DNA of 64,000 nucleotides from Amaurobius ferox (Eukaryota > Arthropoda > Arachnida > Araneae > Amaurobiidae), in contig OX578135.1 of assembly GCA_951213105.1 (NCBI GenBank), positions 163,463,250 through 163,527,249 of the forward strand. The letters run 5' to 3'. A program made the position numbers and the translations under genes. Positions 1-64,000 of the stretch are shown piece by piece. The stretch's first letter is position 1. Every line of letters begins with the position of its first letter. The notes under the pieces are model-generated. The model was not told the origin of the DNA and ran no database searches. It saw only the letters and a list, made by a program, of their open reading frames with translations.

Positions 1-39
1 ATTCGCATTTTCACTTTAGGAAGTATTATTGAAATAATT

Positions 40-190
40 ATGGGTGGTTGTTCTGTACAGAACTGCTCTAATCATTCTAGAAAGGGTTTTAGGCTATTTT
101 GCTTTCCTAGAAACGGAGAAAGAAGAAAACAATAGCTAATAAATAGTCGGCACGATAATCGGATAGCCGGTACTGGAGCATACTTGTGAG
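40..190 (+). pseudogene. THAP zinc-finger exon 1, decayed
   Basis: From the ATG at 40 the frame begins MGGCSVQNCSNHSRKGFRLF, the start of a THAP (C2CH) DNA-binding domain with its first cysteine pair, then a CFPRN motif and a run of basic residues. A TAG stands where the opposite arm has the conserved TGG tryptophan, and a TGA where the opposite arm has TGC. The splice donor that follows GAG in the other arm is lost here. The THAP domain recognises transposon ends in P-like elements; this copy cannot be functional. Confidence 0.65.
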
Positions 191-1253
191 AGCTAGTCCT
201 ACAATATTCTAATTGAAACTTATTTTTTTATATAAAATATTTATTTTGAACACTTATTTTATAATTTCTGTAACTGTAGTATGGATTATTAATGATTTTT
301 AGTTGCTATAGTCTTATTTTAGTACACTTTTTTTGTAATGGAAACATCACCTTGAATGCATTATACTGTTTTCAAAACCTAGAAGTAAATAGCTTCAAAT
401 TATACATATATATATTAAAGATTTATTCCTGTTACACCAATATCTTTCAAGTTTTATACACTTTGTTGTATTTTAGATCATAATGAATCACAGAATTGGT
501 GAATTCTGCTATCAACAAACTGTCGCCAAGTGGAAAACTTGCCATGTTATAGTAATTAAATTGGCACTCGTGTACAAATTGAAATTGGCACTCGTGTATA
601 TTCAATTTAAAATTCTCTACATTTTGAATAAATTTTTCAAAATAGTTTTACTTTAATGAAGTTTTTTTAATAACATGTATGAATGTTTGCCTCACATATT
701 TGAAAGTTTGCTAACTACTTTGTATTTCAAGAGGAAAATACTAATAATAACCTACTAAGCTCGGCTTTATTTTCATAAAATGATTTTCAAACAATAGTTG
801 ATCATTAAGTAGCTATTATGATAAACGTATTCCGATTTATTTACTATTTTAGCTTATGTTTGCATAATTACTATAACATGGCGAGTTTTTCACTTGGCGA
901 CAGTTTGTTGATAGTAGGATTCACAAATTCTGTGATTCATTATGATCTAAAAATACAAGAAAGTGTATAAAACTTGAAAGATATTGGTGTAACAGCAATA
1001 TATCTTTAATATATATATATATATAGCTTCAAATTATATATATATATAATTTGAAGCTATTTTCTTCTAGGTTTGGAAGAGAGTATAATGCAAGGGGATG
1101 TTTAGATTACAAACCAAGTGTACTAAGATAAGATTATAGCAACTAAAAATCATTAATAATCCATACTACAGTTACAGAAATTATAAAATAAGTGTTTAAA
1201 ATAAAAAATTTATATGAAAAAAGAAGTGTCAATTAGAATATTGTAGAACTTAC

Positions 1254-1384
1254 CTCGCATAAGTATGCTCCATTACCGGATATCCAATTATTTATTATCC
1301 ATTGTTTTCTTCTTTCTTCGTTTCTAGAAAAACGAAATAGCCTAAAACCCTTTTTAGAATGATTAGAGCAGTTCGGTGCCCCAT
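1254..1384 (-). pseudogene. THAP exon 1, inverted second copy
   Basis: Reading leftward from 1384 the sequence encodes NCSNHSKKGFRLFRF, then a WIINNW segment and ends YLCE followed by GTAAGT, a good splice donor. It is the mirror copy of the exon at 40-190 and keeps the tryptophan and the third cysteine lost there. A small deletion near the start shifts the frame between the ATG and the first conserved cysteine. It supplies the evidence that the family is spliced after the LCE motif. Confidence 0.6.
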
Positions 1385-1550
1385 AAATATTTTAATAATA
1401 CTTCCTAAAGTGAAAATACGAATAGAGCTAATGCTAATGGATTGCTCTTCCAGCTACGGTGGGCTTCAATATGCTTGATGAGTCAGCTCGTATATAGAGG
1501 AGCCTTATGTTTGCGTATACTGAAAGTGTAACACGATATTTTGTCACTGT

Positions 1551-1605
1551 ATTACGAACAAACGGCAAAACATACAGTTATGAAATTTTGCCGTTTGTTC
1601 GTAAT
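1551..1605. repeat. Perfect 20-bp hairpin
   Basis: ATTACGAACAAACGGCAAAA at 1551-1570 is exactly complementary to 1586-1605, with a 15-nt loop. It lies at the edge of a GC-richer block that continues to 1803 and resumes after the Tc1 insertion. Function is unknown; it could be a transposon terminus or subterminal hairpin. Confidence 0.75.
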
Positions 1606-1803
1606 AAATAAGCAATCGGCACGACATAGATTATGATGCAAGCTTTGCGAGCGCCAGGACGTAGGAGACGAAGCCTCCCAACTCACGAAACGAGTTTTAG
1701 GGTTGGCGAGCGTTGTGAGCTGGGTGCAGAAGCTTGATGAAATTGTTCGCAAAACGAGTCAAGGTGAGAGTCAGCTAATAAGAGGGCGAAGTACCAACGG
1801 ATG
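1606..1803. other. GC-rich repeat block, left part
   Basis: Contains GCGAGCGCCAGGACGTAGGA and ACGAAACGAGTTTTAGGGTTGGCGAG, resembling the modules at 3420-4275. It was probably one block with them before the Tc1 element inserted. No coding potential is visible. Confidence 0.45.
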
Positions 1804-2037
1804 TACACTGCTGGCCATTAAAATTGCTACACCATGAAGGCGGCATGCAACAAACGTCAAATTTGCATGGAAGGTACTACATGCTGGGATATGCAAATAA
1901 ATTAGCATTGCAGCGCTTGCGCACAAAGCAGATATGAGTAACGTCATCTACATTCTGTATAAAAGGGAAGATTGCACAGAGGGTTTCTCATTCGGAAATT
2001 GCATTTGAGCGTTGGTTGTTTCTGTGAAGGTCGTGTT

Positions 2038-2237
2038 ATGCCTCGTGTAAACAGAAGAAACTCCTACCAGCACATATCGAAATTCGAACGCGGCTGGATC
2101 GTGGTCTATCAGTACTGCGGTTTATCATTCCGCGACGTTGTTTCTCGCGTTAGTCGGGATCCCATGACTGTCAGGCGAATATAGAATCAATGGGTCCAGG
2201 AGGGCCATACTGGATCTCAGCGGCCCCGGGCTACTAA
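2038..2237 (+). pseudogene. Tc1 transposase N-terminus (left arm)
   Basis: The frame starts MPRVNRRNSYQHISKFERG and runs through the first helix-turn-helix to a SRDPMTVRRI segment, then hits a TAG where the right arm has TGG. It corresponds to the paired-like DNA-binding domain of a Tc1 transposase. It ends abruptly at the junction with the opposite-strand copy near 2237. Confidence 0.7.
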
Positions 2238-2920
2238 AAGTGCGAGCCACGGTCCTTAACACGTCAGAAATGTATCGGTGGCTTTCCACATTACTGGCTA
2301 TGCGAACAAGAGGTGACCGGGATCTGTACCCAATGGCACGCCATACCATCATGCCAGGTGCTGGGCCCGTATGGCGATGCCTGTTGCAAGCTGGCAACGT
2401 TCGTTCTCCTTGGTGCCTTCACACATGAATACGTCCATCATGATGCTGTACGCAGAACCGGGATTCGTCTGAAAAGACGACGTGGTGCCATTTCTGTGTC
2501 CAGTGTCGTCGTTTGTCGCACCACTGTAGGCGCGCCTGTCTCTGCTGCACAGTCAAGGGAAGCCGCAACAATGGTCGCCGTGCTGACAGTTCGTGCGGAC
2601 ACTTGTTCTGCAAACGAGCCAAGTTCCTGACTCAGGCTACATGACGTGGCTGTACGATTCCGCAAGGCCGAGAGGACAACATGTCCGTCTTCTCGGGCGT
2701 TAGTGGCCCGGGGCCACTGAGATCCTGCATGGCGTTCAGTATGGCCCTCCTGGATCCATCAATTCCATATTCGCCTGACAATCATGGGATCCCGATCAAC
2801 GCGAGCAGCAATATTGCGGAACGATAAACCGCAGGCCCGATGGGTCACGATCCTACCGCGTTCGAATTGCGACATGTGCTGGTAGGAGTTTCTCCTTCTT
2901 AGACGAGGCATAAGACGACC
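2238..2920 (-). pseudogene. Tc1 transposase, 3'-truncated and frameshifted
   Basis: Leftward from the start near 2911 the product begins MPRLRRRNSYQHMSQFERGR, then a DRDPMIVRRIWN segment. After frame changes comes the catalytic core with WHHVVFSDESRFCVQHHDGR (second catalytic Asp region) and PGMMVWRAIGYRSRSPL. It ends near HRYISDVLRT before the third catalytic residue. A Tc1 transposase would cut and paste the element at TA sites; this one lacks the C-terminus and has several frame breaks. Confidence 0.75.
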
Positions 2921-3144
2921 TTCACACAACCAACCAAAGTTCAAATGCGATTTCCGAATGAGAAAACCGCTGTGCAATCTTCCCTTTTATATAGAATGTA
3001 GATGACGTTACTCATACTTGCTTTATGAGCATGCGCTGCAATGCTAATCATTTGCATATCCCAGCATGTAGTACCTTTCAGGCAAATTTGACGTTTGTTG
3101 CATGCCGTTTTCATGGTGTAGCAATTTTAATGGCCAGCAGTGTA

Positions 3145-3311
3145 TCACGCCCAGTGTTTCTTTCAGGATTTTTTGGCCGGAGGGGCGAATGACATTTTAG
3201 GGAGGATAAGTTTTCTATTTGCCCTATATACATATACTTAAATGCTGTCACATAAATAGAAACTAGGTTAACATAAAATGTCTCCAGGTGGTATGCCTGA
3301 AAGAAACACCG
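3145..3311. mobile_element. Short inverted-repeat element (MITE-like)
   Basis: GTGTTTCTTTCAGG near 3150 is exactly complementary to CCTGAAAGAAACAC near 3297, with weaker complementarity continuing inward (GACATTTTA against TAAAATGTC). The CAGTGTTTCT-type end recalls hAT termini. There is no coding capacity and no clear target duplication, so the exact limits are uncertain. Confidence 0.5.
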
Positions 3312-3419
3312 ATCTCGCCTGCGACGAGCTCCGATTAATGAGCGGCAGGAATGGAGGGTGGAATCTTGGAGTTTTGCGAGCTTCAGCGAGTACAGGACAC
3401 GTAGGCAGTTAGTCGCAAC

Positions 3420-4275
3420 AAGGTTAACAGGCGTAAAGAAGCGAGCTCCAGGACTGGAGAATGTCAGTTAATGAGGGACGGTCCCCAACAATCGTATTAC
3501 GCCTGCATTTTATGCGACACTAAAGTGCTTAGCGAGTAGGAGGTGAAGGTGTTGGCGAGCAAGGGGGTGAAAGCGTCAGCAAGCACAGGACACGTAGGAG
3601 TGGTAAGAGGTCGTATGAGACAGCCGGGTTGAAATAGCTCGCGAAGCGAGTTCCAGGATTGGTGAATGTCAGTTAATAAAAGTCGGGCCCTACAGGCGTA
3701 TTACGCCTGCGTAGCAGATGGCCCTAAAATGCTTGCGAAGTGAGCGTAGAAAGACAGGGCAGAGCTCAACTGGTATATTACGCTTACGTAGCAGGTAGCA
3801 GCTCGCGAAGCGAGCAGGGGGTGGAGACAACGGGCATATTACGCCTATGCAGCAGATGGCATTAAAGTGCTTGCGAAGCGAGTTACGAGCACTGGCGAGC
3901 GTAGTGTACAAGGGGGTGAAAGCGTCAGCGAGCTCAGGACATGCAGGAGGACGTGTGAGCTGGACGGCTTGAAATATCTCGCGAAGTGTGTTTCAGGGTT
4001 GGTGAATATCAGTAAATAAGCGACAGTCTTAACGGACGTATTACGCCTGTGTAGCAGGTGGCACTGAAATGCCCGCGAAGTGAGTTAAGCGAGCGATAAC
4101 AAGTTGGGGGCGAAGCCATTTACGTGGGCTGGTGAGTGTAGAGATCAGGGGGCGCAGCCCAACAGCTACTCTTTCCCTAACGGGCGTATTATGCTTATGT
4201 AGCAGCTGGCATTAAAGTGCTCGCGAAGAGAGTGTCAGAGAGTTGGAGGCGAGCGATAGAAAACATATTATGAAC
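3420..4275. repeat. Array of double-palindrome modules
   Basis: About six copies of a roughly 50-bp module occur near 3491, 3711, 3776, 3833, 4033 and 4183. Each contains a GGCGTATTACGCC-type palindrome, then GTAGCAGRTGGC, then a CTCGCGAAGCGAG-type palindrome. A longer unit (GGGGGTGAAAGCGTCAGC) recurs at about 3566 and 3911, giving a higher-order period near 345 bp. The block is much GC-richer than its surroundings. It resembles subterminal repeats of a large DNA transposon, but I cannot name the family. Confidence 0.7.
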
Positions 4276-4374
4276 ATCTTGCCTAAGCTTTGGTGACGAT
4301 ACTTTAAATCATATTTTTAAATATAATAAATAGAAACTTCCCAAATACAGCAAATATGCAAAAACCTGGTTTAC

Positions 4375-5115
4375 TAGTTTTAAATGAAAACAGCCATCTT
4401 CTTCAGAACTGAAGAGCAAGAGACCTCATTTACTAAAGTTGGCAATACAGCTAAAATAACTTCATTAAAAGCAGCATAAAACACCAAAATTAATAGTATC
4501 GACCAGTTTCAAAGACAAAAATTGCATTATTAAGGCATACAAGAAGCACAACCTTCACATGTGAGAGAAAGATTCGCGACTGATGTACGAATAGCAAAAG
4601 TGATAGGATTGAAACAGTGTTGCCGGTGGCTACAGACGAAAAAAAGAGATAAAACAACCCAGGAAAAAGGAACAAGAGGAGGGATACAATGAATGAATGG
4701 TAAAATACCAGAGGAAAGTGAACATCCAACACAGGATTCAACTCATTTGTTCATAAAAGGCCAGTTCAATTAAAAATGATCAAACCAACATGAAAAAAGA
4801 AAAAAAGACTAAATAGATCAGTCACAAATCTTTCTCTCACAAGTGAAGGTTGCACTTTTTGTGTGTCCTGATGAAGAAGGTAGTTTTACTCGAAACAGGT
4901 CAATACTATTAATTTGTGGGTTATATGTTGCTTTTAACGAAGTTATTTTAGTTGTATTACTTTAGCAGTAGTTTGAGATGTGCATAAAGTTGGCAATGCT
5001 GGTTCAAGTACAGTCAGTAATAATATTGCTCATTTTACTTGAGTAAGCGGGGTCTTGCTTCTTGTCAGTCCTGAAGAAGAAGACTGTTATTTGCCTTTGA
5101 ATCTAGTAGCCCAGT
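4375..5115. repeat. Large diverged inverted repeat
   Basis: The left arm (about 4380-4590) is complementary to the right arm (about 4815-5110). Matching blocks include CTTTCTCTCACA, GGTCAATACTATTAATTT and GAAGTTATTTTAG. The right arm has an insertion of roughly 60 bp. The spacer, about 4600-4810, has no homology I recognise. It looks like two head-to-head copies of a retroelement tail. Confidence 0.7.
4861..4905 (+). ncRNA. Degenerate hammerhead-like motif
   Basis: CTGATGA (4868-4874), CGAAAC (4891-4896) and GTC (4899-4901) occur in the order and spacing of a minimal hammerhead ribozyme with a very short stem III. Four stem-I pairs are possible between TGTGTC upstream and AATAC downstream, with a mismatch at the first pair. 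Stem II is poorly paired, so activity is unlikely. Penelope-like elements are known to carry such ribozymes, but no RT is adjacent here. Confidence 0.35.
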
Positions 5116-5903
5116 TTTTTGCATGTATGGTGTACTTACTTTTATTGTGTTATTATTGCAGCAGATTTTGAATGATTGATTGCTTGTTCATATTTTTAAA
5201 GTAAGAAACTTAAAGAATGATGCAAACATATTTCCCCATTTCTTTAAATTATTCAGATATAACAATTTTGTATTTCCAAAATAACATTTTATTTGTTTGT
5301 TATAAGTTTAAGAACTACATACGTAGAGCTTAAAAATTATTAAGCATGATCATGAATACATTTTATTCATAAATATTTAGACTGCTAGTATGACAATTTT
5401 TCAGAAATTTTCAAACATGCATAATTTACAATGTCAAGTTTTACTTTTACTAGCAGCAGATCTATAATTAGAAACCATTAGAAAATGTACTTTGATTTAT
5501 CTCTTTTATACACTCTATGCAGTATCATTTGAATACATCATGATTTTGGTCACTAAAATTATGAATTCCCTCTTGCTTAACAATAATAATAAAAAAATAC
5601 TGAGACCAGTAAATTAACAAAGTTATTTACAGAAATCAAACATTGGGCACTATTAAATGTAACAGAAAGTAAAATGATAACGGAAAAAATATAATACACA
5701 TGAATACGGGAAGAAAATTCTACACTTCACGGCATAATAGGATTGGGTTTTGACTAAAATGGCACTAATACACATTATTTACATACATAGAAATTTCGGC
5801 AAGGCAGTTTGTAGTATGCAATTGCAATACTGATGCTAGAAAAGGCAACAAGTGTGACAGACGAGTATGAAAATATATTTACACACAAAACAATTTTTAA
5901 AAG

Positions 5904-5905
<2 letters not shown>

Positions 5906-5949
<44 letters not shown>
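5906..5949. repeat. (TA)n microsatellite
   Basis: About 44 bp of uninterrupted TA repeats. Confidence 0.95.
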
Positions 5950-5950
<1 letters not shown>

Positions 5951-6648
5951 CCTTTTTTGTTCAGTGTAACAAGGTTATTTAATGAAAAGAACTATGTTTT
6001 AGAAGGCAAATAGAATTGCATGCACCTCCTGAAGATTTTACAATTTCTTTGTCTTCTATCCTTTGCTATTCCATTGTAATTAATTCTAATATTATTTTAA
6101 TTAGTTTTATTTCTTATGGATTGTTGTTTTGTTTCCCCAACAATTTATATCTTACTGACTTGTATTTCATTGATTTCTTAATATAGTATTCATTAAGAGT
6201 TGCTTTAATTAGTTTTAGGTGATTTACAATGTGTCTTCAAGCTCAGATTTTTTAGATTCATGGAATGTTCAAGGGTAACTAGAGTGCAGAAATAATTTTT
6301 TAATCTCAAGTTTATGAAAGCAAAATGTAGCACAAGTAACATGCTCTTAAAATAAATTCTGAATAAGTAATAACTTCAGATGGCTTTTATTCTGTTCCAA
6401 GATGTGCCATAAAATCGGAATAATAATTTGGTAAACCCAGTACCCATCAAATTAATGATTACACATGTTTAATGTATGATATGAATAATTGAATAGTGTT
6501 AAACAGCAGTTTAAATATGCCAGGTAATTAAATGTCATTATATGTTACAAATCCTCTGTAACAGGTTAAAATGACTTGGTAAAACTAACCACAACATAAG
6601 GCAATATTGCTATAGGGTATGTTTTATATAATTACAGCCATCTTTACC

Positions 6649-6701
6649 AAGTTTGAGAGTCCTGTGGGCTCTTGGAGTCCAGTCACAGGACTCTCAAATT
6701 T
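6649..6701. repeat. Strong hairpin
   Basis: TTTGAGAGTCCTGTG (6652-6666) is exactly complementary to 6684-6698; three more outer pairs give about 18 bp around a 17-nt loop. It could fold as a small-RNA precursor or be a relic of a short inverted-repeat element. No flanking repeat is visible. Confidence 0.6.
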
Positions 6702-8414
6702 TAAGGGGCTTCACAACTCACATTTTTAATTATAGATATGTTGATATTGAAAGTGATGTTGACACTAGAGTCTCCATAAAAATTGTTGAGTCTAAACCCT
6801 CCCCAAATCATAAAGGCAACTTTGCACATTATGAAAAATAAAAATGAATTTAATGGCATAAATACAGAATGTGACTTTGCATGCAAACAATAAATACAGT
6901 CAACTCCTGATTATCCATGGTAATGGATGGCATCAGTTCTGCAGGTAATAAAATTTGTGAATAATCCAAATTTTACAGGAAAAATAAAATGAACTACAAA
7001 ATACATAATATAAGCACTATGTTGTATTCAGTTGTGGTTATTACTTATAGTTATTATTGCAAGCCTATAATACATAAAGTTACTTGTTTAAATTGTTTTA
7101 AAATAATCAGTTACTGGATTCTGTTTTCTAACAGGAAAACATTTTTGTTTATATCAGGACGGCAGTTGGCACAAAACCACCTTTTCAGCTAATAATGCAT
7201 CGCTTTGTCCTTCAAGGTACTCTAGCAATTATAGGGCTAGAAACAGTTGTTCTTTGAGCTCAATGTTGATAAAACCAGTCTAATTTTGCTTTATATACAC
7301 TGACAGTTTCATTACTTTTCTATTTTTCATTGTGGAGGATGAACTAACTGGCTATAGATGAAAATATCAGAAGCTTGTCCTCTTGATTTAGAATGTCATG
7401 AATTGCTGTTTCCCCTATTCCATATTCTAAATAAATCTATTTTCTTGTAGTACCATTATAAACTTTATTAACAAAGTTTTTGATTAATTGCTAAAACTTC
7501 AATTCGTCCTGTATGATTAGAGACCTTATATTTTAGTGATTAAAAAATATAACCACACAGTCGCAAATAATCAGGAGCTGACTGTAACCAGACCACTAAG
7601 TAAATTGTTGCACACATAGAATGCCATAAGCAGACGATTAATTTGGAACTACTTGGAATTTCTTCTAGAAGGAATTTCAAGCAATTTCAAAATCAAGTCT
7701 ACTTACAACATTCTGTTTATGCAGCAATTTTGCAATGATTCACAGAAAATCCTAAAATCCATTTTCTAGATAAAACTAGAAAAACAATTTATTGCAAAGT
7801 ATAACAGAATAAAAACAATATATTTCAATATACAATGAAACCTATCTAAGACACAAACCAACAGTTCATGGTAAAAGGGGTAGCTGAATATAGGGAGTTA
7901 TGTGTATGGAGTGAAAATTATGTGTCAAATTCATTGGACATTTACTAGAGGTGATCATTAAAAGTTTTACTGTACACTTTTAAGTATACCATTCCATAAG
8001 TAAATCATATAGTGTAAAAATGCATGCCAAAATTGAAATAGATATGTAGGCATTTATCAGTACACACTACTGAGTCACATGTTACAGAAAGAATGTTCCT
8101 GGCATTATGCTTTGAACTCTGTTCAGAAGGAAACAGTGCCTGTTTAGTTTCAAATTAAACATGGGAGATGGACTTCAATCTTATGAGTTTAGTCTTTTTA
8201 ATATTTAATCTGTAGTTTCATATTGCTGTTATATTTTATGCAGTATACAACTAACAAAATTGTTGAAAGCAAGAGAAAACATTTTAATTTAACTAATAAT
8301 CATAGTAATATTTAGAAATATGACATTGCAAGCACTGTGTAATGCGTACTGTAAGGAAAAATGAGTGATATGGTCACCTGTGATGGACACCCGAGTCACC
8401 ATTCTATATAATGT

Positions 8415-9870
8415 ACAGCTTCATCATCACCACCACTCATCGTGCCTAGTGGCATATAAGGCCTTTAGCTTGCATCATCAACCTGGTTGATCATGTGCCG
8501 AAGTCCTTGCTTTTGACCAGCTCGGCCATCCCACCTGATTTCTTTCTTGTTCTCTAAGTTAGCTTGGTCGACCTAAAAAATATTTTTCCTTTGGGTGCCC
8601 AAGTAAGTGCCACAACAGAGATGTTATGCTGTGGCATTCTTAAGATGTGTCCAGTTCAGCTCCATCTTCATTTTTTTGTTTTTATTTTGATTGCTTTCTG
8701 ACCAGTGCGCTTGTAAAGTTCAATATTAGTAATAATATAAGGCCAAAATACTGGCAAAATTTTAATAAATTTATTTACATCTTTAATGCGTTCATCATCT
8801 AGCTTTACATTTTCAGAAGTTTTTCATTAATTCTTAAGATTTTTGCTTTACTTTTATTTATTCGCAAATCAGTAGTTTTCTGTTGCAGATCACAAAATCT
8901 AGAGGCCAAAAAGACAATGTCATCTGCAAAATCTAAATCTTGAAAGAAATCTAAAATCTCTAAATCTAAAGACTGGTGTGAATTTCCATTTAATACCTCT
9001 TCTCTTGTCTTTGATGGTGTGTTTCATGATTCAGTCAATGACTATAACAAATAATAAACCTGACATTAAATATCCCTGTTTTACACCTGATTTAATTTGG
9101 AAGGGCTCTTTCAGTTTTCCATTTACTCCAACACAGCAACTGCTGTTTCGATAAAGCTCCTTAATAATGTTAATAATTTTTTGGGGGGATTTCATAACTA
9201 TTAAGTATCTTTCATAACATATCTCTGTCAATAGTATCAAATGCTTTTCTAAAATCAATGAAATTTAAATATAGATGCATTATGTTCAATGCTTTGATTA
9301 ATGATGTTTCTCAAAGTGAAAATTATGTTGAGTGGTTCCAGCTCCATTTGGAAATCCTGCTTGTTCCTTTCTCAATACCTTCTCAATTTCGTTTTTTAAT
9401 CTGTTGGCCATAACTCTTCCAAAAACTTTAGCTGGAATAGACATTAAAATGATACTTATCCAGTTCTCGCTGGAAGAAAGATCTCCCTTTTTAGGTATTT
9501 TAATTATTCTTTCTATTTTTCTGGATAAGGTTAAATGAAGTTTTCAAATATCTAGTAGTCTCTTCAACATTAACTTTAATCATTTACGCAGCTATCATAT
9601 CATTTCTACAGGCTTTATTGGGTTTTAACACCTTCAAAGCATTTTTAATTTCGATCAACGAGATTTTCTCCATAGAAATATTTAAGGTAAATGGCATATC
9701 AATTGTGACCACTGGTTGCTTGCTAGAGTCAATGTTGTAAGCATTTAGTGTTTTTTCAAAATGTTCTCACCACCTTTCCTCAACTTCTACTTCAACAGAT
9801 AAAAGTCTACTATTCTCACCTTTGACTTCACATTCATGTTTTTTAACTTCACCATTTATAATGTATAGTT
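8415..9870 (-). mobile_element. LINE (non-LTR retrotransposon) fragment
   Basis: Read leftward, it contains degraded reverse transcriptase. First comes a VEVEERW..HFEKTLNA connector (about 9800-9720), then a palm block whose best segment (9258-9031) includes SSCCVGVNGKLKEPFQIKSG followed by VKQGYLMSGLLFVIVID. It ends in a C-terminal tail that reads into repeated GAT/GGT triplets near 8425. Multiple stops and frame shifts make it a fossil. The GVKQG motif and the tail type suit a CR1/RTE/I-like LINE; the clade cannot be settled here. Confidence 0.7.
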
Positions 9871-10190
9871 TAGTGATGAGCATTCACTTTTTATACTAAA
9901 TGGTTTAATTTGCAATGAGGAAAGTTGGCTATAAAATTTTACCAAGAAGCTTTAAAGTTGTTAAAAATGCAAATTTAAAATGAATGGGAAATAAATATAA
10001 GTGACCGAGAAAAACTGACAAATTTTAGTTAATGACTGCATAAAATTTTGCAAGCATTAGTACTTTACTTAGCATGCTGCTACTTTCCTTCTGTATGGGT
10101 AACACAATATAAAGTAAATATATACAAATGCAAACCATGTTATGCTTAGGAAATTTCTGCATTGTTTGGATCATCTATCAATTCATAAAT

Positions 10191-10293
10191 GCTTCATGCT
10201 GGGGTTAATGCTTTATGCTGGAGTTGGAGTTAATGCTTCATGCTGGGGTTAATGCTTCATGCTGGAGTTGGAGTTAATGCTTCATGCTGGGGT
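10191..10293. repeat. Minisatellite
   Basis: Alternating units GCTTCATGCTGGGGTTAAT (19 bp) and a 25-bp variant with GGAGTTGGAGTTAAT, in the order A-B-A-B-A. Confidence 0.9.
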
Positions 10294-10749
10294 TTATAAA
10301 GGCTTTATTGTATTTAAAAATATTAAGAAAATGTACAATTAGAAAAATAAAAATCTAAACACCACTGTCACTCATGCCCTTAAAGTTGTACAATCAAACT
10401 AAAAGTATTGCTACTCATAATAATGTCCACAACAAATAAATGGGCCATCTTCATATACATAACACAGGTCTATGAAATTTAAGTTTGTGAGTGTTTTATT
10501 TTTAAATTTATACTGGTTTTATAGTCTTTTGGGATGCTCATTTTGAAAATGATCTAAGTCTCTTCAATCATGTACAGCTTTTCACAATTTGTGTTTATAA
10601 ATAATAATAAAAAATAATCACATAAAACAATTTCAGATCATAATACGTTAAAATAGAATTATTTACATAGTGTTTTAGTCAAGGCCTTATATTGCCTTTT
10701 TTTTCACCTGGAAAATCTGTGTTTGTTGCTTTTTCTTTTATGTGATGTT

Positions 10750-11950
10750 TCTGGATTTTTACAGTGTAACATCCAACAGTAATCTGCAATCATATTAACA
10801 TTCCAAAAAGGTACCAATGATCCTAGTACCTTTTTCCCATTTCTTTAATGTCTTGGTGGAAACATTTACTCACTTACTGCACCCAAGATTTTCTGAATAA
10901 ATTCCAGGTGTAAATTTAAAAAATGAATTTTTATGCTCATTGAGCATCTTAAAGTTTTGAATTTTTGTAACATATTTTCAACCTTGGCCATAAAGTCAGG
11001 GTCTTTATTGTTACCCAAAAACTTAATAATAATATCTTTTAAGGAAATCCAAGCTTTCTTTTCAACTTTATTCATTACAAGTGGAAAGTTTTCATTGAGT
11101 ATCAAGTTTCTTATGGCTGATCCGATTGAAATAACTTCTTTAAGCTTGGCTTCTGATAGGCGAAGGAGCTTCACATAGGTATTTAAAGCAATTACCCCTT
11201 TTTTAACAATGCCTTTACAAACTGTTTCATAAAACTAAATTTTATGTAAAGGGGTGGTAAAAGAATTTTCTTTGTGCTAACGAGAGCTTTGTGTAAAATG
11301 CTTTTGCTGCCAGGTTCAAGAGATTTTCTTAGTATCCAGTGTTTTTACTCCCAGTGTTTACATTTTGCTCGACTGTCCAACTCACAAATGAAACATAGGA
11401 ATTCAGTATAACTACCCTGCTAACCAAGGGTAGTATAACATCCTGTTATACAATATTTTAAGGTCTCTACAAATCATCTAGTCATGATCATTGTATTTTA
11501 TATGTGCAAGAACTGATTCCAGATTTTTATAGCTTTTTTGAAAATGTACAGAATGGCCAACAGGTACAGAGACATGTTTGTTATCATCATGCAAACGAAC
11601 AGCTTTAAGGCTTCTTTTAGATGAGTTAATAAAAAGTCTCCATTAGCTTTATAATTAATGTCAAACTTGTACACCAATCCACTAATATCACTGCAGTAAA
11701 CTAAGTTACCATCCTGTGAAAAGTAAGAAATAAATTTATGTTCTCTGCTTCTATACAAATAAGTAGATGTTCCAAAAGTTTATTTTTTCTTTTAATCTGG
11801 AGACTCATATTTCAACAAATTCCTTAGATAATTCCAAATCTCTGACTAAATTCTTAAGTTCAAATTGAGTGAATAGTTGAAGGGCATCATTGTCTATATC
11901 ACACTGAATATCATATTTTTTCTTGTGATTTTTTAATTCAGTGCCTTAAA
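10750..11950 (-). pseudogene. TE-type pseudogene of an unnamed arthropod family
   Basis: Fragments in successive frames line up with a widespread repetitive protein family I know only as uncharacterised. The order is: LVRDLELSKEFVEI (about 11860), DGNLVYCSDISGLVYKFDIN (about 11715), FLCFICELDSRAKCKHW (about 11380), then RRKILLPPLYIKFSFMKQFV (about 11260). The next part is a 102-residue open segment with FLGNNKDPDF and a CSMSIKIHFL motif, ending in FHQDIKEMGKRY (about 10845) and ADYCW. At least three frame shifts and several stops break it. The cysteine pair in FLCFICELDSRAK looks like a small zinc-binding site. Confidence 0.55.
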
Positions 11951-12002
11951 TGACATTAAAGACAGCAAAATTCATCGAAACAGATTTTTGACCACAGGTC
12001 TG

Positions 12003-12290
12003 TTGTTGTTGAGACCCAGACCGCCCAACCTACCAGAAAGGTGTAAGGTAACTGTTTGGTTGGCCGGAAAGAGCCACCCAATTTAGAATGGAATCCAGTG
12101 GGGGAGGCATCCACAAGGACAGTACCCTTCTTCCCCTACCACCAATCTCTCGGAAGGACTTACAGACCCACATGTTTAACGTGATCGTACTCCGCATGAA
12201 CACGGCAGCAGTTTTGGCAGTGGAGGGAATCGATCCCGGGCCTACCGAGTGCAATTCCAGTGTGCTAACCACTGGGCTACTGTGCCCAGA
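12003..12290 (-). mobile_element. tRNA-derived SINE with (CAA)n tail
   Basis: On the minus strand the head reads GTAGCCCAGTGGTTAGC (A box) and GGGATCGATTCC (B box), typical of a tRNA-derived pol III promoter. A conserved body follows, and it ends in CAACAACAACA. It matches the copies at 26223-26507, 13043-13257 and 19585-19722. No convincing target duplication was found for this copy. Confidence 0.8.
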
Positions 12291-12309
12291 TCATAGGCCT
12301 GTGAATTAG

Positions 12310-12814
<505 letters not shown>

Positions 12815-13029
12815 AGTCTCTATTTATTTTACATAATAAAGGAATATGTCTGTGCAGTCTGTAGCAGAAAATCTAAGCATATTACGACCATAAATTTGAT
12901 ACACTGGTACTTTAGGACCCGAATAGGTGCATCTCAGCATTATATTTTAAATTTTGAATTTGTATTTTAGTTATTTTATATTTTAGCCCAATATACAAAT
13001 AGATTCTCTAACAATCTAATTCCCTAGCA

Positions 13030-13270
13030 AGACCACTTCTAGGAGACTAGGAGACAGCAGTGCGGACCTGGCCTACCTCTCGGTTTACAGGTTTAATTTC
13101 GCATCCCTGAGATTCTTACGGACCCACATGTTTAACGTGATCGTACTCCGCGTGAACACGGTGGCAGTATTTTTTTTTTTTTGCAGCAGAGGAAATCGAA
13201 CCCAGGTCTATCAAGTGCAATTCCCGCGAGCTGACCAGTAGGCTACCGCGCCCTTGTAAGACCACTTCTA
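13030..13270 (-). mobile_element. SINE copy with 13-bp target duplication
   Basis: The body (13043-13257) is the same SINE family as 26223-26507, diverged and shortened. Its B-box region reads GGGTTCGATTTCC, and there is an internal T-run. AAGACCACTTCTA flanks it on both sides (13030-13042 and 13258-13270), which proves retroposition. Confidence 0.85.
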
Positions 13271-15042
13271 ATAACCAACCAATAACTTTTGCTCAGAACT
13301 GTTACCCCACATTTAAAATTTTTGTATTCAGCAGCCCACTTATTTTAGGTACTGCAGATAGTTTATCTTGAACAAGTTTCTGTGTATTGTTTCACTAATT
13401 TGTAAAATTTTCCTTGAAATTTCCTATTCTGTGTTGATTTTAACATAATACTCATAAACCAATTTACTGAATTCCAATAGATAAATTTTCACACAAAGTA
13501 GAATGCCCAACAAGGTTATCTATCTTCATTATATACATGCAGACATATGAAATTCACCAAGAAAATTTTTGTCACATACATAAATAACACATTGTATAAA
13601 TGATTTTGATAGATTCCTAGTAAGTATTAAACACTATTTGAGAAATAAAACTGTAATTTGAAGATATTAATATTTATATCATTTACAAACTGTTAATGAT
13701 AATGATTTTCATACATAAGAAAAAAAAAAAAGCTTAATAAATTTAGAACTGCTCCCATTTGAAAATGTGCTCAGTTCAGTTTAAAATGATTTAATATTGC
13801 ATTCTTTAAATTTTTAAAAAGCAAATCATGGATAAAAGATTCATATGTAAAAAATAACTATACTATTCACACTTTACCTATGCACATGGGAATGAGGGTT
13901 TCCACCAGAGCAGCACAGTTTTGTTTATGGAAACAAATATGTTTACAATTACAGAAAAGAAAAAAAAAACCCTCAGTAGTTGGAATTTTGTCATCAAACA
14001 GTTATACAAGAGAGTTAAAAAAGTGTCAAATCTACTCAAAAGATTATACACCTGAAGAACTAGAGACAAATTAGTGATAGCACATAGTTTGGGAGGGAGG
14101 ATGATGGATCTCAATGGCCCCTAAATTAATAAAATTTATTTGACTTTTCTTAATTGGAATGATACTTGTCCAAGGTTGTAAGGGACTTCCAATTTTTAGT
14201 AAATGATTATCATCTATGTTACAATCACCAGATATATTGCAAGGTCATCCACAATATGACAGAAAACATGACAACACAACTTGCTTTTGTAGACACATCA
14301 CAATTCATTAATGTAGTAGCTATGTCATGTATGGCATCACATGAAAACCATCTATTTGTCTTTAATTTTAGAAACAAGGTGAAAAGAAAATATAATTATG
14401 AGAACCCTGTAAGGTGTATCCTTTTTGTGTTAAATTTTGACATTTTAAGTTCCATTATTTTAGGCACAAATACTTCATTTAAAATTTTTTTATTATGTAT
14501 ACTTTATACCTCTAAGAAAAATGTATACCTAAATTTACTTCTAAACATTTTTTTTTTAGGTAAAAAATTTACCCTCTAAAATCCAGAATTTTAATTTTAG
14601 TTTTTAGAATTTTCCCATAATGTATTTGAAACATTTGATTCGTTGCTCATATATTCGCAAATATGTGAAAAATAATTGCAACTCAATGATCAGTGTTTAC
14701 AAAGAAAAGTGTACCCTAAGTATGACTATACGTTTTATAAAAATTCATTTAAAGTTGGATATTTAAAAGCTTTTGGTATCAGTATTGCTGCTTAAAATAA
14801 AATTTAAACACATCTATTATCATTTTCTCAGACTGTAGTTTTTTTAAAGTTTTAAAAATTGGGAAAAAATTATTTTTTTTCAAAAATTGCTTACATGATT
14901 CCCTTAACCAAGTCTCTGTTTTTACCTCCTTCACTAAAAGAAAGCATTATTCTTATATTAAAATGGCCTATGACAGAGGCATTTTAACTCAGAGATTTAT
15001 AGATATTTTAAGGAACCTGATATTATTAAATATTTTAAAATT
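13271..15042. other. Non-coding AT-rich stretch
   Basis: A 137-codon open frame at 14166-14579 has no recognisable domain and low-complexity composition. I do not regard it as a gene. No other repeat was recognised. Confidence 0.4.
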
Positions 15043-15291
15043 AAGCGAATGAATTGGGCCTCTCATATTGCTAGAATGGATGAAAGGGACCCGGTAAAGA
15101 AGATGTTTGCTGCAAGGCCCTTTACTAGTAGAAAAAGAGAAAGACCAAAGCTGAGATGGCTTGACTCAGTTGATTCGGATTTTAGAGTGATTGGAGTAAG
15201 AGACTGGCAGACCAGGTCTAGAAATAGACAGTCCTGGAGGAATCTTCAGCGGAAGGCCATGGCTCATCCTGGGCTGTCGTGCCAAATATGA
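15043..15291 (+). mobile_element. LINE ORF2 C-terminal fragment
   Basis: The open segment reads MNWASHIARMDERDPVKKMF, then RKRERPKLRWLDSV and DWQTRSRNRQSWRNL, ending AMAHPGLSCQI and a stop followed by ATGATGATT. This is the familiar tail of a non-LTR retrotransposon polymerase (GHV.RM... RGRPK.RWLD...DR..WR). It is 5'-truncated with no upstream RT, and differs from the LINE at 8415-9870. Confidence 0.75.
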
Positions 15292-17371
15292 TGATTCTCA
15301 TATTAAAACTTTTTTCAGCCAAATCTAAACATATGAATGAGAGCTAATTATGAGAAAAACTTTTTGGCATTCTGTCTGTCTGCAAATTTATGTAACTGAA
15401 TTTACTCAGAAACTACACAACAAATTGAAACTAAATTTTGTATAAATTTAGGCTAGTAGACGAATATCAAAACAATGCTGTAATTTAATAACAAAAACAT
15501 TATGGGCAGAATAATCAGGCACATTTTGCACAATATTTCAATAAAATCTCTTAAACTACTTATCCAATTGAACCAAATGATTGGTTGGTATTAATGATCT
15601 TATTTGTTTGAGATAAAATGTTACACTTATTAAAATAATACACTTTTTTTTTAAAACTTGCATGTATCACGTGATTGCTCTTTTTGCAATACAACATCAA
15701 TTTTGAATTTTCAGTTTTTTTAAATATGATTTACAACAAATTAAGTATAAGAAAACTTTATGTGAGTTATTAAAAAATGTTAGCTTTAGTATAACATGAA
15801 TGTAGAACATGCATAAAATAGTATGCCATATACTTGTAAAAGCATAGAGGGAGTTATGGGAATGTTTTTTATTTCAGTTTTTTAGAAACCAGCTCCTACT
15901 GTTTGTTCTGCATCAATGATAAACTAAAACATTACTTCAATTTTGGATTCAGTCATTATCATTTAGTACAGCAGAAACACAGAGTGATGAAACACTTGAA
16001 AAGTATTTTTAATTTTGTATATACAGAAATCGTTCATACGGAAAATTTATTCAATACACAAAAAATGCAATATAACACTATATTTTCAGTGAATAAATTA
16101 ATTGATGTGTGGTTCTTCAAATGCTCAACTAATATATTGATTTAAATTTCAACTATTTTTCAGACACAAGAGGTTTCTGAGGCAAGGATTGAAAAAAATA
16201 TATAGTGCTGAAAATGTTATTTAAAAAACAAAAACAGAGCTGTGAGAAAATTTTAAAATTCAGATCTATTACAGAAAGTGGCTGAAAGCTTAAATTCCAA
16301 CCTGCTAGATGATATCTATGTTTCAGACTCCTAGTTAATAAACAAGACTAGGAGCAAAATCTTTGTTGCACAGGAAAATTTTAGTTTTGAAATATGGTGG
16401 TCAATGGGTAATTTCTTATCTTTAGAAAATATTGATGAAAATCTACATTTAATAACTTTTCTGCATTTTTTAAATTTTGGGTTTTCAAATAACCCTCTAC
16501 ACAATTTTCCAGATGGAGAAATGCAGATACATACTATTTGCCCATGGTTTTCGATTTCATAAATTACTCACCATTCTTATGCATGAACTGTGCAAGGATT
16601 GACTGCCTCTTTTAAAAATATAATTTGCTTTCATTTTTCACATTCCACATTTGAAGATAAGATTTACCTTAATTATAGCATTTTTTTAATGTACATAAGA
16701 ATTTGTTTAAAGAGTTTTTAAAATGGCAAGAATTTTAAAATAACAGTAATGAAATGTAAACCAATTATGGCACAGATCTTTTAACAAATAAGAATGAATT
16801 TACAATTACATGAGAGTTATGCTTAAGTGTAGAAAGTTCTTCGGGATAACTACTTAAGTAAGAATTAAAACTAAAGTAATTAAATGTATATATATAAAAA
16901 AAAAAAAAAATTACTGCAAATATCACAGATTTTATGTGCAGAATTATCACAGGTATATGTAGAAACACAACAATAGAATGCTATTTGTTAACTTTAAATA
17001 TTATAGTAATTGGAAAATAGCATTTCAAATATAACATACATACAGTATTATAGAAAAAACTGGACATAAATTGGAAAGCAAGGTAACACTGTTACCAGGG
17101 AACTGAAAAAACTAATAGGATCAGGATTTTGCATATAAAAAATATTTCTTGAAACACATGTATGAGTTCTATAAATTATACATCTTATAATTTTTAAAAA
17201 TTAACATGCATTTAAATGTGAAGAACAGTGGAGTAACGAACCACTGTAATCAAAAAATTAAAATGTGTTATAAAAACAAGTGTCTTTAATGCTCTGAGTT
17301 AGAAAGCATGCATTCCACATAAGGACACGCAAGCTCCAATACTTAAGGCAACAGTTTTCTAATTACATCTA
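15292..17371. other. Downstream flank of LPGAT1, mostly unannotated
   Basis: AT-rich, no coding signal. It should hold the gene's 3' UTR next to 17371. A stretch near 15360-15560 (CTGTCTGTCTGC followed by AAATTT-rich text) looks like a dispersed repeat of unknown type. Confidence 0.4.
17285..17290 (-). promoter_or_regulatory. Candidate poly(A) signal ATTAAA
   Basis: ATTAAA on the minus strand, about 80 nt past the LPGAT1 stop codon. It is a variant hexamer in AT-rich DNA, so it may be chance. Confidence 0.25.
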
Positions 17372-17799
17372 CTAGTTGTGTATGAAATTCCACATCTTCC
17401 ACAGTATATAACAATGAAGCACAGAAGATGACACGAAAAATAAGTGAAGAGATGCAATCCACAAGTCAGACATAGTCACTACTTGTTCTTTGTGTAATGA
17501 ATTTGTGCTCTCTTCATTGATCCGTTGGCTTTTAGGCAAAACGGGAAAATTTCTTGTACTGTAATATTCATTTAGCAGTTCTTCTTTTTCAGCCCACCGA
17601 GCATAGACCCAGTCCCTTAAAGATTCCATGCTGTCATACGGCACATCTTTAATGGAGTAACGACGATAATGCATGTATGTAGTGCATGGAGGACGGGAAG
17701 CAGCACATATAGCAAGTAAGTCTAGAGGCCTTTGAGGCTCTGGATAGCATAAAGTCACATCAATAACCCATTTTAAAGGTTCACACTCTTCTTCTGTAC
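17372..17799 (-). CDS. LPGAT1 last coding exon (residues 239-380)
   Basis: The acceptor TTGTTACAG precedes GTACAGAAG; the first two bases complete Gly239. It encodes the LPGAT1 C-terminal region: [32 protein letters not shown], the [20 protein letters not shown] segment, then TMSDLW and a final hydrophobic span, and ends in a stop at 17374-17372. This block matches the conserved human counterpart (HVHYRIFPIKDVP... WLYQRF.EKEDLL..FY). A membrane anchor at the very end fits the ER location. Confidence 0.93.
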
Positions 17800-19378
17800 C
17801 TGTAACAACAGAAAATTAGTGCTTTTCAATAAGGATGTATTTAAGACATTGGAGGGTTCAAATCCGCAGAACTGAAAACTTTCTGGCAAATGTCTCTAAA
17901 AAGACATTGTAAATCTACATTTTTTAAAGAAAAGTATCCCCAAAACCCCATCTAAGATGAATACTCTTAAATTTCTGATCAAAATACACTGCTGTTCTTC
18001 AATATACAATACTATACAGAGCTTTTGAATATCTATGCATATGTTGCATGTAGATAGTTATTTACTTTTTTTTTGTAGATATTTTCAGAGTAGAAAAGAA
18101 AATGTATCTCTTTTATCTATACCATAATCATTAAATTTTGTGCATATGGATACCTGTTAACTAAACTTAATGAAAATCCAGAAGATTATATAAAAATTCA
18201 GAAGATTTTTTGACATCAGTTTGTGATATGATAATTTAAGTACCTAAATCTTCATCCTAATAATATTGTTAAGAAAATATACCTTCTTTTCATCATGCTT
18301 GAAAAATAAATTTTCCCATAAAAAAAAAGATGAAATAAATATAAAAATTTTAGTAGATGCAAACAGATTGCAAAATCTAAAATATTTTCATAATAAAATG
18401 AAATGCATCAAAGATTGTGGACAAATGCAGATTTGCACAATATTGCGAAATAGTTTTTCACAAATTATTAATACATTAAACTTGACATTAAAAAATGTAT
18501 AAATACTAAAACAGAACAATTGGTGGGGGTTTTAGCACAGAGTAGAGAATTTTGCCAAAGTAAAAGAATTGGTTTTTAAAACCTTAGGGAGATTTTCCCC
18601 AAAAAACATTTAAAAGCAAAAAATTCAAGCGTTTTGCTTATTATCTCAGAGATCAGTATAACATGCAAAAACGATAATTTGAAGTCAATCAGGAGTAGTC
18701 TTAAATCTTGTTTTATAATTGCTAATTTTATTTTTTCAACAAACAAAAACTCAAATTCATATAAATAGATTTAGAAATGCAATTTTCAATATTCAGAAAC
18801 TTTATTTTAATAGATAGAATTTACATCAAAAATGATGCTTTATTTTTGTGTTTTGTCTAAAAAAAAAAAAAAACGTGAATCTTGACTATGTGAGCCGTCT
18901 ACTCGACTTCCATCCCCTTTTAACTGGTCCATTCCATCATGGTTTTAGTCTCGCGTGGTGAGAATTTCAGTGGCGGCGGTCATTTGTGAGTTGCTTTTCT
19001 TGCTTTTTGTGCATTTGTATGTTGTATTTTTCATGATCATGTGTTATTTTATGGTATTTTAGGCACAGATTGCATAAATTGTTAACCACATGTTTTTATG
19101 CAATCACAGAAACAACTGATTTTAGTATATCTAAATAGAATGTGTCCCTGAAGATGTTTCTGGCAGATATATTACAGGTTCTGGCGTTTCTGACATTGAT
19201 TTATTTTCTTTTTCCTGGTCATTCAATGGTTTATTTTCTTTTTTCTGGTTCTATTTACTTTTCCTATCCTTTCTTGTTACTTTTTGCTTTTAATGTAAAT
19301 TAAATACACATTGATTTATGATCCCCGGTTTGATACTGTGTTTACAGATATGCACTCCTGCACATTTTGTTTTTTTAA

Positions 19379-19410
<32 letters not shown>

Positions 19411-20295
19411 TGACAGATCATACTCTAGCATTTCTAAATAATTCATAATCTCCATGTCTTCTTCTAACAGTTAAACAATTTGTATAATTCCTTTTAACCT
19501 GCTTTGAGAAAACTGCTTAGTCAGTAACAAAAAATTCACTGTAACCGGTTCTGAGATGATTGGTAATACACATGCTTTTCCAGATAGGGGAAGGAGGGTA
19601 CGGTCCCTGTGGATGCCTCCCCCACTGGGTTCCGGTCTAAATTGGGTGGCACTTCCCGGCCGTCCATACAGTTACCTTACACCTTTCTGGTAGGTCGGAC
19701 GGTCTGGGTCTCAACAACAACAACATGCTTTTCCAGAAATACCACAGTACTAGGGGTAGATATATTTTCATTTTATTTTCATTATATTCTTTTGATATTA
19801 CTTTATAATACTTTGCATCCTCATTTCAATAATTAGCCACAAGCTGGTGTAACAAAATATTTTATATTCATGTTTGATTTTTATGTGTATTTGATCCACT
19901 TTGTCTTTTCTTCTATGTCGGGCCAGTTACATTATTTCTGTAATACATTTTACAGTTGTGTAAACAGAAACGTAGAATCAGTATTAATGAAACATGTATG
20001 GCCCTTGATAACGTACATGGTTTCAGAAATGCTTTTCATATTCATTTTATTCCTTTTATATTCACTAGATTCCATTTATTCAATTTCCAAACTTCTTGCA
20101 TAGCTCATCGTGCTACACTAGGCTTCTGATTTGCAAAAACCTTCAGTTTACAAGCAATTTTCTTTGGTATTTCTCGGGTATATATATATTACAAGTAATC
20201 ATAAAAATCTTCAATTATATATATATATATATATATATATTGGTAGAAGAGGAATGGTTCATGCCGCATGGTAATACAATTTTCTTATTACATTT

Positions 20296-20326
<31 letters not shown>

Positions 20327-22249
20327 TGTTAGATTATTTAAAAAATAATAGTCTTTTTAAACCTGATTTACATTCCATCAATAGTATTAAATTGAAAATT
20401 ATCAATATGTATAATGATTTAAATATTAAATATAAATATCTTAGATTTCCTTATATAGTGCTTATTCCAAAATTTCATAAAAATCCTATTAAATTTAGAA
20501 CAGTTACTAGTGGCCATAATACTTACTCTACTACTGCGAGTAAATTATTACTAAATTCTTTAAATCTAATAAATAATAGTTTAAGCCAGACTAGCAATAA
20601 CTACCATATTCTAAATAATAGTAAAGAATTAAAGAATAAATTAACATCTCTTAGAAAAATAATAGGATTTCAAACTTTTGATTTTAAAGATCTTTTTAAT
20701 AATATTAAGATATCTGATCTATATGATGTAATTTTAGCTCTATATAATGCTTATATTACACCTCTTTCAAATCAAATTAAATTTATAAATTTTCCTAAAC
20801 TTCTTCACTTTGTTATTTTCAATAATTATATTTTTCAAGGAAATAAATTATACTTACAAGTCTCAGGAGTTCCACAGGGTGGCTGTAGTAGCAGTATGCT
20901 AGCTAATTTATACCTTTATCATTATGAAATGTCATTTACTTCAATAGATTATACTTTTTACAGATATGTTGATGATCTGATTTGCTTAGTACATACAGAA
21001 AATTATCTCATAGATATAGATTACTATCCAGACAATTTGGAATTAATACCTAATGAAGCTACTATTAATAAAAATGTTAATTTTTTGGATTTAAATCTTT
21101 TTATTGATCCTTCTAATAGAATTGTTACAAATTTATATGATAAAAAAGACTTTTATAATTTTAATATTAATAAAATCTTACCTTTTAATTCCTGTAACTC
21201 GATTCAATTGTTTAGAAATATTATAGTCAATCAGCTTTTTAGAATTTATAGATTATCTGATAAAAAATTTCATGCTATGCATATCAATAATTTCAAAATT
21301 ACTAGTAATTTATATAAATATCCCACTTATTTAGTAAATAGTATTGTTAAAAAATTTAAAATAGCTGGATTTTTATAATTCTTTCCATAGTATCATATAA
21401 TTCTATTCATAGTATCTTATATTAGCCAGTCATCTCCTTTTTTTTTTTTTTTTTTTTTTTCATTCACTTCCCACTTCAGCATTACCTTTATATGCCCCTC
21501 TTTTTAGTAGCTCTTTTTGTATATTAATACTTTTTCTTTACATTTCGCTTCACAGTTTTTCAATTCTTATGAATGGCAACAGTAAATGGTTTTTTATTTT
21601 TTCTTTACGAATGGCAACACTGGTCTCTTCTATCAGTGTTCCCTCGATCCCTGTATTGAATCGACTGTACACACGCTGTGCTTTTTCCAGGTATTCATTT
21701 TTTCTTTTTTATTCCATCTTTATGTATGTCGTCCAAGTAGAAATAGTTCATAGATTTAATCTATCTATTTCTTCAGAAACATACATTTTTGAGTTTGCTT
21801 CTACAAAAAACTTGGACATGATTAGATTTTTGTAGAGGTTAACAATTCATGATTTAGGCTTAGAGCCTCGTCCACGTGTAAGGCGTTTGTGCTTGATTTC
21901 GTTTGTTATACTTATTTCGATTCCATACCTTTGTATTATATTTTTCATTGACTTGTTGATTCGATATTAATTTTTTTTATTTTTTCCATATGCTTGAGGA
22001 TTAATTGATTTTTACATTTGTTTTGTACGCCTGTTAGATAGTTGAATTTAGTTTAAGTTTTTCTTTTTTTGTTTCCATACCTTTTAATTTGGTTGATTTT
22101 CAGTAACTTGATAGCTAGTGTTTTGTATTTTTAATCCATTTGATTGATGATTTGCTGTATTATATTTTATTCTGTGGGTGTTTTTAAAAAGTTAGGTTTA
22201 TCGTGTTACATCTTCTTACTTTTCGTTCATTGGATTTTCAAACTTCTAT

Positions 22250-22289
<40 letters not shown>

Positions 22290-24124
22290 GTAAATCCAAT
22301 GGTAGAATGTAAGTAGTAACTCATAATACACTATCTTAAAATTTGCCTACAAAATACAATGAAATAAAGTAAATTCAATCATATAGAGGAAATTATAAAA
22401 CGTAATGCAGGTCATAAAGACAAAGATAATCAACAAATTTCAAAGGTGAGGAATGAAAATAGGAAAACCAAAAAATCAAGCAAAAAAGCTTGCACGTGGA
22501 AGAGCTCTAGGCTTAAGAATAGTTCATTTCGAAAAAATTCTTTTTCAAGTCCATATATCCCTTCGAAATGAACATAAAAATGCTTGTTTCTGAAACACAA
22601 GATAGATTTTATCTATAAACTTGTGTTATATGGACGACGAGCATAAAGATTGGAAAAAAATATAGGAAATATAAATACCTTAAAATACACCTCTTAAAGT
22701 TCAACCATGATGAGTAATATATGACTAGATCAATGTTGCCATACGCAGAAATGAAAAGAAGTTATCTGCTGTTGCCAAAGAGAGTAATAAAAACTGTACT
22801 GTGTAAAGTCAATAAAATGAGGTATTCTACAGTAAAAGCTACAAAAGTAAAAGATGAAAATATATTATAATGTAAATTCAAGAGAATGTAGAAGTATGGC
22901 TAAAATAAGATATTAAGGAGAGATTATAAGAATTTTAGGCTAATCGAAACTTATTAACTATTCCATTCACTAAATATGCTGGATATTCATAAAATTTATT
23001 GGTAATTTTGAGGTTATTAATGTGCAAAGCATGAAATTTTTTATCTGATAATCTATAAATTCTAAAAAGTTGATTAAGTATAATATTTCTAAACAATTGA
23101 ATCGAGTTGCAGGAATTAAAAATAATTTATTAATATTAAAATTAAAAAAATCTTTTTTGTCATATAAATTAGTAACTATCCCATTAGTAGGTTCTATAAT
23201 TAGATTTAAATCCAAATAATTAATATTTTTACTAATAGAAGTTTCATTAGGTATTAATTCCAAATTATCCAGATAGAAATCCATATCTATGACATAGTTA
23301 TCAGTAAATACAAGACAAATCAGATCATCTACATATCTGTAAATTTTATAATATGTTGAAGAAAAGAATTTTTCATGATATAGGTATAAATTAGCTAACA
23401 TACTGCTACTATAGCCACCTTGTGGAACCCCTGAGACTTGTAAGTATAATTTATTATCTTGAAAAATATAATTATTGAAAAGAACAAAATGAAGAAGCTT
23501 AGGAAAATTGGTAAATTTAGCAAGATGAAATTTATTAGTAATATAAGCATTATATAAAGCTAAAATGACATCATAAAGATCAGTAATCTTAATATTATTA
23601 AATAGATCTTTAAAATCAAAAGTTTGAAATCTTATTATTTTACCAAGTGTTTTTAATTTATTTTTTAATTCTTTACTATTATTTAGAATAATGTAGTTAT
23701 CACTAGAATCTTGTAAATTACTATTTAGTACATTTAAATAACTTACTAATAATTTACTAGCAGTAGTAGAGTATGAATTATGATCACTAGTTACAGTTCT
23801 AAATTTAATAGGATTTCTATGAAATTTAGGTATAAGCAAAATATATGGAAATTTCAAAAATTTATTATTAATATCTAAATCACTATACATATTGATAATT
23901 TTCAATTTGATACTATTAACAGAGTGTGAATCAAGTTTAAATAGACTATTATTTTTTAAATAATCTAACAGATATTGTATATAGAATTTTTTACAGATAA
24001 TAGCATAATTATTAGAGGCTTTATCAACATAAATAATAACAAAAGATCTATGTAAATCATTAACAGAGTGTTTTATATTATCCATATTATATATAGATCT
24101 AGATAAATTGATACTACAAATGGC

Positions 24125-24210
<86 letters not shown>

Positions 24211-26947
24211 AATAACGATGAGTGGATTTCAATAGGAAAGGTTCCACATATGCTGAGTTATACCAAAAACCATTTCGCTACCAAAGGAAGAGGCGCAAAG
24301 CTGCTCTATTTCCGAAGTAGAATACAAAGATACAAATGGAAAGTATAGAACGGGGGTGACCATATGTCTTTCATAAAATGGTAGGGGTGGATTACGACAC
24401 CCCTTTCCCGTTTAAAGCAGCTTTTACCGCCCGGGCAACGCTCACGGTACCTATGTAATACAATGGTCAGTCCTCCATACGTGCAAAGACAAAAGCACTT
24501 CAACAGTAACAAAATCAAAAAGGAGACCTGGAATGGATAAAAGACGCCATAGATTACTGTTCCCAGATTCCACAGTATTAGTAAGTCAATTCGCGCATGC
24601 GTGTTGAGATATCTTTATAACAGTATCGCAGATACGTTTAAATACGCTCAAAATCACAATTGAATAAATCAATGTCTTTGTCTTCTTTGAAAAAGGGATT
24701 ATAATAATTTTTTAAGAAGTAAAATGGATGTTGTTTTTTTATGGCTTTCTTTACTATTTTTTGGCTGTTATTTAGTCGTGTATATCCCATATTGCCGATG
24801 TTTACTGATTGACAAATCCAAAAAATCCACTGTTCCGTCTTCTTTTACTTGATTTTTGATTAATTCTAATTCACTTGGATAAAACTTGAAATCAAAGTTT
24901 GGGGTGTGCTCAAAATACCCCAAAAGCACATCGTCAACATAACGGAAGTAAGGCATTTCTGATAAAATATGGGTTCCCTTTTCGTATTTTGATAAATATA
25001 TATCCGCAAGCATAGACGAACAGCATTCTCCCATGGGTATACCTCTAATTTGTCTGTAAAAATACTAAATAACTCTCAATTTAAATAAATAAATAACTCA
25101 AAAAAATAATTCTAAAAAATCTCATAAATAAATAACTCTCAATTTAAATAATAATTGGAAAGAAATCAAAAATAATAATATATAATTTCATTTCTATTTA
25201 ATATTAAATCAATTGATATTGGTATTTGATATTAGTAGATTAGTATATTTTACATTGTTGGGAACAGATTGCATAATTTTTAACTATGTGGTACATGCAA
25301 TCATAGAAACAGTGAAATTTAGTATATCTGTTAGAATGTGCTCCTGAAGACGTTTCTAATAGAAATATTTTTCACTGAATTTCATTTATCCATTATTTAT
25401 AAATTTTCCAAAATATTTCCATTTCCAACTCTCAGTAGTCTCCTTTGGGACTTGATATGGGACCATCATACAAATTTCTTGACAAAAACCATTCCCTAGT
25501 TACAATATATAACACAATAACAGTAACATTTTTAATTACCATAACCACTACTAAATCCCTTGAGTATTGTGGTGCGATTAATAATGTGTGTGTGTGTGGA
25601 AAGGGGGGGGGGATGTAATATGCATTTTCTCATGAACTGCTTTCTAGACCAGGATTCACCTCTGATATATATATATATATATATTCTGTTACCTTGGATT
25701 TGCAATACTATCATAATGTGAAACATATCACTTATTAGTGAACAATTAGATAGCTGTACATCGTATATTGAAAAGTTTTACATGTGAGATGGGTAAAGTT
25801 TTTTTTCCATGAAATTTCTTGGGGTAAGATAAAAATCCCAGTAGCAACAATTCGTTTGGTAACAAAGATTCATCTTCAGACACATCGAGTCTAAACACTT
25901 TTCTAAACACATCCCTAGATACATTTGAGTTAGCCTAAACACATTTTGATTGCATGTGAATTTTTAGACAACAGTCTGGAGTTATGTTCATCTTCAAACA
26001 GAGACACACTGCTGGAAACATGCTGAGTTCTTAGAAGAAATCCAACAATCTTTAATTTCGTAAAGGTGTATGAAGATAGTTTAATGCAGAATAGATTATG
26101 ATAAAAGGGAGTTACGACAGGAAATCTTACCTTTGATGATTGTACTACAAGCAATGATTATGTGGATAAAGAAGCACAAGAAATTGATTAATTACATTAT
26201 TCCTACAGTTGCTGATAATGTGTTGTTGTTGAAACCCAGACCGTCCGACCTACCAGAAAGGTGTAAGGTAACTGTTTGGATGGTCGGGAAGTGCCACCCA
26301 ATTTAGACTGGAACCCAGTGGGGGAGGCATCCACAGGGACCGTACCCTCCTTCCCCTACCACAAACCTCTCGGAAGGACTTTCGGACATACATGTTTAAC
26401 GTGATCGTACTCCGCATGAACACGGCGACAGTTTTGGCAGTGGCTGGAATCGAACCCGGGCCTACCGAGTGCAACTCCAGCGCGCTAACCAATGGGCTAC
26501 CACACCCTGCTGATAATGTGTAGAAGACCCAGACCGTCCGACTCGTCCAGAGGACTAATAATGTGTGTAAAATCTCAATTCTGCTGATAATGTGTGTAAA
26601 ATCTGAATTCAGAGAAACAAAAATTGATTTAAAAATTGGGAAAATACGATCAAAAATGGTTGTGGCAAGCTCTCCAAAATGATTCAAATATTTCAAAGCC
26701 CACATCCTTAACTCAAGTGACAATGGAGATGCAGTAGGAAAAGTACTATGCAAATGTGTTGTGAATTCAAATGTTAAAAGAAAGTTACAGATTTTTTTTC
26801 AATTTAAATAAAAGAGCAATACATTTTAACTTTACTATAATTATTTTTTGTTTCACAATATGCAGGCATATAAGTCATTCTTATTGTTTATGTCGTACTT
26901 AAAGATTTTATTGGTTACTGCGAATATCAGTTATAACGAACATGTTT

Positions 26948-26983
<36 letters not shown>

Positions 26984-29900
26984 AAGAGATAGAAAGTAAA
27001 ATAAATAATAAGTATACACAAATATAAACTAGATGTACCCACCCACCTTCACAATACCTTGCATTTTAATAATCTCACCTCGCTTTTTTAAAAATGAAAG
27101 TAATTTTAAATATAATTATTAAATGAGCTCCCACTTCAAACAGAAATGAAAATGTCAACCAAAATACCCTTCAGAGAGAATTTGAGACGTGTTAATGAGA
27201 AAACAAAAAATATTTTGATGAATAAAATTCAGAAAACAGTATAACTGTTTTGGGGAGGTTAATAGGAGCACATCCCTTAACAGATAAATATCTGTTCATA
27301 ATATCAGTAAAATATCTGTAAATTATCAGTAAAATATCTGTTCATAAAACAAATAATTTATTGAAAAAGGTTTATAGGATTTAAGTTTCAGGAACTACAG
27401 TTCTACAAAATGCATGTATAGAAATCAGTTAGCCAAACATAAATATTAATATTTTGGCACATAACATTTTTTTAAATATAGATGTTTAAAAAATAAATAT
27501 TACCAGATAAAAGTGAAACTTCTCCATTATCAAGAGCTTCTTTAATTTTCTCAGGACGGAGAGTATCTAATATGACATTCATAGCTCCAACCCTTGGAAG
27601 TGTGACATGATGGAGTATTGGAAAATTATTTTTTTGTGCATACCTGAAAGTTAAAATTTAAATGAACAAAATATACAAGTTATTTTTAAAACAGTTTTAA
27701 TATCTATATAAACAAAATTGAAAACATAGCCGTGTGTTTGTAGAATGGCTGCACTGAATTTTATGAACTTTTGATGGATAGCTTTGGTATGGTCCTACTT
27801 AAAATTTAGGCATCTTTCTGTCTGTCTGTCTTCATGTCCTTCTGTTTTTAATTCTATTTGTAAACAAAGTAGTTATGGCAGATGATTTTTATTATTGTAT
27901 TTTATCAATGAATTTATTTATAGTTTTTGATTAACTTGGTAACTATGGTAATTGAGTCACGTTTGAAATATCGAAATTGTCTAACAGTTATTCTTTTAAT
28001 TATATAATTTAAAAATGAAAAATAATTTAAATGTCTTAAAACGTTGAAAATAAAGCAACATACATGGATCAGAGATGATTTTTTTTTTACATACATCAAT
28101 TTTAGTATTAATAATAGAATTATAAACTGTGCATCATTTTTGTGCTTAAATTTGAAATGGTTCTTGACATTCAGAACTTTTATTAGTGTGCAGGTGTCAC
28201 ATTGAATGAACTCTCACACTGAATGAAATTTATATAAATAACATTGAACAGTTTGTCTCATCACCTCAGCAGAATGGCTTGAAATTGCATGAAATTTTGA
28301 TGGGTAGCTTTGGTAGGGTCCTACTTAAAATGCCAGCATCCTTCTGACTCTTTTCTTACTTATCCAATTGTTCTATAAGACTCCAAACAAATGGAACCTA
28401 ATCATTACTGGAGTCTTTAAACAAAATGTAACATGTAGCCATTTCTTGAGCCTCTCTACAAGAAATGCAATTCAAAATCAGATAACTTGATCCAATTGTT
28501 GTTTGTTCCTCTATCTGTCTGTTTATCTTAGCATAGGAAAATTAATTCACCTCTTTTCTTTATGTGAAAATTATTATAAAATTTCAAAGAAAGACTTCAA
28601 ATATTAAAAATTCACCACAAATTGTGAATTTCAAGTTTCTTCACATTACAGGTATATTGACGAAGGAAGGATTTTCATTTACGCTTTTAGAGATGTCATT
28701 TCTGATTTTTTCGAAAATTCACATGACTGTATAAAATATGTAAAAGAGAATTATATTAATAATTCTGTCAAAAATAAAGTGTACACATCATTTGCCACCA
28801 TATAGACTTCTTGATTAATTTCTTGTTATTTTATGAATTTTTCCATTTTAGATCCAAAACATTTCGAGAACCATGTCTTTAAATGATTACACATTTAAAA
28901 TATTGCATATTAAATAGCTATTTTTGTAACACTTTTATACGTACTTATGTTTTATAATGTTTTGTTTTATTTTTGAAAAAAAAAAGTTAGAAAATTTGAA
29001 GGCTTTCTTTTAACCTGTCCTCAGTGAAAATAAATAGGCCTGTTACATTCATTGATTGAAATAATCATAGAAAATTTCATTTGATTTTCATAACTTGTTT
29101 GAGAGTTATCGTACCCACAGACATAATTGAGAAACGTTTGATTAATTTCAAGAATGCTCAGATCCAACAAATTTTAGAAATCGGATTTTTGGCTCATCAT
29201 AATATTTTCCTTTTACATATATTATGCATTGTAGGGGAATTTAAAATGACCGACAATTCATTTCAGTAATATAGCTGGATTTTTTACTGGGAAAGAAGTT
29301 TTCAAAACAAAAACTCGAAATCTATTGCGACCACTATAACCTCACCTATTTGTGGTCTTTTGGGAATGACATAAATAAGTCTCCATTGGGGTGGAGCTAA
29401 ACTCCTGCGACAACTTATTACTGATCCATGGATGTTGAATTTTGAGATGGTGCTATCATGCAAAAATTGGATATTTTCATTTGTCACTATTCATTGCACA
29501 ACTAATTATAACTTTGGTTTCAACATAGCGCAAATTTTCTTTTTGCATAAAAAAGTAGAATGTTCAATCTTTCAAAGGGCTTTTTAAAATTTTTTTTAAC
29601 TTGATTCAAATATTTTTTATCGATGAGCAAAGTTGAAAAAACAAATTTTTGCACTTTTGCGTTAATTTAAAAAATACTTCTAATGAATTTAAAAACAATT
29701 TTAAAAACGGCTCCAATGTTTATTATACTCTAGCTCTATGTTTTGCAAAAAATTTCAGGAAATAATCTCAAAATCCAATGCTATATTTAGCTATTTTCCT
29801 TATCCCATTGATTAACATGGAATTCTTAGATTAACTTCAGGCGAGGAAGTTTCTTCTTAAGTGTTTATGTCCTTTTGATCAATTGATAAAAACATCGTTT

Positions 29901-32900
29901 ACGCAAATGAGGAATGTAATGAAACTCTAGGCCCAATAACTTATTTGTAAATATTGGTTTTAAAGCAAAAATTTTTACAGAATTCAAACAGAAATTTTTA
30001 CTCCAAATGGACACCAAAGAATAATTGAGAAAAGTTTGAACTTTGGAAAAAAAATTAAACTTAAATTTATTTATTTTAGAAGAATAGCACTATTCAACAA
30101 TCTACTACCAGTCTATCTGTCAATTTTATTTTTTTAGGAGCGGTTAAGGGGAATGTTTTGTTTTTTCATTTCTACTTTTGATTCTGCTAATGAAGTGTCG
30201 ATTTTGGAAGAAAAGAAACAAAAACACTTGCAGTCGCTAATATTTTGACTGTATTTCTCAGAATCGCGATTGAAAGCTATTTCTATTAGTTTATTTCAGG
30301 CATTTGAATAACAGCAAAAACACTTAAGAGGTTTGAAAAAAAAATAACTATCCATAATTAGGCTGACCACTAGATATGATCGTTTGTTTACTCACCATAT
30401 GAAATATTTTATAGTAATTTGGTGCAATGGCGATCGGCAGCAAGAACCTTGACCACAATGCAACGAATTAAAAAAAAGGAGGTGCCAACCAGCACTTTAG
30501 GGTTGAAAATATATCAACTTCTGTGTAAAAAAACATTCAATACCGGCGAACATCATGAATTTTACTTGCGTTACCTAAAAAATTCCAGGTTTCTCGCGAA
30601 ATTCTCCTGACTTTTCTCAGTTTTCCTTGACTGTTTTCAAATTCCCTGACTTTTCCTGGTTTCCAGGTTGAGTGGCAACCCTATTTTGTAAAAACACTTA
30701 TTTGATTCCTTTGTTGAAAAAACTCCTATAAAGCAGCTCCTATAAAGCAGCCTCGGTAGCCAAGAGGTTTAAGGCAAGCATTTTCTCATGCTCTATCGAC
30801 TGACTACCAGGGTCATGGGCTTGAATCCTCACCCATGGATATGGATTTTGTAGTGTTGAAATGAAGTAAGACTGCCACAATGTGTGATATCGGGTTATGC
30901 AACCAATAGTAGACATAGAATTGATTGCTTGGTTGTTATTCCAACTGTATTTTCTCGACGCTTTGTTACTTTTTTTTTTTGTATTTAATTATTTCTGGTT
31001 AGGACTGGAAGGTCCTTTCCTATTGGTTTTGGAGGGGCCAATTTTTATTGTGTTTCAGTTTATGTATAGTGCGGGTTAGGGAAGTGTGAGGTGAATTTGT
31101 AAAAAGATAATTTTTATGTATGTGTTTGATTTATTTAAATTATTGGCCTTCTTTTTGTGTTATAAATAAATTAGTGGTCTGATGACATTGATATTTTATT
31201 TAGAATATGTTTTGATTATGAGTTTAGAAATAATTAAGATGCTATATGTTCTGTTATATTATATTTACAATATGATATTATTGTAGGCCTTTGTAACAGC
31301 CCTGGCCCGGCACAAAAAAAAAATTTGTTTGTAAATAAATTTAGGATTCCTTTCCCGGCCAAGGTTTTTAAGCAACTATAAGCCTGATTAGGCAAGCCCC
31401 CCCCCTCCCCCCCCCCCGGCCTGGGACGATAAAAAAAAAAAAAATAGTGGACATCCTCCTTCACCCTTCTTCTGGGATAAGTAAAAAACAAAACTTCTAT
31501 AAAAAAATTGTCATCATTGTGAAAATTCTTTGGGGAAAATATCATAAATCTTATTTATAAAAAAATTTCTTGGCATGGTGAAAATTCTTTCATTGTTGGA
31601 TTTAAATTAATCTTGTGATGAAAATATAATTAATTTTATTTCTACAAAAACAAGTTTGTAATGATGAAAATTCCTTCAGGGTCATATTTAAAAAATTTCC
31701 TAGACATTTCTGGGTTAAAAAGGAAGTAGACTTGTACCAATTCATTCCCAAAAGCTTCTTTTACACTGAATTTAAAGGTGGCATTGTTTACTAGAAATTT
31801 TAAAAGTTTTCTTCATTTGCTAAAAAGAATGGTTTCATGCTGTGAACACTTTTTGACCAAATTGAAAATATAAGCATTTTTGAAGGTACTTATTACAAAA
31901 AAGCACTTAACATTCCATTCGTGTGCCAGTTGGTTGGATGGACAGTTGCAAATAGATATAACCCTGTTTTAACTGAAACTACGCAGTTAAACCAACTTTT
32001 TTGCAATGTTAGGATGCTTCATGAAGACGAAAATCACAACTCAATTTTTTGGAAATTTTGCGACAATAAATGAAAATGTTATTTTAACATTTCAATACAT
32101 TGAAAATTACTCACTGAGAGAAACAACATTTTGTACTAAGGCAATATGTCATATGCAAAGGCCATTGTTGTTCAGCACATGGAAAAACAATAAATAAAAA
32201 GGTCGCAATCAAAGATAGACACCACAACACCACAAATCAGAGCAATAAAATCGACTATGTCCACACTGACACTGCACCCCACTACAATCATTACTTAATT
32301 GCTAATTCATTCATTTTATCTTTGAGTCAAACTGTAACATAGTCAGGAACCAATAAATATATTAAATTGTGCCTCATATTATAAACGATTTTTGATTGAT
32401 CACCAATAACATACATTAAGTGGTGTTCAGTTAGTTGTTTTATTTAATGACCAAACTGTGTTATTTAATGAACTTGTGGTGAGTGTTTATTTTCAGGTCT
32501 AGGTAATAATGAAATGTTTCAAAATCTATAAAACATTTGAAATGCAAAAGTTTAAATATTATGTGTTTATATTTTTAAAGAAATATTTTCTTTCTTCTCA
32601 TTTTTGAAAAACTAGAATCACGTAAGGATTTTTACTAAAACAGTAAATATCATGTAAACATTAGTGGACACTTTCAGTGTACATATTTGTAAAACTTATG
32701 ATGTAGATCAGGGGTGCACAACCTTTTAGCACCTGCGGGCCAATTTCACATAGACTAAGCGACGGCAGGCCGCAATTGGGAGGGGGGGGGGGGGGGGGGT
32801 ACCACCCAGCAATATATTTTTAGTAAATACCGAAACAAAAAATTAAAAGTGAAAATTAGAAACAAATACAGAAATGAACAAAACAGCTCACTTGCTTCAA

Positions 32901-35900
32901 AAACGTACAGACATCGCCAAAATCCTTTTATTTTTTTGTAGAGCTAGTGGGAAATTTGACATTGTTTGTTTCCCACTATTCTTTCAATGTCTGGTTCAGT
33001 GTTGGATATAGCGATCCATAGGTTTCCCTCCAAGTGTTCATCAGCTAGACGAGAACGACCTTCCGATTTCACTTGTTTCATTAATGAAAATGATTGTTCA
33101 CATAAGTAGGTGCTCCCGAATAATGTTATCGTTTTTCGACCGTGAATTTTCAATTTTTCCATTTCACAAAGCAAGGAATTTCTCTAAAATTCTTGCAAAG
33201 AGACTTCGGAAAATTTAGCTTTCAATTCGGAGTTACTCTAAATTTCGATAAGCTCCATCTGAAAATTGACGGGCGCTGTTTCAATATTTGTCGCGAATGG
33301 TATTGCAAACACTTCCAACGATTTCTCAAGTTTTTTGATATCTTGAAATCGACGACTGAACTCATTTTGCAGATTTTCTACTAGTCTTAAAGAAAATGTG
33401 ATATAGAAAATGTGATATAAATTTTTTATAATAGTTTATGGTGCAGTTTTTCTTTTCTTTTTCTTTTTGCAAAAGTTTTGGAATTTTTTTATGTGTTCGC
33501 CAAGCTGAGGCTGGCGGCGGGCCGCACACAATTAAGCCGCGGGCCGCGGGTTGTGCACGACTGATGTAGATAAACTGATTATGCACAAGTATGGGAAGAA
33601 CTTTTAAACTAAATAATTGTCTTAAGCAGATATTTTCTCTCAAGTCACTTGTTTCATTTACCCCATATTGATATATGGAAAATAGTTCCTAGCCTTTAGT
33701 TTGTTCAGTTTTATAAATTTTCCTAGCTATTTTCTATCGAGTATAGATACTGAGAATAAGAAAGTTTGTACATTTTTTAAAAATCAATAATCTAATTAGA
33801 CATATTTCTAATATTTTTATAAAATGAACATGTTCAATGAATTTAACATTTACTTTTAACACTTTTAACTATTTTATCAATTTTATAAAAACTGAATATT
33901 TCAAATTCCAAAGCTTTGCTAATAATTTTTTAGAACAATTAATATTTTGGTTTCTGTATGGTGATCAGATTTGCATGATTGGCAATTTAATTTAATCTAG
34001 TAACTGGGCGTTCAGTGAAATATATTTTGAAATATGATTTTATTGAATAGTGTTTAGGCTAAGTTGAGTTGATTGGCATTTGATGAACCATTTGTTGAGA
34101 TTATAACTGGTTACAGTTTCATAGTGATCAGACCTGGTTTCTAGATAACTGTATATTTAGTTAGATGCATTTTTTTTTAGAATGGAGAGGTTCTTTGTTT
34201 CTACATTCAAATGACGGGTATCTGATTGACCAAACATTTGGTAAACTATAATGTAAAAACATTTTAAACTTCATTACATATAGTATCAGAAATAATAACA
34301 AGGAATATTGAGAACCAGGAAATAAACCTGTCAACAGGCATATAATTGCAAATGTTATGCTTAAAAAAAAAATAATTAAAAAAAAAATAATAATAATAAT
34401 TAAAAAATAAATAAATAAATAAATAAAATAAAATATATATATATATATATATAAGAAAAGTTTGAAAGTCCAATGAAAGAAAAGTGAGAAGCTGTAACTC
34501 GAAAAACCTAACTTTCAAACAAATTTACAAAATAAAAGTATAAATCAGCAAATCTTCAAGCAAATGGAAAAAAATACAAATTTCGAATCATCAAGTTAAA
34601 GAAAATTATCAAAAATCAATGGTATGGAATTGATAAAAGAAAAACAGATGAAATCCAAGCAATAATGCTATACATGTGGCCAAGGTCTAGGCCTAAATCA
34701 TGGATTTGCTCACTTCTTCAAACCTCTTTCTCAAGTCCAAGTGTCTTGTAGAAGCAAACACAAAAATGCATGTTTCTGAAGAAATAGATAGATCATATCT
34801 ATAAACTATTTCTACTTGGACAACATACATAAAGAAGAAAAAATAAAAGGAAAAAAGGATATCCGGAATATAACTCAACAAAAGCACAAACTTGTCAAAC
34901 CCAGGAACCCAGAATGAAGAGACCAGTGTTGTCATTCTCAAAGAAAAGAGATATGATCTACTGTTGCCATTCGTAAGAAATAAATAACAGTAATGCGAAA
35001 AGGCAAGTATAAGAGATAATATACAATCAGGAGGAGCTAATAATAGAAAGGCTAATGTGTAAGTGGATGTAGAAATAAAATATTATTAAAACAAGAGTAT
35101 GGAGATATATGGCTAATATAAAAAGCTATGAATAGCATTCAAGAAAATTCAGTTAATCTAAATTTTTTAACTATACCATTTACAAAATAAGAGGGATATT
35201 TATATAAATTGCTGGTAATTTTTAGATTATTAATATGTATAGCATGACATTTTTAATCAGATAATCTATAAATTCTAAAAAGCTGATTAAGTATAATATT
35301 TCTAAACAATAGAATCGAGTTGCAGGAATTAAATGGTAAGATTTTATTAATGTTAAAATTAAAATAATCTTTTTTATCATATAAATTAGTAACAATACTA
35401 ATAGAAGGTTCAATAATAAGATTTAAATCAAAAAATTAATATTTTTACTAATAATAGCTTCATTAAGAATTAATTCCAAATTGTTAGGATAGAAATCTAT
35501 ATCTATGACACAATTTTCAGTATATACTATGCATATCAGATCATCAACATATCTGTATAATATATAATCTATTGATGTAAAAGACTGTTCATAATGATAA
35601 AGATATAAATTAGCAAACATGCTGCTACTGCAGCTACCCTGTGGAACTCCTGAGACTTGTAAGTATAATTTATTTCCTTGAAAAATATAATTATTGAAAA
35701 TGAAGAAGTTTAGGAAAATTTATAAAACTGGTTTGAGTTGAAAAATTAGTAATAAAAGCATTGTATAGAGCTAAAATTACATCATACAGGTTTGAGATCT
35801 TGATACTATTAAAAAGATCTTTAAAATCGAAAGTTTGAAATCCTATTAGTTTGTTTTTAAGTGATATTAATCTATTCTTTAATTCTTTACTATTATTTAG

Positions 35901-38900
35901 AATAACGTAATTATTGCTAGACTGATGTAAACTATCATTCATCTGATTTAAAGAATTTAGTAGTAATTTACTCGCAGTAGTAAAGTAAGAATTATGACCA
36001 CTAGTTACTGTTCTAAATTTAATAGGTGAAATTTTGGAATAAGCACTATATATGGAAATTTAAGAAATTTATATTTAATATTTAAATCACTATATATATT
36101 GATATATCACTATATTGATATATATATATATATAAACTAAAATTTTTAAGTGACATTTTTAAAAATACTTATAACATAACATATTGCCGCCCAGGCGGTG
36201 TAGTGGATAGCGTCTCCGACTGCTGTCTAGTGGGCTTGGGTTCGAATCCTGAGTAAGGCATGGGCGTTTTCTTGAGGAAGAAGTCAGTCTTCCGCCTTCT
36301 GGGTCCTCGCCAAATGTGAAACTGCACCCCCCCACACCTTCGTCAGTAATTTATGTTGTTGAGCAACAACAACATAACATGTTAGTCTTCATATTTCTGT
36401 TAATGTACATTGCGTAGATTTTTTATTTGAAAAAACTGATTTAGTACATTTCATATTTCCTTTACTTTACCTTGCAATTAAATCAATAATAAATTCATGC
36501 ATTTTATAAAAATAATTTTTATTTAAATTTTTATTATTTAATATATTCATTTTCTGTACAAATTTTCTTCAACATCCTGTCTGATTCAGGGTTGATGGAC
36601 ATCCTATCTGCCTCAGTGGGAGGTGGGTATAAAATGAATACTTAATTTATTTTTACTATAATACATTATAAAATTTGCACTGAAGACCTATCAACGAGCA
36701 CTTATAGAACTTGCATTAAGCTTGCAGAAATAAGGAAACATTTTCATTTTTTTTCTGATGAAGCTTCATGAAAGTTATTTTATGTTAAACAAAATATTAC
36801 AACAGAAATTACTATGCCTGAAAATTTTCAAATGAAAAATCTGTATCACTGATGTAAGTACATATACAGAAAAATGCAGTTCAATGACTTATAAAAGCTG
36901 AACAATCCTTATCTAACATATTCCATTTTTTAAATCTTTCTCTGTATGTTTACTGAAAAGTCAGCTTTAACCAAAATATCACAGGCTAGTGCTCCTCTGT
37001 GGCAAAAGTATGTGATAAATACATATCTTGCAACCAAACTTGACATGTTTCATCACTTTTTATGATACTTGCAAACTTTCTTATTAAGTTTTGAATTTTC
37101 TGCTATCATAAGCCTTCTAACATAAGAGTCAAAACTGACTATACTAAAAATGTACAACAAATGTGTATAAAATGAAGAATAATTTTATTGGAATGAGCTG
37201 ACTTTTAGGGCTAATGAATAATATTGTAGATATCAATCTCAACATTTTTTATGTATCCTTATTAGTGCAAGATCACTTAAATGGGTGTTTAACATGGCAT
37301 TCCCCAGATATGATTTAAATTGTTTGTTGAAAAATATAGTGTTCTGGTTTAGTGGTTGCAACAGAAAGTGTAGCCAATACTGTTAACAATTTTAAACATT
37401 TGAAAAAAAATCCTTATTGCAATTAGGTAGAAGCTTATAATTACAAGATTACTGATAAAGATTGAGCACATTAATATTCTGTGCATAAACTTTTATGCCA
37501 TCATGCATTCTATAAATCTACTTTTGCTTTTATCAGTTTGAAAATAATCAATGTAAGGTAAACAAAATAAAATACACTCATCAAACAGTTTTGAAAGTGA
37601 AATACGATTCTAGTTTTTAGATTTAAACTGAAGGTACTTTTGTGAAACCAATAACTGCAATCCCACGATAACAAAATTAAAATTAATATATTTAAAATAA
37701 AAATAAGTATATTTCCTTATTAAAGTTATTGCTAGACCAAATTTAACATAAATGAATTATTTATGTGCAGAATCCAGTTTATTTTGACTATGTAATGATT
37801 CTATACAAATAAACTAGAATAAATATTAGTATTTCATCCATAATTTTATTTGCTTACACCTAAAAAGAGAGAAAAGCAAGAGCTTACTTTATACTAGTTT
37901 CCTTTCTTTTAGATAAGAAACCTCCCTCTGGAAATAGAATAATCCAACGTCTATTGCGTCCTACAAAAATATTCAGCAAGTGATCTCTCAATTTTTTCAT
38001 CTGAGAATCACGAACATTTTTGCCCTGAAATAATATCACACATTTTTAGTGGAACAAGTACTAATGAAATAAAATTAAATGTTAAAGAAATCGAAACATG
38101 TTTCATTAACAAAGTTATTGATATAAATAAAATGACATTATAGTAAATAGCACAGGCATTAAAATAGTTTAATTTAAGAATTTATAAAATACTTTATCAA
38201 TAAAACTGGATATATAGGAAACTGTAATTTATATTTCCTATATAGGAACTGTAACTATATTTCCTAATATTGGATTCGTTTAAGTCTTGTAGCAGACCAA
38301 TACACAATTCGAATGATATGTAACAGTGGAAATTCATTCTAAGTACAGTGGAGCACCATTTATATGTTTTTTACATTTATACATCGTTTCAGCGCAATCC
38401 CGATTCATTCCTAACCATGTAATGACAAAATATGTCGTTTAAACGACGCAAAACTTTGGTTATAAGTAATTTTCCTAGTTTTTCCACTGATAAATCTTAC
38501 TAAAATTCGAAAATTTTCATTAGGATAGAACATTTGGGAATAGCCACCACAAAGGTAGAGGTACTCTGACCACTGTTGCAAAGGTTGCCACTGTTACAAA
38601 TTTAGAGCGCTTTTTGATTCTCAAAGAATTCTCACTCAAGCTGTCAAATTTACATGGCAACCCTAAACTGCACCTGCTGTGGGAAGAAATCACCCCTACT
38701 GTAAAATGACCCAATGCTTACAAAACGAAAAGAATGAACAATGAGAGGGTCTATTCATTAAACTCTTTTATTTGATAAGCAGTTCATTCTCGAATCGAAT
38801 TCCTATGCTTTTGAGAGCTCACGTTTCAGTATTGCTGTCCAGTCTGTCAGTTATTATCATTCTGTTGGTTTCTTAAACTTAACGTTCTCCAAAAATATCT

Positions 38901-41900
38901 GGAAAGAGTAAAGCACTTTTATTAAAAGATAAAATTGAAATTTTAAAAGAATTTGATAAAAGTACAGGATTAACAAAAGTACATTTGGCTAAAAAACTGG
39001 ATATTCCAGTTTCTACTCGGAAAACCATTGTCTATGAAAAAAAATAAAATCGAGGACAGAGTAGCAGCTTGCGGAAACTCTGCTTCGAAGAAACTGCATG
39101 TGCAAGAAAGCAAATTTCCTGAAGTAGAGAACATTTTGCTTCAGGTTTTAACACAATGCCATGCATCAAATATTCCCGTGAGTGGGTCCTTGCTTATGGA
39201 AAAAGCAAAGGAAATTGCATTGAAATTTGATGTAAAAGATGCATGTTTTTCAACTGGATGGTTTCACAAATTCAAAATGTGACACGTAATTTCAAGTCAA
39301 GTGGTAAACGGAGAAATTAAAGATGTTCCAACTGAAACTGTTAACGAATGGTTAAAAAATTTGCCAAACAAAATTGATAGATACTAGCTGACGGACATTT
39401 ACAATGTTGATGAAACAGGCCTCTTTTATCATCTCATGCTTGCAAGAACTCTTGCTTTAAAGGTGACAATTGCAATGGTGGAAGAAAATTTAAAGATTGC
39501 CTCACTGTTTTACTTTGTGCCAAAGCTGATGGAAGTGATAAGATGACTCCTCTAGTCATAGGGAAGTCACGACGGAAGCCAAGCTGTTTTGCAAAATTTA
39601 AAACACTGCCAGTAGGTTATGAAGCAAATAAAAAAGCATGGATGACTGTTAAAATTTTTACTGAGTGGCTCAAGAAAATGGATAAAGATATGAAACAGAA
39701 CATTAAATTACATTATTATTTTACTTTTTATGGATCAATGAAAAGACACTTTTTATGGATCAATGTACTGCTCACCCCCAAGAGACTGACTTTTTGAAAA
39801 ATGTGAAAGCAGTTTTCTTTCCACCAAATTGCACGAGCAAACTACAATCCCTAAATCTGGGAATAATAAAAAACTTAAAAGTGTACTACAGAAAGTGTTT
39901 AATTCAACATGCCCTTCAAAGCATCACTACAGGAAATATCCAAGGAAAGATAAACTTACTTCAGGAGATAAACATGATCTCCCTTGCATGGACTCAAGTC
40001 AAGTCTGAAGCAATAAAAAAATTGTTTCATTAAAGGAGGGTTTCCAGATCCAAAATTAGATGAATGTGATGCCAAAGATGACAGTGATGTCAACGCTGGA
40101 GATGATGAAACTGTAATCATGGATGAAGAAGACTAGAATCGTGTGAGATTAGAAGTTACTTTTGAGGAGTATGTGAATTGTGATACCGACGTAATGACTT
40201 CGAAATTAATCACAATTGATGAATTAATAGAAGACAAATTGTCTGGTACTAATTTAAGTAGTGATGATGATGAAGAAGAATGTTAAGAAGTTATCCTGCC
40301 TTCATTTAAAGATGCCATTGACTCCATTGATAAACTTAGAACTTGTCAAAACACCAGTAAAAAAACTTTCAAAGCCCTTATTTCGATTCATAATGCTGTA
40401 CTCATTACTCACACTCAATCCGCACGTCAGACAATGATTAAAGAATTTTTTAATTAACATCTACTTGCATGCACATAAATCATATAAAATAAGATGTGTA
40501 TTTACTTAAGATATGTATATATGAAATTAAAATAAAGGTATGATTTTTTTCATTTTTATGATTGTAAATGTTTAAATATAAAAATTTAATAAATATTATT
40601 TTCAATATAGATAATATCTTAAAAAAAAAAAAGAAATATTACTTTTAAATAAATTAGGATTATTTGTAGCATTAAATTTGCAATAATCAAAGTTGTTTCT
40701 TAAAATTCCGATTATATGTCTTTTTCGAATTTCCCTTGAGAAACGTATAAATAGTGCTCCACTGTAATTTTATTACAGTTTTACATTAACTAATTTTAAC
40801 TTTTCATTTATTGTTTAACATGTTATCAATTAAAAAAATAGTATATTTATATAATATGCACTGAACTGAGTGACTGAGTGGATGATATATAAATTATCAA
40901 AGTACTTTCACTATAGCTAGAATCTTGGTTCTGATGCAATCCAATCCATCTCAGTTTCAAGACTAAGGGTTAAACAAAAGTTCCAAAAGATTGAATTAAG
41001 GATGAAGGTGCAAAAGAATAATAAAAAAACTCAAAACCTCTTTGCCTAATTATCGAGCACTTCCACTCCAGTTAGAATTTTGGTTTGAGTCTCATCTTGT
41101 ATGTTAATTAAAAAATATAATATTTCAAAAAATTCAAATTAGGGGTGACGATGCAAAGGAATAATTAAACAATTCAAAACAATTCTTCAAAATGATAGAG
41201 TACTTTCACTTGAATCAGAAGTTTGTTTTTGGTCTCATTAGATACGTCTCAGTTTTCAGATCAATGAAAAATTCAAACATTCCAATTAGGTGTGGCAATA
41301 CAAAGGAATTTAAAAAAAAAGAATTGCATAATTTTGGCTCTCAAAATGTACACCAATTCACTTTTTTTTGTTTAAAATTGAAAGTTTCGATATTCTGAAC
41401 TTAAATTAAGTATGCAAATGTCACAATTAGTGGCCATTAGTTATTAAGGAGGAGCGAAGCCCGGGTGAAAGTGCTTGTTTAAAAATAAACTCAACATAAA
41501 AAAAAGCCTTTAGATTCAAAGCACTGCACAAGAATGTTAATTACAAAAATAATCTTAATTCCATAATTATTAACTCTCATAATATTTGGTTAATTATGCA
41601 CGATATTTCTTTAAAATTAACCAAAATATGAAAATAAGCAAGTTTAGTCCAAGGTTAATAGAATATTAACAGGTTGTCTCATTCGCTATTCCCCTCATGG
41701 TAACATTTCTGGACGAGTTGTGACGTCACTGCTAGACCTTCCAATCTGTTGACCAGCGGCGCTTTTTGTTCTGATGGCGGTTATAGTCTCAGTAGCATTT
41801 GTACATGTCACTGAATATGCATCCTTAACATGACAAATCCCTGAGCATAACTTTTACTTCAGTTACCCTCCTCCCCCCCAATTTTCCATCTCACCTCTCC

Positions 41901-44900
41901 TAATCCACCAATTTTGATTTTACTGGTGGCTATAGTCTCTGAACTATTTGCACTTATCACCAGAATATGCCTATTTTTTTAGTCAAACCCCCTGGGTGAA
42001 ACTTTTAGTTTAACTAGCCTCCACAATTTTACTTTAAGGTAAATTAGAATTAAGTAATTTTTTTAATAGGAGAGATGTGTCCACATGTGTCCAGGAATTT
42101 CATGAACGAGATAACAGGTGAAAGGTATGTTATTTTACTTAATACAGCCAACGTTTACTTAATACATTCTTAATACACCTGTCTCTATGCCCCAAAAATA
42201 TGTATATTGTATGCATATATATATATATAATGTCACTAAAAATAACCTATCGTTATTGATTTTAAATCAGGGTAGATAAAAATCATGATTTTTTAAAAAA
42301 AAATCAAAAAAATCAGATTTTTTTGATTAAAATCAGATTTTTTTGATTTAAATCGGATTTTTTTTATTTATATTAGCCTTTTCCAAAATCAATTTTTTAT
42401 ATTTTTCAGATCAGAAGGTAGGTTAGACTATATTAATGTACTGTATAATTTAAAAAAATTTAATTGAATATATATTAATATAAGATTAAAAAATATATGC
42501 AGGGGTTAAAAAAAACCAAAGACTGTTTAAATAAATGGTTTTTTTTTAAATTGGGTTATTTTATTGGAGAAGAAAAGCCATATACTATCTTTTTCCCTCC
42601 CTGCCATTTTAGTAAATGAATCTACTAATTTGCTTTCTATATCTATTATACAACACAAGTTTAGCTATCCTCTAGAGTCAAGTTTGTAACAGAATCTGAA
42701 GTGTCCTGGGTACTCCTTTCAAATAGTTGAAAAACAGGTTTATTGGGCTACAGGTGGATTAGTGTCCAGAGAGAAATACTTCTTTGTCCGTTGCAGGGAT
42801 GCCAATCTAGATAATTTTTAGCTAGATATCCACATAATTTTGACTTCATCTAGCTAATGAAAATGGGCATCTACATCATGACTACAAATCTAGATAATTT
42901 TGATGTCATCTATCTAATGAAAATGGGCATCTAGATAATGCCTAAAAATCTAGATAATTTTATGAAATTTCACCAAAATCAAATATTTTTTGTGTAAAAT
43001 TGAGATGGTGTTGGTAATTGTCTCAAAAGGAGCATAACAGTTTTTTACTAGCATGAGTTATGTAAAAACAAAGCTCCGGTATAAAATGAAAATAAAGCTA
43101 CTGAATGCCATTTTAACAGTTAAATTAGGACTATTAAGAGACATGCATATGGGAAATGTTATTATAAACCCCCTCCTCCCCAATTTTGAAGGACATAGAA
43201 GCTATGGTTACATATCGAAAATGTACAGCAAATGAAGTTTTATCGTTTCTCAGTCAGGCACTTCAAATTTTACAGATGAGGATTATGATTGGTTAATGTG
43301 GAAATAAAGTGTTTTATATTCTTATCAGAGGTGGAGCTACAATTTTTCTCAAAAGTTTTTTTTTTCTAGTGTGATCAAGAGCAAAAAGTACCAAAAAGCC
43401 TTAGTTTTTGTACTGTATAGGTTGGGGCTATCGAATTGAAGAGAGGGAGGGACAAAGGGGATAATGCCCAGGGTCCCTATGATCCTATGAGACCTCAGCC
43501 TCAGAGTGATTTTTTAAGTCCTTAAAAAATAGGTAAGGGTAGGGATTGGTGGGGGAGCCCAATCTGCTAAACTGCTTAAGGGCTGGTCAATCCTATTCCC
43601 AACATTGTTTGCTATATTGGTGTGGTGATTGTGCGTCGCGGGCCCCGAACCAGGGACCTCCTGGCTACAAGACCGACATTATAATCACGGAGCAAAAGCT
43701 AGCTTCTGTTCAGTGATTATAATGTCAGTCTACGAAGCAAAGGATCCCTGGTTCAGGGCTAGGCAACTCCCAATCGCCACAGTGGTTACCCTGGACATAC
43801 GAGCACAAAAAAAACCTTGCTCTCCAACGATTTCACCTCTCAACACGAGATAGCAGTACCACACGGAGTCAGAGGCCTTGCCACTCTCTTCCTGGTTGAC
43901 CATGACAGACGTCATGCCTGAGACAACACGCCTCCCGGCCTTCAGCTCCTCAACTGCATTTCAGGGGGACACGTGGGGATTTTCTCAGCGGCCCCCTCCT
44001 CGCTGAAATTAGACCGGGGCCTTCATCAGGTGAGGGAGTGTGCGGCAGCAAAGACATCTGATCAAAGATGCTTGGAACCTGTACCCGAATTATAAGAACG
44101 GAGGAGAAGCTAGCTTTTGCTCAGTGATTATAATGTCGGTCTACGAGCAAAGGGTCCCTGGTTCGGGGCCTGGCGACTCCCAATCGCCACATTGGTATGT
44201 GCCAGCAAAAATCACAAAAAAAAGGAAGGAACCAAATTTTCTTATTTCTATGGTAAAAATTATTACAGCACATATAAATAACATTTCAAAAGGTATTTTA
44301 AATTTTTGTAGCTTGAAATATGTACGTAAAAACTGTATCACAACCACTGATCCCAATAAATCATCACAAGAACAATTAAAATGTTAAATATTGTCTAGCT
44401 ATGTTTTTAGATAACTGACAGAAAATCTACATAATTCTAGCTTGCGTACTATTCATTTTGAGTGATTTTTAGCTATAAAATTAGAAAATAGGTTGGTAGC
44501 ACTGGTCAGTTGTCATTGTTACTTGATTTTATACTCCAAACACTGAATAGTGTTATCTCCACTGACCGAGAGTTAAGGAAAGGATTTCAGTTTTTTTTTA
44601 TATACTCTAAAGATGTCTTGATGTGGAATTTTATTATTTTAAGCATTTATTCTGTTCCAAGTTATTTTAGCATAAAAATACAAAAAATAAACTTCAAGAA
44701 ATGACAAAATTAAAAAATGATTTTAATCAATGATTTTTTTTTTAAAAATCAAGTGATTTAAATCATGATTTAAATCAAGCCGATTTAAATCAAACAACCC
44801 TGTTTTAAATCTTTATATATATATATATATATAATCACTAACACATATATAAGCATAAATACATAGATGAGCATCCCCCTCGACATATCGCTCACAAGTC

Positions 44901-47900
44901 GCCACTGTCATTAGGCAATCCAAATTGGCCCCAAATAGGACTATAGTTTTTTCCTTAATAACTAACTTGCCATACTTTGGACAAACAAAATACCTAGCTA
45001 TGAGGTGGGGCTCCTGAAAATTAGAAGTAAAAAATATTCAGCAAACATATTTTGCAAATAACATTTAAAGTATTTTTAATGTCAAAATAAAAAATTAAAA
45101 CTGCACAGCTAAATGTCTGTTATTTTGCTCTATACCCCCCCCCCCCCCATATAACAATATTTTGTTTTTAAACAGGTAAAATATTTTATTACTTAGGCTT
45201 TGTATTCATTTTCAAATATTAAAATTAAGGATTTTCTTTATAAGGATCTGATGCATATTTTTAAACACCTAACAAATAGCAATTATCTAAAGATTTTTAA
45301 TTATTTCAATAGTCTTTTTTTACTTTTTACAGCTTGATATAAAACTACTTTAGTTAGTTCTTGCTGAAAGTAAACACACTAATGTGCACCTCTTAACCTT
45401 AAAGGGATACAAAACATATTTAGTGACATTTTTAAGGCAGAAAAAGTTGAAGTTCAAACAAATAGGGAAAATTTTCTTCAATTGTTGCTGTGATAAAATT
45501 CAGAGTACAATTTACTTTTCTGTCCAAAAATCAGTGAATGCTTAAAATATATTAATGGTTTAATAATTTCTTACTACTATTTAATTTATACTTTAATGCA
45601 TTATTTAACAAAAAATAGACTAAACATTACAATAATAAAAACAAATTTACCACTTCAAAACCAGAAAATTTTAAAACAGAAAAAATGTCTAACATATTCA
45701 TAGCATAACAATAGAATGTTAACTATATAATAATATCATTGCTAAAATAATTAACGTTTATACTAATTGCAAAATTACATGCAATATTTCTTAAGTAATG
45801 AGCTAAATTATGCCAATGTAGTCTATTTAATGTGGAACAATTATAGGATGGAAATGGATAGAAAAATATATTTGTGGTTTTGCGGCAAAGTACGAGAATA
45901 CAAATTGAAATGTGCAATAACATTGTTTGTGGAAATAATTAACCAAAATATGAAAATAAGTTAATTTAGTCAACCTAAAGTGCAATAATTCAGATTGGAG
46001 ATAGATGGAAAAAGATACTTAAGCAATGCACGGTAATACAAACTGAATTGCATAATAGCACTATTTATATGAAAATAATAAACCAAAAACACCCTTAATA
46101 ATTAACCACAATATAAAAATGCTAATTTTGTCAATTTAATGTGCAATAAGTATTAGAAGATGGATGAAAACAGATAGTTCTGCACTCTCGGCAATGCACC
46201 AGAATACAAACTGAATTGCACAATAAAACTATTAATGCTAAAATAATTAAATAAATTAATCTTAGAACTTTAACAAAATGTAAAAGTAAGATAGTTTTGT
46301 CAATTTAATGTGCAATAATAAGAAGATGAAGATGGATAGAAAGAGATAATTGTGTACTCTCGGCAACACACTAGAATAAAAGTTGAATTGCGCAATTTAT
46401 TCGAAAAGTAATTTGGCCAGTAAAATATTTGTTTATTTTTACTCGCACTATAAAAATAAAAAATATAATATTGCTCTAATATGGAATCATTTGGCTTCTG
46501 CCATTCTTGACAAGAAGAGGACTAGAGATGAGGTTAACATTGCTCTAATGCAGAAATCCTGAACACAAAATGGTAGGATTTTGGGTTTAGGGCTTTAATA
46601 TATTTTGTGATATGTCTTGTACCAGACCCTGAGCCTGTATTGCTGTTAGCAACAAGCTTAATGCTCTGAACTTGATAAATTATCTAAATGGTGATAATGT
46701 TGCTGTCAGGGTGACTTATGAAACTAATGGACAAAGGGATGAATTCATACTTATGTCAGCTTATTTTCCTTACAAAGAGAAAGATCCACTCAGCAAAACC
46801 TCTTGAGCATTGCACCGTGGGCAAAAAGCTCATCATTAGCTGTGATGCAAATGCTCACTACACTGTGTGGGGTAGTAGCGACAACAGGTGGAGTGATGAT
46901 CTTCTAGAATATATTTTATATTATAATCTATATATTCTTAATAAAGGCAATAAACCTACTTTTGTTACAGTAAACAGAATTGAGGTAATTGCTCTAACCA
47001 TGTGTAACAACACGTTATGATCATATAACAAATTGGAATGTATCAGATGAAATAACCTTATCTGATCATCGTCTAATTATGTTTTCAGTTAAAGGTCTCT
47101 CAAGATTAGAGATGATAGGTAGAAAACCAAGAAAGACAACTTGGAGTTCCTACAAAGAAGACTTTGGTGACAGGACTGGGGGGGGGGGGGTCAATCTGGT
47201 AAACTGACTTTGGAAGCTGACTTGGATTTGGCTATTGACCAATTGCAACAAGCCATTATCAATTGTAAGAGCAGGTTACGCAGCAATTGCAGAAGGCCAA
47301 AAAAAGTGGCGAGTGGTAGGTTTACAAATCTGACCTTACCTCTTACAATAAGGCTGTCAGAGAATCCAAGAAAAATTCTGGAAAGAATTATTGTGATGGC
47401 ATAAAAGGTATATTGCTAAGCTGGTAAAAATTGTCAAATTACAGAAACTGTAACCTAAACACCATTAAGTGTGCACTTTTATTAGTGATAGTATTAAATG
47501 AGACATTTCTAAGAAAGTTATCATTTTCGACAGAGTTGTTTGGGCGATTAATTCTTTTAGGCCCTACAAATCCCCAAGGATCAATGGCATTGATCCAGTT
47601 CTCCTTAATCCCTTTAGGACCACTGGTGTGTATATACAACGGAGAGATTCTCCCTTCTCTGACCCATGGATGCACATTTGCTATGCAGTGAGGATGGCTG
47701 CTAGAGCCCAGTGATGCCAATGCATAATGTAGGATTGGGACATTTCATTAATATTTTTAATAACACAGAATCCTGTAGTTTTTGCAAAGCTAGTTACTTG
47801 AATCACCGACCATCACATTTTAGCTTCAGTTTTTGTTTTTCACAAGAATACTGACTAAGTTGATTGTATAAACAAACACACACACACACACAAACTGTTG

Positions 47901-50900
47901 TGGTGGTTCTGATTTAAAAATCATGCGATTGAGAGATGTAAATGAAGATAGTGAAATGTTGCTATATGCTTTAGTGTGAAAGTTATTTAAAAGATATCAA
48001 TGTGGGTGATGTTTTTGGATACTTTTGGTCCAAAATTAGAGTTCAAATGTCAAAGATATGCAATTTCTTTAGTTTTCTGAACTCTGGATTAAATACAAAC
48101 AGTCAAAAGCCTTTTTAAAGGACATTAATTGTTTTAATATGTATTTCATTGATAATAGTATTACACAAGTAATAGTTAACAAAACAAAGAAATTTTCAAG
48201 GCTCATGTTTCAAAACAATGGGGTGCAGTTAGGTCTCTCAAATTGCATTAACACCCATGTATTTCTACAATAATAGTAGATGTATATTAAAGCAAAGTTT
48301 TTATAGTACGATTTTCTCGCTGCGATAGACTTAGCATTAAAAAGTGCCTGGGTCTGGAATAGCAGACATTATATATACTCTATATATTCTATGTATACAG
48401 GGTGTCCCAAAAACATTGACCTCGGCTTTTATTCCTTAAATATTGATCTTAGACATATATAATAAATTACAAAGTTGCATAAAAAAGGTACAGAATTTTA
48501 TGAAATTTATGAATTTTCCGAAATGTGCGTAAAAGACGGCTACTTTTTTGCGCTAAGCCTTACTCTCGAAAAAAATTCACTAAAAATCACCCGTTCAACA
48601 CAGCATTCTACTTTTTTCAGGAAGAAAGGAAATACTTATTTTCTATTTGATGTATATTTTTTATTCAAATTTTCTTTTATCAAAATATTAAAAATTTTAG
48701 TGTATATATGTTTTAGGTACAGATGGATAATTCTTTGGCATATCCTTCTGATTTTTTAAAACTGTACCACATATATGCATATTCTTAGACAACAAATGCT
48801 TTGCGAGTACAGGAGAGGTAAAAAATTTATCCAAATACAAAGAATATCCTTTTCCTAAAAGTTCACTTAGAAATGTTTTCACAACGCGTTCTCTATACCC
48901 ACCATCAGAGCTTGATAATTCCGTGTCCTTTCCAGTATACGCAAGGAAATTCCATTTATAGCCTGATTCTGACAATTTATATATTTTTATTCCATATCTG
49001 GACCTTTTCGAGGGGATATATTGACGAAATCCCAGCCTTCCTTTCCATGAGAACAAAGATTCATCAATGAACACATTTCTTCTAGGAGTGTATATAGATT
49101 TAAATTTTGAAACAAATGCATCTAACACGGGTTTCAATTTATCTAGTTTTTGGGCATTACTATCAAGAGTAAAATGAAGGTAACGTAATATTCCTATAAA
49201 TCGATCGCGACTCATAACGAATTAAAAAAAGGAGTACTGATAATATTGGATTCTTAGAAAAATACATTTTAAGATTTGGTTTTCTGACAATGCTTGTCAA
49301 AATTACTAGTGCGAGAAACACACGAAATTAGTTTCCTGTCACAGGTGTAAATACATTTGAAACAGGTGGAGTCTTCGATGTGGAAGGAGAGAGGAGATTT
49401 TTCTCCCATTTTTTCTTTGCAAACTCATTAGTTGCTTTTACGATAAATTCTACTAGTTCATCATCAAAAAATATGCTAAAAAAATCAAGTTCCTTATCTA
49501 AATTAGGCAGCATGATATTGTGATTTATTCCAGGTATGTTCAAAAACTCCAAAGAATTCAGATCTTTCAAATCACATGTCCAAACATCATTCGAGAAACA
49601 GCAACAGAAGCTGGCGGCATTGTAATAATAGTACGCTCAGAATCTGAAGAATCAATTGCATTTTCAGATTCATCATCAGAAATAACACTGTTCCATGAAT
49701 CTTCACTATCTGCTTTGCTTGCATTACTGTCTGGTTCGTTTACCATACGCGTATATTCTTCCACAGAAAGAAAAAGTCTCAAACCAGCCATACTTTTATC
49801 CGAAATAGCCTAATCACTTCACTGTCGCACATTCCTTTAACCCCCCTCCCCCCCCAAACAAAATACTCTCTTATATTCCTGTAATTCACCAACGAAAGCA
49901 TTAAAAGCTAAAATCAAAAGGAGACCCGGAACTCAATTATAAAATTGTTGATGCTGCGAGAAGTGCAAATAATTCATTGGATTCTCCATGTGCCAAGGTC
50001 AAACATCTATAAAATACATTTAAGTTGCTTCCACGGGCATTTAACGCCATCTAGTAGACAAATAAATTCAAATGAAAACGCTTCACATAGAAACACCAAT
50101 ACGTGCCACTCGCCGTTTAGGGTAAAGTTCTCTCCGGCACCAGTGCGTACCGTACGTCCTTGAATGCAAGTTCGCAGCCAGCACGCGGGCGTGCCAACCG
50201 ACGCAAATGGGTTAAATTTATCGTGTTTCTTAAAAAAAGCAAACATGCTTCTATTAATATTGTTGTTATCAGCAATAACAGACAATATATTAAGATCAAG
50301 TTCTTTTAACTTGCAAATTAACATAGATGCCAAATTATAGAGCTTTTGTCCCATGAATGTTGAAACTGGGGCAATTGCTATTACATCTTTATAATTCGAA
50401 AACATAGATGTAATCAAAAACACTTGGGCAGTTTTTGCTTTTTCATTACTATCAAAACAATCACCGGTAACTTTACCACATTTAAACGTATACCTAGGAT
50501 CAACATAAATCTCATCAATTAAGAGAGAGACAAATTATTGGTCTTTATTTAAGCATTGTACCCTACATTTTAAATAACTATTACACGGATTAAAAAAATC
50601 TGAATCCACATTTAACTTTTTTGAAATTCTACTTAATGTTCTCACATGAGGCAATGTCAACATCCTTGAATTTCTAAATGCCTTATAGCACGAAGAACTA
50701 GATAAGTATATTTTAAAGCATAGAATAAACAGTTCTTGTGAAAATCGAAGCTAATTGTTTGGTATTTCTAGCAGTTTTACTTGTTCAATTAAAAAGTCTA
50801 ATTTGGCGGTGCAAATTTCTAAACATACCTGCTTCTGTTTCTCCAACAGCTTCACTGCGGCTTCGATATAACTAAGTTGTGATGGAGTAGAATGCACAGT

Positions 50901-53900
50901 TTCACATGCACTTATTAATAAATCCAGATCACGTTTATTTGTAATTAGGCTAAATTGTATTCCACATTTTTGTAGCTGCTTTTCACTGCAATGGAGATTT
51001 TCAAAAAACACATCGAACGTTTTTTTTTTGGCATATGCTGATACTCGCAATAACACATGGCACAGATGATGCATTAATGCGAACTTTAAAAAGATACAGC
51101 TTGTCATCAATTGAAAGGTGGGTCCAATTTTCTCATTGAATAGTACAAAAATAAACCTTGATATCTTCTAAAGTTGGCAGGCTGTTGTTTTGTTGCTCTT
51201 GTTGAAAAGTCATACTTTCAGAAATTGCCACATCTAATTGAGCATTTTCACGATTTTCCATAGTCCTTTTCTTTGGAATGGGTTCTGTAAGATGCTTGGC
51301 AATATTTCCGACAATTGTGGGATAGGCATCCGGTTTTAATTTTAACCTGTCTCTTTTAATTGTTATTATCTTCCCAGATTTATCTGTAAAAGTGTCTTCA
51401 CGAATGATGAACGATTCGTCAAAGTGATGAATACACACTCCGGAATTTTTCCCAGCTTTGAATTCCACACGATGAATTTTTATCTCCCAAGTTTTTCTCA
51501 ACGCAGAATCTTCAAGGAACTTAAAGATTGGAACGTAATACGTGCGAGGCATTGATAATTACACAGATATAAACTATTTAAAAAATGGCTCTAAAGCACC
51601 CATGAACGTTAGTTAAATGATAATAAAACATAAGAACAACTTATTATGCACAAAACACAATGCTATAAAACTAATAGAACATTCTGAAAACCTTAAAAAA
51701 ATGTTTTGCAATCATCAACCACTCCACGAGGGACGCTGACCGCGCTTGGATTTTTGTTCTCTTCTTTCCGAATGCTCCCCTCTTACCGTGAGGTCACGAC
51801 AATTTCTCCTCAGTGGTGCCACGGCCTGTGTGTAGACTGGCTGTAGTTAGGCCTAGCATTAAAAAGTGCCTGGGTCTGGAGTGCCTGAGTCTGCCTGATG
51901 TGAAGCTTGTTGAAAGGAGTGTCGAAAGCCCAGACCATCCGACTCGTCCATAGACTTAGAGCAGCAATTTGGATGGCCGGTGATGTGAAGTTTGTGTCAA
52001 AGTCCATTCCATATTCTTATTTGGTTTGTCAGTATAGTATATAAAACTTTTTCTGTAGTATACAAAACTTTTTCCAAATATACTAAGTGTGAAGTAAGCA
52101 CTTAAAGGATAAAAATTATACTTAAGTATAGTTTCTTTCATTTTATTAATATATTCATGAATATATTACTCAATTGACTACTTTCTTCTAAAATTTGGAG
52201 TCAATTAAAGAAGAACTTTTTTAGTTATGTCGGATTTACTGATGTGTGCTTAACTTTTAGAAGACAGTGTACATAACATATGATCATAAGAGCATTTCAT
52301 TAGTGAAATGACAATCAATTACACAAGTGCAGAACATAACATCTGATTTACTTCTTTTGATTGATGATACATATGGGTGGAGATGTAGGGTTTCAAAAAA
52401 AATTTCAAATGGAAAATTTTGTCATTTTTACATATTATTACATTTAAGCTAGAATAACATGTCCAGTGACTTTTAAAAGCATTTATTTTTACATTACAGC
52501 TACAGTCATATATATATTAAATAATATGGTTAATAAGGTTTAAATGTAGAAATATATGAAAATATTCACAAAAATTTCTAGTACCTATGTACTGCAGTCA
52601 GCAGCTGCAATTTAATAGTTTCATTGAGTACCTGTGCTTTTAAAAAGTTATAAAATAATTCTATTTTATCTATAACAGTAGAAAAAATATTTTTCTAAAT
52701 CACAAATTTAAAACAATGTACAAAAGAAATAATAAATGAAAAATAAATTAAAATTTCTAAACTCTTTACGAATCATAAATAATTTACTGTTTATTATAGG
52801 TGTACAAAATAAATTATTAAATATATAATTTTCATATGCTTTCTTTCTTTTAGGAAGAATTAAAAAGTTTTATTCTCACAAACAGCAGTTTGATTTATTG
52901 TGATATAAAATTATTGAAAGAAACATGAAAAGTACTTATAACAGTTTGATTCTCACAAGCAGCCGTTTGATTTATTGTGATATAAAAATATTATAAGAAA
53001 AATGAAAAGTACTTATAACAGTTTATTCTCACAAGCAGCCGTTTGATTTATTGTGATACAAAAATATTATAGGAAAAAATAAAAAGTACCTATAACTTAA
53101 AAAATAAATAATTTAATATTAAATTAACAATGTTTAAAAAATACTTGGCTTGGTGACTAGGGTTAGAAAAAGAACAGGGTAGGTTCTTTTTCAAAATTGA
53201 AATACCATGGTTTCAACAAAAAAATAAATAAAATAACATGGTATAGACCAATGGGGTTTTTATTCAGCCAACCCTGCAGCTGATAATTGAAAGATAAATC
53301 TGAAAAACTCCTGTTTATGCTTTATAATATGCAAATTACCCCAATATTTTCATAGATACTCATTTTAAAGCATTATCATTGTGACCCTCGAACCCCAAAA
53401 CTTTTCATGATGAAAATAGATACTATTATACAATTCCCACTTTAATTATGTTACAGACATATAGTTTTCAAACCATTATCAAAAGTGTGCCAAAAGTGAT
53501 GTAAATTTGCATAACTAAAAAATAGTCTTAAAATGGAATGTAGTGCATATGATTTTTGACATTACATTTTGGATTGACAATACACATTTTTAATAGTTAG
53601 CACTTCTGTGAACACTAATAAGCAATATTTGGTCAGGGGTATGTAGACTGCTGCTTTGAATAAGGAATGATATGAAGACGCATTACTGGGGCAGTCAAGG
53701 GCTGCAGTAGGCTGTAGCACCGAAGAAGAAATAAAATAATATATACAAATATAAACTTTTTGTAAAATTAAGTGCACTTTTTTACATGAAACCCAATTTC
53801 ATATTGAGTTCCGGGACCCATATTTTTCAGTACGTAGTGTGAGCTCTGAATCTACCACTTACTTGAATGACTACTACTCTACTACTAAAATAATGATAAT

Positions 53901-56900
53901 AATAACAATAATAAAAAGAAAAAAAAAATGTGTAGTTTGTTAATAGGTATAAGAAATATTTTATTAAATATATAAAAATATTAAAAAACACGTAAACTCT
54001 TTATTAAAAATTGTTTAAAAAATACCTGTTTATAATTGAATGGGTGAATACTATGAGATAAAACAATTTGGTGGATATTGAGTTAAGCATAATATTTAGT
54101 GCTGTTAAAGCATTTTCCTTTAGCTGAATCACTTGTGACACCAATTATTTATTACACATATTTTAAAAATTTTACCAAATTTATTGCTGAAAGAATAGGC
54201 ATCTAAATATTTTACCTGTTATTTTATCAGAATGACAAAAATGTCACTTGTACCCTTTTAGCTCTTGTCTAAACTTTTTTTTCAAAATAAAGCATTATCT
54301 CCCCTTTTCTTTTCAAAATTAGAAAACGGAATAATCAAAAACTTCTTGTAAAGTTACCTTTTTTCAAAAAGGAGTGTTCAAAAGAGTATTATATTTCATT
54401 TTCAAATGAAATTAAAAAAGAAAGCAGAAAATTTTCCACAAAAAATTTTTGACGTACATCTCTACATTTGGTTACTATTTATATGACTGAAAAAGCACTG
54501 TATATCAAAGTACAGTTAAATTAGTTATTTTAAACATCTAAAGAGAACATTAAGGACATCTAAAGAGAACATTAAGGACATCTAAAGAGTGTAAAAATTT
54601 ATTTATTCATTAATAGCTAAATTAAAAAAAAGTTTCTGCACTTTTAATAACTTAAATTTCAAAATGTTATTTTTTTACTTATATATTTTTAAACATTTAA
54701 CTCTTTTTAAAGAAATTAAAAAGTAACATGTTTCTGTTTATTTTCTAACAAATTTAAATATTTAAAATTTAATGTGGTTTAACTTTTAAAGAAATACAGT
54801 CAAACCTGTCTATCTTGAACCCTGTTTATCTCGAAAACCCTTATATCTTGAAATTTACTTATTTCCCTGCCTTTTCAGCCAAAATTCAATGTATTTTCCA
54901 TGTTTATCTCGAAAAATTTTCTCCCAAAACCTACATATCTCGAATTACGGTATGAAGTGCAAATACAAATTCAAAGTTCAGCGGCCATACTTCAGCAGCA
55001 AAAGTTGCCGTTAAGAAACATTCTTTGCATAGCAACAGTCACAACGTCGCATGTAGATGGTAGGACGGTAGATTGAAGACAGGTGCAAGACACAAATTTC
55101 TCGGGAATCCACAAAGGGACCAGAACTTCCGTTGGCCCTTTCAGTAGGGACTGGAAACTTTGAACAATGGGGGGTTGGGGGTGACTAATAAACTAATAAG
55201 CAAATGATCAGTTTTGCTCTTCTGTTTGTGGAGTTAGTAACGAAGTTTGTGATTGCAATGTTAAGTGAAGCAAATGGCGGGAGTGAAAAGGAAGTTAAAT
55301 TTTCCTTCGATGGAAGATAAAATGAAAATTTTAAAATTTTTGGATGGAATTCCTCTACTTAAAAAGCATGAAGTTGGAATGAACAGTGATGTGATTACAA
55401 AAAACTCTTTTGGAGCAGTAAATTTCTGGAATTGTAGCAGTTTGTATCAGGTAATATTTCGAAATTGTAGCAGTTTGTAGCAGGCAATTATTCGAAATTG
55501 TAGCAGTTTGTAGCAAGAGATTTTTCGACATTGTAGCAGTTCAATGCAAGGCATTTTTTTTATTTTAACAGTTTGTCATATATATAACAAGCAAATTCAA
55601 GACAATGAAGTTTTAAAAATCTTATTAACAGAATTTAAGTATAAACATTTTGAATTTTCAATTAACTTTTAATAAACTAAAATAGCATATAAATTACATT
55701 AATAAAAATTGCTTATTTTTTATTAAGAAAATCGATTTTTAATACATATTCTTTAATATAAAAAAACTGCAATAAATAATTTTAATAAATATCTATAAAA
55801 TACTTTAATATTGCAATAAATAATTTTTGAAAAAATATAAAAAAAATTGAAAAAATTATTTTACAGATCTAAACAAATTTTATTAGATTAAATAATTAGA
55901 AAAAAATCTAAATTAAAAAAAAAATGCAATAAAGAATTTTAAAACATATTTTAAAAAATTAAAATAAATAACTTAAAATCTAAAAATATCTTACTTCAGT
56001 AAAATTTTTAAAAAGATCTAACAAAATGAAATAAAAAATTTTAGGGGGAAAAAATAATATTTAGGAAAAATATATAATTTTAGGAAAGATTTACAAAATT
56101 AAAAACTATTTTTCAAAAAGGATACTGGTCTTTTATATTACGCTAAAAAAAGAAATAACGCAAAAAAAAAAAAATATTTTTTACATATACAGAACAGTAC
56201 AACTTGGAAAATAAGGACCAGTCTAGATTTTACCGATTCCGGAATTTTCTGAATTATAGAATTTGGATTTTTTCTATTTTCGAATTTCATAAGAAAATTT
56301 TGAAAAATCTGTATCATTGTTCCAAGTGATCCAAATTATAGCATGTTATCCTTCATTTTGAAGGGTTTGAAAAAATATTTCGATTGATACCAAGTTTGAT
56401 AATGTTCCATTGGGGGTTTACAACCCTACAGTTGATAAAAACTTGAGCTGTTTGAAAAGAAAGAAGTCTAATCTTCTGATTTTGCTGGTAGATTGCACCC
56501 TTCTGAGAAATTTCTGATTCAATTCTTCCTTTCCGTTCCGAGAATTACGGAGAAAAAATACGTTTTCCGGTATTTTCATGAAATGGCGCAGTGTTGGCGC
56601 CAAATCAGTTAAAATTTGCTTTTTGTATCAGATTGGCGCAGTCTACTTTGAATGGCGCAGTTTGGCGCAATTAGAGCAGCAATCACATCACTGAATGAAG
56701 TTTGGTATTTCACCAAGCACTCTTTCGACGATAATAAAGAACATAGATTTGGTAGAGAGAAACTTTGAAAACAATAAGAAGTGAAAAAAAGTCGAAAATG
56801 TGCTTTCCCGGATGTTGATGAATGTGTGAAAAAATAGTTTGTACAATGTCATGACCAAGGGGTTCCTATTAGTGGAATGATACTACAGAGAAAAGCTGAA

Positions 56901-59900
56901 GATTTTGCAAAAGAACTTGGCCATAGCAGTAAATTTAAAAATTTAAAGCCAGCAACGGGTGGCTTGAGAGCTTTAAAAGGAGACACGACATCGTTTTCAG
57001 AAAACTATATGGCAAAAGTGAGTCTGCATCTCAAAGTGTTTATGAAGAGTGAATCAAGGAGCTCCCTTCGCTGCTGGAAGGCTATGAGCTAATGGATGTC
57101 TTCAAAGCCAATGAAACAGGGCTATTTTTTCAATATTTACACAACAAAACAGCGACATTCAAGGGAGAAGAGTGCCAAGGTGGTAAACAGAGTAAAGTGC
57201 AAGTAACTGTACTTTTAGCAGCTAATTAAGATGGAAGCGAAAAACTTCCACCACTGATGATCGGTCGTTCTGCAAAGCCCTGATGTTTCTCGAAAGTGAA
57301 ATCGCTTCCTTTTTCCTACAAAGCAAGTAAGAAAGCCTGAATGACCAGTGAAATCTTTAGTGACTGGCTGAAAGACATCGACAAATCTATGGGTTTAAAA
57401 AAAAGAAAAGTTATTCTGTTCATCGATAACTGCAATGCTCATTCCAACTTCCCTACTCTAAGAAACGTCACTATAAAGTTTTTGCCTCCTAACCCTACAT
57501 CCAAGCTGCAACCCCTTGATCAAGGGATCATTTGAAGTTTTAAAGTGGGATACAGACGAGAACTGGTTCGAAAACTTCTAGATGCCATCAACGAAGGCAT
57601 CCTTCCCAACATCAATGTTTTGGATGCAATGAGGATGACAGATTATGCTTGGAGAAATGTTATGGAGAAGATGATCAGGAATTGTTTCTAAAAGCTGGAT
57701 TTAAGCAAAAGAACAACGAGGAAAAGCAAGAACAACAAACGAGCATTGACACAATGTATAAAGTAGAAACCAATGAAGTAAATTCGAAAGAATGGATGAT
57801 CATCAAGAATACACTTAATCTAGACATCTCATTCGAAACCTTTTTAGATGTGGATGATTCCCTGACAACATGCGGAATGTTGACTGATACAGAGATCATA
57901 GATGATGTGAGAGGAGTTTCTGATGACGACGGTGATGAAATAGTGAAGACAGATTCACTTAAAGTAACCATAAAAGAAGTGGAGAAGTCTATTGAAAAGT
58001 TGAGAACTTTCCTTGAATCCCAGGAGGATATTTGTCAGAACGGATTCACAGCGATTGCTAACCTTAAGAAAATTGTCGATTCAAAGAAAATTAGGCATCA
58101 GAAATTAGAAATTATTGCGTGATTATTTTTTATTAAGGTATGTAATAAATTATTTTCACTCTCTATTTTTCGAAACCTCTTTATCTCGAATTTTTTTTTT
58201 ATTCCCACGAGATTCGAGATAGACAGGTTTGACTGTATTTAAATTTGAAATGTTAACATTGCTATATAATGCTCATAAATAACACCAATTGTCAGATGCA
58301 AGCACAACATTAATCTCTGGAAATGTGCAGTTGGAGTCATCCCTCATTTTATCCACATTTAATGCTTGTGACATAATCATGTATTGAAAAAAATATATAT
58401 AATAATAATAATACGTTTCATTAGATGAGGTTATAGTATTGGTGAGTAATCATTTGGTATGGCATTAATTATTGCTGTAGCCCAGCTAATGCACAAGTAC
58501 CAAAATTTTAAAGCCAAAATTAAAAAATAAATAAATTACTTACGAAAGCATTAAAATATGACCTTATAATTTATAATGAGAAACAGAAAAGAAGAAAATG
58601 CATATTAGACTATGAAACAGAAACAAAAATATCAAGAACAAACCTGAGTTATAAAGTAATCTCCATGTGTAACAGACACTGCACCAAAGTTAGTATACCG
58701 AAATAAACGATCCATTATCCACATGACTGACTGAAGTACAGTGGATTTCCCATTAAATGCTAACATTAAAATAGGAACATCAGCAGTAGACTGATGGTTG
58801 ACTAAGAACAAACACCTGTCATTAATGCAGGAATCAATATCATCTCCTAATTCTATAACTGAGAGAGAAAAAATATTAAGCAACTTTAGCAATCACATCA
58901 AGAAGCAACATGTACATTATATTAGACATAACTATCAAACACAGTCCTCAGCAAACAGTTGCACCTGACTGAGTTTTATTTAGCTAACTTCTTACCAGCA
59001 TTTATACTCACAAGGTTTGTTATGAATTTTTAATATCAAATTGAACTAAGATAATTTATTTATAAAAAATAACAAATAAACTAGGAAATTTAATTTTTGC
59101 ATATTTTTTTAAGTTAGTTTAACTCTACCTTTAGAGGGAAATTATCACTTATTAAAACAGCACTTCTCTCCCAATAGGTATTAGAACAACAGATAGAACA
59201 ATATTATTAGAATATAATATTATAACAATTCATTGATAGAAAGCAGGCATAACAAAATTAGGTGACTACAATTGTATCAAGGGCATTATGAGACTTTATC
59301 ATCAGGTTAAAATCAGTATGCATCGATCGAAGGATAAAAAAAAAAAAAAAACTACTTAACTGTTGTTATGCTAAGGCTATGTCTATCAATGTAATATTCA
59401 GGAAGATATATATAACTGATTTATTTGGGTTTTCTTCATTTTAGCAGAAGCATATGGGGTTCAAGACAAAAAATCTGATGTGGGCAGTACATGATATTCC
59501 CTACAGACTTACATTCCTTTTCTTATTTTTTTATTTCATGATGCATCAAATTGAGCTTAATTTCAGAAAATAACATAGATACTTTTCTGGTAATTTGTAT
59601 TTTTAATGCATCTTAGTTTCATTTGGCAATTTAATCCATTTTAAAACATCTTTAAAAAACTAAAATATCTAGAGAACGGAAATCAAGAGGTTAATTTTAT
59701 TAACTTTGTCATTTAATATTACATAAAGAACAAGAGTTTAATTAATACATTTTAGCAACTTTTGCCATTTATTTTACGTTTTGATGAAAAATGTCTTCAG
59801 CTCCTCAATATTCGAAAAATTTTTAAATATCTCAATAACAGTCTATCTTAGAGTAATGGGGTTGGTCTTATTCAATTTGTTGTCAAATATTACACATTAA

Positions 59901-61565
59901 ACAAGTATTTAGTTAATACATTTGAGTATATGTAGTCTTTTATGTTAGATTTTGATATTTCTGGGACATTTTTATCATAAAAGGCTGGGTTTCTTTTTCT
60001 GAATTTACAAGTGACTTATTAACCAAATTTTGTGAAATTTGGTCAATTTGTTTTTCAGCTAGAAAGGATACATACATTGCACAGACAGACAGACACACAA
60101 ACAGATGTTATACAAAAAAATAGTTTTTTTTTTCAGGTTCTAAAGTGCTTAAAACATGTAGATCCACTGAAAATTTGAGTTGCAATTTTCAATACCATTT
60201 CAATATATGCATCACCATGCATCCTACACATCACCATGTATTGTAGAGAAAGGTAAAAAGAGTATTACCTATATTAAAATAAACAATTTTGTTTCTCTCC
60301 ATGCTTTGAGTTGTTTCAATCCTTTATACTGTAATTCTAATGTACTATTTAACTACACTGCTGGCCATTCAAAATGCAACACAATGAAAGACAAGAGATA
60401 TCAAAGCCAAATTTATTGGACAAAGAATATAAAGTACAAGGATGAATTGATTGAAATACAGCCCCGTTCGACTTGCGGAACACGAAGAAATCAGTATTTT
60501 GTGCAGCCGCCATGGCTGACAATAACTGCTGCTACACGTCTCAGCATTGAAAGAAAGAGACTGGATGTGTTCTTGGGGTATGTCAGTCCATACTACTTCC
60601 ACACGTTGCCAAACTTCATCTGTCGTAGCAGCTGGTGGTGTTTGCTGGGCCAGTCGTTTGCCAATCATCGACCAGATGTGTTCAATGGGCGACAGATCTG
60701 GAGAATGGGTGGGCCAAGGGAGCAGTGGAACTTAGTGGGCACTGAAGAAATGCTGAACGATATGTGCCACGTGTGGTCGCGCATTCTCCTGTTGAAACTT
60801 GGCCGCAGACAAGCCTTGAAGGTAACCTTGGCAGCCTTGAAGATAAGACAAGAGGCTCCAAAACTTCAGAAATGTAGCGGTGGCTGTTGAGGGTACTGGC
60901 AATGCATATTAGGGGGGTGCGGAAGTTAAATACAATGCAACCCCAAACCATAACGCCAGGTGAAGGACAGGTATGGCGATGCATAATGCAAGAGTTATGG
61001 CGCTATTGGCGCACATGATTTGCATATGAGCTATAAAATTCTAATCATTTGTATTTCCTATCGAGGTCTACGTATGGTGCAAATTTCATGCTTATTGGAT
61101 GCTTCCTTCATGGTGTTGCATTTTGGATGGCCAGCAGTATATAATATTTTTAATTTGATCTTTTTTACTTATTTTCCTCTTTGTGTTCAGATTATCAGTG
61201 TTAAAATTAGTGAGATTCTACTGTATACATATAATGTAATTAAACATAAAATACATAGGTATATTATTAATCAATCTTCATTTTAAAAAACTTATATTAT
61301 CCACAATTTATTACAAAAGATGAAAAAATGTTTAACTTACGGCAATAATTTGCTGACCAGCTCCATGATGCCACAACACTAAGTAACCAATCATACATCA
61401 CACCTTCAATACGCCAATAGGCAGGATGATTAAGTATACGAAAAGGTAAGAAAAAGAACCACATCCACAGTAAGTATGTTGGTATACAATAACAGTTTGT
61501 GATTACTATACAGAAGACACGAAACAAACATTTCGTTAAGTACAAAAATCTCTGAACATCCATAG
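17372..61565 (-). CDS. LPGAT1-type acyl-CoA:lysophospholipid acyltransferase (gene span)
   Basis: Five coding exons join in phase into 381 codons with the stop (380 aa), close to the vertebrate LPGAT1 length of about 370. The protein belongs to the PlsC/AGPAT superfamily. It transfers an acyl chain from acyl-CoA to lysophosphatidylglycerol or related lysophospholipids in ER membrane remodelling. Visible landmarks: hydrophobic N-terminus (residues about 9-42), the NHQSTADVP catalytic motif (H96, D101), FPEGGF (177-182), LPRVGA (207-212) and a C-terminal hydrophobic segment (about 351-377). Introns are about 2.5, 20.6, 10.2 and 9.7 kb, all GT-AG. No frame break was seen, so the gene is probably functional. 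The promoter and first non-coding exon are not visible. Confidence 0.93.
18895..19411 (+). repeat. Retroelement tail of a Penelope-like sister family, ending in (TA)n
   Basis: Shares with 25262-25365 a hairpin (GATTGCATAAA 19068-19078 against 19095-19105) followed by CAGAAAC ... CCTGAAGATGTTTCTG, in which CAGAAAC (19107-19113) pairs with GTTTCTG (19156-19162). It runs to a (TA)n tract at about 19387-19411. No coding sequence is attached. The link to the Penelope-like group is by analogy: a hairpin followed by AGAAAC, and a (TA)n end. Confidence 0.4.
19570..19737 (+). mobile_element. 5'-truncated SINE with 15-bp target duplication
   Basis: The body 19585-19722 is the 3' half of the SINE family at 26223-26507, ending in CAACAACAACAACA. 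ACATGCTTTTCCAGA flanks it at 19570-19584 and 19723-19737. The tRNA-like head is missing. Confidence 0.88.
20299..20319. repeat. (TA)n tract at 5' end of Penelope-like copy 1
   Basis: About 21 bp of AT repeats directly joined to RT coding sequence (IQFLLDYL frame). A second tract lies at 20215-20240. Confidence 0.9.
20392..21378 (+). CDS. Penelope-like reverse transcriptase, open but 5'-truncated
   Basis: 328 codons open from the ATG; coding sequence actually continues upstream to the (TA)n tract at 20319. Motifs in order: [19 protein letters not shown] (PLE-type PKxHK and R.V.S), [13 protein letters not shown] (RT motif A region), [20 protein letters not shown] (motif B) and [11 protein letters not shown] (catalytic YVDD), then NVNFLDLNL. 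PKx[12 protein letters not shown] and NFLDL are typical of Penelope-like RTs; the GVPQGG motif B differs from the usual MGSPLSP. No GIY-YIG nuclease follows the RT, so an endonuclease, if any, was N-terminal and is lost. The frame is uninterrupted, suggesting recent insertion. TERT-related RT is the alternative. Confidence 0.75.
   Translation: MKIINMYNDLNIKYKYLRFPYIVLIPKFHKNPIKFRTVTSGHNTYSTTASKLLLNSLNLINNSLSQTSNNYHILNNSKELKNKLTSLRKIIGFQTFDFKDLFNNIKISDLYDVILALYNAYITPLSNQIKFINFPKLLHFVIFNNYIFQGNKLYLQVSGVPQGGCSSSMLANLYLYHYEMSFTSIDYTFYRYVDDLICLVHTENYLIDIDYYPDNLELIPNEATINKNVNFLDLNLFIDPSNRIVTNLYDKKDFYNFNINKILPFNSCNSIQLFRNIIVNQLFRIYRLSDKKFHAMHINNFKITSNLYKYPTYLVNSIVKKFKIAGFL
21731..21839 (+). ncRNA. 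Conserved pseudoknot RNA element, copy 1
   Basis: Helix A: GTCCAAG (21731-21737) with CTTGGAC (21811-21817). Helix B: AGAAATAG (21739-21746) with CTATTTCT (21765-21772). Helix C stacks on B: ATAGAT (21750-21755) with ATCTAT (21759-21764). Helix D: CTACAAAAA (21801-21809) with 21827-21835, extendable to about 13 pairs. D's 5' strand lies before A's 3' strand, so A and D interleave. A conserved linker TTCAGAAACA with CATTTTT sits between B and D. Compare copies at 22522-22635 and 34713-34821. Confidence 0.62.
21840..22251 (+). other. 3' terminal region of Penelope-like copy 1
   Basis: T-rich non-coding sequence following the pseudoknot, with a small AGGCT/AGCCT hairpin at 21856-21868. It ends CATTGGATTTTCAAACTTC before (TA)n. 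The last part matches the ends of the other two copies. Confidence 0.55.
22252..22284. repeat. (TA)n tract shared by two tail-to-tail elements
   Basis: Copy 1 (plus) ends and copy 2 (minus) ends on opposite sides of this single tract. Confidence 0.95.
22521..22635 (-). ncRNA. Conserved pseudoknot RNA element, copy 2
   Basis: Minus strand. Helix A: GTCCATATA (22635-22627) with TATATGGAC (22557-22549). Helix B: AACACAAG (22627-22620) with CTTGTGTT (22601-22594). Helix C: ATAGAT (22616-22611) with ATCTAT (22607-22602). Helix D: GTTCATTTCGAA (22573-22562) with TTCGAAATGAAC (22533-22522), 12 perfect pairs. A and B share one boundary base (22627). Helices A, B and D have different sequences from copy 1 yet remain fully paired, and the linker TTTCAGAAACA is retained. 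Confidence 0.62.
22970..24125 (-). pseudogene. Penelope-like reverse transcriptase, copy 2 (C-terminal frameshift)
   Basis: Coding begins after the (TA)n tract with [20 protein letters not shown], then a [20 protein letters not shown] block corresponding to the region before RT motif 1 in Penelope-like RTs. Next come [50 protein letters not shown] and [11 protein letters not shown]. Near 23130 the frame shifts: downstream residues no longer match copy 1, whose C-terminus reads on in another frame. The preceding Ile-Tyr run is only translated microsatellite. Confidence 0.72.
24126..24207. repeat. (TA)n tract at 5' end of copy 2
   Basis: About 80 bp of TA repeats directly abutting the RT coding sequence. 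Confidence 0.95.
24208..24690. other. Unclassified repeat-like block
   Basis: Includes a GC-rich patch near 24400-24450 (TTTACCGCCCGGGCAACGC) resembling tails of dispersed repeats. The open frames here have no recognisable domain. I cannot assign it. Confidence 0.3.
24691..25060 (-). pseudogene. RT fragment of a sister Penelope-like family
   Basis: Leftward: [20 protein letters not shown] (motif B), then [15 protein letters not shown] (catalytic YVDD), [20 protein letters not shown] and, after a frame shift, [19 protein letters not shown]. It shares the CSSMLA and YVDD features with the three main copies but is clearly diverged from them. Only the middle of the RT remains. Confidence 0.6.
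25262..25365 (+). ncRNA. Hairpin element related to 19068-19162
   Basis: GATTGCAT (25267-25274) pairs with ATGCAATC (25295-25302). TAGAAAC (25304-25310) pairs with GTTTCTA (25352-25358), with CTGAAGA just before the second strand. Relative to 19068-19162 the outer pair of the second helix changes from C-G to T-A on both sides. Confidence 0.35.
25661..25685. repeat. (TA)n tract
   Basis: Short TA microsatellite; a TG run and a G run lie just upstream near 25589-25612. Confidence 0.85.
26210..26520 (-). mobile_element. Full-length tRNA-derived SINE with 13-bp target duplication
   Basis: The best copy of the main SINE. On the minus strand: GGTAGCCCATTGGTTAGCGC (A box), CCGGGTTCGATTCC (B box), a 200-bp body and a CAACAACAACA tail. 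TGCTGATAATGTG occurs at 26210-26222 and 26508-26520. The head has the tRNA-like spacing between A and B boxes. Confidence 0.92.
26942..26982. repeat. (TC)n-(TA)n microsatellite
   Basis: A CT run passing directly into a TA run. Confidence 0.9.
27504..27643 (-). CDS. LPGAT1 exon 4 (residues 192-239)
   Basis: Acceptor TAACTTTCAG before GTATGCAC, donor TCTG|GTAATA. The exon is 140 nt, entering in phase 2 and leaving in phase 1. It encodes [20 protein letters not shown], which contains the acyltransferase block IV-like LPR.GA motif, followed by [20 protein letters not shown]. It matches human KNNLPFLTNVTLPRSGA closely. The stretch after the motif is shorter than in human. Confidence 0.93.
27644..30400. 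other. LPGAT1 intron 3, right-hand part without named elements
   Basis: Two similar stretches (about 27730-27800 and 28280-28350) share a GATGGRTAGCTTTGGTA...GTCCTACTTAAAAT segment, so a dispersed repeat is present twice. Otherwise AT-rich with no coding signal. Confidence 0.4.
30560..30690 (-). repeat. hAT-like terminal fragment
   Basis: Repeated CCAGG/CCTGACTTTTC motifs run to GGTTGAGTGGCAACCCT at about 30682. Read on the minus strand this starts AGGGTTGCCACTCAACC, a terminus I associate with abundant hAT-type elements in arthropods. No partner end was found. Confidence 0.45.
30745..30880 (+). mobile_element. Second tRNA-derived SINE family
   Basis: CCTCGGTAGCCAAGAGG (A-box type) and GGGCTTGAATCC (B-box type) are spaced as in a tRNA, followed by an unrelated body. 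It differs from the main SINE family. Confidence 0.55.
32701..33571 (-). mobile_element. Internally deleted hAT element with perfect 8-bp TSD
   Basis: ATGTAGAT flanks the element at 32701-32708 and 33564-33571. The ends are CAGGGGTGCACAACC (32709) and, inverted, CAGTCGTGCACAACC (from 33563). The 855-bp body keeps only the 3' end of a transposase. GC-rich GCGGGCC blocks lie just inside both ends. Confidence 0.9.
32944..33174 (-). pseudogene. hAT transposase C-terminal dimerisation segment
   Basis: The open segment contains [20 protein letters not shown], then [18 protein letters not shown] and TEPDIERIV. This is the conserved C-terminal region of hAT transposases of the type related to host GTF2IRD2/ZBED-like proteins. 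The DDE catalytic part and the BED finger are missing. Confidence 0.75.
34340..34453. repeat. Low-complexity A-rich then (TA)n tract
   Basis: A-runs, TAA and AAAT repeats ending in (TA)n at about 34433-34453, the 3' boundary of Penelope-like copy 3. Confidence 0.85.
34713..34821 (-). ncRNA. Conserved pseudoknot RNA element, copy 3
   Basis: Minus strand. Helix A: GTCCAAG (34821-34815) with CTTGGAC (34741-34735). Helix B: AGAAATAG (34813-34806) with CTATTTCT (34787-34780). Helix C: ATAGAT with ATCTAT around loop ATG (34802-34788). Helix D: CTTCTACAA (34754-34746) with TTGAAGAAG (34721-34713), 8 of 9 paired. D differs in sequence and position of mismatch from copies 1 and 2. Linker TTCAGAAACATGCATTTTT is kept. 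Confidence 0.6.
35160..36092 (-). pseudogene. Penelope-like reverse transcriptase, copy 3 (broken)
   Basis: Fragments in changing frames: [20 protein letters not shown] (about 35840), a small deletion after FPKLLHF near 35690, [24 protein letters not shown] motif B (about 35640-35600), [17 protein letters not shown] (about 35540), then frame-shifted C-terminus near 35300. It is more decayed than copy 1. YVDD is still present. Confidence 0.68.
36182..36380 (+). mobile_element. Third tRNA-derived SINE family
   Basis: GGCGGTGTAGTGGATAGCG (A-box region) and GGGTTCGAATCC (B box) have tRNA spacing. The body contains TCAGTCTTCCGCCTTCTGGG and ends TTGTTGAGCAACAACAACA. The B box is an exact consensus, suggesting a young insert. 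Its CAA-type tail matches the main SINE family. Confidence 0.75.
36400..37880. other. LPGAT1 intron 3 next to exon 3, no element recognised
   Basis: AT-rich sequence without coding potential or repeat that I can name. Confidence 0.45.
37888..38024 (-). CDS. LPGAT1 exon 3 (residues 147-192)
   Basis: Acceptor ATTATTTCAG before GGCAAAAAT, donor ATAAA|GTAAGC, 137 nt. It encodes [20 protein letters not shown], then [26 protein letters not shown] is the family's version of the EGTR block III that contacts the glycerol-phosphate substrate. The frame enters in phase 0 and leaves in phase 2, matching exon 4. Confidence 0.93.
38344..40766 (+). mobile_element. Tigger/pogo-type DNA transposon
   Basis: Terminal inverted repeats CAGTGGAGCACCATTTATA (38346) and, at the right end (40764) on the minus strand, CAGTGGAGCACTATTTATA, each flanked by TA (38344-38345, 40765-40766). 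Length between the TAs is 2,419 bp. It contains one decayed transposase gene. This is the usual structure of pogo elements. Confidence 0.92.
38890..40290 (+). pseudogene. Tigger transposase, decayed
   Basis: Domain order: a CENP-B-like helix-turn-helix ([38 protein letters not shown]; stop near 39046) and a second DNA-binding domain ([30 protein letters not shown]; stop near 39280). The DDE core follows with [13 protein letters not shown] (first Asp), [20 protein letters not shown], a degraded second-Asp region and [18 protein letters not shown], then an acidic tail. In pogo proteins the region reads LPPNTTS.LQPLDQG; here the third catalytic Asp has become Asn in QSLNLG. Stops at several places make it inactive. 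Confidence 0.85.
40890..41400. repeat. Tandem units of about 180 bp
   Basis: Two to three diverged units carry AATTAGG-TGACGATGCAAAGGAATAA-type text and TTCACTTGAATCAGAAGTTTG-type text. They are followed at 41445 by GGAGCGAAGCCCGGGTGAAAG, resembling a dispersed-repeat end. Confidence 0.5.
41500..41680. repeat. Isolated unit related to the 165-bp satellite
   Basis: TTAACCAAAATATGAAAATAAG and flanking text match units at 45740-46440. Confidence 0.5.
42795..42965. repeat. Tandem repeat inside the hAT element
   Basis: Units of roughly 60-80 bp built from TCTAGATAATTTT, then CATCTAGCTAATGAAAATGG. Two and a half copies. Confidence 0.75.
43625..43795. repeat. Palindromic pair of tRNA-like SINE heads
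   Basis: A minus-strand tRNA-like head (GGTCCCTGGTTCGGGGCC region at 43640-43665, with its A-box side at about 43700) faces a plus-strand head whose TTCAGTGATTATAATGTC starts at 43711 and B box is GGTTCAGGGC (about 43750). The arms are clearly complementary over about 70 bp around an AGCAAAAGCTAGCTTCTG centre. Confidence 0.6.
44105..44205 (+). mobile_element. Third copy of the tRNA-like head
   Basis: GCTTTTGCTCAGTGATTATA (A-box type) and CCCTGGTTCGGGGCCTGG (B box) with CAATCGCCAC afterwards, matching the plus arm at 43711-43790. Confidence 0.6.
44815..44833. repeat. (TA)n tract
   Basis: Short TA microsatellite next to the right hAT target duplication. Confidence 0.8.
45740..46440. repeat. 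Satellite-like array, period about 165 bp
   Basis: Four diverged units. Landmark TCAATTTAATGTGCAATAA-type text recurs near 45810, 45968, 46130 and 46299, each followed by GATGGATAGAAA and CGGCAATGCACGAGAATACA-type text. The period is close to that of many centromeric or dispersed satellites, but the array is short. Confidence 0.7.
46560..47410 (+). pseudogene. R1-like LINE endonuclease domain fragment
   Basis: Fragments of an apurinic-like endonuclease: [20 protein letters not shown] then [50 protein letters not shown] with [13 protein letters not shown], and [20 protein letters not shown]. The DANAH and SDHR motifs carry active-site residues of this nuclease family. Frame shifts near 46800 and 47020 and a G-run near 47180 break it. 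Downstream linker text reaches about 47410, with no RT. An R1 or related clade is most likely. Confidence 0.72.
47411..48300. other. Intron sequence with (CA)n run
   Basis: A CA microsatellite at about 47874-47892. The open frames at 47431-47720 show no domain I recognise, though they may continue the decayed LINE. Confidence 0.35.
48320..48420. repeat. Dispersed-repeat fragments
   Basis: TAGCATTAAAAAGTGCCTGGGTCTGGA here recurs at 51855-51880. ACAGGGTGTCCCAAAA near 48398 is a motif common at ends of dispersed arthropod repeats. Confidence 0.4.
48717..49791 (-). pseudogene. piggyBac transposase, partial
   Basis: N-terminal acidic region: [20 protein letters not shown], then a Ser/Asp-rich stretch. 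N-terminal domain: [20 protein letters not shown] through [14 protein letters not shown] gap or frame break lies at 49330-49215. Catalytic part: [40 protein letters not shown] (first Asp in IDE), [34 protein letters not shown] (second Asp in LDKF) and [12 protein letters not shown], then truncation. The third catalytic Asp and the zinc-binding C-terminus are missing. Confidence 0.85.
48717..50215 (-). mobile_element. piggyBac-like element inserted at TTAA, 3'-truncated
   Basis: The right boundary is TTAA (50212-50215) followed, on the minus strand, by CCCATTTGCGTCGGTTGGCA, a piggyBac-type terminus. The transposase is on the minus strand. The left end stops inside the transposase at about 48717, with no terminal repeat, so the element is truncated. 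It interrupts a P-element-like gene. Confidence 0.75.
50216..51552 (-). pseudogene. P-element-like THAP transposase, broken by piggyBac
   Basis: From 51552: a partial THAP domain ([32 protein letters not shown], ending DAYPTIV). A coiled-coil-like segment follows (51110-50751; [20 protein letters not shown]). Then the RNase-H-like catalytic region: [20 protein letters not shown] (about 50510), [40 protein letters not shown] and [29 protein letters not shown] and the [11 protein letters not shown] segment are typical of P-element/THAP9 transposases. The frame is cut at the TTAA where piggyBac begins, and the C-terminus was not found on the other side. The first cysteines of the THAP finger presumably sit in an upstream exon. 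Confidence 0.78.
51840..51995. repeat. SINE-tail fragments
   Basis: TTAAAAAGTGCCTGGGTCTGGA matches 48335-48358. CCCAGACCATCCGACTCGTCC matches text at 26529-26552 and the GACCCAGACCGTCC block of the main SINE family. Confidence 0.5.
52000..52860. other. LPGAT1 intron 2, no element recognised
   Basis: AT-rich, no coding or repeat signature that I can name. Confidence 0.4.
52867..53096. repeat. Tandem repeat, three units of about 77 bp
   Basis: Units start at 52867, 52944 and 53021 with GTTTNATTCTCACAARCAGC and contain TTTGATTTATTGTGATA. Units 2 and 3 are closest. Confidence 0.92.
53097..54530. other. LPGAT1 intron 2, no element recognised
   Basis: AT-rich; a short open frame at 53562-53777 has no recognisable domain. 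Confidence 0.4.
54534..54589. repeat. 22-bp tandem repeat
   Basis: ACATCTAAAGAGAACATTAA plus GG, two full copies and a half. Confidence 0.92.
55378..56699. mobile_element. Inverted-repeat element nested in the Tigger gene
   Basis: CAGTGATGTGATT at 55384 is complementary to AATCACATCACTG ending at 56693, and AATGAA flanks both sides (55378-55383, 56694-56699). Removing one copy of AATGAA plus the insert restores the Tigger frame ([14 protein letters not shown]). The CAGTG start is hAT-like, although the duplication seen is 6 bp rather than 8. No transposase is inside; the content is AT-rich with one minisatellite. Confidence 0.8.
55429..55560. repeat. 33-bp minisatellite
   Basis: Four units of 32-34 bp beginning GAAATTGTAGCAGTTTGTAG. 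Confidence 0.92.
58238..58640. other. Intron sequence adjoining LPGAT1 exon 2
   Basis: AT-rich, no recognised feature except short AAT repeats near 58400. Confidence 0.4.
58644..58858 (-). CDS. LPGAT1 exon 2 (residues 75-146), catalytic NHxxxxD
   Basis: Acceptor TCTCTCTCAG before TTATAGAA, donor ACTCAG|GTTTGT, 215 nt. It encodes a LIELGDDID lead-in, then [16 protein letters not shown] with catalytic His96 and Asp101. It continues with [20 protein letters not shown] and HGDYFITQ, the block II region. Human LPGAT1 has [27 protein letters not shown] at the same place. The first base of the first codon comes from the previous exon. Confidence 0.95.
59540..60265 (+). repeat. Unclassified dispersed repeat, copy A
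   Basis: Shares with 62330-62955 a series of blocks: GGGGTTGGTCTTATTCA, ACATTTGAGYAYATGTAGTC, CAGACAGACA, AAATAGTTTTT and TGTAGATCCAYTGAAAA. No coding capacity. The AATAGTTTTTC...GTGTAGATCC text looks like a non-autonomous element that is common in arthropods. Confidence 0.6.
60354..61143 (-). mobile_element. Internally deleted Tc1/mariner element
   Basis: Ends CACTGCTGGCCATTCAAAAT and its near-complement (CCAGCAGTA at the right) are flanked by TA. They are close to the ends of the Tc1 at 1804-3144, so the two belong to the same group. The body is only about 790 bp. It lies in the first LPGAT1 intron. Confidence 0.85.
60369..60990 (-). pseudogene. Tc1 transposase C-terminal part
   Basis: Begins [20 protein letters not shown] after the 5' region, so the DNA-binding domains and first catalytic residue are deleted. 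[12 protein letters not shown] follows. After frame shifts come [13 protein letters not shown], then [20 protein letters not shown] (third catalytic residue region) and [20 protein letters not shown], ending [14 protein letters not shown]. Non-functional. Confidence 0.82.
61341..61565 (-). CDS. LPGAT1 first coding exon (residues 1-74)
   Basis: The ATG is at 61563-61561, only two bases after a strong acceptor (TTTCCTTTCAG|CT), so an upstream non-coding exon must exist. It encodes [20 protein letters not shown], a long hydrophobic stretch to about residue 42, then [20 protein letters not shown], matching human YIEGIMYKWLLGMVASWGW. The donor is TTGCC|GTAAGT, leaving one base. The hydrophobic N-terminus probably anchors the enzyme in the ER membrane. 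This start is chosen because it aligns with the human start and directly follows the acceptor. Confidence 0.92.
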
Positions 61566-62061
61566 CTGAAAGGAAAATATTTTTATTAGAGCTTTTTAAA
61601 TACAAAATGATTATATCTGAGAAATTAATAACATATGAAATACAAATTTGTATCTTGGTGGCATTGAAATATTTAAAGCTATTAATAAAAGTTTGCATCC
61701 AATTTTGAGATGTAAAATAATTTTGGCAAGTGCAATGGCATGTGTTTTTTAAACTGCTATTTGCAACCCTGCAGGAATCCCCTGAGTGAACCGCAAAGGT
61801 ATAAAATATTTTGTCAGCCAAAGTAAAGTTACACAAGAGTTCTACATGTAAAAATAGGAATCTGATATATGAGAAATTTTTACCTAAAGAAAAAGCATTT
61901 AAAATACATATTTACAATAGTATACATTAGAAGAGGCACCTTTTTTATTAATTTAGCCAGAAAAAACATATTTTACCTTTGAATAGTCAAATAAAACAAT
62001 TAGAATGTTCAGAAAATGAGTAATTTTTATCATAAAAATTACCACAATATCTATGTTGATA

Positions 62062-62141
62062 TATATTGCACCACTTATGCTTATATTGCACCACTTATGC
62101 ATATATTGCACCACTTATGCATATATTGCACCAATTATGCA
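62062..62141. repeat. 20-bp tandem repeat
   Basis: Four copies of TATATTGCACCACTTATGCA, with one substitution each in the first and last. Confidence 0.95.
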
Positions 62142-62329
62142 TCATCATAGAGGGAAAAAAAGGCTGATAAAGTATAGCCATGTGATGGTTTGAATTTACA
62201 AGGCTGGTTGGCTTTCTCTCTTTCTTTTATAATTCATTAAATTCAGTTTAAAAGCACAAAATAACACAGACAATTATTTGAAATTATACTGAATTTGCAG
62301 TTTTATTTCAATTTTTGTTTCCATTTGGC

Positions 62330-62955
62330 AACTAGACGTATTTTCAAAGGCGATGGGGCAAAAATAGAAAAATATTAAAATAATTCGAGAAGAGAACTAG
62401 GGTTATGGGGGTTGGTCTTATTCATTTCATTATCAAAAAATTACATATAAAACAAGCATTTAATTCATACATTTGAGCACATGTAGTCTTTTATTTTAGA
62501 TTTTGTCAAATTTTGAAGGCCAGTTATAAAAAAAGGAAGGTTCTTTTTTTCCAAATTATAACAAAATCTAATCAGCACCCAAGTGTCTCATAGATGATTT
62601 ATCTACCAAATTTCACAAAATTTGGTAGATAAGTATTTTAGCTAGAGTGGATACATACTTTTTTGCAGACCATTTTGAGGGGGGGGGGGGGAAGATTCCT
62701 TTTTTTTTTTCTTTTTCGAATCATACTAAAATTTAATCATCAGGATAACTGAAAGTATCTATCAAATTTTGTGAAATTTAGCAAGTTAGTTTTTCAGCTG
62801 GATACATACATTGAACAGACAGACACATGGACATTATGCAAAAATAGTTTTTCGGTTTCTAGAATGCTCAAAATGTGTAGATCCATTGAAAACTCGAGTT
62901 GTGATTTTCAAGAAGATTCCAACACTTTCACTATACATTACTATGTATTATAAGG
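62330..62955 (+). repeat. Unclassified dispersed repeat, copy B
   Basis: Same element as 59540-60265, same orientation; an internal G-run lies at about 62680-62692. Confidence 0.6.
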
Positions 62956-62959
62956 AAAG

Positions 62960-63960
62960 TAAAAAATAGAAGCTGACTTTAGAACTCTCTTAATCTTATA
63001 AAATAGGTACATGGGATGATGTCTCATATGTATTACACTCAGCAATGAATTAGTTTACGAGACATATAAAGGGAAAAGTCTTTGAATTAGTTTTACTTTT
63101 AAAGTAACACATGTTCACACTGAATTTTGATGTACTTCAAGTCATTAACTGAAGTCTGCTGAGTTGAATACTTAATCTAAACTTAGAAAACACCTAATCT
63201 GTAGCACTATGGAAGCTATAAGGCACTTTTCAATCAGTTACTGGATCAAGTACCTGGTGTGAATTTTGACGACAGAGATTTTTGTAAAAAACATTCTTCA
63301 TTTGCACAGTATTCCTAAAGTACGATTGATTATATGCATACCAAATATAATAGAATTGCATTTGCTTAGAATATCACCCCGCAGTTAAGACAGCATCATC
63401 ACATTCCAGAAACTATTAAATATATGTGCTTATCTAGATGTTATAATAGAAAATGTGCATGAAGGTGAATTTAATAATGCATTTGATTTAAAAGACAGTG
63501 ACAGAAGATGCATTTTAGAATAAAATTTGTTGTGAAATACTTGAAAGAATTTATCTTTCAGACTGAAAATAAAACACTATTGAGAAATAAATGTATTAAT
63601 AGCAATTTAAAGACTGCTGCTTGCAATTATGAATTTCACTTTGACATATCGACAACTTATCAATATGTAGCCCCAGATTGATGAACATATTATCAAAATT
63701 GTAAAAATGATGTCAAGTTAATGAAATTAAAGCCTAATTGATGAATTTATTATTTACATATTTTAATATGTGGACTATATTGCTTATTGAGGATGAAAAG
63801 AATAATTATTAATTTAGAGTTGCGCAAAATATAAGTTAATTGGGTATGAAAAAGTTTTGTATGTTGTCATCCGGAAAAGCCACAAATGTACAATTCAACG
63901 TTAAATACAGTGTGTTATGGATTTCATACATCCATTTTGACAATAAGAGCTTGCAATTTC
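62960..63960. other. Upstream intron or 5' flank of LPGAT1
   Basis: AT-rich; no upstream exon, promoter or repeat could be recognised. An untranslated LPGAT1 exon may lie here or beyond the window. Confidence 0.4.
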
Positions 63961-63963
63961 TTC

Positions 63964-64000
63964 CTCAGTAGCTCAATGGTAGAGTGTTGCCTGGTCAGTT
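63964..64000 (+). mobile_element. tRNA-like A box, cut by the window end
   Basis: AGTAGCTCAATGGTAGAGTG matches a tRNA D-arm/A box (GCTC and GAGT pairing around AATGGTA). It may start a tRNA gene or a tRNA-derived SINE; the B box would lie beyond 64000. Confidence 0.45.

Follow-up and report, generated by a model that had tools for sequence, protein, structure and literature searches.

The DNA analysed here, a stretch of 64 kb that we call the window, very probably encodes a type-SGC hammerhead ribozyme that cleaves itself, a variant built around a four-way junction and placed some 350-410 nt after the reverse transcriptase (RT) gene of a tandemly arranged, Naiad-type Penelope-like element (PLE). 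A preliminary description of the window had noted three copies of a covarying pseudoknot, had taken their two-sided base changes as the mark of a selected RNA structure in a Penelope-like element, and had left open whether such a structure would serve RT recognition or act as a ribozyme. All three copies (c1, c2, and c3) were found where they had been placed, with helices A, B, C, and D present, and the claim of selection on RNA structure is now strongly supported by covariation and by shuffling and sliding controls.

The fold is larger than first described. An extra 8-bp helix, helix III (ATGTATGT/ACATACAT), lies just 5′ of the start originally given; in c1 it pairs 21722-21729 with 21779-21786, beginning 9 nt upstream of that start, and in c2 it shows two compensated pairs together with one C.A mismatch. 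Helix D, previously put at 9-12 pairs, is 17 pairs long in each copy, with 48 of 51 cells paired overall, and c1, previously delimited as 21731-21839, covers 21722-21843. When the three copies are aligned over 46 pairs, 97.1% of the 136 cells are paired and 12 pairs carry two-sided changes, a level of pairing and covariation that none of 500 shuffles reached. Sliding the partners by 1-3 columns lowers pairing to 34-49% and leaves 0-3 two-sided pairs. The same structure emerges from a de novo helix search on this alignment, which ranked D, B, A, and III highest; together these four have 12 two-sided changes, and the top four helices of any of 300 column-shuffled alignments had no more than six. 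A nested minimum-energy fold recovers III, B, C, and part of D, and stem I is absent from it, as is expected of a pseudoknot.

Once helix III is added, the structure can be read against the hammerhead, for which we use the customary position numbering (e.g., U16.1, H17, G12). A single base (C, C, and U in c1, c2, and c3, respectively) stands between the 5′ strand of helix III and helix A, and the base before it is a U, which gives U16.1-H17. GAA precedes the 3′ strand of helix III, the first base of which is an A that pairs with U16.1 by inspection of c1-c3, and NUGANNA stands after the 3′ strand of helix A, which is stem I. With helix III and the core strands GAA, NUGANNA, and U-H17 in place, the fold therefore reads as a hammerhead in the permuted order S-G-C, its strands running III5′-C17|stem I 5′, then UCA-GAA-III3′, and then stem I 3′-NUGANNA-II5′. 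The earlier statement that this was not a canonical hammerhead, CTGANGA being absent, is literally right for c1-c3, but the conclusion that it was not a hammerhead is wrong, because the core blocks are present in another order; sister families, moreover, carry CUGANGA itself.

In c1 (21722-21843, forward strand), the 5′ strand of helix III is followed by H17 (C) at 21730, the predicted cut at 21730|21731, the 5′ strand of stem I (21731-21738), hairpin B/C (21739-21772), the 3′ strand of stem II (21773-21775), and G12A13A14 (21776-21778). Beyond the 3′ strand of helix III lie the 5′ strand of D (21793-21809), the 3′ strand of stem I (21810-21817), the core AUGAUUA (21818-21824), the 5′ strand of stem II (21825-21826), and the 3′ strand of D (21827-21843). 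The same fold occupies 22522-22644 on the reverse strand in c2, with III5′ at 22644-22637, H17 (C) at 22636, the predicted cut at 22636|22635, stem I 5′ at 22635-22628, B/C at 22627-22594, the core UUGAAAA at 22548-22542, and D3′ at 22538-22522. It recurs at 34708-34830, likewise on the reverse strand, in c3 (III5′ 34830-34823; H17, here U, 34822; stem I 5′ 34821-34814; core UUGAGAA 34734-34728; D3′ 34724-34708).

The block order of site, GAAA, and core is that of the non-circular type SGC permutation, and helix D joins the distal ends of stems I and II. Type SGC hammerheads were discovered in metatranscriptomes and cleave in vitro; in them a helix connects stem I to stem II at their outer ends, the linker is typically 3 nt, and 580 of 583 predicted sequences retain all critical positions (Eckert et al., 2023; PMC10085705). 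With that type (HRIMA-1 motif and variants) the structure described here shares the block order site-GAAA-CUGAnGA, stems I-III, the extra helix, and a predicted cut after UH, but differs in having hairpin B/C for the linker, a four-way junction, a stem II of 2-3 bp, and a 3-8 pair that may also be U-A or A-U. The hairpin between stem I and stem II measures 31-38 nt; because it occupies the place of the short type-SGC linker, stems I and II come together with B and D in a near-perfect four-way junction, with 0 unpaired bases in our segmentation of c1-c3 and of a further copy, Y. The ribozyme fold is a variant of type SGC and not a plain member. Searched against the ribozyme regions, the Rfam hammerhead models, which represent the canonical nested type, gave no match, permissive thresholds included.

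Further copies were sought in the window with structural descriptors. A two-stem descriptor in SGC order recovered a fourth, dissimilar copy, c4, at 19911-20025; 14 of 200 shuffled windows also contained one match, and this evidence is therefore weak by itself. A relaxed descriptor found Y at 25252-25369, with the core CUGAAGA and a homologue, X, that is alike over 19059-19173 only. The full four-way-junction descriptor matched exactly six sites (c1, c2, c3, c4, X, and Y), with scores of 23.6-43.9. Among 100 shuffled windows searched on both strands, a single match scored 16 or more, at 19.4, and when 63 decoy trinucleotides replaced UGA they yielded one match of at least 20, as against six with UGA. 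The core differs from CUGANGA in four of the six window copies. The string CUGANGA followed by GAAA occurs 14 times in the window, and one of these occurrences is the core of Y. The descriptor gave 0 matches in six 10-kb grid stretches elsewhere in the genome (60 kb sampled), and density outside PLE-rich regions is low in this small sample. Scans with relaxed descriptors matched nothing in 13 stretches of the loci L001, L010, L012, L041, L049, L054, L065, and L069; in L041 and the two L049 copies, bases of the core or of stem II are altered.

The three additional window copies all lie on the forward strand. The descriptor match c4 represents a divergent family, with helix III formed by TTCTATGT/ACGTAGAA, H17 (C) at 19919, stem I by GGGCCA/TGGCCC, the core UUGAUAA at 20005-20011, and helix D by 19988-19998 with 20015-20025. 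Y has its canonical core at 25344-25350 and H17 (U) at 25259, and pairs 25252-25258 with 25309-25315 in stem III, 25260-25266 with 25337-25343 in stem I, and 25321-25336 with 25354-25369 in helix D, its hairpin spanning 25267-25302. X has the core CUGAAGA at 19147-19153 and H17 at 19060, and is 76.5% identical to Y over its 115 nt only. It is without stem III, and its homology to Y begins at the predicted cleavage site.

Beyond the window, a search of the genome (3.56 Gb, 276 contigs) placed the same fold in neighbouring copies of two further families, E (core CUGAUGA) and G (core CUGAAGA). The covariation that had been claimed for helices A (stem I), B, and D holds beyond the starting copies. 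Nine representatives, including G2, a relative of G, were aligned by position from the junctions; those other than c1-c3 came from the descriptor, which partly imposes their core letters, and these letters are therefore not independent evidence. Of 367 cells 328 are paired and two-sided change is seen at 35 of 43 positions, totals that none of 1000 shuffles equalled. Stem III contributes 64 paired cells of 71, stem I 62 of 67, B 57 of 63, and pair 3-8 all nine; helix D has 116 of 132 cells paired and two-sided change at 14 of its 16 positions. Read in the polarity of the RT strand, G.U cells number 29 and A.C cells 8, so the fold has the polarity of that strand. Stem II, of only 2-3 bp, is paired in 20 of 25 cells: 10.3-11.3 switches between A-U and U-A, 10.2-11.2 is mostly G-C, and 10.1-11.1 is often unpaired, as A.A or C.A.

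CUGANGA is the core in X, Y, E, and G, while c1-c4 keep U4, G5, A6, and A9 and have U-A or A-U as the 3-8 pair, which is C-G, U-A, or A-U over all the representatives. H17 is C, U, or A among the nine. The sequence stem III-U16.1-H17-stem I is seen in c1-c3 and imposed on descriptor matches, just as G12A13A14 with A15.1 is found by inspection in c1-c3 and demanded by the descriptor elsewhere. Five divergent near-complete copies were found by sequence similarity instead, a set that leaves out three partial E copies (L010, L054, and L057). All five keep pair 3-8 (C-G, U-A, or, once, U.G), and the four having stem III keep 30 of its 31 cells paired; B and D are less complete in this set. One of them, L041, has U4 changed to C, and its 5′ end adjoins (TA)n two or three bases past the cut site. 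The 131 nt of the c1 ribozyme are identical in 40/40 genomic matches (best 40 of 869 candidates), and the c4 ribozyme is 98-100% identical in 40/40 (best 40 of 938 candidates).

The host appears from its sequence to be a tandem Penelope-like element of ~4.5 kb, of the N-terminal endonuclease (Naiad) type, that inserts in (AT)n. In a tandem array the units are spaced 4494 and 4500 nt, with one ribozyme per unit. An ORF of 864 aa at locus L062 carries GIY-YIG (PF01541) at residues 71-158 (23.0 bits; cut-off 22.6) and RVT_1 (PF00078) at 566-740, and it is from this locus that the union of endonuclease and RT in one ORF is read, the window copies themselves being 5′-truncated. Element 1 retains an RT-coding remnant at 20392-21378 on the forward strand (Pfam RVT_1, 39.7 bits), 5′-truncated and without a C-terminal endonuclease, and its RT stop precedes the c1 cut site by 352 nt; at loci of the c4 and E families the RT gene and the ribozyme after it are about 380-410 nt apart. 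Upstream of c2 on the c2 strand, element 2 (22970-24247, reverse strand) scores 23.9 bits for RVT_1, below the curated 29.6, and is 73% identical to element 1 over 275 aa (tblastn). Element 3, an RT-coding remnant with broken frames, lies at 35145-36088 on the reverse strand, upstream of c3 on the c3 strand. Elements 1 (+) and 2 (-) have their ends head to head at a (TA)n tract (22248-22285), which in element 1 comes after the position that corresponds to +522/+525, where RT starts in genomic copies. Compared with the protein of the c1 element, RT-coding matches are 41-48% identical at c4-family loci and 61% identical in family E. A separate RT fragment at 24804-25058 on the reverse strand belongs to a different PLE subfamily, with 44% identity to element 1 across 87 aa; its 3′ flank enters a long (TA)n at about 24125-24206 and holds no descriptor match.

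Insertions of the element have fixed 3′ ends. Among 40 alignment rows with c1-like 3′ ends, a number that counts overlapping loci twice, 22 end at +521 to +542 after H17 and eight at +668 to +692, while five continue into a tandem unit and five are divergent or cut by the locus end. L062 and the c1-family loci thus present two alternative 3′-end regions, near +524 and near +680 past the cut; the first class stops at UAUUAUUAU, after which genomic (AT)n follows. Between the two roles left open at the outset, the evidence favours a ribozyme. RT starts ~520-690 nt downstream in the c1 family, not at the fold.

For 5′ ends we counted copies that adjoin (AT)n at a 5′ end lying between -7 and +5 relative to the cut, an interval of 13 positions. 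The c4 family has 35 such sites; 25 of them lie at +1, where the predicted 3′ product begins, and the other ten are spread over seven positions. In the c1 family seven of 12 lie at +1, two of them doubtful in that their upstream bases also resemble stem III; the 12 come from 40 distinct places, the rest being without homology past the 11-base anchor or starting at +6 to +9, and the reversed anchor pattern alone matched 44 rows. An upstream control of 14 positions gave four sites, three of them at the innermost position. Among the matches listed for family G (100 of 128), there are 45 sites, with 13 at +1, 12 at -1/0, seven at +2/+3, seven at +4/+5, and six further upstream. Among those listed for family E (100 of 155), the 44 sites comprise ten at +1, seven at -1, five at +2/+3, 17 at +4/+5, and five further upstream. 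The E and G ends just upstream of +1 (-1 and -1/0, respectively) are ambiguous, since H17 is A there, which (AT)n can mimic; the +4/+5 cluster of family E is accordingly at least as large as its cluster at the cut (17 against 10, or 17 with the ambiguous ends, among the matches listed). The peak at +1 is clean in the c4 family and less clean in c1 and G, and in E it stands beside an equal or larger cluster 3-4 bases further on. At these +4/+5 ends of family E, AGTTCC follows (TA)n; these ends may reflect target microhomology or cutting at a second place. Copies of the c1 family selected by a match along all 131 nt show no peak at the cut, and a set selected in this way could hardly show one.

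Seventeen c4-family copies beginning at +1 were examined further. The +1 base follows AT-rich DNA in 16; in the seventeenth, L081, a second ribozyme starts 86 nt further on. An A/T run stands ~0.3-0.5 kb downstream in 15 of the 17, and in L082 and L087, where no run satisfied our definition, the alignment ends at +353 and +321. Past the A/T run, the 15 tails are similar in only three of 105 locus pairs, and in shifted register, which implies that most tails do not continue element sequence. We read the concentration of 5′ ends at the cut predicted from the fold as a footprint of self-cleavage.

We infer that the nuclease is the RNA and that its activity has a place in the life cycle of the element. 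Stem III, stem I, and the 2-3 bp stem II would form a catalytic three-way core around U16.1-H17, G12A13A14-A15.1, and N3-U4-G5-A6-N7-N8-A9, and the four-way junction of distal stems I/II, helix D, and hairpin B/C is supposed to replace the loop-loop contacts of ordinary hammerheads. Cleavage would occur after H17 (21730|21731 in c1). Tandem transcripts would in this way be cut into RNAs of unit length, each starting with the 3′ fragment of a ribozyme. If the ribozyme beside the RT start were cut first, RT would run off after ~0.3 kb (c4 family) and leave a short solo insertion, and X may be such a solo copy, its cDNA having ended at the cut. A full-length insertion, by the same logic, would need the ribozyme upstream of the RT start to stay uncut.

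Several observations weigh against the ribozyme reading: c1-c4 are without C3 and G8, stem II is short and often unpaired at 10.1-11.1, family E has at least as many ends at +4/+5 as at +1 among the matches listed, the six 10-kb stretches and L001 gave no descriptor match, and hammerhead mutants of a canonical PLE still inserted in vitro (PMC11167929). One might suppose a once-active hammerhead that has died in c1-c4 through the loss of these two bases, as the departures from CUGANGA in most window copies would permit. Positions 3 and 8, however, change jointly with pairing kept, the c1 version is invariant in the best 40 of its 869 candidates, the c4 family with its UUGAUAA core has the sharpest 5′-end peak at the cut, and a swapped 3-8 pair is reported to rescue activity partially in the Anolis element PAc (PMC11167929), so that we regard loss of activity as very unlikely. 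We give a slighter chance still to a protein-binding or RT-recognition element that has a hammerhead-like fold and does not cut. The fold does lie upstream of the RT start, on RNA that the protein of the element must bind, C3 and G8 are absent in c1-c4, and for PAc a region needed for insertion lies near the hammerhead, where cleavage needs protein (PMC11167929). A binding element, though, has no need for UH, UGA, A9, and GAA at exact hammerhead positions, which is what the decoy test probes, nor would it explain sister families with CUGANGA or the accumulation of 5′ ends at the bond predicted to be cut.

The clustering could have another cause, such as an RT stop at a stable fold, transcription starting at +1, or a short element that is non-autonomous and always begins at the same base, and the shortness of the c4-family +1 copies examined and the second cluster of family E, at least equal among the matches listed, lend this some weight. 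An RT coming from the 3′ side, however, reaches the 3′ strand of helix D before the other helices, and a stop would be expected at that strand, not at the III/I junction. The +1 cluster appears in four families of different sequence, a coincidence that four unlike ribozyme families would all have to share if a non-autonomous element were responsible, and the tails past the A/T run differ. We consider these causes unlikely. HDV-like and pistol ribozymes also have interleaved helices, and a different pseudoknotted ribozyme (HDV-like, pistol, or twister) might be entertained on that ground, as might a chance structure. No Rfam ribozyme family matches the ribozyme regions, permissive thresholds included; the HDV-like and pistol readings were dropped on this count, L001 having been searched as well, and the nested double pseudoknot with P1.1 of HDV-like ribozymes is not present. 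The earlier judgement that the topology is not that of HDV thus stands, the strand order being unlike the HDV layout in that the hairpin comes before D5′ and D3′ lies outside. With chance excluded by the covariation, this group of explanations has virtually no prospect of being right, and the type-SGC hammerhead with a four-way junction remains our reading of the fold.

Naiad/Chlamys-type PLEs reportedly carry an N-terminal endonuclease, and their clade is said to be without canonical hammerhead motifs. The element described here has in common with them, as they are reported, the N-terminal GIY-YIG with RT downstream, tandem pseudo-LTRs, and insertion in microsatellites, and a permuted hammerhead would explain what replaces the missing motifs. 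R2 elements have an HDV-like ribozyme at the RNA 5′ end; in both systems a ribozyme would set the 5′ end of retroelement RNA, and the ribozyme classes and element classes are unrelated. A closer counterpart is PAc of the Anolis PLE, which likewise has a hammerhead in the PLE tandem-repeat region, fixed internal RT starts downstream, and AT-rich targets, but has the canonical hammerhead layout, whereas ours combines the SGC order with pseudoknots, a position ~350-410 nt after the RT gene, and an N-terminal GIY-YIG (PMC11167929). Hammerhead mutants of PAc still inserted in vitro, so that cleavage was dispensable for insertion under those conditions (PMC11167929). Our literature search, which covered few subscription papers, found no earlier report of a four-way-junction SGC hammerhead in a retroelement, and both the junction and the setting look new.

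If this reading is right, a non-circular hammerhead permutation published until now from metatranscriptomes acquires a eukaryote-like genomic setting and an identified host element, a natural four-way-junction hammerhead with natural swaps of the 3-8 pair becomes available for mechanistic study, and a substitute for the canonical hammerhead is suggested in Penelope elements with an N-terminal endonuclease. We think it reasonably probable that Naiad-type elements as a group carry an SGC hammerhead with a four-way junction, that any Watson-Crick 3-8 pair is accepted, and that the ribozyme cuts in vivo and leaves its cut sites written as the 5′ ends of solo insertions. Ribozyme activity could then be read from such 5′-end clusters, with the genome sequence as the only data required.

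Searches of viral contigs by pattern and by RT alignment returned no match, and among prokaryote contigs there was one eukaryote-like contaminant, L001 (NYSS01000008.1, filed as a Planctomycetota MAG), which is 24% identical to the GIY-YIG/RT protein over residues 67-718. It is probably eukaryotic contamination of a bacterial MAG. This distant element has endonuclease-like sequence upstream and no match to the ribozyme descriptor, and long direct repeats can be seen by eye around its coding part. Elsewhere in the window, 36180-36330 and about 19590-19720 have by eye the look of tRNA-derived SINEs, the former with a B-box-like GGGTTCGAATCC, and a 172-aa ORF at 48697-49215 on the reverse strand presumably resembles a piggyBac-type transposase.
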